DNA from: Methanobacteriota archaeon | GTDB taxonomy: Archaea > Thermoplasmatota > Poseidoniia > Poseidoniales > Poseidoniaceae | Assembly: GCA_018659375.1 (NCBI GenBank) | Contig: JABJMO010000009.1 | Span: 1 to 36,319, forward strand | DNA length: 36,319 nt | Direction of reading: 5' to 3' | Shown: in pieces, positions 1-36,319 of the stretch | How positions within the stretch are numbered: the stretch's first letter is position 1 | How the letters are laid out: each line of letters opens with the position of its first letter | Translations under genes and position numbers: made by a program | Notes under the pieces: model-generated | Seen by the model: only the letters and a program-made list of their open reading frames with translations | Database searches by the model: none | Told to the model about the DNA's origin: nothing

Positions 1-170
1 ACATGACTCGGGTGTCATGAACCGTATCCGGAAGGAAACGGGAAATGAATAACTGGGGAATCAGGTCAGGCCGGGAACGGAGCAGCCCTACTCGGAGCCA
101 TGGGTGCTGTGGGGTAGCGGGATGGAGAAAGTGTGTGGGCTTTATCACAAAGGACGAGCGTCCACCTAAG
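1..170 (+). ncRNA. ffs: Signal recognition particle RNA (7S), 3' part, cut by the window edge
   Basis: This is the S-domain and 3' arm of an archaeal SRP RNA, the scaffold on which SRP19 and SRP54 assemble for co-translational targeting. Helix 8 is clear: AGGTCAGG (63-70), stem CCG (71-73), tetraloop GGAA (74-77), CGG (78-80) and AGCAGCC (81-87), the universal SRP54-binding motif. Helix 6 is also visible as CCGT..TCC (22-29), a GGAA (GNAR) tetraloop (30-33) and GGA..ACGG (34-41), the SRP19 site. The G/U-rich stretch 100-150 would be the 3' strand of helix 5. A short hairpin GGACG-AG-CGTCC (152-163) lies near the probable 3' end. The 5' half lies outside the window, so the exact ends are uncertain. 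The convergent archease gene stops at 181. Confidence 0.82.
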
Positions 171-180
171 GAGTTCCCAC

Positions 181-678
181 TCAAATATCAAAAATCACAT
201 CACAAATCCAACCGGGACCTACAATTTCTGGTATGTTCAAATCTCTGCAAAGGTAACTTTCTCCTTGGTTTAGTTCTTGAATCAAAAATTCATGTGATGT
301 GACTGCTTTTATTTCAATTTCTCTGTCAACCTCAGCTGATTCGACCCAAGAAACTTGACATTGGCAAGACATTTCTAGCTCTTTAATGTCTATCATGCAT
401 TGAGCATCTACCAAAAATTCTCCATGTACTTCTAACCGATAAAGTACTTCTTCCAACCATAATATCATTAATGATTCATAATCTAATTCATCGTTTATGC
501 TAATTTTTACATTCCATTGTGAAGTATAACGGATCTTTTGGTTTAGTTTACGACTTTCACTGTCAGAAATTATCAGATTTTGCATACCAACAGCTGCTTC
601 TTTGAATAGGTTAGGTAAATTATTGGAAAACACTCGCAGACCAATATCTGCAGTAGTTTCTCGAGTCCAAGAACTCAT
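181..678 (-). CDS. Archease, activator of the RNA ligase RtcB
   Basis: Archease is a small cytosolic protein that promotes guanylylation and multiple turnover of the RtcB ligase, which joins tRNA halves after intron removal. The 165-residue product has the family's N-terminal TADIG motif (here TTADIG instead of the usual HTADIG), the central WLEEVLY helix, the EIKAVTSHEF strand and a C-terminal GW.CDVIFDI strand with the terminal acidic residue that binds metal in the family. The length is normal to slightly long. The ATG at 678 is preceded by GAGGGTTGGT. The gene starts 8 nt after the kinase stop, so it is the last gene of a three-gene leftward operon. The tRNA-splicing endonuclease that makes the RtcB substrate is divergently encoded 2 kb away. 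No rtcB is seen here. Confidence 0.88.
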   Translation of the reverse strand: MSSWTRETTADIGLRVFSNNLPNLFKEAAVGMQNLIISDSESRKLNQKIRYTSQWNVKISINDELDYESLMILWLEEVLYRLEVHGEFLVDAQCMIDIKELEMSCQCQVSWVESAEVDREIEIKAVTSHEFLIQELNQGESYLCRDLNIPEIVGPGWICDVIFDI

Positions 679-686
679 ACCAACCC

Positions 687-1748
687 TCAGCGTTTAGAAA
701 CTTGTAGATTCCAGGCAATTTCTCCAACGCGATTAACTAAATCTTCTTTGCTTAACGAAAAGGAATCTGTTGCTTCGGCCCCAAGTATACATTCACAAGC
801 CGCATTTGTTAATAATGCAGTATCTGAAACATCAAAGCCACTAGATATAGAAACAGCAATTGCTACTACAGCAGCGTCAATCAATCCAATTATTTGCCTT
901 AATTGGGATAATGTACATGGTGCGTGAACAGTTTCGTGATCTTTCGAAAAAATGGTGACACCATTCTCTCCCGCAAGTACGACTAAGTGTTTCCAACCAT
1001 ATGATTTTATTAATGATTCAGCAGCTAATCTATCATCGGATTCGCCTATCCTTCGTTTCATCAAATCAAATCCTCTTGATTGGAAAATAATCCAATCAAC
1101 TTCATGAGTTCTGTGCAGTCCAGTTAGTTTAGGGTCAGCAATTATTGGTATATCGTTATCTTTAGCGTGTTTGGTTATTCTTTCAACCCCTTGGTCATAT
1201 ATCACACCTTGCCCATAATCCGAAAGAATCACGCAATTCACATCTGATAAATTATCAATTGCTTGATCATATATCGCTTCTAAAGCTGATTCCGGTATCG
1301 CTTCATCCCCCTCTACATCCCATCTTAGTAGAAGTTGTTCACCTTGGATTAAACTCTCTCGACTTGCCAACATCCTAGTTTTGACTGTAGTAGTTCGACC
1401 TTCAATAACAGCAATGCCAGATGTTGCTACATTTTCATCCTCAAGATACTGAATAACTCTTGAACCGGGTTTATCATCACCTACAATACCAAATATTTTA
1501 CCACGATATCCCATTGATTGTAAACCACGTGCTACGTGTGCTGCTGCACCAACATCCTCTTCTCGATGCGTTTCACGTAAAACCGGAACTGGTGCTCTAG
1601 AATTCAAATTATTTGCATAACCATGAATATAACAGTCAAGCATTATGTCGCCAATAAGTACAATATTACCAGAATTCTCTTTGTTTAATTTATGGACAAT
1701 TGAGTTCAACTTGTCATGTTGCTCATGTTCAGTGTCAGTCATACCCAT
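687..1748 (-). CDS. PfkB-family sugar kinase, RfaE/HldE kinase-domain-like, altered anion-hole motif
   Basis: The N-terminal part matches the kinase domain of HldE/RfaE (D-glycero-D-manno-heptose-7-phosphate kinase) and related ribokinase-fold enzymes: VLIGDIMLDCYIHG, SRAPVPVL, a GAAAHVA segment in place of GGAANVA, TTTVKTR and IIADPK. The usual C-terminal GAGD catalytic/anion-hole motif reads GLID in the segment QIIGLIDAAVVA, so the aspartate is kept but the central Ala-Gly is lost. No cytidylyltransferase domain follows, unlike bifunctional HldE. The ATG at 1748 is chosen because GAGGGG lies 6 nt upstream; an in-frame TTG at 1772 would add 8 residues. It sits between the winged-helix gene and archease. 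The substrate is unknown; a surface or lipid sugar precursor is only an inference from RfaE relatives. Confidence 0.72.
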   Translation of the reverse strand: MGMTDTEHEQHDKLNSIVHKLNKENSGNIVLIGDIMLDCYIHGYANNLNSRAPVPVLRETHREEDVGAAAHVARGLQSMGYRGKIFGIVGDDKPGSRVIQYLEDENVATSGIAVIEGRTTTVKTRMLASRESLIQGEQLLLRWDVEGDEAIPESALEAIYDQAIDNLSDVNCVILSDYGQGVIYDQGVERITKHAKDNDIPIIADPKLTGLHRTHEVDWIIFQSRGFDLMKRRIGESDDRLAAESLIKSYGWKHLVVLAGENGVTIFSKDHETVHAPCTLSQLRQIIGLIDAAVVAIAVSISSGFDVSDTALLTNAACECILGAEATDSFSLSKEDLVNRVGEIAWNLQVSKR

Positions 1749-1781
1749 AGTTGTCCCCTCATTGTTACGCAAATTCTATTT

Positions 1782-2741
1782 TCATTTTATGCTGTCGCGA
1801 ATTTTCGCTAGTAAATTCGCATGTTCACTATCAGTTATATCAAGTGATTTTCTTAGTGTACTTAGCATCGCATTCTCATCCCCTGTGATAATGCCATCAT
1901 TCATAGCAGTCTCTAAGGCCGAATAATAGGTTAAGATGTGTTCAGGATACATTGGCTCTAGTAATGCTTTTGCTAATAATTTTTTATGGATTTTTTCATC
2001 GATTCCATATGCAACCCTAAATGTCTCTAATAGGGCATTTTCCTCTTCAATAATTTGTTCATCAACCAAAGCTTGTCTTAGCATCTCGAGATAAATCTCT
2101 TCAGGAGGTGGAATATCAATTGCTGTTCTTGCTTCTTCAGACAATCTTCGCACTCTTTCTGGATGCATTCCCAAAAACTCGACGACTTCAGTAATTAATT
2201 GATGTTCATCATTAGTAATCTTACCATCTTCCCACGCCCTAGCAAACATTCGTTTCATTAATTCTTCACTAGTTTGCGCATCTAAAGATGCTTTTCCAGA
2301 TGGCTTGGCTATCGATGTGATAACAGGGTCATTATGATATTTCATATTACTATCAATGTGAGATAGGATTTCTAAAATTCTTCGATTATTTTTTGATATA
2401 TCTGCAATTGGAGTCGCTTTGCCTTCAAATTCAATTAACGTGGATAGTACATCTTCAACTACTAATTTTCCTCGAATTTTACCCTGAGTTGTCAAGGAAT
2501 ATACCTTTCTGCGTTGTTTTCCTCCTGGGACATGTCGGTTGGTAACTTCAATTTCATTGGTTTTCTCTAACCGCTTTAATGTTCTAGGTACATGTTTTCT
2601 TTGCACATGCACTGCAGCAGATATACCGGCTTGAGTAAGCGCCACAGGCGCTTCCCATTGATTGCTTGGTAAAATATTGTCATACAGGTGTATAAGCATC
2701 CTTTGCTCAGTGGTGAGGGACCCTAGAAAACCATCAACCAT
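1782..2741 (-). CDS. Winged-helix DNA-binding protein with C-terminal TerB-like repeats
   Basis: About 319 residues from the ATG at 2741, which follows GGTGAGGAA; an in-frame TTG at 2771 would add 10 residues. Residues 1-100 look like a MarR/DtxR-style winged helix (segment SLTTEQRMLIHLYD, recognition-type helix VQRKHVPRTLKRLE, wing GKQRRKVYSLT). The C-terminal half has three degenerate helical units with the same pattern, AWEDGKITNDE, ALVDEQIIEEEN and AMNDGIITGDEN, resembling TerB/EF-hand-like tellurite-resistance repeats with acidic ends. No membrane segment or signal is visible. It is first in the operon with the kinase and archease and diverges from endA across an 88-bp gap, so it could regulate that promoter pair. 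The target and ligand are unknown. Confidence 0.6.
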   Translation of the reverse strand: MVDGFLGSLTTEQRMLIHLYDNILPSNQWEAPVALTQAGISAAVHVQRKHVPRTLKRLEKTNEIEVTNRHVPGGKQRRKVYSLTTQGKIRGKLVVEDVLSTLIEFEGKATPIADISKNNRRILEILSHIDSNMKYHNDPVITSIAKPSGKASLDAQTSEELMKRMFARAWEDGKITNDEHQLITEVVEFLGMHPERVRRLSEEARTAIDIPPPEEIYLEMLRQALVDEQIIEEENALLETFRVAYGIDEKIHKKLLAKALLEPMYPEHILTYYSALETAMNDGIITGDENAMLSTLRKSLDITDSEHANLLAKIRDSIK

Positions 2742-2798
2742 TTCCTCACCGTGTAACCCTTGTCTCAACAAGCAAATAGTACCAACGGTAGTCCGTTT

Positions 2799-2806
2799 GT
2801 ATAATA
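2799..2806 (+). promoter_or_regulatory. Probable TATA box for endA
   Basis: The sequence GTATAATA lies 24-31 bp upstream of the endA ATG (2830). That is the expected archaeal TATA-to-start distance if transcription begins at or next to the ATG, giving a leaderless mRNA; no Shine-Dalgarno site precedes the ATG. Assigned from position and composition only. Confidence 0.5.
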
Positions 2807-2829
2807 TGCCAGTCCATTGACCGGGTATT

Positions 2830-3921
2830 ATGGCCCGTCAATCTCGGAAGTTTAATCCGCGAGTTAGGACAAAAAGGCCAATTGGTTTAATTGATGATGA
2901 CGATCAATCTCCTTCAACACCTCATCCAATGCCTAAACAGTTGGACTCAAGATGGTTTCTACCTAATCCCCTTGGAGCCAGATTACACCAAAAAAGTGGT
3001 ATTGGCGTTGCGATACCAGAAGGGATTATTCTTGAACCACTCGAGGTGTTATTTTGTCATTGGAATAGACACATCCCAGTTACTAGACAGTGGGTGAATG
3101 ATATGATTAATCTAGATTCGGACTTTATTGCTAAATCTGTGATGTTTGATGTGGCCCGTTCAGGGGGAGAAATTGTAATACCAATAACCAATTTACCACA
3201 AAATAATTTTTCCGATGGAACCTTTGCAGTAAAGTGGCCAAGGAACAAATCTCATTTCTCAACCAAACCAATCTCACAAATACGTTGGTTTTGGTCCTTC
3301 GACGATGTTGATTGGGATGTATTGAACAAATGGGTTGCGAGTGTTGAAGAGTCTGGCTGTATAGCTGAAGTTTTTGTCATCGATGATGAAATGGATATCA
3401 CGATGTATCGTATAAGTTATGATGACCTCTCTGGCAATCAAAAAACCTGGAAGCAGCTAACTAAAAGTGAAATTTCATACATCGAAGAATCATTGTCGCA
3501 TAGAACTAATTCTACCTCTGGGGTATTTTTGAGCGAAGTTAACGACTGGCCATTGCCATCATTCGGCGTAGAACATCTGTCTGGTATTAATCTGCGAAAC
3601 GAAGAAATCGATTGGGTAGAATCGCACTTATCTGGCAATAATTTGGATAAGTCTTTGTTTGACAAGTTAGCCAATGCTGGTTGCATCCTAAGGCCTGGTT
3701 TCAAGTATGGTTGCAAGTGGCGTGTATACGATGATGAAGTAGGTAAAACCCACGCTCCATGGTTGCTCCAACCACTAAATGATGCACCTTCTTCTTGGGA
3801 AGGTATTTGCTTATCTGTTCGACTTGCTGAAGGTGTCCATAAAAAATGGGTATGTGCAATTCCGCTTGGTAATGATTGGAAATTTATGAATATCAAGCGC
3901 TGGCTACCGGGTAGAAACTAA
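2830..3921 (+). CDS. endA: tRNA-splicing endonuclease, two-domain EndA
   Basis: Cleaves both exon-intron junctions of pre-tRNA at bulge-helix-bulge motifs. The 363-residue protein is about twice the single-domain archaeal subunit, so it is the fused type in which a degenerate N-terminal copy precedes a catalytic C-terminal copy. The catalytic domain (about 210-355) contains RPGFKYGCKWRVYDD, with the family's catalytic Tyr at 300, then KTHAPWL with His308, and GVHKKWV with the catalytic Lys at 338 or 339. The triad is therefore intact. The ATG at 2830 fits a leaderless start. The 3' end overlaps the convergent M6 peptidase gene so that both stops share CTAA. Archease, which serves the ligation step, is encoded nearby on the other strand. 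Confidence 0.9.
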   Translation: MARQSRKFNPRVRTKRPIGLIDDDDQSPSTPHPMPKQLDSRWFLPNPLGARLHQKSGIGVAIPEGIILEPLEVLFCHWNRHIPVTRQWVNDMINLDSDFIAKSVMFDVARSGGEIVIPITNLPQNNFSDGTFAVKWPRNKSHFSTKPISQIRWFWSFDDVDWDVLNKWVASVEESGCIAEVFVIDDEMDITMYRISYDDLSGNQKTWKQLTKSEISYIEESLSHRTNSTSGVFLSEVNDWPLPSFGVEHLSGINLRNEEIDWVESHLSGNNLDKSLFDKLANAGCILRPGFKYGCKWRVYDDEVGKTHAPWLLQPLNDAPSSWEGICLSVRLAEGVHKKWVCAIPLGNDWKFMNIKRWLPGRN

Positions 3922-6014
3922 TTGTCTAATGGTCGACCCCAAGCGTCCAATGATTCATCATTTGGTGCGACTATCGATTCAAGTCCCACACTATCATTTG
4001 GTTTGTTAGGTTTGGAGGCGGATTCTCTCATGGTCAAATATACCCACAAAGCAGCAAATACCAAAGCTAAACTTATCATTTGCCCTGGTCCTATAAAATC
4101 ATTGATTGATTTTAGGCCATCGCTTTCTGCTGTTAATTGAATATCCACAAACCAAGTATTTCCCGCCGTATCGACAATTTCCACATTACCATTAATCAGC
4201 ATGTTATTTGATAATAGGTCATTTGGGTTTATGGCTATTGAAAGAACATCATTTTCTCCATCCAGTGTTATTGTGTTTGGAGCATCGGAAATTCTGGTTA
4301 GAGCACCATCGATATGAATTTCAAAAGTTTGGCTTCCCACACCACTAGATTTGATTGGTATTATTATGACAGAGTTAGAATTAGTAGGTATTTTTGATTG
4401 ATAATCACTACTAGCAGGAATTCTAGACAAAGTCAGAACTTGAGTTTCTAAGTCTAAGACTGCTTCACCACAAATCAATTTACCAGTAATTTTAGTCAAG
4501 CTGTTCGGATTACTTACGGAATTAAAAGTGATTAATATTTTCTTCTCAACCCCGGAGTACAACTCGTTACTAGAAATGGCAATTAGCCTCCCATCAGTAG
4601 ATTGCAGTTGATTTGAAATTTGACAATCGATTGTCGATAACAATGACATTTCAATCGATTCATTGGTCAACATAGTAACAGAATGATCTGGTAGTTTTCC
4701 GGTGAATTCCGACTGACAGGATTCAGATTTAATTTGAATCACCGGTTGGATCCCTATAGCTACCTCAGCATACCAATCTACTAGAAACCCATCATGGTTA
4801 CGGATTAGTACACCTTTACTACCAAATGTGGTTCCATTGGTAAATACATCACCAGAATCTCCATCATTTATCCCTTGCAGTAAATCTTTATTTCCATCTG
4901 CTTCAATAATTTTAAGATATGGTCTTTGGTTATCAATATTCAGTTCATTATCCTCAAAACCATCTACTGAATTATCCTGATAGGATACTAATATCCCATT
5001 TCCTGGTAATATGTTGTCATAATTGTTATTTCCGCGGTATTCAATCCAAACGTATTCTTCTGGCCCTATCATAATTTTATAATTCACATTTGAGTTTTGA
5101 CCAGGTTCAAATATCAATTCAGGACCTTGGCAGAAATCTTCATTTTGCACCCAAGACAAGTTAACCGATTGATGCTTGTTCAGACCTATTGTTTCCAGGG
5201 TTGAAGATATAGGCAGTGCAGGTGTACGCCCTCCACCATTCCAATTGCCACTGGCCATTATTCCCCAATCACCAACGCCTTTCCAAAGAGAGGTTTGTTC
5301 TCCATGAGATGGGTACAAGTCATAGGCGCCCATTTGATGAAGCATTTCATGCATTGCTGTACCAAAACCCTCTTGTCCAGAACCTAGACCCGCCATTGTG
5401 TAATGTCCTATTTTCATACCATCACCAAGATCAATAATATCGTCAAGTGTTGTAAAATGGCTCCAAATCCTATTTGAATTACCTCCTAGCTCTTGACCTA
5501 CAGTGGTATGTAATATCAGTAGTCTGTCAACATAACCATCCGAGTTTAAGTCATACTTATTCCAATCCAATTGGTTTTTATTAGAATTTATCACTTCACT
5601 GGCTAGGTCCATTGGTAAATGTAGGCCATTTGCTGAAGAATCTCTTTCCACACCGTTATCACCGCCATAATCTGCTAAATCACCATCAGCAGTGACCACA
5701 GTTGGGTGTATGTCGATTGTTAGATTTACATAATCATTTGATAATTGACTAAAATACTCTTTAGAATGTGGGATTAAGAGCTGCTCAGCTTGTATTATTG
5801 CAGAATTAGCCTCCATCATTTGATCTTGGAAATTAACGATTAGAACAAGCCATTTTTCATCTTGTTGAATAGGCAATGTCTCTATGTCATTTTGATTTAT
5901 GGTAACTGAATTACTTTGGAGCCAATCTTCAATTTGGTCTTGGTTAACATATGAAAACAATGATGCGCTAAGTAGTAACATGATTAGTGGCACACCCAAC
6001 CATTTGCCTTTCAT
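3918..6014 (-). CDS. M6 (immune inhibitor A-like) secreted metallopeptidase, membrane anchored
   Basis: A surface protease of about 698 residues. The N-terminal segment MKGKWLGVPLIMLLLSA is a signal peptide or signal anchor. The catalytic zinc motif HEMLHQMGAYD (about 222-232) fits HExxHxxGxxD of M6/gluzincin-like peptidases. A calcium-binding-like loop DLNSDGYVD precedes it, and GVGDWGIMASGNWNGGG is the typical M6 segment after the metal site. After the catalytic domain come about 300 residues of beta-rich, Ser/Thr/Asn-rich sequence, then one membrane helix (about 650-670) and a short charged cytoplasmic tail. ATG 6014 is favoured; a TTG at 6044 would add 10 residues before the signal. It lies 50 nt behind tatC (20 nt if the TTG is used). 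The substrate is unknown; degradation of external protein is a reasonable inference. Confidence 0.85.
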   Translation of the reverse strand: MKGKWLGVPLIMLLLSASLFSYVNQDQIEDWLQSNSVTINQNDIETLPIQQDEKWLVLIVNFQDQMMEANSAIIQAEQLLIPHSKEYFSQLSNDYVNLTIDIHPTVVTADGDLADYGGDNGVERDSSANGLHLPMDLASEVINSNKNQLDWNKYDLNSDGYVDRLLILHTTVGQELGGNSNRIWSHFTTLDDIIDLGDGMKIGHYTMAGLGSGQEGFGTAMHEMLHQMGAYDLYPSHGEQTSLWKGVGDWGIMASGNWNGGGRTPALPISSTLETIGLNKHQSVNLSWVQNEDFCQGPELIFEPGQNSNVNYKIMIGPEEYVWIEYRGNNNYDNILPGNGILVSYQDNSVDGFEDNELNIDNQRPYLKIIEADGNKDLLQGINDGDSGDVFTNGTTFGSKGVLIRNHDGFLVDWYAEVAIGIQPVIQIKSESCQSEFTGKLPDHSVTMLTNESIEMSLLSTIDCQISNQLQSTDGRLIAISSNELYSGVEKKILITFNSVSNPNSLTKITGKLICGEAVLDLETQVLTLSRIPASSDYQSKIPTNSNSVIIIPIKSSGVGSQTFEIHIDGALTRISDAPNTITLDGENDVLSIAINPNDLLSNNMLINGNVEIVDTAGNTWFVDIQLTAESDGLKSINDFIGPGQMISLALVFAALWVYLTMRESASKPNKPNDSVGLESIVAPNDESLDAWGRPLDN

Positions 6015-6064
6015 CAACCACAGCAAGGGTCTGTTATGTATCAAATCTTGGGAGTTATGTTAGG

Positions 6065-7060
6065 TTATTTGACAATTATTTTACTTTTAGTTGATGAGAC
6101 TAGAGATTCGAATTTTTTGATAAACAGTTGGTTATCACACTGGTGCAGGATTACATTATTCGGTTCATTAAACATTAAAATTCTAAGTAAATCATCTTGT
6201 TTGTTTTCTTGATTACAAATATTTTCTATTACAATATGTGATTCATTTAGTGCTTGAGTTGTCTTTTTTTGGCATCCGCAAATCACATTCAAACTAGTCA
6301 AAATCTCACCATGAGAATCAAATTTACTTTCCATCTGAATGTGATATTTTGGTAGCTTAGTAGTCCAGGGTCTTGAGAATAATTCGATTAACAATATACT
6401 GATTAAAGCCATTAGGAGGCCATTTGTAGTTCGTTCATAAAAGGACAACAGAGTTATCATAGTAACAATCCCATACACTCTTATTCGCCACCAATTGGCA
6501 TTACTGGAATCTAAATTCCCTGTCAAACCTGAAGAAATCATTATTGATGTAGCAAATACCACTACTATCTCCAGCCATATTATTGCAGTTGAGAAACTAA
6601 TTAAATTTATAACATCATACTTAGCAACAAACCCAAGATCAGATTGAATAGAATGTCCAAGATAAAATAGATTTGGCAGCACAATAAACATTGTTAAGTA
6701 TGCGGCTGTAATGAAAATTAAAGGTGCTAATACTATTGATACTTTGAACAATTTACGCTCACTATTTGTCAGGCCAGGCTTTGAGAATGACCAAAATTGT
6801 TGACTTATTAATGGCATTATGGTAGCAAAACCTAGTATTGCAGAAGAAAGCCATCTCAGTTCAGACCATTTTTCAGGCTGATATAGATTTAAACATTCTA
6901 CTTCACACGGATCCAGCTTAACTAACAGGTATTCTAATACAGAATCTATATTGTACAGCCATGGTATTGAAACTATTATCCAAGAGAAGATAAGTAATCC
7001 ACAGCGAGCAAATAATTCATCAGTGTGTGATTGTAGTCTTATATTTGAGTCGGTACCCAA
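6065..7060 (-). CDS. tatC: TatC, twin-arginine translocase core subunit, with C-terminal extension
   Basis: TatC recognises twin-arginine signal peptides and forms the translocation core in the cytoplasmic membrane. The product has the N-terminal signature SHTDELFARC (family HLxELRxR, with the functional Glu at 15), the cytoplasmic loop FSKPGLTNSERK (Pro-Gly-Leu and Glu101) and about six hydrophobic helices between 20 and 228. The third conserved region reads WLEIVV and lacks the usual proline after FE. Unusually, about 100 polar residues follow the last helix (230-331), including CGCQ, with no match I recognise. The only in-frame start is TTG 7060. The gene lies between the surface-protein genes and has no tatA in this window. 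Confidence 0.82.
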   Translation of the reverse strand: MGTDSNIRLQSHTDELFARCGLLIFSWIIVSIPWLYNIDSVLEYLLVKLDPCEVECLNLYQPEKWSELRWLSSAILGFATIMPLISQQFWSFSKPGLTNSERKLFKVSIVLAPLIFITAAYLTMFIVLPNLFYLGHSIQSDLGFVAKYDVINLISFSTAIIWLEIVVVFATSIMISSGLTGNLDSSNANWWRIRVYGIVTMITLLSFYERTTNGLLMALISILLIELFSRPWTTKLPKYHIQMESKFDSHGEILTSLNVICGCQKKTTQALNESHIVIENICNQENKQDDLLRILMFNEPNNVILHQCDNQLFIKKFESLVSSTKSKIIVK

Positions 7061-7082
7061 ATGGATTGTCAGAACATCACCT

Positions 7083-8036
7083 TCAAACTAAATCAGTATA
7101 TTCTTTGGGAGCCCTAGCTTGAACGATTGTACGGTATACCCCAAAGATAGCCCATAACATTAGCATACCAGTAACCATAACTGCTCCCCATGCTTGAGAT
7201 GAATCGATTGCCCATGCAAATAATAGGATTGAGATGACACTCAAAAGTCCTCTTCTAACTCCTTGTGGAACTGCAAGACTCATATCTAGATGGGGTGGGC
7301 CACCGCCAAATTTGCGTTCATAAAATTCACCTTGCACAACTGCTCCAAGAATTATCACCGCCAAGGTAGTCCAATAAAATAAATTCCCATTAGTGAAAAA
7401 ATCGTCAGCAATACCCTCTTGGCGTTCAGCCTCTAAGGCAGCAGGGTCTTCTAGGGCAACGAATAACGAATCATAATCACCAACACTTATCGTCCTTAGG
7501 TCTCGATTCACATCATCGTCTTCATAGGTGGAGTCTGGTGCACTGATCGAAAAAGAAAGTATATTCCATAAGTCGCCACCATCAAATTGCCCGTTACCGT
7601 TAACAGCATTGCCAACTAATTGGAAAGCGACGTTTCCTATATCATCAGAAGGTGCCGTCCAACTTACTGCCCAATTATTACCGACTTCAGATTGTGATAA
7701 TGCTCCAGGCTCATCATCAACAGTCTTACTCCCTTCACCTGGTGTTAACGTTCCACTGTTGTAATCCCATAGCATGTATCCGCCAACATCATTACTTGCA
7801 TGCTGCAAATCTATGGTGAAGTCATAAGTCACGCCCAAGGAATAAGATCTAGGAACTCCAGAAATAGATACTACTACTTCGGTTGATGGTGCGCCATCTC
7901 CGTGGCAAGTACATCCAGTTTCAACAACTCTATCTCCACCATTTAACCATGGTGGTCCATTTGGATTAGCGACTACAGGAGCAATGAGTAGTAGTGCCAA
8001 AATGGCAATTACTGTTCTTGGTTTGAGTCTTATCAT
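7083..8036 (-). CDS. Choice-of-anchor V (Reeler-like) domain surface protein
   Basis: The ATG at 8036 follows GGTGAGACA and begins a textbook signal peptide (MIRLKPRTVIAILALLLIAP); an earlier ATG at 8078 would add 14 residues and is less likely. After cleavage there is a short segment with GCTCHGDG (Cys42, Cys44, His45), then a beta-sandwich domain of about 130 residues (VSISGVP, YDFTIDL, GGYMLWDY, NWAVSWTAP) that resembles the choice-of-anchor V family. About three C-terminal hydrophobic helices anchor it. The Cys-x-Cys-His is one residue short of a CxxCH heme site, so heme attachment is not claimed. It precedes tatC in the same direction and follows the transhydrogenase operon. The function is unknown. 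Confidence 0.62.
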   Translation of the reverse strand: MIRLKPRTVIAILALLLIAPVVANPNGPPWLNGGDRVVETGCTCHGDGAPSTEVVVSISGVPRSYSLGVTYDFTIDLQHASNDVGGYMLWDYNSGTLTPGEGSKTVDDEPGALSQSEVGNNWAVSWTAPSDDIGNVAFQLVGNAVNGNGQFDGGDLWNILSFSISAPDSTYEDDDVNRDLRTISVGDYDSLFVALEDPAALEAERQEGIADDFFTNGNLFYWTTLAVIILGAVVQGEFYERKFGGGPPHLDMSLAVPQGVRRGLLSVISILLFAWAIDSSQAWGAVMVTGMLMLWAIFGVYRTIVQARAPKEYTDLV

Positions 8037-8106
8037 TGTCTCACCTACTTTTTGGAAAAATTGCATACCTTTGAACATTGCCTTTAATCATAACCAAAAC
8101 AAATCA

Positions 8107-9531
8107 TCATGATTCCTTTACTGCATTGTTCAAGGCGGTCATCATTTTCTTTCCATCGCCAAACATCATCATAGTTTTGTCCATGTAAAATAGATCATTA
8201 TCGACTCCAGCATATCCTACAGATAATGACCTCTTGATGATAACTACCGTTCTGGCTTGGTCGGCATCAATAATTGGCATCCCTGCTAGTGGTCCCTCTC
8301 CAGTTCTTGCCGCAGGGTTTGTGGTATCATTAGCACCAATTACTATAGCGACATCACAGTCAGGGAATTCGGAATTAATCTCGTCCATTTCAATCAACTG
8401 TTCATATGGAACATTTGCTTCTGCTAATAGAACATTCATATGACCTGGCATCCTTCCTGCAACTGGATGAATCGCATAACTGACTTCAGTGTCGTACTTT
8501 TCTGAAATTAAATCAGCAAATTCTTTGACTTGGTGTTGACATTGAGATACTGCCATACCATACCCAGGGACAATAATAACTTTCTGAGCACCATCCAACA
8601 TCATTGCAACTTCATCTGCATCGGAACCAACTTTGGTTCTAGTTAGAGAAACTTTTTCACCACCTCCACCAAATGACTTGAATAATACGTCAGGTAATGT
8701 TCTATTCATTGCTTTACACATTATGAACGTGAGAATGAGTCCCGATGCACCAACTAGAGAACCAGCGACTATCAATACTGAATTACCGATGATAAAACCA
8801 GTGAATGCAGCTGCGATTCCAGATAATGAATTTAGTAGCGACACAACTACTGGCATATCTGCACCACCAATTGGTAATACTAGTAAAATACCGAGAATAG
8901 AAGAAACCGCAATTAGTGCGAATATGACATTCTGGTCAGTAGGATTGTCAATATTGTAGTAGATTAATCCAAAGGCACTAATCATCAACAGAACTTTGAC
9001 CACATTCAACCATCTAGGGCCCCATGTTGGAGTTTTAATCCATTTGCCAAATACCTCTATGCCACCTTTTAATTTGAACATTGCCAAGAGCGAACCTGTT
9101 AGAGTCATCCAGCCGACTAATGCAGATAATCCAGCAGCGACAACTGTTACTGTGAGTTCTAGTCCGCTTGGTAGGTTTGCTCCTTCTATGTATCTCCATG
9201 ATTCTGACAAGGCGACTAGTGCTGATGCGGCCCCACCAAATCCGTTGAATAAAGCAACGAGTTCTGGCATACCGGTCATTTCAACTTTAGCAGCCATCCA
9301 GTAGCCTATTAGCGAACCAATTACTAATCCGGCGACAATCAGTGTCCAATTTGCCGGATCATCTGCTAATTCCATGTCTAGTATTGTAGTTATAACGGCC
9401 ACTAGCATACCTAAGGCACCTAGTTGATTACCCCTAGGTGCAGTTCTTGGATGGCCTAATTTTTTAAGACCGAAAATAAACAAGGCGGCAGCAATTAGAT
9501 AACCAATGTCTATCCATTCATTGAATTCCAT
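8107..9531 (-). CDS. pntB: Proton-translocating NAD(P) transhydrogenase subunit beta
   Basis: PntB supplies most of the proton channel and the NADP(H)-binding domain III of transhydrogenase, which uses the proton gradient to drive hydride transfer from NADH to NADP+. The product (about 474 residues) starts with MEFNEWIDIGYLIAAALFIFG and has 8-9 membrane helices to about residue 280. The soluble NADP domain follows, with GYGMAVSQCQHQVKEF (nucleotide-binding loop), HPVAGRMPGHMNVLL, GANDTTNPAA and KRSLSVGYAGVDNDLFY, all family hallmarks. The length is normal. ATG 9531 is set by GAGGTG 6 nt upstream and by abutting the pntAB stop; the in-frame TTG at 9561 would overlap pntAB. Confidence 0.95.
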   Translation of the reverse strand: MEFNEWIDIGYLIAAALFIFGLKKLGHPRTAPRGNQLGALGMLVAVITTILDMELADDPANWTLIVAGLVIGSLIGYWMAAKVEMTGMPELVALFNGFGGAASALVALSESWRYIEGANLPSGLELTVTVVAAGLSALVGWMTLTGSLLAMFKLKGGIEVFGKWIKTPTWGPRWLNVVKVLLMISAFGLIYYNIDNPTDQNVIFALIAVSSILGILLVLPIGGADMPVVVSLLNSLSGIAAAFTGFIIGNSVLIVAGSLVGASGLILTFIMCKAMNRTLPDVLFKSFGGGGEKVSLTRTKVGSDADEVAMMLDGAQKVIIVPGYGMAVSQCQHQVKEFADLISEKYDTEVSYAIHPVAGRMPGHMNVLLAEANVPYEQLIEMDEINSEFPDCDVAIVIGANDTTNPAARTGEGPLAGMPIIDADQARTVVIIKRSLSVGYAGVDNDLFYMDKTMMMFGDGKKMMTALNNAVKES

Positions 9532-9532
9532 A

Positions 9533-9844
9533 TTAGGCACCTCTATTTTTCTTGCCGGCAATCATATTCAACATTCTATTAGTCACAGCAAAACCACCTA
9601 CCACGTTTATCATTGCAAGAACCACTGCTATGAATGCCAAAATCCCAGACAAGTCAGTATTACCGCCATCATATGCTACATTGGCTCCAAGTAATGCTCC
9701 TACTATGCTAATCCCAGAAATTGCGTTAGCACCACTCATCAAAGGTGTATGCAAAGTTGCTGGAACTTTGGTAATCAATTCGAAGCCCAAGAAAATCGAT
9801 AGTACGAATAGTGTTATGCTGCCAATCAGTAACTCTGGTGTCAT
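9533..9844 (-). CDS. pntAB: NAD(P) transhydrogenase subunit alpha 2 (membrane part)
   Basis: A 103-residue membrane protein with three to four helices, corresponding to the C-terminal membrane segment of the bacterial PntA chain when that chain is split. Hallmarks are HTPLMSGANAISGI and the end region INVVGGFAVTNRMLNM. Its ATG overlaps the pntAA stop as ATGA (9841-9844), and its stop is followed directly by the pntB ATG, so the three subunits are translationally coupled and made together. Confidence 0.94.
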   Translation of the reverse strand: MTPELLIGSITLFVLSIFLGFELITKVPATLHTPLMSGANAISGISIVGALLGANVAYDGGNTDLSGILAFIAVVLAMINVVGGFAVTNRMLNMIAGKKNRGA

Positions 9845-11004
9845 TCTAATACCCCCATTAATCTTGTTTGCTTTTGGTGCATTTCACCGTTAATGCATAT
9901 TAGCACTCCACCCATTCCATTAACGTAGAAATCTGAGCCTTCGGGTGCACCAAATAGTATGTCATCATCTTCAGCTAAAACTATCTCACCATCATTCACT
10001 AAAGACGTGATAAAGGCTGTTAAGTTGTTTGAGTAAAGCATACTAGCAGTATTGGCTATGGTTCCTGGAAGGTTTGATGTTCCTACAATTATTACACCGT
10101 TATCTGTCACATGTATTTCTCCAACTTTGGTATCCTCACAGTTACCCCCAACATCTGCATTCATGTCAACAATCACTGCTCCAGACTTGAATGTTTTTAC
10201 CGCCTCGCTGGGTACGGTAATTGGTGCCGGCCGCCCAAATATTCTAGCGGTGGTGATAATGATGTCAGCATCTTTTGCAACACCACAAACCGTTTCATTC
10301 ACTTTTTGAATAAATTCTGGTGTCAATGGCTTTGCATAGCCCGATTCATCTTCAAAGTCATCCATCCCATCTACCTCGATAAATCTACCACCAACAGATT
10401 CTATTTGCTCTGCCGCTGATTTTCTAACATCTGAAGCATAAACAATGGCACCTAATCTTTTAGCAGTTGCAATTGCCTGTAACCCAGCAACTCCACTTCC
10501 CATAACTACTACTTTTGCTGGTCTAACAGTTCCAGCAGATGTGGTCATCATTGGAATTCCTTTAGGTACATTGGACGCTCCCAAAAGTACTGCTTTGTAC
10601 CCTGCTAGATTGTCTTGGCTAGAATTAACATCCATGGATTGAGCACGTGATAATCTTCGTGGTATCATATCCATTGACATCAAGGTAATATTAGCGCTCA
10701 AGCATTGCTTGACATAATCTGAATTTCTAAACGGATCCGCTACACAGGCAACGTTAGAGTTTTTGGAAATACCATCTGTCCCCGGGAAATTAATGCAAAT
10801 TATGTTTGGACAGGATAATACTTCCTCTCTTGATACAATCTTTGCTCCAGCGTCTTCATATTGACTATCGTTATAATTGGCTTTTTCTCCAGCACCTTGC
10901 TGTACAAATACTTCGAAGCCAGCTTTGGACAATTTTTTCATGCTTGAAGGTACAATCGCCACACGGGTTTCATTTTCGGGTTCTTTTGGCACACCTAGTC
11001 TCAT
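9841..11004 (-). CDS. pntAA: NAD(P) transhydrogenase subunit alpha 1 (NAD-binding)
   Basis: Soluble NAD(H)-binding domain I of transhydrogenase, related to alanine dehydrogenase. It begins MRLGVPKEPENETRVAIVP, the alanine dehydrogenase/PNT N-terminal signature. The Rossmann motif is VVVMGSGVAGLQAIATAKRLGA, and ASDVR ends the second strand with the NAD-selective aspartate. The length of 387 residues equals the soluble part of PntA, so the alpha chain is split here as in Rhodospirillum-type enzymes. ATG 11004 is preceded by GGTGG; an upstream ATG at 11055 lacks such a site. It is divergent from malate dehydrogenase, an NADH source, across about 160 bp. Confidence 0.95.
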   Translation of the reverse strand: MRLGVPKEPENETRVAIVPSSMKKLSKAGFEVFVQQGAGEKANYNDSQYEDAGAKIVSREEVLSCPNIICINFPGTDGISKNSNVACVADPFRNSDYVKQCLSANITLMSMDMIPRRLSRAQSMDVNSSQDNLAGYKAVLLGASNVPKGIPMMTTSAGTVRPAKVVVMGSGVAGLQAIATAKRLGAIVYASDVRKSAAEQIESVGGRFIEVDGMDDFEDESGYAKPLTPEFIQKVNETVCGVAKDADIIITTARIFGRPAPITVPSEAVKTFKSGAVIVDMNADVGGNCEDTKVGEIHVTDNGVIIVGTSNLPGTIANTASMLYSNNLTAFITSLVNDGEIVLAEDDDILFGAPEGSDFYVNGMGGVLICINGEMHQKQTRLMGVLE

Positions 11005-11120
11005 TTTTACCACCGATTCCAGTCTCGACAACTGGGCATGTTTTAGGCCAATCAAAGGAGGCTTTTAGATAAGACGCTTGGAATGATAAATTATCCATCC
11101 TAGGTTGTTAACCATCTAAC

Positions 11121-11128
11121 TTATTTTA
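11121..11128 (+). promoter_or_regulatory. Probable TATA box for mdh
   Basis: TTATTTTA lies about 36-43 bp upstream of the mdh TTG start. Initiation about 25 bp downstream would leave a leader of roughly 15 nt that contains AAGGTG. The divergent pnt promoter must lie in the same gap; an 11-bp palindrome GATAA-A-TTATC (11085-11095) is there, but its role is unclear. Confidence 0.4.
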
Positions 11129-11163
11129 CGCCTTTACTTCGCCAACTCTGTAAGGTGTAAAAT

Positions 11164-12102
11164 TTGGCTAACTCTAGGAAAAAAATTGCGGTAATTGGAG
11201 CAGGAAATGTTGGAGCAACATGTGCATTTGTATTAGCACAAAAAAAGTTAGGAGATATTGTTCTTCTTGATATTTACGAAGGATTTGCTAAAGGTAAAGC
11301 ATTGGATATGTCGCAAAACGGACAGGTTCTAAATTACGATGGTTCATTAACTGGTACTTCCAATTATGAGGATATTGCTGGAGCAGATGTTGTAGTTGTC
11401 ACTTCCGGATTCCCAAGACAACCTGGAATGACTCGAGAGGATTTAATCGCTAAGAATGCTAGTATAGTAAAACAAGTAGGTGAAGGTATTAAGCAGCATG
11501 CTCCAGATAGTATTATTGTCATGGTAACAAATCCATTAGACTTAATGACTTATCACATGCAAAAAGTCACGGGATTCCCCGCCAATCGAGTTTGTGGACA
11601 AGCAGGAGTACTAGATAGCGCAAGGATGACTCACTTTGTGGCTGATGCAGTTGGTTGTTCAGAAGAAGACGTACAAGCTATGGTTTTGGGCGGTCATGGA
11701 GACACAATGGTCCCATTACCACGGTTTACTACAGTTGGTGGTATAGCAATTACTCATTTACTAGATGAAGATACAATCGAAGCAATATGTCAACGAACAG
11801 CATCAGGTGGCGGAGAAATCGTCAAATTGCTAGAACGTGGTTCAGCATTTTATGCGCCTGGTTCTGCTGCTGCAATTATGGCTGAAGCGGTATTAATGGA
11901 TCGAAAACGTCTGATTCCAGCATCAGCATACCTAACTGGAGAATATGGTTTAGATGATGTTTACATTGGAGTTCCAGTTATTCTTGGCGCTTCAGGGATA
12001 GAAAGAATCATTCAGCTTGACCTTAGCAATGAGGAACTTTCAAGTCTGCAAAAGTCTGGTAATTTTTACAAGACACAGTTAACTGATTTATTGGGATATT
12101 AA
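11164..12102 (+). CDS. mdh: Malate dehydrogenase (LDH-like type)
   Basis: Catalyses NAD-dependent interconversion of malate and oxaloacetate in the citric acid cycle. The 312 residues include the dinucleotide fold VIGAGNVGA, the substrate-loop GFPRQPGMTREDL with the two arginines that favour malate over lactate, VTNPLD, the second substrate arginine in LDSARM, and the catalytic His in GGHGDTMVPL. LLDIYEG places an Asp at the end of the second strand, which favours NAD. The start is TTG 11164, with AAGGTG 6 nt upstream; no in-frame ATG exists near it. The stop overlaps the convergent ygfZ-like stop in the shared palindrome TTAA. Confidence 0.95.
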   Translation: MANSRKKIAVIGAGNVGATCAFVLAQKKLGDIVLLDIYEGFAKGKALDMSQNGQVLNYDGSLTGTSNYEDIAGADVVVVTSGFPRQPGMTREDLIAKNASIVKQVGEGIKQHAPDSIIVMVTNPLDLMTYHMQKVTGFPANRVCGQAGVLDSARMTHFVADAVGCSEEDVQAMVLGGHGDTMVPLPRFTTVGGIAITHLLDEDTIEAICQRTASGGGEIVKLLERGSAFYAPGSAAAIMAEAVLMDRKRLIPASAYLTGEYGLDDVYIGVPVILGASGIERIIQLDLSNEELSSLQKSGNFYKTQLTDLLGY

Positions 12103-12806
12103 GTTCTTAGCAGTGCAAGACTCATGTCGTTACCTTTGGTAGTGATATGTTTTACCTCGACATCGTTAATTTGTACCTGTTTGAGTAAATATATTCCTTT
12201 GTTACGACTTCGCATACGAGTTAGAATCTCTTGACCTGCATAACAACCCTTATTTTCGTGAACGTAACTACGTAAACCACATTGATATGGATTTTTCTTG
12301 TTGATTATTTCATGTCCATGCCATGGAATCAAATTCTCAATTCGCCATTGCGTGAAGGTATCCTCAGATTCGTAAATAAAATTAAAATCATTCGAAACAG
12401 AATAAATCTCAAAGTTGTATTTGCCATCAATATTAATTGCAGTGATTCCGTTAGTTGATTGTACTGAATTAAGATCCGCAACGGGCAAACCATCATAAAC
12501 AATATCAACATTGTTTAAGGATGAAATATTTTGTAATTGGATGTCTTGAAGCAATATTTTTTTGTTAATGAATGAAAATAATTCTTCGGAATTCTCACTA
12601 TTACCAACTGATATAATCATACCGTTTAAATTAAAAACATGAAGAATATCCAGTATCTTCGCTTTCTCTGTAAGAACTACAGTGGATATGACTTTATTTG
12701 GTGGAATCTTATCGATCTTGTTGGTAGACAACCCGTTTAAGAACTTGAGCGCATCTTTGCCTCTCCAGATATTTAGATCTGCTAGTTGGTAAGCCAACCT
12801 GGGCAT
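12099..12806 (-). CDS. YgfZ/GcvT-like folate-binding protein
   Basis: YgfZ (IBA57 in mitochondria) acts in maturation of some [4Fe-4S] enzymes, probably with tetrahydrofolate, and belongs to the GcvT fold. The diagnostic motif K-G-C-Y-x-G-Q-E is present as KGCYAGQE near residue 186, followed by ILTRMRSR. The N-terminal RGKDALKFLNGLSTN segment is also typical. At 235 residues it is shorter than bacterial YgfZ (about 325) and lacks most of the C-terminal barrel. ATG 12806 is chosen because AGGTG lies 6 nt upstream. It follows the A-type Fe-S carrier gene by 9 nt, matching the known functional link between ISCA and IBA57 proteins. Confidence 0.85.
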   Translation of the reverse strand: MPRLAYQLADLNIWRGKDALKFLNGLSTNKIDKIPPNKVISTVVLTEKAKILDILHVFNLNGMIISVGNSENSEELFSFINKKILLQDIQLQNISSLNNVDIVYDGLPVADLNSVQSTNGITAINIDGKYNFEIYSVSNDFNFIYESEDTFTQWRIENLIPWHGHEIINKKNPYQCGLRSYVHENKGCYAGQEILTRMRSRNKGIYLLKQVQINDVEVKHITTKGNDMSLALLRT

Positions 12807-12815
12807 TTTCAACAC

Positions 12816-13196
12816 CTAAGCGAAAGATTCGCCACAACCACATGAAGAACTAGCATTTGGATTAATTATCTTAAATCCACCGCCCATTAATCTATCTTCG
12901 TAGTCAATCTGAATTCCGTTTAGTAAATGACTTGACGCTTTTGGAACTAAAATTCTAAAACCAGAAATATCTATTTCTTGGCAATCAATTTCGGTTTCCT
13001 CGACAATCTGTAAGTCGTACATGTATCCTGAGCATCCGCCTGATAGGACACCAACGAGTAACCCCATACTACGGTCATCCCCAAATGCTTGACCAAGCAT
13101 ATTAACTGCATTTTGAGTAATAGTAAGTTCTACATCTACAGCCTCTGGTTGTTGCACCAAAACCGGCCCGGCAGTTTCGCATGTTCCGCAATCCAT
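12816..13196 (-). CDS. A-type iron-sulfur cluster carrier (IscA/ErpA/HesB family)
   Basis: Carries or delivers Fe-S clusters to target proteins. The 126 residues contain the three conserved cysteines: Cys55 in LSGGCSGYMYDL and Cys119/Cys121 in SCGCGESF. An additional N-terminal Cys pair (MDCGTCE, Cys3 and Cys6) is not part of the family core and could add a metal site. It is the first gene after a 52-bp gap that holds a perfect palindrome, and it precedes the ygfZ-like gene. A TrmB-type regulator with a Cys-rich C-terminus lies just upstream, which suggests Fe-S- or redox-dependent control of this gene pair. Confidence 0.92.
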   Translation of the reverse strand: MDCGTCETAGPVLVQQPEAVDVELTITQNAVNMLGQAFGDDRSMGLLVGVLSGGCSGYMYDLQIVEETEIDCQEIDISGFRILVPKASSHLLNGIQIDYEDRLMGGGFKIINPNASSSCGCGESFA

Positions 13197-13216
13197 GTCA
13201 TGGCCAATAGTTACTC

Positions 13217-13242
13217 ATCTATCAATATGTGTACTGATAGAT
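13217..13242. promoter_or_regulatory. Perfect 8-10-8 palindrome, candidate operator of the Fe-S carrier gene
   Basis: ATCTATCA (13217-13224) and TGATAGAT (13235-13242) are exact inverted repeats separated by 10 bp. The site occupies half of the only gap between the regulator gene (ends 13249) and the Fe-S carrier gene (ATG 13196), 21-46 bp upstream of that ATG and so over or next to its core promoter. No T-run follows on either strand, so a terminator is less likely. The upstream TrmB-V4R protein is the natural candidate to bind it. This is an inference from position. Confidence 0.55.
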
Positions 13243-13248
13243 TAAAAT

Positions 13249-14604
13249 TTAATCATTTATTGCGATTTCGTAGCAACATGACATTTCTTCAGATGTCGAG
13301 CACTCGCGTTTGTTCAGATTAACAGATTTACCATGTCGTTCTTTAACAATACCTGCAATAACGCTTTCATCCATATTGCAGAACATACCTCCTGCTTGGG
13401 GTCTTCCATCACACGCATTTCCATCATTAACAGTTATCATCTTTGGTGGTAAATTATCAAATTCTATTTGACCCATACCCAAATCTTCCCATTCAGTTTT
13501 GATATTAGCCCAAAATATTTTATCATCACCAATATGTTGTAACTTGACAGCTAATTCTTGTCCAATCCTTATTCCCACGTCTTGAAATAATTGATTAGTA
13601 TTTATCCCTAAAGCGGACAATGTGTTTGATTGAGGAATATTCTCATCAACAACCGTGATTCCACCCTTAGTTAGCACCGCATTGGTTTGTTGAACTATGC
13701 CCATTTTCATAGATTCTTTGAAACGTTCGTAGAAAGAACCATCACCTAAAGTCAATTTAAGAGGTTCTGTCATCATTCCATCAATCATCTTGGCCTTGGC
13801 AGAACTGTATGAGTGAGCTGCATTCCATTGTATCTTAAGTAATTCACTTTGTGCCGAAAGTAGCATCTCTGACTCCATCAATATTGCAGTATCGTCTTTG
13901 CCTCTTCCAGTTGGCGTATCTTCTGTTTGGACATATTGTATGCCGACTTCATTATCGATAAAAACACCACATAGATTAAATTCAGGGTGATGTCTTACTT
14001 CTATTCTATCATCTAATTGATCATAAAACCTAATGGTTTTTTCATCCACACAAATTACTAATTTTACCTCAACTCCTCTGTTTAGTGAATCAGTTAATGC
14101 ATCCATGGCTCCAGATCTTAGTAAGTGAAGTATACCCCACCTACCAAGCAGTAACCAAACATGCTTTTCAGATTCAGCAATCATTGATTCTACAGTTGCC
14201 AATATAGCGTGACGATCTTTTAGTACCGAAAAGGAATCTTCATCAGCAATACTAACATCTGATATTATGGGTAAATTATTGGATTTTGTTAGTGAATCCA
14301 AATTCTCATTCAATCTTCGTAAATCCATTTCTTTTGTTCTAATTATTTGCTTAAAAACTTCATTTATGGTCATGCCAAAAAAGCGTATAGGTTTGTCTAA
14401 GGTTGCCTTGATAAGCCCTTTCTCCTGTAATTTTTTTAGAGAATTATAGGCATCCATCCTCGAGATACCTAGCCTTTTACCTATTTCACTGGCTTTTGCC
14501 GGTGGTTGAGTGGCTAAATCTATGATGAGCAAGGCTTGTTTTTCTTCTAGTCCTGCTTCCAATAATTTTATTATTAGGTCGTCCCTATTTAACAAAATTT
14601 TCAC
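13249..14604 (-). CDS. TrmB-family transcription regulator with C-terminal V4R-like domain
   Basis: The 451-residue protein begins with a TrmB-type winged helix (about 8-85; PAKASEIGKRLGISRMDAYNSLKKLQEKGLI). A phospholipase-D-like TrmB middle domain follows (about 130-260; LLLGRWGILHLLRSGAMDAL). Residues about 300-451 look like a V4R (4-vinyl-reductase-type ligand) domain, ending in a cysteine-rich tail with Cys398, 409, 435, 443 and 444 (motifs CDGRP, GGMFC, ECS, MSCCYEI). V4R domains bind small ligands, and the cysteines suggest a metal or Fe-S sensor. GTG 14604 overlaps the upstream TPR stop as GTGA; a TTG 9 nt later with AGGTGA in front is an alternative. It precedes the Fe-S carrier gene and its palindrome. 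Confidence 0.75.
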   Translation of the reverse strand: MKILLNRDDLIIKLLEAGLEEKQALLIIDLATQPPAKASEIGKRLGISRMDAYNSLKKLQEKGLIKATLDKPIRFFGMTINEVFKQIIRTKEMDLRRLNENLDSLTKSNNLPIISDVSIADEDSFSVLKDRHAILATVESMIAESEKHVWLLLGRWGILHLLRSGAMDALTDSLNRGVEVKLVICVDEKTIRFYDQLDDRIEVRHHPEFNLCGVFIDNEVGIQYVQTEDTPTGRGKDDTAILMESEMLLSAQSELLKIQWNAAHSYSSAKAKMIDGMMTEPLKLTLGDGSFYERFKESMKMGIVQQTNAVLTKGGITVVDENIPQSNTLSALGINTNQLFQDVGIRIGQELAVKLQHIGDDKIFWANIKTEWEDLGMGQIEFDNLPPKMITVNDGNACDGRPQAGGMFCNMDESVIAGIVKERHGKSVNLNKRECSTSEEMSCCYEIAIND

Positions 14605-16760
14605 CTATTCTTCTTCTTCTGTTCTTTGATTAGTATATTACAACGGCGAATCTGATCTTTTGTTCGCTTTATTTCATCCTTGTTCAAGCCTCTTGGTATT
14701 GCTTGTTCAAAACACTTTACTGAGTCTTGATATCGTTCCATTTCAGCGTAAGCTGTGCCCATATTGTAAAGTGTTTTCCCGCGAACATCCTCAGGTCTGA
14801 TGAGCATTGCCTGATGGTAAGATTCTACGCAAGCCGGATAATTTTCTAGATAGTAAAATGCATTTCCTCGTCCATTGAGGATTCGAATTACCATTTCATC
14901 ATCATTAGAAAATGAAGGTAGCGCCCTATCAAAGCAAGATAGTGCTTCTTGAAATTTTCCAGCTTCAATCAAAGCGACACCTTGATTATACCATGATATG
15001 TCTTGGTTGGATATTGCATTAGAGGTTGGGTTTCTGAACTCTTCAGATACTAATGAGTTATTTTGCACTTCTAGTGCTGCTTTGGCTAAATCTACCTGAG
15101 GATTTGGCGTTGATTCTTGTTTTACAGAAGTTGGTGCCACATTTGGCCTGGATAGTACGGAATTGGCCATTGACATTGCCTCTTCTGAAACAGGATTGGG
15201 CGTGATTGGTTCAGGTGTTGCCTCAATTGGTTGATTTACAGTGGCAGGATGGTCTACATCTGGTGTTGGTGCTATTTGGGTATCAGAATTATTACTTTGA
15301 TTTAGTCCTTCGATTTCACTTGCTTTTATGCTACATTTTTCTGCTGTATTGGTGTCACCAGCAGCGTAGAGAGATTTGGACAAACCACGCCACAATGTAG
15401 GGTCGTTCCTATTACTTTGTATCATTGTTTTCCATATCTTTACGGATTCCATGTGATTATTGGTCATTGTATATGCTCTAGCATGAAGTGTTGTCTCGCC
15501 AGTGCCCATTAATTCAAGGGCTGTAGTTGCTAATTCAGGCCCTTCTGGCAGGGTAGGGGGTAAGCCTGTATGTGATTCAAGAACCCTTGATTCACCTTCT
15601 GCTAATTCTATCAATGTTATTGCCAGTTCTTGTCTAATCGGGTTTTCTGGGTCTGCTGCCACTATTACCGTAGCTGCAGCCAAATATGCTTGAGGATCTT
15701 TCAACTCCATAGCCAGTGGTGCCCACTTAACGGCTGCTTTGACGTAACTTGGATCTTCTCTAACTGCGTTAGCATAGCATACTGCTGCTTCTTTCAACAA
15801 ACTCTTTCTTTGTTTTAGGGCACCAAGATTATACCAACCTTTTGGATTTGATGGGTCTAATTTTTGGGCATGTTCTATTGCCGAAATAGCATGATCCTCT
15901 AAGTCTAACCTTGCCATTGCACCTCCGGCTATCAACCAAGATGGCGCATGCTTTGCTGCCTCTTTTTTGAGATGTGGTTTCAATATTTCAAGTGCTTTTT
16001 TAGCATCACCTGATTTTATTGATTCAGTAGCCTCTTCGACTAACTTATCTAGGTTTAAGTCATCTGGTATTTCAACCTCTACTGGAACCACTGGTAAATC
16101 TGGAATTGCCTGTATCACTGGTTGGGATACTTCTATTCTTTCTTGAATTTCATCTGTGGCCACAACAACTTCTGCTGCAGATCTTAATTCATGGATGTCA
16201 AGTTCTTGATTTTCGTCTTCATCGTGGTATCTCGCTTCTTCTAGCAGTGCATTGACATCAGTTAACCCAGTTTCTGAGATTACTTGATCGACATCGTCCT
16301 GTTGATATTGTTCAATTATTTCTACAGGCTTCATACTATCCATTGATTTTGTTTTAACACTACCCTTGCAACGGTTTTGAACCTCTAAAATTGAGGGGTG
16401 ACCTGGGTAAAATTGCAAGGCTTTTTCAGCCATTAAGTATGCACCAGCCTGGTCACCAATTCTCTCCAATAAAATACATAGATTAGCCGTGGCTGGTGCA
16501 TGATTTGCATTGACATCTAAACAAATTTGGAAAGCTTGCCTGGCTCCTCTTGCATCTTGTTGGGCCTCTAATAGAACCCCTCTGTTGAACCAAGCCATGT
16601 CTGATGATGGGTCTAATGAAATTGCTTTATTAAACGCAGATAGAGCCGCTTTGGAATCTCCGCTACGAGAAGCTTCTTCCCCCATTATTAACAATGCATC
16701 AACCTGATTGTCGACACTATTTTCATGGTTTTTTTCCATTGCAGATGTGTCTTGGTCCAT
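14601..16760 (-). CDS. Tetratricopeptide-repeat (TPR) protein
   Basis: About 719 residues with three blocks of TPR units: about 20-130 (AFNKAISLDPSSDMAWFNRG), about 240-380 (AIEHAQKLDPSNPKGWYNLG) and about 580-710 (ISWYNQGVALIEAGKFQEAL, then VRGKTLYNMGTAYAEMERY). They are joined by acidic or Pro/Thr-rich linkers at about 130-235 and 480-580. There is no signal peptide or membrane helix, so it is probably a cytoplasmic scaffold. ATG 16760 is used; a TTG at 16769 is in frame and an ATG at 16739 is another option. It overlaps the TrmB-V4R start (GTGA), so regulator and scaffold are co-expressed. The partner proteins are unknown. Confidence 0.8.
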   Translation of the reverse strand: MDQDTSAMEKNHENSVDNQVDALLIMGEEASRSGDSKAALSAFNKAISLDPSSDMAWFNRGVLLEAQQDARGARQAFQICLDVNANHAPATANLCILLERIGDQAGAYLMAEKALQFYPGHPSILEVQNRCKGSVKTKSMDSMKPVEIIEQYQQDDVDQVISETGLTDVNALLEEARYHDEDENQELDIHELRSAAEVVVATDEIQERIEVSQPVIQAIPDLPVVPVEVEIPDDLNLDKLVEEATESIKSGDAKKALEILKPHLKKEAAKHAPSWLIAGGAMARLDLEDHAISAIEHAQKLDPSNPKGWYNLGALKQRKSLLKEAAVCYANAVREDPSYVKAAVKWAPLAMELKDPQAYLAAATVIVAADPENPIRQELAITLIELAEGESRVLESHTGLPPTLPEGPELATTALELMGTGETTLHARAYTMTNNHMESVKIWKTMIQSNRNDPTLWRGLSKSLYAAGDTNTAEKCSIKASEIEGLNQSNNSDTQIAPTPDVDHPATVNQPIEATPEPITPNPVSEEAMSMANSVLSRPNVAPTSVKQESTPNPQVDLAKAALEVQNNSLVSEEFRNPTSNAISNQDISWYNQGVALIEAGKFQEALSCFDRALPSFSNDDEMVIRILNGRGNAFYYLENYPACVESYHQAMLIRPEDVRGKTLYNMGTAYAEMERYQDSVKCFEQAIPRGLNKDEIKRTKDQIRRCNILIKEQKKKNR

Positions 16761-16859
16761 GAGCCTCAAACCACAGGGCTAAGCACTAAAGCATAAGGCT
16801 TACTTATTCTTGTACAGCCAAACACTTACATTCAATAACCCTGTTAACATCGAAGGAAC

Positions 16860-17405
16860 ATGGCAAATAAGGTGATTAAGGTTCTTGGGCTGAGTGGAGA
16901 ATACAGACCTACATCAAAGTGTGGAATGTTAGTAAATCTCGCTTTGGATATTGCTAAGGAAAATGGGGCAGAAATTCACTTTTGGGATTTGGATGTCAAG
17001 CCTTTGCCAATAGTTGGAGAAGAGGGTTGTTGGGATAATGCCAATGTCAAAGAATTTCAGGAACTTGCGACAGAAATGGACGCTTTTTTAGTCGCTTCTC
17101 CCGAGTACCATGGGACAATGTCTGGAGCGATGAAAAACACCTTTGATTGGCTTTATGCAAAACATGTCTCTGGTAAAGTATTCGGACTAATGTCCACACT
17201 TGGTGGCGTAACTAACTCTAACACGTTGAATCACATGAGAATAATGCTTAGGTGGATACATGGCTGGCCAGTCCCTGAACAATTAGCTATCGGAAATGTC
17301 AAAGAAGCATTTGATGAAGAAGGCCAATTATTAGACCCTAAAATAGTAGAACGGCTACATAGTGTGGTTTTATCTACTTTAGAGAACTCCAAAAAATTAT
17401 CTTGA
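16860..17405 (+). CDS. NADPH-dependent FMN reductase-family flavoprotein
   Basis: A 181-residue flavodoxin-fold oxidoreductase that binds FMN and reduces flavin, quinone or similar acceptors. The N-terminal phosphate loop is LGLSGEYRPTSKCGMLV, where the family usually has GS.R..S. The second signature SPEYHGTMSGAMKNTFDWL (about 80-98) is a close match to SPEY..S..G.LKN..DWL, and STLGG follows. The start is ATG 16860, with AAGGA just upstream. It is 10 nt ahead of the SUMF1-like gene and presumably co-transcribed with it. The physiological acceptor cannot be told from sequence. Confidence 0.88.
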   Translation: MANKVIKVLGLSGEYRPTSKCGMLVNLALDIAKENGAEIHFWDLDVKPLPIVGEEGCWDNANVKEFQELATEMDAFLVASPEYHGTMSGAMKNTFDWLYAKHVSGKVFGLMSTLGGVTNSNTLNHMRIMLRWIHGWPVPEQLAIGNVKEAFDEEGQLLDPKIVERLHSVVLSTLENSKKLS

Positions 17406-17415
17406 AGGTGGTTTA

Positions 17416-18147
17416 TTGATAACTCCACGTTTTGAAGACGAATTTGGAGCAACATATATCCTAATTGAGCCAGGTGATTTTCAAATGGGTGATTCTGTTG
17501 GCGATGGTTTGGCTAGAGAATTACCTGTTCATAATGTAACGATAGAGAATCCCTTTTTCATAGGGCAAAGGCCAGTCACTCAAGTACACTGGGACTCTGT
17601 CATGGGTAATAATCCTGCAAAATTTCAAGATGGTTGGAGTGCTGGTTTGAGACCCATTGAACAAGTTTCTAGACTAGATTGTTTAGAGTTCATTGAACGA
17701 CTAAATGAACTACATGTTGGTGTGGAACGTTTATCGCTTCTTGGTAAATGGCGTCTTCCAACTGAGGCAGAATGGGAATATAGCGCTAAATCAACGACTA
17801 TTACTAAGTGGAGTTTTGGAAATTTTGATGGTGATCTTGACGAATATGGCTGGCATGCAGGAAACGCAGGTGCATCTACTCGGGAAGTTGGATTAAAAAA
17901 ATCTAACAATTGGGATTTGTATGATATGTACGGCCTAGTTGCTGAATGGTGTGAAGATAATTATCGGAAAGATTATTCGATAAAATCTACACAACTACCT
18001 TATGTTGATGAAACAGATATCTTTTGTCACCGAGGTGGCAGCTGGTTTACGGAAAGTGATTCAACAAGAAGTTCCTCTAGGGGACACTCCATTTGCACTA
18101 AATCAAGCGACGGTATTGGCCTAAGGCTAGTTTGGGAGCCGAATTAA
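17416..18147 (+). CDS. SUMF1/formylglycine-generating-enzyme-fold protein without the FGE cysteines
   Basis: The 243-residue protein is almost entirely one C-type-lectin-like FGE-sulfatase domain: IEPGDFQMG, HNVTIENPFFIGQRPVTQ, WRLPTEAEWEYSAK, GLVAEWCEDNY, RGGSW and GIGLRLVWEPN. In true formylglycine-generating enzymes the segment after RGGS(W/Y) carries the two copper-binding cysteines; here it reads FTESDSTRSSSRG without cysteine, so FGE activity is unlikely. It also lacks the DinB domain of EgtB. It may be a non-catalytic binding module or an uncharacterised oxygenase. The start is TTG 17416 with AAGGTGG in front; no nearby in-frame ATG is better. It lies 10 nt behind the FMN reductase gene. 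Confidence 0.8.
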   Translation: MITPRFEDEFGATYILIEPGDFQMGDSVGDGLARELPVHNVTIENPFFIGQRPVTQVHWDSVMGNNPAKFQDGWSAGLRPIEQVSRLDCLEFIERLNELHVGVERLSLLGKWRLPTEAEWEYSAKSTTITKWSFGNFDGDLDEYGWHAGNAGASTREVGLKKSNNWDLYDMYGLVAEWCEDNYRKDYSIKSTQLPYVDETDIFCHRGGSWFTESDSTRSSSRGHSICTKSSDGIGLRLVWEPN

Positions 18148-18148
18148 A

Positions 18149-18637
18149 TTACTCTTCACCAGTAGTGATTCCCAAATCATTATCCAGCGGTTTTAATGTT
18201 TGATTATTTGGCGTAATTCCTGGTTCAATAGCCCATTTTCCGTTGAAACTTTCACTCAATAATGTCATGAGATTTTTACTTTTTAACAAGTTTATCCCAG
18301 CTGCAGTTCTATCAATTACAGGAGAGATATCTTCGTGGTATAGTGAATCTAATATGGTACAAATATCTTCAAAACTCCTACTTCCATCACATAACTGCCA
18401 TAACATACTATTTTTGACATCTAGAGGTCGCCTTACTTCCTTGGGCGCCCTAAACATTTTGGCCATAATTCTCTCAATTCTATTGAATCTTTTCTCAATT
18501 CTTAAGACTACGTTTTTACCACTTATACCATTTAATCTTGGGTGAAGTCCAACTTTGCCATAAAAACCCCACCAAACGGGTAATCTGCAAGGATATAACC
18601 CCGAATATTCATGTTTGTCTACTCCATGTATTGCCAT
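18149..18637 (-). CDS. PqqD-like protein (RiPP-recognition-element fold)
   Basis: Residues about 68-125 match the PqqD family winged helix: RRPLDVKNSMLWQLCDGSRSFEDICTIL starts the domain, then SLYHEDISPVI and GINLLKSKNLM. PqqD proteins bind peptide precursors and present them to radical SAM enzymes, but isolated PqqD-like domains also occur in membrane and surface-protein contexts. The N-terminal 55 residues are Trp/Tyr/Pro-rich (LPVWWGFYGKVGLHP) and unlike PqqD, with a basic segment at 45-67. The ATG at 18637 has AAGGTG 5 nt upstream. No radical SAM enzyme or obvious precursor peptide lies next to it. It ends the operon with the small membrane protein and the giant surface protein. Confidence 0.68.
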   Translation of the reverse strand: MAIHGVDKHEYSGLYPCRLPVWWGFYGKVGLHPRLNGISGKNVVLRIEKRFNRIERIMAKMFRAPKEVRRPLDVKNSMLWQLCDGSRSFEDICTILDSLYHEDISPVIDRTAAGINLLKSKNLMTLLSESFNGKWAIEPGITPNNQTLKPLDNDLGITTGEE

Positions 18638-18646
18638 TTAATCACC

Positions 18647-18820
18647 TTAGAAATCTATCAAAGTCCACACTAACATGGTACTCATTGCAATAACTCCAAT
18701 GTATGCAGAAAATTTTGTCATTTCAACTTTGGTGGTAAAATTTCTCAAATACCAAGTAATTACTCCAAATACTGCAATGATGAACCACAGGGTATACCAT
18801 AGCGCAGGATACTCAGCCAC
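18647..18820 (-). CDS. Small two-helix membrane protein, 57 residues
   Basis: Read directly from the gap between the surface-protein and PqqD-like genes. A GTG at 18820 opens a 57-codon frame ending in TAA at 18647. It encodes a short N-terminus (MAEYPALWYT), helix 1 (LWFIIAVFGVITWYL, about 11-25), a charged loop (RNFTTKVEMTK) and helix 2 (FSAYIGVIAMSTMLVWTLI, about 37-55). The GTG begins 1 nt after the TGA of the surface-protein gene, and the stop is followed 9 nt later by the ATG of the PqqD-like gene with AAGGTG between, so the frame fills the gap exactly as an operon member. No family is recognised. An upstream in-frame TGA rules out a longer N-terminus. Confidence 0.66.
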   Translation of the reverse strand: MAEYPALWYTLWFIIAVFGVITWYLRNFTTKVEMTKFSAYIGVIAMSTMLVWTLIDF

Positions 18821-18821
18821 A

Positions 18822-21800
18822 TCATTGCCTATTGGTCATTTCTAAATATTGTTGCCCATAATATTTCCATTGTTCCATAGTCCAACCTTGGGGTAAGCCA
18901 TTCTCCGGCAGAGGGGGTGATGCACCCTCTTTTGTAACTGATGATGTAGTTTGGTCAATAATTTGGTTTGAAATTGGTGGTCCTGAAATTGGTGGTCCAT
19001 TTACGGGTTTTGATTCTGAGGTTTCCAGTCTATCATTAGTAACTCTTCTAATTCCGTACATTAATACTACAATTAGTACCAATAGTAAGAGGCTCATTCC
19101 ACCGATCATCGTGACTGATAGGGAGGTCGAATCAGATGTTTTGTCTTGAAATGTGTAAGAAATTGATGTTTGACTAATCACCTTACCACTTGAATCACTG
19201 ACTGAGATAGTGAGTTTTCCTTCAAGAATCATCCCGTTATTTAATACCTCACAATATGTGGAAGGGGTTCTTATTATTGAGGCAATAAAGGGCGATTCAA
19301 TAGTTACTTCGCTATTATTGACTAAGCTTGATTGACACAGTAAATTCCAATCAGGGGGTGTGTTAAATCCAATAGTTAAAATCTCATTTGTGGTAGATTC
19401 AATAGTATTGTTTATCCATAATTTACCATAATCATCAATCGATGAAATAGAAGAGTGGCCATATATAGTCGTGAACTTCCTAACATGGTTTACCACCAAA
19501 TCTACATTCTGTGATTTAGTAATAAATCCATCATCATGGTACTGAATCTCAAATAATATAGAAATGGTCGCATCCATCGGGACATCATTAGGCAATACGA
19601 TATCGATTCCTAATTTCCTAGAAGAGTTTTTTTCTAGAGTAATGGTATGAAAAATATCAAAATCGAAGGTGATTCCTATTGTTCCTATAGTGAAATATGA
19701 TTCTATTGGTTCAAAGTAATCTTGCGATGTAATTTGAGCCCGTACTTTTACCTCACGCTCATCAATATTGCCCAGATTGAAGATGTATGACTCTAATTTA
19801 GTGCTGTTTCCCACGCCGGTGTAGATTGGTGACTCTTGGGTGGATAATATGATATTCCTTACGGTTCCGGTGAATATCTCTTTGGTTATAACGTTGTTAA
19901 GGGGATTAATATCTTCACTGTTGGCGGTTATCGCAATAGACACAGATATGGTAAATTCTGTATTAGGTTCGACGCCAGCGGGCACATCTATCTTCAATTG
20001 GATATTCTTTAGATAATCTAACTCAGATCGTTCTGATAATTGAATTTCGTTCAATCGTTGTCCTAATTCATCTTCTAGCCACCAATTCCAAGAAATTGGT
20101 ATATTGTCGACAGATATGCTAGATGAGACTGGACCGTTACCCAAATTTTCTATTTCTAAACTAAAATTATTTATTATTCCAGGAATTATAGAAGCTGGCG
20201 AATCAATGAGTAGTACACTTACATCGTTTACTTGATTAATTTGCAAATTATCGTGTGTTTCGGATTGAAAATTTTGCCCACTTCGAATGGATATTATTTC
20301 AGCCACTACACTAGGGCAGTTATCACCATGTTGAGCAGATTCAGGAGACTCTAACGTGACAATAAAAGTACCAGTAGAATTTGAATTTAAGTATATCACT
20401 TCTGGTACTATATTTACCACATTCCAATCACTAAATCCTAATGTGTCTATACTGGTAGAAAAAATATCTTGCACAGATGCATTATTTATAATCTCAAAGC
20501 CTATGGTGACTAATTCTCCAGGATTTACCGACCATTTTGTATCTATATATGGTTCTTGTAAATACACCGATGCATCACTCACCATGCTTGCTGTTGCAGT
20601 TACATCTAAAGTGTCGGTCCTTGATGAATCATTTTGAGACTGAGCACGGATTTGAAAAATCCCAATCGAATCCGGAACCGCGTATTGAGCCACGGTATAT
20701 GTCAATAGAATTTCTGTTAGAATCCCGGGTTGCACATATATTGAGGTCGGTTGATTCCATGCGAATGCAACACTCCATCCTATCGGGAGATTTTGGTAAC
20801 TTAATGATAGGTCAAAAACATCACTAGCTCCACCTATATTCATCACATAGGCACTGTAAGTACAGGTATTTCCAGGTGAACATCGAGGGGATGTGGAACT
20901 TTCAGAAAACTCAGGGATTCGATCTGGCTCTACTTCTAACTGTACATTTATGGTATCACTTACCTGTCCATAGGTGACGCTAGAAAGTGTAACACCAATC
21001 GGGAATAAGCCAGCACTTTCACTTGATTTCGGTTGATAATTTAATTCGATGATTTTAGTTTCGCCTTTCTCCACTAATACTCCATTATCTTCACTGATAC
21101 TAACTCCGGATTGATGTGAGAAATAATATTGCCATTCAGCAGGCAAATTTTGCATTGAAGGGGTAAAAATTTCAGAAATATTGCCGCTATTTGTTAATTC
21201 TAAAACTGCTTTGCCCCATGAGCCTGGAACCGTCTTTGTAACGGACAATCCTGAAACCGATATATCGAATTCAGATTGTTTTGCTTCTTGGTCGTAAACT
21301 ATTACTATATCATCCATCCAAAAACCGATATCATTGTTCACTGAATCACTTGTAAAAGAGAACTTATATTGTGAATTAGTGTGAAACAATTGCGAACTTG
21401 TCGGTACTAAAGGGGAAAAAGCGCCTGCATGGTTTAAGGAAAATGTATTCCAATTTGCGCTATCTGTGAAGGTATTATCTGTGGTGCCAGTCATACTGAT
21501 TAACTCAATCCAAGCATTATTTTGGCTTTTGCCGTATAGTCTGATATAATCCCCACTCGCTAGACTACCGGTGTGAAAGAAAGTGATGCCATTGGTCCTT
21601 GTTGGGTTTGAAATAGCATCCGACATATCTAGAATGGGTGTAATTAAATCACTGTTTGCATTAGCGGAGTAGGTTGAAAATTGACCATTTCCATAATGGC
21701 AAGCAGATGCTTCGGATAGAAATGTGTCGGTATTTTCTGCCCAGCCAGCACCAACTGTCCAAGAGAATAAATCATTGCAATTGTAATATTTACTGGCAAC

Positions 21801-22331
21801 AGTAAATGTGCTTGTATAGGCATCATTTGACGGATTATCATCCAATAAACTGGAGAAAGGTGAGACAATTAATGTGTGATTGCCTGAATATGTTGGAATA
21901 AATTTGACTGTAGAGGTAATATCTGACTGCGCTCTAACCGTGCCAATCGTGTTGGTAATATTATGAAGATTAAAATCGATATATTCGTTGTGAATAACTA
22001 GAACATTGACTCCTACATTGGCTGCATCGTTAGAGCCACTATTGGATAAAAAAAATGTTAACTCAATTTCGACATCCTTAACCGCATCAATAGCAAACAA
22101 ATACTCAGGCTTAGTAAAACCGGCAATTGGATAGTTTGAAGAGAATTTTTGATACTTTTGTTCATCATTATTGTTAGGATAAGAAAAATCTACGTCGGTA
22201 ACAGATAGGTCTACTCCCGTGGCCTTTGAGTTAACTTGGTATGAATCATTTTCTAGGAGAGTAATTTGGTTAATTGGTATGGCGTGCGCTGAAACTAAAA
22301 TCACTAACATTAATGCAGTGTAGTTTTTCAT
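18822..22331 (-). CDS. Giant secreted surface protein with repeated beta-sandwich (CARDB/NEW-like) domains
   Basis: The 1169-residue product has a signal peptide (MKNYTALMLVILVSAHA) and a long chain of beta-sandwich domains. CARDB-like units (VTDVDFSY..., ELTFFLSNSGSNDAANVGV) come first. A MAM/carbohydrate-binding-like segment follows at about 185-350 (DLITPILDMSDA, IRLYGKSQNNAW, DDIVIVYD). Five or so NPCBM-associated NEW3-like repeats of the 'GSWGKAVLELTNSGNISE' type follow to about 1060. One membrane helix (about 1075-1094) leads to a Pro-rich cytoplasmic tail ending WTMEQWKYYGQQYLEM. It looks like a cell-surface adhesin or carbohydrate-binding protein; no catalytic motif is visible. It overlaps none of its neighbours and is followed at once by the 57-residue membrane protein. 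Confidence 0.72.
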   Translation of the reverse strand: MKNYTALMLVILVSAHAIPINQITLLENDSYQVNSKATGVDLSVTDVDFSYPNNNDEQKYQKFSSNYPIAGFTKPEYLFAIDAVKDVEIELTFFLSNSGSNDAANVGVNVLVIHNEYIDFNLHNITNTIGTVRAQSDITSTVKFIPTYSGNHTLIVSPFSSLLDDNPSNDAYTSTFTVASKYYNCNDLFSWTVGAGWAENTDTFLSEASACHYGNGQFSTYSANANSDLITPILDMSDAISNPTRTNGITFFHTGSLASGDYIRLYGKSQNNAWIELISMTGTTDNTFTDSANWNTFSLNHAGAFSPLVPTSSQLFHTNSQYKFSFTSDSVNNDIGFWMDDIVIVYDQEAKQSEFDISVSGLSVTKTVPGSWGKAVLELTNSGNISEIFTPSMQNLPAEWQYYFSHQSGVSISEDNGVLVEKGETKIIELNYQPKSSESAGLFPIGVTLSSVTYGQVSDTINVQLEVEPDRIPEFSESSTSPRCSPGNTCTYSAYVMNIGGASDVFDLSLSYQNLPIGWSVAFAWNQPTSIYVQPGILTEILLTYTVAQYAVPDSIGIFQIRAQSQNDSSRTDTLDVTATASMVSDASVYLQEPYIDTKWSVNPGELVTIGFEIINNASVQDIFSTSIDTLGFSDWNVVNIVPEVIYLNSNSTGTFIVTLESPESAQHGDNCPSVVAEIISIRSGQNFQSETHDNLQINQVNDVSVLLIDSPASIIPGIINNFSLEIENLGNGPVSSSISVDNIPISWNWWLEDELGQRLNEIQLSERSELDYLKNIQLKIDVPAGVEPNTEFTISVSIAITANSEDINPLNNVITKEIFTGTVRNIILSTQESPIYTGVGNSTKLESYIFNLGNIDEREVKVRAQITSQDYFEPIESYFTIGTIGITFDFDIFHTITLEKNSSRKLGIDIVLPNDVPMDATISILFEIQYHDDGFITKSQNVDLVVNHVRKFTTIYGHSSISSIDDYGKLWINNTIESTTNEILTIGFNTPPDWNLLCQSSLVNNSEVTIESPFIASIIRTPSTYCEVLNNGMILEGKLTISVSDSSGKVISQTSISYTFQDKTSDSTSLSVTMIGGMSLLLLVLIVVLMYGIRRVTNDRLETSESKPVNGPPISGPPISNQIIDQTTSSVTKEGASPPLPENGLPQGWTMEQWKYYGQQYLEMTNRQ

Positions 22332-22370
22332 GTGCGGCTCAATTTGGACAGAGTATGTAATCTATATGAG

Positions 22371-23252
22371 TTAATTGGCTTCGCTAGAATTATCTATCGA
22401 TAAGTCTACGTCATCTTCAGCTTGTTGTAATTTTAATTCCGCCTTCTTTTCTTTGGCCTGTGCAGCGAAATATACCGTGAAAGAAGGTATGAGAATCATC
22501 GAGAAACAACCAACTACTGCTGCCAATGCCCATAAAAATTCAGTTCCAGCGTCAATGGAAAAAACCTCAATGTAATCAAAATCTTCGTTAACTGTTTCGA
22601 GCACAATAGAAGGGGAAGTTGTACGATTACCACTTTCTATAACTTCTACAATAATCACAGATGGCGAGTGGAAGTAATCAATTATATCCCTTGCTTTGTC
22701 TTCAGCTGAACTCAAAGATTTTGCATATACAGTACCGTTGTCCCGTCTGCCAGGATCAGTGGTAGTCATAGAAATTATAGTGACATCTTCGCCATCTTCA
22801 CTGTAGGCTTCATGTGTATTATTTTGATAACACTTGTCTTCGCAGGCAAAATTCTCTGCATCCGGGTCTCCAAGTTTACTGTGGCTATACAAGCCCGCAG
22901 AGTTAATCAATCTGATAGTTGATTGTCTCGACAATTCTGTTGCTGTTAAATTAACCCAGGTGAGATTGTCACCTTCGGCACTCAGTGTCCAGCGCCAAGT
23001 TGTCTCATTGGCTTCATCATCATACAGTTTAGTTGGATCTGATTGGTCGTCAACAGTCGAGTTGTTGTCTGTTTCGTATACGTAGTACGAAGGGGATATA
23101 GTGGCGCCATAAACTGCATATGCTAGCAAAAATATTAACGTGAAAGAGAGTCCCAAAAGGGTCCGAAGTAAGTTCGGATTTTGGGCTAGAGCCTTCTGCA
23201 TGTATGTCCCTAGATTGCCTCCTTCATCAACACTTGCATTTTCCTTTTTCAA
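22371..23252 (-). CDS. Bitopic-pair membrane protein with a large external domain, unknown function
   Basis: The 293-residue protein has one helix near the N-terminus (about 27-51, LLGLSFTLIFLLAYAVYGA) and one near the C-terminus (about 236-262, FLWALAAVVGCFSMILIP). About 180 acidic, Asn/Thr-rich residues between them should face outside. A Cys pair CEDKC lies at about 138-142. The cytoplasmic C-tail is charged and predicted helical (AKEKKAELKLQQAEDDVD). No family is recognised. TTG 23252 is the first start and no ATG is near; no Shine-Dalgarno site is seen. It precedes the giant surface protein by 39 nt and diverges from rps19e. Confidence 0.55.
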   Translation of the reverse strand: MKKENASVDEGGNLGTYMQKALAQNPNLLRTLLGLSFTLIFLLAYAVYGATISPSYYVYETDNNSTVDDQSDPTKLYDDEANETTWRWTLSAEGDNLTWVNLTATELSRQSTIRLINSAGLYSHSKLGDPDAENFACEDKCYQNNTHEAYSEDGEDVTIISMTTTDPGRRDNGTVYAKSLSSAEDKARDIIDYFHSPSVIIVEVIESGNRTTSPSIVLETVNEDFDYIEVFSIDAGTEFLWALAAVVGCFSMILIPSFTVYFAAQAKEKKAELKLQQAEDDVDLSIDNSSEAN

Positions 23253-23325
23253 GTTATGGCGTCACATTATTACCCGTTTCATTGATATAGGGGAGTAAAG
23301 TCGGCAAATTGCTTGGTGTTGTTAC

Positions 23326-23817
23326 ATGACCACTTATTTTGATATTCCGGCTAATATGCTGATTTCTGCATTGGCAGATAAACTATCTGATTCTAAAGAC
23401 ATAGTCGCTCCAGACTGGTCTGAATACGTCAAGACAGGTGTTGACCGCGAAAGACCTCCTACCCAAGAAAACTGGTGGACTATTAGAGCCGCATCCCTAC
23501 TGAGGAAGGTCGCAAAACAAGGACCAGTTGGCGTAACAACGCTAGCTCAAACCTATGGTACGGTAATGAACAATGGCGCAGGCCCAAATACTCCAGGTGT
23601 TGCTTCCAGACACATCATTCGAACTGCTTTGCAACAATTGGAAGCGGCCGGTCTTGTTGAGATGGTAGCAACTAAAGAAGTCGATACAGAAGATGGAAAA
23701 CAACAGTTATACTCTGGCCGCAGACTTACCTCGGCTGGGCAAAAGTTGTTGGATGAAGTAGCTCATTCATGCCGTGATGCAGCCAACGAAATGTATCCAG
23801 GCCTGGCTAAATATTGA
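23326..23817 (+). CDS. rps19e: 30S ribosomal protein S19e
   Basis: Archaeal/eukaryotic-specific small-subunit protein needed for 18S/16S maturation and head assembly. Family hallmarks are present: the N-terminal YFDIPANMLISALADKL, APDWSEYVKTGVDRERPP, NWWTIRAASLLRKVAKQGPVGV, the glycine-rich RHIIRTALQQLEAAGLV winged helix and GRRLTSAGQKLLD near the end. The 163 residues are a normal archaeal length. ATG 23326 lies 5-10 nt after GGTGTT. It is the first gene of a seven-gene rightward translation operon. Confidence 0.96.
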   Translation: MTTYFDIPANMLISALADKLSDSKDIVAPDWSEYVKTGVDRERPPTQENWWTIRAASLLRKVAKQGPVGVTTLAQTYGTVMNNGAGPNTPGVASRHIIRTALQQLEAAGLVEMVATKEVDTEDGKQQLYSGRRLTSAGQKLLDEVAHSCRDAANEMYPGLAKY

Positions 23818-23838
23818 GGAAGTGGGAGTTTGTCTATC

Positions 23839-24201
23839 ATGTCTGCAAACGCAAGCGACGAATTGTCCGCTCTTCGTGAACAGAGAAGAATAGCCTTACA
23901 GCAACAATTTGAAGAACAAGCCAAGGTTCAGGCCAATGCTGAAATGGAAACTCAAAGACAACAATTAGAAACACAGTCTGTCAATAACGCTATGAAACAT
24001 CTTCTCACCAGCGAGGCAAGGTCAAGAATTGCTAGAATTTCTCTAGCAACCCCTGAACGTGCTGAGTCAATCAAAAAGGTGGTTTTATCAATGCACGAAA
24101 ATAATCAATTCACTCCCCCAATGACAGATGATATCCTAAAATCAATGTTGATGAAAATGCAATCCAAGAGCCGCAATAATGCGTCCATCCGAAGAATCTG
24201 A
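23839..24201 (+). CDS. PDCD5-family DNA-binding protein
   Basis: Small helical protein of the PDCD5/TFAR19 family, nearly always encoded beside rps19e and rpl39e in archaea; it may bind DNA or assist translation and protein folding. The product has the N-terminal coiled-coil ([16 protein letters not shown]...), then the core [32 protein letters not shown] and a basic tail [18 protein letters not shown] 23839 is chosen; a TTG at 23830 adds three residues but sits too close to GTGGGAG. It lies about 20 nt behind rps19e. Confidence 0.92.
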
Positions 24202-24214
24202 GAAGGTGCTCGAT

Positions 24215-24370
24215 ATGTCCAGAAATAAACCAGCAGCAAAAAAAATACGCCTGATGAAGGCTACCAAGCAAAACCGCCGTGTCCCTGTATGGGTCATGCT
24301 AAAAACCGACCGAAACACTGTGTCACATCCTAAAAGACACCATTGGAGACGCAGTAAATTGCAGAGGTGA
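24215..24370 (+). CDS. rpl39e: 50S ribosomal protein L39e
   Basis: A 51-residue, very basic protein that lines the ribosomal exit tunnel. It matches the family along its full length: [20 protein letters not shown], then RRVPVWVM and the C-terminal [13 protein letters not shown] 24215 is 7 nt behind AAGGTG; an upstream in-frame ATG (24179) would overlap the PDCD5 gene and add 12 residues not seen in the family. Confidence 0.95.
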
Positions 24371-24375
24371 ATGAT

Positions 24376-24651
24376 ATGGCAAGACCTAACGAATCAGAAC
24401 TTATTGTACCTTTGAGAAAAGCGTGGAGCATTACTCGCTTCAAAAGAGCACCAAGAGCTATGCAAATAATCAAGGATCACGTAATCCAACATCTTAGAGT
24501 AAAGGAAGATGAACAAGTATGGATTGATCCATCTGTCAACGAACATATTTGGTCCAGGGGTATAGAAAACCCACCTAGAAAAATAAGACTTCAAGTCATC
24601 AGACACGATGAACCAGATATTCCAATCGAAGTTAAATTGTTTGAGGAGTGA
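24376..24651 (+). CDS. rpl31e: 50S ribosomal protein L31e
   Basis: Large-subunit protein near the tunnel exit, 91 residues. Conserved segments are IVPLRKAWSITRFKRAPRAM, IIKDHVIQHL, WIDPSVNEHIWSRGIENPPR and IRLQVIRHDE. ATG 24376 has GAGGTG 6 nt upstream; an in-frame GTG at 24367 lies inside that site. It starts 5 nt after the rpl39e stop. Confidence 0.95.
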   Translation: MARPNESELIVPLRKAWSITRFKRAPRAMQIIKDHVIQHLRVKEDEQVWIDPSVNEHIWSRGIENPPRKIRLQVIRHDEPDIPIEVKLFEE

Positions 24652-24656
24652 TTATA

Positions 24657-24848
24657 ATGGGAAATATTAGACCGAGTTTCATAAAAATAAGAGCAATTGC
24701 ATTAGTCAGACAACACGGAGATAAATTCACCGAAGACTTTGACCATAACAAAATAATGGTATCTCAACTAACCGATGTTAGTTCCAAAAAATTGCGGAAC
24801 TGGATTGCTGGTTATGTCACAAGATATCGACAAAGAAGAGTTGATTGA
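24657..24848 (+). CDS. rps17e: 30S ribosomal protein S17e
   Basis: A 63-residue archaeal/eukaryotic small-subunit protein. The family pattern is clear: MGNIRPSFIKIRAIALVRQH at the start, KFTEDFDHNKIMV in the middle and SKKLRNWIAGYVTRYR at the end. ATG 24657 follows GAGGAGTG. In many archaea the slot after rpl31e holds the aIF6 gene; here it is rps17e. Confidence 0.92.
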   Translation: MGNIRPSFIKIRAIALVRQHGDKFTEDFDHNKIMVSQLTDVSSKKLRNWIAGYVTRYRQRRVD

Positions 24849-24857
24849 GGCTTTTTA

Positions 24858-25067
24858 ATGCCGGTGCGCATTGATTGGGATAGACAACCAGTCAGTATCC
24901 ACTCAGAGGATAAAAATGAATTAGAAGAGTTAATTCTTTTTTTAAAACATAAGCACTCAATAAAAAAACGTTCAATTGTTATGGAAGATAGGGAATCTGG
25001 TGGATATTTATTCTTTATTTACCAACCATGTGATCCACGATGGATTATGGAGTTTTACCAAAGGTGA
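24858..25067 (+). CDS. Small protein of unknown function in the translation operon
   Basis: 69 residues, starting at ATG 24858 with GAGG about 8 nt upstream and placed 9 nt after rps17e and 5 nt before the methylase gene. It has mixed charge with a helix ELEELILFLKHKHS, a basic turn IKKRS and a hydrophobic, aromatic C-terminus (GGYLFFIYQPCDPRWIMEFY). No family is recognised. Its tight spacing and ribosome-binding site argue that it is a real gene, possibly acting in translation or tRNA modification with its neighbours. Confidence 0.68.
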   Translation: MPVRIDWDRQPVSIHSEDKNELEELILFLKHKHSIKKRSIVMEDRESGGYLFFIYQPCDPRWIMEFYQR

Positions 25068-25072
25068 AAGTT

Positions 25073-25897
25073 ATGGGGGATAGGAAAGCAATACCGCTAC
25101 CCACATCTTCCTATGAACTAATAATTATCTGTGTTAATACTTCTCACCCTGGTAACTTGGGTGCAATATGCCGTACGATGTTAAATTACGGGTTTTCTAA
25201 ACTACGTTTGGTAACGCCAAAGTGTGACCCACTAGACGAAGAAGCACGTAACAGGGCAAAACATGCAGGCTCTATACTACAGGAGTTAGAGACTTTCCCT
25301 ACCTTTCAAGAAGCTGTAAAAGATTGCTCCCTTGTTGTTGGTACGTCAGGAAAGAGGGAGGTAGGCACTAAAACCTCGTTTAGACATTTTTGCTACCCTT
25401 GGGAATTATCTACTAGATTTAGCGACATAAATGGAAAGATTGCTCTAGTATTTGGGGGAGAAGGGACTGGCCTATCCACAGAACAATTACATGACTGTGA
25501 TTTTTTGGCGACATTGCCAACATGGGAAGGCTATCCAATCGCCAATCTATCTCATTCTGTGAATGCTTTTCTGTACCAAATACATTCTGATAGAGTGAAG
25601 AATAGCCAAGGTAGTGATTTCGGTTTGCCAGATATAGTTCCTCTAACAAGGGAATTACACCCAGAATTAAGAGGGGTATTATTGACTGCAGTTAACCAAT
25701 TTTCTGCTGCTATGCCAGGTAATCAAGAGCGAAAAGATAGTATGAATAATTCTCTTGTTCGAATGATAATGATGTCATCACCAACCAGCGATGAAGTGAC
25801 AAGAATTATCGGTGGTTTAGTTGATGCCACTACTGCACTGCAAAAAAATAACAACGATGATGAATGGATAAATAAGCGGCGAAGAAGGATTGAATAG
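25073..25897 (+). CDS. SpoU-class RNA methyltransferase, TrmJ-like
   Basis: Probable tRNA 2'-O-methyltransferase of the SPOUT superfamily; archaeal TrmJ methylates position 32. Knot motifs are complete: motif 1 SHPGNLGAICRTMLNYGF with the catalytic Asn-x-Gly-x-x-x-Arg, motif 2 IALVFGGEGTGLS and motif 3 YPIANLSHSVNAFLYQI. The 274 residues match the TrmJ length, with a C-terminal helical extension. ATG 25073 has AAGGTG 6 nt upstream, lying in the end of the preceding gene; an in-frame ATG at 25040 would overlap that gene. It ends 4 nt before the convergent queD. Confidence 0.88.
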   Translation: MGDRKAIPLPTSSYELIIICVNTSHPGNLGAICRTMLNYGFSKLRLVTPKCDPLDEEARNRAKHAGSILQELETFPTFQEAVKDCSLVVGTSGKREVGTKTSFRHFCYPWELSTRFSDINGKIALVFGGEGTGLSTEQLHDCDFLATLPTWEGYPIANLSHSVNAFLYQIHSDRVKNSQGSDFGLPDIVPLTRELHPELRGVLLTAVNQFSAAMPGNQERKDSMNNSLVRMIMMSSPTSDEVTRIIGGLVDATTALQKNNNDDEWINKRRRRIE

Positions 25898-25900
25898 TTT

Positions 25901-26350
25901 TTATTTAATCCACGATGCTGTAGACTTTGGAGTTTCTCTTACGTGCATAGCGACTAATCTTAATTTGTTTCCATAGACTGATTGAATATGCGGCTCTACT
26001 TGTTCAAAAGCCCATTTTGCCAAATTCTCCGCTGTTGGAATAAAATCAACAATGACTGTTCGGTGGTCATCATTCATCATTTTCAGCGCAGCTATGGCTT
26101 GCTTATCGCCCTCAAATACGACAAATGCATGATCAACAACATCGTGTATTTTCTCAGTAAGAATGTGGCTAACATCTGAGAAATCCATCAACATACCTTC
26201 ATCCGAGACCCCTTCTACCGAAACTACATTGCCCTCGATCTCAGCTTCAAATCTGTATCGATGTCCGTGTAGGTGTCGGCACTTACTCTTGTGATTAGGC
26301 ACCCTATGTCCTGTGTCAGTCTCTACATATCTTCTTATTCTAGTAACCAT
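25901..26350 (-). CDS. queD: 6-carboxy-5,6,7,8-tetrahydropterin synthase (QueD)
   Basis: Second step of preQ0 synthesis, converting 7,8-dihydroneopterin triphosphate to 6-carboxytetrahydropterin. The product (149 residues) has the zinc histidines and catalytic Cys-His segment VPNHKSKCRHLHGHRY, then GMLMDFSDV, VVDHAFVV, PTAENLAKWAF and VRETPKSTASW with the substrate-binding Glu. ATG 26350 is used; the in-frame TTG at 26374 lies inside the upstream gene. It follows the queC-msrB fusion by 7 nt and is the last gene of the operon. Confidence 0.94.
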   Translation of the reverse strand: MVTRIRRYVETDTGHRVPNHKSKCRHLHGHRYRFEAEIEGNVVSVEGVSDEGMLMDFSDVSHILTEKIHDVVDHAFVVFEGDKQAIAALKMMNDDHRTVIVDFIPTAENLAKWAFEQVEPHIQSVYGNKLRLVAMHVRETPKSTASWIK

Positions 26351-26357
26351 ATTATCA

Positions 26358-27500
26358 CTATTCCCTAAATTCAATTGAGGCTGAATTTATGCAATACCTT
26401 TCGCCTCCGTGTTCTCTTGGCCCATCATTAAACACATGACCTAGATGGGCATCACACTTTGAACACCTAACTTCTATTCGATTCATACCGTAGGCATAAT
26501 CTTCAATACGCGAAATCTTTGCTGAGTTATGTTCTGTATGGAATGCAGGCCATCCACATCCGGAATTGTATTTTCCTGTCGATTCAAATAATGGATGGTT
26601 GCAACATATGCAATAATATGTTCCGCTTTCAAAGTGCTTGTCATATATTCCAGTAAAAGCTCTTTCTGTAGCAGAATTTCTCGTTACTTGATATTGTAAA
26701 TCTGTTAATTTTTCTCGATATATTTTATCACGATATTCTGCTTCGATTTTCAATGCATGTGCTAGGGTATCGGCCCATGTATCTTGATATTCAACTGGAT
26801 CTTCTCGCCCAATAGCATGAAAAGCCAGTATACGTTCAATATCTGAGCCTGTTTTACCCGAACTTCGCCCCATTTCATCTGGTTCATATGACGTATTAGT
26901 ATTGGCAAATATTGTATCAAAATCTAAAGATAGTTGTTCACAAGAAATCAGGGAATCCTGGAGTATGGAAATTTTATCTCCATCGATATATGGCAAATCA
27001 AGCGATATTTTTTCACTATCCCAATTACCAATTGCAAATGCATGATTGAGAACTTGATAAAACTCAGGACGGCAATCAGGATATATTGCATGGTCTCCTG
27101 AGTGGACGCCGAGTGAAATACTGACTTCGCTAGAATATTCAATACTTTTACTAAGCGCGTAGCCGTATATAATCGAAGCAAATATAGCATTACGGTTGGG
27201 GACTACAGTAGATTTCATTTGCTCTTGTTCGTAATGGCCCTCCGGTATTTTTTCACCAGATGTCAGTGAACCGGTAAACATAGACATTATGCTTGATAAA
27301 TCAACTGTTTTATGTTCGACAATGAAGCCACATGTCTGTAAATATTCTATGTTTTTTTGTGCTCTATCCAATTCAATGAGATGCTTTTGACCGTAATTGA
27401 ATCCTATAGTGTAGACTTTGTTGGATTCTCTTAGCAATCTAAGCAGCAAGGAGGTTGAATCCATTCCACCACTAAATGCCATCACTGCTATTTTTGTCAA
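26358..27500 (-). CDS. QueC (7-cyano-7-deazaguanine synthase-like) fused to peptide-methionine-(R)-sulfoxide reductase MsrB
   Basis: A single 380-residue frame. Residues 1-240 are QueC-like: MTKIAVMAFSGGMDS (ATP-pyrophosphatase loop), GFNYGQKH, VVPNRN (99-104) and GVHSGDHAIYPDCR. The family's four zinc cysteines are all replaced: CY is SY (about 204) and CGxCxxC is SGKTGSD (about 214-220). Residues about 261-380 are a complete MsrB: REKLTDLQYQVTRNSATE, zinc pairs CICC (297-300) and CSKC (346-349), SGCGWPAF and the catalytic Cys370 in RYCINSASIEF. TTG 27500 overlaps the queE stop as TTGA and gives the usual QueC N-terminus; ATG 27515 is an alternative. Expected role: preQ0 formation from CDG, plus methionine sulfoxide repair. 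Whether the QueC half is active without its zinc site is open. Confidence 0.9.
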   Translation of the reverse strand: MTKIAVMAFSGGMDSTSLLLRLLRESNKVYTIGFNYGQKHLIELDRAQKNIEYLQTCGFIVEHKTVDLSSIMSMFTGSLTSGEKIPEGHYEQEQMKSTVVPNRNAIFASIIYGYALSKSIEYSSEVSISLGVHSGDHAIYPDCRPEFYQVLNHAFAIGNWDSEKISLDLPYIDGDKISILQDSLISCEQLSLDFDTIFANTNTSYEPDEMGRSSGKTGSDIERILAFHAIGREDPVEYQDTWADTLAHALKIEAEYRDKIYREKLTDLQYQVTRNSATERAFTGIYDKHFESGTYYCICCNHPLFESTGKYNSGCGWPAFHTEHNSAKISRIEDYAYGMNRIEVRCSKCDAHLGHVFNDGPREHGGERYCINSASIEFRE

Positions 27501-28150
27501 TCTATCCCCATCCATTTGTGTGTTTGTAACGACAGCCGCCAAGAACTATTCTCTTTTACTACTGATTCTGTTAACGCAAAATTTTGACCATTCCACTCTA
27601 CTGACTTATCATCAAAATAACATGGCTGGAGATATAGATGGGTAAAGCCCAAGATTAACTCGTCGTACATCGCTAGGTCCTGACCCAAGTATACACATTT
27701 TAATTCATCACCTTGACGTTGTTTGATTTTGACTTTTGAGTATATCTGATCTTTTGGAGACACACATATCCAATCAATCAACCCATCAGGTATCAATATT
27801 GTACCATTAGTCTCTATTGAGATATGGTAGCCTCTGTTCTTTAATAGTCGTTGTATAGGCCATAGATCATTGATCATTGGTTCTCCTCCAGTAAAGATGA
27901 TATTTTTACAATCAAACTTGAATATCTCAGATAATATATCCATACAGTTCATTTCTTCAAATGTTAAAAAATCAGTATCACACCACTCGCAGCGTAAGTT
28001 ACAGTTTCCAAACCGAATGAATACATGAGGAATTCCGGCTCTAGCACCTTCACCTTGAACGGAATGAAATATTTCCACTATGTTGTATACTTGTGTCAAA
28101 TCACCTGGATCATCTAATGTTTTACCCCCTGCTATGCCACAATCTAACAT
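27497..28150 (-). CDS. queE: 7-carboxy-7-deazaguanine synthase, radical SAM (QueE)
   Basis: Third step of preQ0 synthesis: ring contraction of 6-carboxytetrahydropterin to 7-carboxy-7-deazaguanine. The product has 217 residues. The opening strand EIFHSVQGEGARAGIPHVFIR leads to the cluster motif CNLRCEWCDT (CxxxCxxC), FTGGEPMI binds SAM, SIETNG and VSPK bind substrate, and LQTHKWMGI ends the protein as in the family. ATG 28150 follows GGGGAATAAA. It starts 10 nt after folE and overlaps the queC-msrB start by 4 nt. Confidence 0.95.
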   Translation of the reverse strand: MLDCGIAGGKTLDDPGDLTQVYNIVEIFHSVQGEGARAGIPHVFIRFGNCNLRCEWCDTDFLTFEEMNCMDILSEIFKFDCKNIIFTGGEPMINDLWPIQRLLKNRGYHISIETNGTILIPDGLIDWICVSPKDQIYSKVKIKQRQGDELKCVYLGQDLAMYDELILGFTHLYLQPCYFDDKSVEWNGQNFALTESVVKENSSWRLSLQTHKWMGID

Positions 28151-28160
28151 TTTATTCCCC

Positions 28161-28724
28161 TCAATTTTTGATCAGTTGAAATAACTCTTGCCTTGCCTCT
28201 GCATTATCAAAAAATACCCCTTTCATTGCCGATGTAGACATAATAGCATTTTGTTGCTTTACACCGCGACACCTCATACAACCATGAGCTGCTTCAATAA
28301 TTACCGCACATCCAAGAGGCTTTAGATAGGCTTCTAAATCATCTGCGATACTTTTGGTAATACGCTCTTGATTTTGTAACCTACGAGCGTGTAATTCTAC
28401 TATTCTTGATAGTTTAGAGATCCCAACAATGCGATTCACCGGTATGTAAGCTACATGTGCTTTTCCGTTGAAGGGTTGTAAATGATGCTCACAAGTCGAA
28501 TGAAATTCAATGTCCTTTAGCAAAACAATTCCATCATATCCCTCACCATTGAAAGTTGAGCTAAGAATTTCCTCCGGACTCATTTGATAACCAGCGAATA
28601 TTTCAGACCATGAATCTATAACTCTAGTGGGAGTATTAAACAATCCTTCCCGCTCTACATCATCCTCGAGGTAACCTAACAATGTCTTAACAGCCAATAT
28701 TGCTTCGTCTCTAGTTGTTCTCAT
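28161..28724 (-). CDS. folE: GTP cyclohydrolase I, type IA (FolE)
   Basis: Converts GTP to dihydroneopterin triphosphate, the first step towards preQ0 and pterins. The 187 residues contain the zinc ligands in STCEHHLQPF and in GCMRCRG, plus PTRVIDSW, GISKLSRIVELHARRLQNQE and the C-terminal MKGVF, which mark the canonical type I enzyme. Many archaea use MptA/FolE2 instead. ATG 28724 follows GGGAGAGTGTGACT; GTG 28730 is an alternative. It begins 2 nt after the RHH regulator stop, so the two are surely co-transcribed. With QueE, QueC and QueD this completes a GTP-to-preQ0 operon. Confidence 0.95.
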   Translation of the reverse strand: MRTTRDEAILAVKTLLGYLEDDVEREGLFNTPTRVIDSWSEIFAGYQMSPEEILSSTFNGEGYDGIVLLKDIEFHSTCEHHLQPFNGKAHVAYIPVNRIVGISKLSRIVELHARRLQNQERITKSIADDLEAYLKPLGCAVIIEAAHGCMRCRGVKQQNAIMSTSAMKGVFFDNAEARQELFQLIKN

Positions 28725-28726
28725 AG

Positions 28727-28891
28727 TCACACTCTCCCATTTCGCAAATCAATTTCATCCAACTGGTCGAGTAACTTTCGACAAGCAGTTCTAACAGCGT
28801 CGGCCACACTGATGAATTTCTTCTCATCTCCAACATGGCGTTTCAAGTCATTGAGAACTTCAGCTGGCATGTCAAGTGAGATTTTAGGCAT
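28727..28891 (-). CDS. Ribbon-helix-helix (CopG/Arc-type) transcription regulator, 54 residues
   Basis: Read directly from the sequence upstream of folE. The ATG at 28891 opens 54 codons ending in TGA at 28727. The product has the RHH layout: ribbon strand MPKISLDMP, helix A AEVLNDLKRHV, turn GDEKKF and helix B SVADAVRTACRKLLDQL, then a short tail. Alternating strand residues (Lys3, Ser5) would contact DNA. The ATG is about 23 nt from a TATA box centre, so the transcript is probably leaderless. Its stop is 2 nt from the folE ATG. A cluster of TATTAC half-sites lies just upstream of the promoter, so autoregulation of the preQ0 operon is likely. The effector, if any, is unknown. Confidence 0.78.
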   Translation of the reverse strand: MPKISLDMPAEVLNDLKRHVGDEKKFISVADAVRTACRKLLDQLDEIDLRNGRV

Positions 28892-28908
28892 AGTTTGGCC
28901 AAATTCAA

Positions 28909-28918
28909 TTATAGTATA
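28909..28918 (-). promoter_or_regulatory. Probable TATA box of the RHH-folE-que operon
   Basis: On the minus strand TATACTATAA spans 28918 to 28909, centred about 23 bp before the regulator ATG (28891). This fits initiation at the ATG. The TATTAC half-site cluster begins directly upstream. Confidence 0.55.
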
Positions 28919-28949
28919 AGTATTACTATAATATTACCGAGGTAATACT
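28919..28949. promoter_or_regulatory. Cluster of TATTAC half-sites, candidate RHH operator
   Basis: Three copies of one hexamer occur at 10-11 bp steps: TATTAC at 28921-28926, TATTAC at 28932-28937 and its inverse GTAATA at 28942-28947. The last two form a perfect palindrome TATTACC-GA-GGTAATA (28932-28947). The outer pair extends to AGTATTAC (28919-28926) and GTAATACT (28942-28949). About one helical turn between sites suits cooperative binding of RHH dimers on one face. The cluster lies between the divergent TATA boxes of the RHH-folE operon and the aminotransferase gene. Confidence 0.65.
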
Positions 28950-28964
28950 AGGAGGGATTTATTG

Positions 28965-28973
28965 TATATTTTT
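28965..28973 (+). promoter_or_regulatory. Probable TATA box of the aminotransferase gene
   Basis: TATATTTTT lies about 50 bp upstream of the aminotransferase ATG. Initiation would fall near 28995-29000 and leave a leader of some 20-25 nt ending in CTAGGG. Confidence 0.4.
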
Positions 28974-29020
28974 ATGAGAATAATAGCGAATGTTGAAGAA
29001 GCGCCACGAATGCACTAGGG

Positions 29021-30523
29021 ATGATGAAGTCTATCACCAAGGCGGAAGAGGCACTTAGTTTGCTACATACAATCAGGAATAATTCTGGTAAAATGGATAC
29101 AGTTGGTCTTTCAGACTCCAATATTATGCAGTTTTGTAATTTAGACTCTAATCTACTAGACGCAATCCATGAAGCACTGTCTATGCACAATGACTTGAAT
29201 AATCGTCTTGGAGCCGAAATCATGCAACAAAATGAACAATCTTTAGTTGAATCGCTACAAGCAGACTATGTAAATTTCTATGCGCCTGCAACAGTCAATC
29301 CATATGTCGCACTTGCTGCTAGAGGACCATGGATCATATCATCTCACGGCGCAGTAATACATGACAACGGTGGTTATGGTATGTTAGGTGCTGGACATGG
29401 TCCATCAGCTGTCATTAGCGCAATGTCACAAAATTGGGTAATGGCTAACGTAATGACCCCATCATTTAGCCATAGTAGGTTGGCAGAATCATTGAAAGCA
29501 GAATTGGGCCACACCAGAGGGCACTGTCCGTTTGCCAAATTTATCTGCATGAACAGCGGTTCTGAGTCCATGACGGTAGCTCTAAGGATTGCTGATATCA
29601 ACGCCAACAACCATACTGGACCTGGTGGTAAATATGAAGGATATCCTATCAAAATGGTTTCAGTAGAGCGTAGTTTTCATGGGCGTACAGATCGACCTGC
29701 ACAAATATCCCATTCATGTAAAAATGGCTACGATAAGAATCTCGCAACCTTCCAAAATCGCGATAATTTAATACTAGTCCCAGCAAATAATCCGAAGGCT
29801 CTTGAAGCAATATTCCAGCGCTCAATTGATGAGAAATTTTTTATTGAATTAGTGGCAATTGAGCCAATTCAAGGTGAAGGGAATCCAGGTTTATGCGTAT
29901 CTCGTGAATTTTACGACACTGCAAGGAGACTAACCAACCAGCATGATTCGATGTTATTAGTAGATTCAATCCAAGCAGGAATACGTGGCCAAGGTTGCCT
30001 ATCAGTTATTGACTATGATGGATTTCAAGACGCTGAAGTTCCTGATTTAGAAACTTGGTCCAAAGCCATCAATGCTGGACAATATCCACTTTCAGTGCTA
30101 GGAATGAATGAAAGGTCTGCTTCCATGTATGTAGTTGGAATTTATGGTAATACCATGACCACTAATCCTAGAGCGCTTGAAACTGCTGTAGCAGTACTAG
30201 AACAAATTACTCCAGAATTAAGACAAAACATCAAAGATAGAGGCAAGGAGTTTGTTGACAAACTAAAATTATTGGCAGATGAATTACCTGGTACAATTAC
30301 CAAGGTCCAAGGAACTGGACTATTACTTAGTGCAGAATTAGAACCCAGCAAATTTCCTGTCGTAGGTTTTGATGCAGTAGAACCTTGGTGCCGAAGAAGA
30401 GGATTAGGAGTTATACATGGCGGTCATAACGCTTTGCGGTTCACACCTCATTTCAGAATTACCTCAGAAGAAATTGATTTAATTATTGATATTGTTAGAG
30501 ATGCACTAATCGCATTCTCATGA
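29021..30523 (+). CDS. Class III PLP-dependent aminotransferase (ornithine/lysine-aminotransferase fold)
   Basis: Fold-type I transaminase, 500 residues. Landmarks are the phosphate-binding MNSGSESM (177-184), SFHGRT (218-223), EPIQGEG (281-287), the PLP-ring aspartate in LLVDSIQAG (Asp315; the family usually has DEVQ.G) and the internal-aldimine Lys348 in TWSKAINAGQYPLSVLG. GNTMTTNP and LRFTPHF close the active site. The N-terminal 85 residues are an extension relative to compact class III enzymes. Two adjacent ATGs (29021 and 29024) follow CTAGGG; the second has better spacing. The substrate is undetermined; lysine, ornithine or a related omega-amino acid is an inference. It diverges from the preQ0 operon across the half-site cluster, so it may share control. 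Confidence 0.86.
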   Translation: MMKSITKAEEALSLLHTIRNNSGKMDTVGLSDSNIMQFCNLDSNLLDAIHEALSMHNDLNNRLGAEIMQQNEQSLVESLQADYVNFYAPATVNPYVALAARGPWIISSHGAVIHDNGGYGMLGAGHGPSAVISAMSQNWVMANVMTPSFSHSRLAESLKAELGHTRGHCPFAKFICMNSGSESMTVALRIADINANNHTGPGGKYEGYPIKMVSVERSFHGRTDRPAQISHSCKNGYDKNLATFQNRDNLILVPANNPKALEAIFQRSIDEKFFIELVAIEPIQGEGNPGLCVSREFYDTARRLTNQHDSMLLVDSIQAGIRGQGCLSVIDYDGFQDAEVPDLETWSKAINAGQYPLSVLGMNERSASMYVVGIYGNTMTTNPRALETAVAVLEQITPELRQNIKDRGKEFVDKLKLLADELPGTITKVQGTGLLLSAELEPSKFPVVGFDAVEPWCRRRGLGVIHGGHNALRFTPHFRITSEEIDLIIDIVRDALIAFS

Positions 30524-31735
30524 CAAGGTTGTCACAATATCTTCTCTCTTAAACTGCTTTGCAGCATATAATGCTGCTAACACTGCATACAAAACTGATG
30601 TTGATGACCAAATTAATACATGCTCTACTATTACTCTATCAAGCAATAATTCTCTAAGTGCTAGTAGAACATTAATGACAGGAATAGAAAACCAAAAAGA
30701 TTCGATTCCGTCTAAATTTATCACTTGGGTAAACAATGCAGGGAAGATTATCAATATGATTGCAGGGCCAAGAATAGAACCCGCTTCTTTAACACTGTGA
30801 GAGCGCATAGCAAGGGCTAATTCTAAGGCAACAACCATGATGGCAAATAGCATGATTGAAGCAATAATTAACAAAATAGCTCCAAGTGACAAATCTGGAA
30901 CACCAATAAAGTCTGAGGTGGCCAAATATCCGATGGCAAATAACAATCCCACTATCTGAAGCATAACTCCCACGCCAGTAATCGATGCGACACCGAGCCA
31001 TTTACCCATTAACAATTCATTTCGTGTACATGGCAGTCCTAACAACGCCTCCAATGTCCCGCGCTCACGTTCCCCTGCGGTCATATCAATTGATGGCTGT
31101 ATAGCACTAGAGAATGTCCAAATGGCTAGAACTAATGGAATGAAAAGTGATAATATTAAACCAGCCTGTTCGCCTTCTGTAGCAACATCTGAGTTTGATA
31201 TGTCGCCGTCGTATCTTAGAGGGTCTAAAGTTGATTCAACATCTAGGCCACCATCCAATATTTTTACTTCGGTAAGGTTTGCTTCCCAATTAATCAAGGA
31301 ATCAACAATTCGACTTCTTGCTTCGGTTGATCCTTCTGAGGTAGACAGATATATTATCGAGTAATACCAAATATCTTCTGATTGGTTTAATCTTAAAACG
31401 GCATCTATTTCCATATTTCGCACCCGGTTAAAATCATCTCCAGGGATTGATAAGGATTCATTAAACGTGACATTGGTGAGGGTAATTTCAGTAGTGGAAT
31501 AATTAAATTGTTGAATCAATTGATCAGGAAATTGGTTACCTTGAACTTCAATTTCAATGATGCGCGAATCTAATTCCGCTGCTTCTGACTCTAACAAAAC
31601 CGGAAAAACAATGAATAATACAGGGAACATTAGTATTGGTATGATAATTATCGCAACGATAGTTCTCCAGTCCCTAACAAACTCAATAACTTCCTTTTTT
31701 GCTATGGTCTTTACTCTGTGAAAGGAATTACTCAT
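30518..31735 (-). CDS. ABC-2 type transporter permease (NatB-like)
   Basis: Membrane subunit of an exporter. The 405 residues have the NatB layout: helix 1 after a basic start (KEVIEFVRDWRTIVAIIIIPILMFPVL), about 150 external residues, then five to six helices from about 190. These include the conserved cytoplasmic coupling motif AGERERGTLEALLGLPCTRNELLMGKWLG. ATG 31735 overlaps the end of the ATPase gene; a TTG at 31744 is in frame. The stop abuts the convergent aminotransferase stop in the palindrome TCATGA. The substrate is unknown; NatAB in Bacillus exports sodium. Confidence 0.85.
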   Translation of the reverse strand: MSNSFHRVKTIAKKEVIEFVRDWRTIVAIIIIPILMFPVLFIVFPVLLESEAAELDSRIIEIEVQGNQFPDQLIQQFNYSTTEITLTNVTFNESLSIPGDDFNRVRNMEIDAVLRLNQSEDIWYYSIIYLSTSEGSTEARSRIVDSLINWEANLTEVKILDGGLDVESTLDPLRYDGDISNSDVATEGEQAGLILSLFIPLVLAIWTFSSAIQPSIDMTAGERERGTLEALLGLPCTRNELLMGKWLGVASITGVGVMLQIVGLLFAIGYLATSDFIGVPDLSLGAILLIIASIMLFAIMVVALELALAMRSHSVKEAGSILGPAIILIIFPALFTQVINLDGIESFWFSIPVINVLLALRELLLDRVIVEHVLIWSSTSVLYAVLAALYAAKQFKREDIVTTLS

Positions 31736-32579
31736 CTTCGTCAACTCCCATCAATTCGGTTTTATCAGGTAATTTAGGCTTGAATAATTTATTCCATAAC
31801 TTACCCAATGGACCATCTGATTTTTTGTCTTCAAACCTCATCCTAGCCTTTTCTTGAGTTAGGTTAACATAAGCCTCTTCTAATGAATTACATTCTGTTA
31901 TCGACATTAATTCTTGCGGAGAACCGTCGGCTTTTATTACTCCATTATGGATTATTATTATTCTATCACATACTTGCTGGGCTTCATACAACTGGTGGGT
32001 TGAATAAATCACGGTACCTCCTTCATTACGTACTTGTTTTACCAATGATCTCACTGTACGAGCACTGGTGATATCTAATCCTGCAGTGGGCTCATCCAAA
32101 AGTAGGACTTTTGGCCCATGGGCCAATGCGCGTAATAGTGCAGTTTTTTGGCGCATCCCCCGAGAGAAGCCTCGAGTATATCTTGATAAATTATCCTCCA
32201 TTTCTAAGCTCTCAGCAAATTTCAAGGTTCTTTTCCATGATGTTTCATCCGAAACCCCATACAACCGACTGTGGTATCTAATATTCTCCCAAGCTGTTAG
32301 TCTTGAATACAAACCGGTAGATTCAGGGACAACTCCTAATGTACTTCTCATATTGTGAACTTGATTTCCATCAGCAAGCGTCACTGAACCTCTTGAGGGA
32401 CGATATACACCAGACATTAATCGTAGCAGCGTCGTTTTTCCAGCACCATTGCTACCGACTAGACCAACTATCTCACCAGAATTAATCTCCAGGGAAACAC
32501 CGTCAAGAGCAATAACATCGCCAAAGTTCTTGAAAACATTTGACACGGTTAGCAAGGATTCATGTGCCATATTGCTCAA
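31728..32579 (-). CDS. ABC transporter ATP-binding protein (NatA-like)
   Basis: ATPase partner of the adjacent permease, 283 residues. Walker A is GSNGAGKTT, the signature is TRGFSRGMRQK (an FSRGM variant of LSGGQ, typical of ABC-2 exporters), Walker B is VLLLDEPTAGLD, and the switch is IYSTHQL. A C-terminal charged extension of about 60 residues ends VDEDE. TTG 32579 overlaps the preceding stop as TTGA and has GGAAGG upstream; ATG 32570 is the alternative. Confidence 0.92.
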   Translation of the reverse strand: MSNMAHESLLTVSNVFKNFGDVIALDGVSLEINSGEIVGLVGSNGAGKTTLLRLMSGVYRPSRGSVTLADGNQVHNMRSTLGVVPESTGLYSRLTAWENIRYHSRLYGVSDETSWKRTLKFAESLEMEDNLSRYTRGFSRGMRQKTALLRALAHGPKVLLLDEPTAGLDITSARTVRSLVKQVRNEGGTVIYSTHQLYEAQQVCDRIIIIHNGVIKADGSPQELMSITECNSLEEAYVNLTQEKARMRFEDKKSDGPLGKLWNKLFKPKLPDKTELMGVDEDE

Positions 32580-32881
32580 CTAGCCCTTCCAGACTCGATT
32601 GCTAAATTCAGACCGGGGTATTTAATTTCCAGTTTCCTTGCCCTTTCTAATTGTTGATTAATTTGAGAAAATATTTCATTCTGAGGCACTCCCATATCAA
32701 TTAAATTAGCAATCATTTCAAATGCTCCTTGAATTGACCCAGCGTCAAGAAATGCATCATTGCTTATTTTACCATTGTACTTGAGTGATTCTAATCTTCT
32801 ACTGATGAACTCTGCTTCCAATTTTAATCTCGGCCCATCAATGTGTGAGAGGGCCATAAGTTGGTCAACACAGGTTCGCAT
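32576..32881 (-). CDS. Helical protein of unknown function, 101 residues
   Basis: The ATG at 32881 opens a short, fully helical protein (RLKLEAEFISRRLESLKYNG, then DAGSIQGAFEMIANLIDMGV and INQQLERARKLEIKYPGLN). No family is recognised and it has no membrane segment. An A/T-rich TATA-like element (ATAATCTATC on the minus strand, about 32899-32908) about 25 nt upstream fits a leaderless start; the longer in-frame TTG/GTG starts run into the epimerase gene. It is translationally coupled to the NatA gene by TTGA, so it may belong to the transporter. Confidence 0.6.
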   Translation of the reverse strand: MRTCVDQLMALSHIDGPRLKLEAEFISRRLESLKYNGKISNDAFLDAGSIQGAFEMIANLIDMGVPQNEIFSQINQQLERARKLEIKYPGLNLAIESGRAS

Positions 32882-32918
32882 AATTACCAATTTGCTGAGA
32901 TAGATTATGATAATTGCG

Positions 32919-33341
32919 TTAATTCTTTTGCGATAACTCAACTAGAACTCCACCGGTTGATTTAGGATGGACAAAAGCAATCAGACAATTTTTTGAACCG
33001 ATTCTTGGCTCTGTATCGATCATAGTTATGCCAGAATCAAGCAGATGCGAAATCATAGATTCGAGGTCATCAACTTGAAAACAAATTTGCTGAATACCAA
33101 TCCCCTTCTTGTCAATAAACCTTCCAATGGGGGTATCTTTTCCGGTTGGATATAGTAACTCAATCATTGCAGGTTTTTGCTGCTTCTCTGAAGATATGGG
33201 GATGAATCTAGTTATGACTCCTTGGTCTGTTACATGTTCATCTTTCAGTTCAGGAATCATCCCTAATAATTTCCAGAACTGTTGCCCTTCATCTAAATCA
33301 TTAACTGCTATTCCGATATGATCTAACCTTATCTTAACCAT
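32919..33341 (-). CDS. mce: Methylmalonyl-CoA epimerase
   Basis: Vicinal-oxygen-chelate fold enzyme that interconverts (R)- and (S)-methylmalonyl-CoA. The 140 residues have the paired-domain pattern: LDHIGIAVNDLDEGQQFW with the first metal His, MIELLYPTGKDTPIGRFIDKKG, IQQICFQVDDL (Gln replaces the usual His in the family's GxHHIaf) and GVLVELSQ with the metal Glu. ATG 33341 has AGGTGATATT upstream. It lies 8 nt behind the mutase gene. Confidence 0.92.
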   Translation of the reverse strand: MVKIRLDHIGIAVNDLDEGQQFWKLLGMIPELKDEHVTDQGVITRFIPISSEKQQKPAMIELLYPTGKDTPIGRFIDKKGIGIQQICFQVDDLESMISHLLDSGITMIDTEPRIGSKNCLIAFVHPKSTGGVLVELSQKN

Positions 33342-33349
33342 AATATCAC

Positions 33350-34921
33350 CTAAAAACCACTAGGAGCCATCCAAGTTCCAAACTCATCTTTCATAGCATT
33401 CATTATTTCACCCAAGGTACATTCATTTCTGATGGCATCAATAATTATTGGAAATAAATTACTACCACTAACCGCAGCAGATTTAATTTCTTTAATCGAG
33501 AAATTTACCTTTTCTTGGTCACGGTTAGTTCTCCATTTGGCCAATTTTTCCGACTGTACTTCTCCTAAATTTCCAGCAAGGTTCATAGCAGATATTGGTG
33601 GTTCATTATCCATTTTAGCATAGTTAACTCCAACAATCTTCCTCTTGCCCGATTCAACATCTTGCAAGTGAGTATATGCGGAGTTGTGAATTTGTCTTTG
33701 TTGCCATCCATCTTTGATTGCCGACATAGCCCCACCTTTGGCGTCGATTTCCTTGATCAAATCCATTGCTGACTCGTATATTTTATCTGTTAGACTCTCA
33801 ACATAATAAGAACCACCAAGTGGATCTACTACATCAGCAGCACCACTTTCTTCGGCAATTATTTGTTGTGTCCTCAATGCTATTGTAGCACTCTCTTCGG
33901 TAGGCAGACCAATAGCTTCGTCATACGAATTAGTGTGGAGGCTTTGAGTCCCACCACATACCGCTGCTAATGCCTGAATAGTTACTCGTGATATGTTGTT
34001 CAATGGTTGTTGTGCGGTTAAACTCACGCCGGCTACTTGAGTATGAAATCTTAGTTTTTTTGACTTAGGGTTACTAGGTGAATATCTTTCATCGACTAAA
34101 TCGTGCCATAATCTTCTAGCAGCGCGGAACTTTGCCGCTTCTTCAAAAAAATCATTATGGCAATTAAAAAAGAAGGATAATCTAGGTCCAAAATCGTCAA
34201 TTTCAAGACCTTGCTCCAATGCAGAATCAATGTAATTTAATGCGCTAGCCAAAGTAAAGGCTACTTCTTGAACGGCAGTGCATCCTGCTTCCCTTATATG
34301 ATATCCCGAAATCGAGATGGTATTCCAAAGCGGGACTTCCTTAGCACAATAAGAGAAAATATCTGTAATCAAGCGCATACTTTCATCTGGAGGAAATACG
34401 TAAGTCCCTCTCGCCATATACTCCTTCAGAATATCATTCTGTATCGTCCCTCTTACTTGTTTAGAATTAACACCCTGTTCTTCTGCTACAATAATATACA
34501 TCGCTAGTAAGATTATTGCTGGAGCATTAATTGTCATTGATGTACTTACCTTGTCTAATGGTATTCCAGAAAAAAGGTCTCTCATATCATCTAATGTTGA
34601 AATTGAAACACCGACCTTACCAACCTCACCCAGTGACAATTCATCATCGGCGTCAAGACCAAGTTGTGTAGGAAGGTCAAATGCTACTGACAATCCCTTT
34701 TGGCCTCTATCTAGTAACAACTTAAATCGTTCATTGGTTTCTTTAGCACTGGAAAAGCCAGCATATTGTCGCATAGTCCATAATCTGGACCGATACATTG
34801 TGTCATGAATTCCTCTTGTATAGGGTGCCTGACCCGCTGATTCAGCACCATCTGGACCAATTTTAGGCGAGATGTCTAGGCCAGAGAGAGTTTTCCAGTC
34901 GTCCTTCCTTTGGTCTGCCAT
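33350..34921 (-). CDS. Methylmalonyl-CoA mutase, large catalytic subunit without B12 domain
   Basis: Rearranges methylmalonyl-CoA and succinyl-CoA with adenosylcobalamin, used in propionate or branched-chain/odd-chain fatty acid breakdown. The 523 residues match the N-terminal TIM-barrel: APYTRGIHDTMYRSRLWTMR (CoA binding, substrate tyrosine), SVAFDLPTQLGLDADDE, STSMTINAPA, RGTIQNDILKEYMARGTYVFPP, ISGYHIREAGC and GTQSLHTNSYDEA. The chain stops at TWMAPSGF, before the cobalamin domain, so a separate B12-binding subunit is expected elsewhere, as in other archaea. ATG 34921 is the family start. It is first in the operon with the epimerase gene. Confidence 0.95.
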   Translation of the reverse strand: MADQRKDDWKTLSGLDISPKIGPDGAESAGQAPYTRGIHDTMYRSRLWTMRQYAGFSSAKETNERFKLLLDRGQKGLSVAFDLPTQLGLDADDELSLGEVGKVGVSISTLDDMRDLFSGIPLDKVSTSMTINAPAIILLAMYIIVAEEQGVNSKQVRGTIQNDILKEYMARGTYVFPPDESMRLITDIFSYCAKEVPLWNTISISGYHIREAGCTAVQEVAFTLASALNYIDSALEQGLEIDDFGPRLSFFFNCHNDFFEEAAKFRAARRLWHDLVDERYSPSNPKSKKLRFHTQVAGVSLTAQQPLNNISRVTIQALAAVCGGTQSLHTNSYDEAIGLPTEESATIALRTQQIIAEESGAADVVDPLGGSYYVESLTDKIYESAMDLIKEIDAKGGAMSAIKDGWQQRQIHNSAYTHLQDVESGKRKIVGVNYAKMDNEPPISAMNLAGNLGEVQSEKLAKWRTNRDQEKVNFSIKEIKSAAVSGSNLFPIIIDAIRNECTLGEIMNAMKDEFGTWMAPSGF

Positions 34922-34961
34922 GAATTATCCATATACTGGAGATACATCAACACTACTGTAA

Positions 34962-35495
34962 TTAGCAGCAACCGTCGTTACCGCAACCACTAGATTCCTG
35001 TTCTGTTTTAGGTTGGTCTGCTGAGTGTATATGTCCGTGTGCTGCTTCTTCTTCTGAAGCTTTTCTTATATCTATGACTTCAACAGAGAATGTTAACTCT
35101 TTACCTGCTAGGGCATGATTAAAATCTGCAGTCACCATTTCCTCAGACAGTTCAGTTACGGTAAATGGTGAGGGACCATGTGGCATTTGAGCAACTAGTT
35201 GGAACCCAACTTCTAGTTTAGTTTGATCTTCTAATTGTGCGAATTGGGCCCTAGGTATTTGCAAGATAGCTTCATCGTCCCTTTCACCATATGCTTTTTC
35301 TGGAGACAGTGTAAATGTTTTCTTATCGCCAATTTTAGCACCAATCATTGCTGCTTCAAAGCCAGGTATCATTTGCCCATGACCAACAAGAAAAGTAAGA
35401 GGTTCTCTGCCTTCACTTGAATCAAATATCTCACCAGACTCTGGTAATGTTCCTGTGTAATGTACGCTTGCAATGGTGTTCTCTTCTATCTTCAT
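34962..35495 (-). CDS. FKBP-type peptidyl-prolyl isomerase, SlyD-like
   Basis: Chaperone-like prolyl isomerase, 177 residues. The FKBP half-domains are VHYTGTLPESGEIFDSS, GHGQMIPGFEAAMIG and the closing FSVEVIDIRKA. They flank the insert-in-flap chaperone domain (about 75-130, LSPEKAYGERDDEAILQIPR). The tail carries His and Cys residues (HGHIHS, CGNDGCC), as in metal-binding SlyD. ATG 35495 is preceded by AAGGAG. Its Shine-Dalgarno site contains the stop of the upstream gene, so the two are coupled. Confidence 0.93.
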   Translation of the reverse strand: MKIEENTIASVHYTGTLPESGEIFDSSEGREPLTFLVGHGQMIPGFEAAMIGAKIGDKKTFTLSPEKAYGERDDEAILQIPRAQFAQLEDQTKLEVGFQLVAQMPHGPSPFTVTELSEEMVTADFNHALAGKELTFSVEVIDIRKASEEEAAHGHIHSADQPKTEQESSGCGNDGCC

Positions 35496-35500
35496 TTATT

Positions 35501-36319
35501 TCATCTCCTTGTAGTAATACTCTTAATTTCACTCTTCAGTTTATCAGATATTTCGTCGGTAAGGATAAGTTCTAAGTTCTTCTGTTCGATGAATTCAAGG
35601 GCTGCTTCTATGCTGATTCTTTCCCCTTTTGCGATAATTTGGCCTAAAACATTGGATCTGTGCTCTTCTGGTACGTCAGGGTTGTCTAGAATGGCTCTTG
35701 CAACATATTTGAACTCAAGTATCTTGTGCTTACTTAGTTTCTTTTCCATACGTTGTCTTCCACCACCTTTCTTATCAATTCGGCGATTCTTACGCTTCTT
35801 CTTGGATATACCAGCAGATTTCTTATCCACTGATTGGATAGTCTTGAAGACGTTGATGTTCTTATCATCGATGTTAGATGTGCTAGTTTTACCATCATTA
35901 TCATTAGTCACAGCATCCATAATAGATCCATTTACAGGAGTTAATTCACTTTTAGCACTAGTGATTTCTGTTTGTGGCTTGGTTTTCCTAGCCTTGGCGT
36001 TATCTTTTGATTGTTGTGATTTGCGCTTTAATTCGGCTAACCTTTCTTCCCTAGACGGTTTTTGAGTTTTTGGAGCTAAATTTTCTTCAGAGCTTTGTGT
36101 GATGATAGGAATTATCTCTTGTTCGATTTTCTCATCAGGTTTTGGCGAGGGTACAGGTTCAGGCTGTAAAATCACATCTTCCTTGACTGGCTCTGGCTCT
36201 ACTGGCGCAACCACTATTTCCGTAACAACTGGCTCTGCGGCCGATTTTGTGTCTTCTACACCTAATTTTTGTTGAGCTTTTTTCCTTAATTCTTCCAAAG
36301 ATTTATTGGAGGTATTTTC
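35501..36319 (-). CDS. Lysine-rich protein of unknown function, N-terminus beyond the window
   Basis: The frame is open to the window edge, so the true start probably lies outside; a TTG at 36298 is the only start seen. The visible 272 residues begin with a coiled-coil-like SLEELRKKAQQKLG. A low-complexity Glu/Pro/Val region follows, then charged Lys/Arg segments (SREERLAELKRKSQQSKDN; KKKRKNRRIDKKGGGRQRM). The protein ends in a compact helical domain (about 195-265, FKYVARAILDNPDVPEEHRS). No family is recognised; the basic core suggests nucleic-acid or ribosome binding. It ends at the ribosome-binding site of the slyD-like gene. Confidence 0.55.
   Translation of the reverse strand, partial: ENTSNKSLEELRKKAQQKLGVEDTKSAAEPVVTEIVVAPVEPEPVKEDVILQPEPVPSPKPDEKIEQEIIPIITQSSEENLAPKTQKPSREERLAELKRKSQQSKDNAKARKTKPQTEITSAKSELTPVNGSIMDAVTNDNDGKTSTSNIDDKNINVFKTIQSVDKKSAGISKKKRKNRRIDKKGGGRQRMEKKLSKHKILEFKYVARAILDNPDVPEEHRSNVLGQIIAKGERISIEAALEFIEQKNLELILTDEISDKLKSEIKSITTRR

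Follow-up and report, generated by a model that had tools for sequence, protein, structure and literature searches.

A conserved QueC-MsrB fusion in the preQ0 operon of Poseidoniales, with a QueC domain that lacks the zinc-site cysteines

A single open reading frame that joins a QueC domain, devoid of its zinc cysteines, to a methionine-R-sulfoxide reductase (MsrB) raises the question of what such a protein makes, and of whether the missing zinc site and the added reductase have anything to do with one another. We analysed this frame in a 36,319-nucleotide stretch of DNA (hereafter the window) from an archaeon of the Ca. Poseidoniales, which we take to be the ocean archaea of Marine Group II. 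The minus-strand frame is open throughout positions 26358-27542 (394 codons). Translation probably begins with the TTG at 27500, which overlaps the stop codon of queE as TTGA; the resulting product of 380 aa agrees with the extent given in the initial annotation. Uninterrupted, the frame matched both Pfam QueC (PF06508; 1.3e-39, 136.4 bits against a cut-off of 22) and Pfam SelR/MsrB (5.6e-48, 162.2 bits against a cut-off of 24.9), the latter across profile positions 1-115 of 116, which confirms that one frame holds QueC and a complete MsrB domain. The score on the MsrB model TIGR00357 was 172.1 bits (cut-off 113.05), and that on the NCBIfam QueC equivalog was 130 bits, below its cut-off of 150.3.

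The QueC motifs SGGMDS, YGQKH, VVPNRN and YPDCR were all intact, as first described, and alignments against canonical QueC bore out the substitution of all four zinc cysteines (S204, S214, T217 and D220, within TSY and SGKTGSD). MsrB does bring its own two CxxC pairs, and its catalytic (Cys370) and resolving (Cys315) cysteines are present (Table 1). An AlphaFold2 model of the fusion had a pLDDT of 88.3 and a pTM of 0.80, with pLDDT of 81-93 across the stretch of the erased zinc site (residues 201-230). No glutamine amidotransferase domain of the Gat-QueC type was found by Pfam in the fusion frame.

Table 1. Features of the queC-msrB gene and its operon neighbours (positions in the window)
Feature	Position	Strand	Basis
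folE, GTP cyclohydrolase I, upstream of queE	28161..28730	-	
queE, radical SAM, upstream; best NCBIfam TIGR04508, below cut-off	27497..28150	-	
queC-msrB fusion gene, 380 aa, TTG start (likely) overlapping queE stop (TTGA)	26358..27500	-	
QueC domain (PF06508), without zinc cysteines	26814..27488	-	
SGGMDS ATP-pyrophosphatase loop	27456..27473	-	sequence; computed from 27500 start
YGQKH motif, Y = E. coli Y35	27381..27395	-	role from PMC13329287 (excerpts)
VVPNRN motif, R = E. coli R99	27189..27206	-	role from PMC13329287 (excerpts)
YPDC motif, Y = E. coli Y131	27072..27083	-	role from PMC13329287 (excerpts)
Erased zinc site: S204-Y205...S214, T217, D220 replacing C-Y...CxxCxxC; Y205 (= E. coli Y189) kept	26841..26891	-	
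Helical linker, predicted helices 242-264 and 267-274	26679..26777	-	AlphaFold2 model
MsrB (SelR, PF01641) domain	26364..26708	-	
MsrB CxxC number 1 (C297, C300), expected zinc ligands	26601..26612	-	
MsrB resolving Cys315 (SGCGWP)	26556..26558	-	
MsrB CxxC number 2 (C346, C349), expected zinc ligands	26454..26465	-	
MsrB catalytic Cys370 (RYCINS)	26391..26393	-	
queD, PTPS family, downstream; TIGR03367 below cut-off	25901..26374	-	

Two circumstances had been named at the outset as fatal to this description, an assembly error and a second, canonical queC elsewhere in the genome, and neither was found. An assembly error is unlikely because the same fusion recurs in 66 of 145 Poseidoniales genomes, in one of them (G002) on a single contig of 2,064,136 bases. 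A PF06508 search of the window's own genome (~91% complete) found no second QueC; the only other match, at 19 bits, lies in a frame that we presume, from recognition of its sequence rather than from a profile search, to be a GMP synthase subunit. Elsewhere in the window, a frame of 1169 aa (18822-22331, minus strand) gave a best Pfam score of 20.5 bits against a cut-off of 27 and no NCBIfam match.

To place the fusion in its order, 145 Poseidoniales genomes (metagenome-assembled, 75-97% complete) were searched with SelR and PF06508, matches of at least 82 bits to the latter, a cut chosen in the analysis, being counted as QueC-grade. SelR was positive in 108 genomes and PF06508 in 140, at QueC grade in 121; both genes were present in 107, QueC only in 14, MsrB only in one and neither in 23. 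The two genes form one frame in 66 of the 145, and a separate msrB lies directly 3' of queC on the same strand in a further 40 (gaps between matches of 115-153 bases), which makes 106 linked pairs, fused or adjacent, among the 107 genomes with both. The one unlinked MsrB, in G144, belongs to a different type: it shares 46% identity with that of the window and lacks the resolving Cys; a free-standing MsrB in G168, a genome outside the 145, likewise lacks this residue. A second SelR match occurred in G113 alone, in a fragment of 93 aa at the edge of a contig.

The operon at the window locus runs folE-queE-queC=msrB-queD. The complete order FolE-QueE-QueC-MsrB-QueD was found at 61 of the 121 QueC loci (33 fused, 28 separate), and MsrB stands between QueC and QueD at 93; QueD directly follows QueC at 11, and the other 17 lie on stretches short of one operon gene or another. 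An overlap between the queC stop and an in-frame start codon of msrB was seen in 36 of the 40 separate pairs, the offset being -4 (ATGA-type) in 20. The operon also harbours another fusion, a 507-aa frame joining QueE to QueC in one genome (G121:C117, locus L160). A fused operon of archaeal type was likewise seen at a locus (L021) whose record is titled Phycisphaerae bacterium, in a genome with two SelR genes that is probably a mixed bin.

Fused and separate pairs both occur within genera g17 and g19, and the spacing from YPDC to the resolving Cys takes two values among the 66 fusions, 172 in 45 and 158 in 21. The best trees require 7-8 changes of fusion state for QueC, or 3 for MsrB (a tree that omitted G054 and G144); we claim no number of fusion events because strongly supported branches force only one. 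The QueC tree further placed three fused sequences of f2g19 (G036, G058 and G096) beside G039 and G130 of f1g1 with a support of 94, a grouping that suggests transfer of the operon within the order.

The initial annotation knew of no described QueC-MsrB enzyme, but the fusion had been in print since 2018 as 'AANH-MSRB', with its N-terminal domain put in another family (PMC6211008, in excerpt). The excerpted review lists archaeal MsrB fusions with MsrA, Trx, ThyX-like and 'AANH' domains, and describes the AANH-MSRB protein (UniProt A0A2D6JNB0), said to appear unique to archaea, as having a ThiI-like N-domain and a substrate 'X'. Its Cys162, CysR334 and CysA389 are spaced by 172 and 55 residues, which are also the distances between the YPDC Cys, the resolving Cys and the catalytic Cys in the window protein and in 45 of the 66 fusions; from this spacing we conclude that A0A2D6JNB0 most probably belongs to the same family. 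Profile and fold did not place the N-terminal domain of the fusion nearer to ThiI than to QueC. With an N-terminal domain that is QueC, the substrate of AANH-MSRB would be CDG.

In its fold, its SGGxDS, YGQxH, VPxRN and YPDC motifs, its Tyr189 equivalent and its preQ0 operon, the fusion resembles canonical QueC (PF06508 Cluster 1; 3BL5, 2PG3), from which it differs by the missing zinc cysteines, by extra residues that the alignment places before and within the site, and by the C-terminal MsrB. The MsrB part resembles SelR proteins that carry, besides two CxxC pairs, both a catalytic and a resolving Cys; it differs from them by its place behind QueC. According to excerpts of PMC13329287, the PF06508 clusters QueC, QatC and Cap9 keep the zinc motif, and LarE and GMP synthase are without it and without the QueC motifs too. 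QatC and Cap9 retain their zinc cysteines in defence operons (excerpts of PMC13329287, and of PMC13279940 for QatC); unlike these, the fusion is zinc-free and sits in a preQ0 operon, with folE, queE and queD as immediate neighbours and no qatABD or CD-NTase among them. A conjugating or defence enzyme was considered and rejected: the match to the PADLOC QueC model was weak and partial (40.8 bits, residues 5-79), and the neighbours are preQ0 genes. Neither the QueC identity of the fusion nor a zinc-free clade of canonical QueC was found in the literature searched, most subscription papers lying outside its scope.

The loss of the zinc cysteines is not tied to MsrB, because zinc-free QueC occurs unfused and with no MsrB nearby. 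All four cysteines are absent from 120 of the 121 Poseidoniales QueC, fused or not, the site of the remaining one (G095) being cut off by a contig end, and the fourth position is Asp in all 120 readable sequences. We also identified 13 planctomycete QueC loci that are 57-60% identical to the window (search patterns outside the zinc site); the seven aligned all lack the zinc cysteines, and none of the 13 had MsrB or another operon gene in the fetched flanks, MsrB being encoded elsewhere in nine of the ten planctomycete genomes searched. Among viruses, the zinc motif is absent at 79 of the 80 loci that were the best of at least 588 relatives, a set ranked by likeness to the zinc-free query and biased to it, one of the two search patterns having covered the zinc-free site and 79 of the 80 carrying the other pattern. 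Within these best 80 of at least 588, the flanks gave a BLAST match to folE, queE or queD at 55 loci and to MsrB at none. The single exception among the best 80, L234 (viral contig IMGVR_UViG_3300028920_000047, 3001-3789), carries Cys at all four zinc positions and scores 144.5 bits on the NCBIfam QueC equivalog, also under the 150.3 cut-off; it falls in the same long clade and is 54% identical to the window. Flavobacterium phage immuto has a zinc-free QueC too, and a nucleotide search of the operon stretch against phages returned only a 5% partial match. As a control, the 30 best-scoring canonical QueC loci were taken from a search of the same phylum (179 of 194 genomes positive): the full zinc motif was present in 30 of 30, and no MsrB was found in their 1.5-kb flanks. 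In family f3 of the same class, a zinc-free QueC (G298, locus L299) and a canonical QueC (G174, locus L300) were seen in different genera.

A quick maximum-likelihood tree of 154 QueC, which 22 of the 80 viral and seven of the 13 planctomycete loci entered, recovered Poseidoniales as one clade (SH-aLRT 95) nested within the zinc-free QueC of viruses and planctomycetes, the zinc-bearing L234 falling just outside (93); the root of this tree is weakened by long outgroup branches and by a program warning that L234 meets the outgroup. A filter on length and motifs removed three of the 121 Poseidoniales QueC (G095, G114 and G121), leaving 118 for the trees and the residue counts; G114 and G121 showed no cysteines when their zinc sites were read separately. 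On the simplest reading, direction included, the zinc site would have been lost once, zinc-free QueC would have spread mainly through viruses, and Poseidoniales would have acquired it a single time.

Known QueC enzymes use ATP and ammonia to turn CDG into preQ0, by way of ADG. Excerpts of PMC13329287 name four residues as essential for preQ0 synthesis in E. coli QueC, and the equivalents of Y35, Y131 and Y189 are present in 118 of 118 Poseidoniales QueC and that of R99 in 117 (one X). The window's own genome encodes the archaeosine transglycosylase TgtA (438.7 bits against an equivalog cut-off of 350). A long ArcS-like match was found in 12 of 13 genomes at 147-265 bits (233.9 in the window's own), all under the curated cut-off of 440, and as a fragment in the thirteenth; the ArcS model also matches weakly in 13 of 14 control genomes. 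QueF over its cut-off was found in none of the 13 genomes searched.

The reductase half likewise appears competent, both CxxC pairs, the resolving Cys and the catalytic Cys being kept in 66 of 66 fusions; the motifs missing from G054 are lost to a contig end. MsrA is encoded elsewhere in the window's own genome (C45). It is present in 92 of the 107 Poseidoniales genomes with QueC and MsrB and in one of the 12 that lack MsrB and whose queC locus is untruncated (three of 14 if G095 and G109, omitted for their contig ends, are included), a co-absence with a Fisher p of 8e-8 that ignores kinship and genome incompleteness. The 11 genomes with neither MsrA nor MsrB comprise seven of genus g14 together with G017, G121, G069 and G027, which amounts to few independent losses. 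Genus g14 as a whole is without MsrA or MsrB (8/8 genomes), and methionine-sulfoxide repair has apparently been lost in some Marine Group II lineages. That MsrB tends to share the fate of MsrA, and not of QueC, favours a role in general repair. The linkage to queC in 106 of 107 genomes nonetheless exceeds the need of a general repair enzyme and hints at coupling.

One early proposal was that the MsrB zinc ribbon compensates structurally for the lost QueC site. Zinc-free QueC and MsrB do share one protein here, but this reading fails and we hold it to be extremely improbable: the cysteines are also missing from unfused Poseidoniales QueC, including lineages without msrB, and from the planctomycete (7/7) and viral (79 of the best 80 of at least 588) sequences described above, where no fused or nearby MsrB was found at 13 of 13 and 80 of 80 loci. 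This evidence bears on fusion and neighbourhood rather than on MsrB acting in trans, nine of ten planctomycete genomes encoding one elsewhere. It was also proposed that QueC had become an amidotransferase-like or conjugating enzyme; the retained residues essential in E. coli, the preQ0 operon, the presence of TgtA and the failure to find another QueC lend this no support. More broadly, the reaction in the zinc-free clade might end at ADG or involve a different nucleophile; the product might be something other than preQ0, such as ADG alone or a protein or DNA conjugate. A zinc-free site combined with QueC motifs is undescribed in the excerpts of PMC13329287, and phage DNA bearing ADG is on record (PMC6884629, in excerpt); yet all four essential residues are kept, the genome encodes TgtA and no other QueC was found in it, and we regard a product other than preQ0 as improbable.

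The fusion itself could instead reflect redox coupling in cis, whereby MsrB would repair or sense oxidised methionines of its own QueC (Met13, Met95) or of QueE and QueD, and so keep archaeosine synthesis going under photo-oxidative stress. The 106 linked pairs among 107, the predicted helical linker and the invariance of Met13 (in the SGGMDS ATP loop) and Met95 (before VVPNRN) in 118 of 118 Poseidoniales QueC are consistent with this. However, the same methionines are equally fixed in planctomycete (7/7) and viral (23/23) QueC with no adjacent MsrB, and lineages without MsrB, 11 of 12 such genomes also lacking MsrA, keep QueC, so that a coupling of preQ0 synthesis to oxidative state, as initially suggested, is not required. 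Taken jointly, these forms of coupling seem unlikely. The more specific picture of a redox-protected or redox-gated preQ0 synthase, in which the MsrB arm would reduce sulfoxides of QueC's invariant active-site methionines and archaeosine would track oxidative state in archaea of the sunlit ocean, seems a little less likely again. A neutral joining, in which overlapping operon genes fused by frameshift with no meaning beyond co-expression, deserves more credence, as a tentative possibility somewhat short of even and one compatible with the explanation we prefer. The in-frame overlap in 36 of 40 separate pairs, the QueE-QueC frame of G121 and the coexistence of fused and separate pairs in genera g17 and g19 argue for it; the presence of the fusion in 66 of the 107 genomes with both genes and the regular YPDC-to-resolving-Cys spacing (172 or 158) argue against it, though common descent could also give this regularity.

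We consider it likely, from sequence comparison, that the protein makes preQ0 for archaeosine without zinc, and that the history of the operon has tethered this synthase to a methionine-R-sulfoxide reductase of general function. According to this explanation, the N-terminal half would be a QueC that needs no zinc to turn CDG into preQ0 for archaeosine in tRNA, and would belong to a zinc-free clade found also in viruses and planctomycetes. Poseidoniales would have acquired a gene of this clade as a replacement for the canonical archaeal queC. The C-terminal half would be a working MsrB, active in general methionine-R-sulfoxide repair as the partner of the separately encoded MsrA. In the proposed order of events, msrB came to lie in the preQ0 operon after queC, whose stop it overlaps, and ahead of queD; in some members of the order the overlapping pair then merged into a single frame.

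The fusion is real, conserved and partly known. The suggested connection of MsrB with the missing zinc site fails, and the more interesting finding is the zinc-free QueC clade. The analysis provides an identity and a candidate substrate (CDG) for the fusion that the 2018 review left with a substrate X, and a natural QueC clade in which the essential residues are kept and the zinc site is gone, though even QatC and Cap9 retain that site. With such a natural zinc-free clade and zinc-bearing sisters like L234, the role of zinc in QueC becomes directly testable. More generally, the near-strict linkage of the sole msrB to queC raises the question of why, in an archaeal order, methionine repair should be tied to the synthesis of a tRNA precursor.
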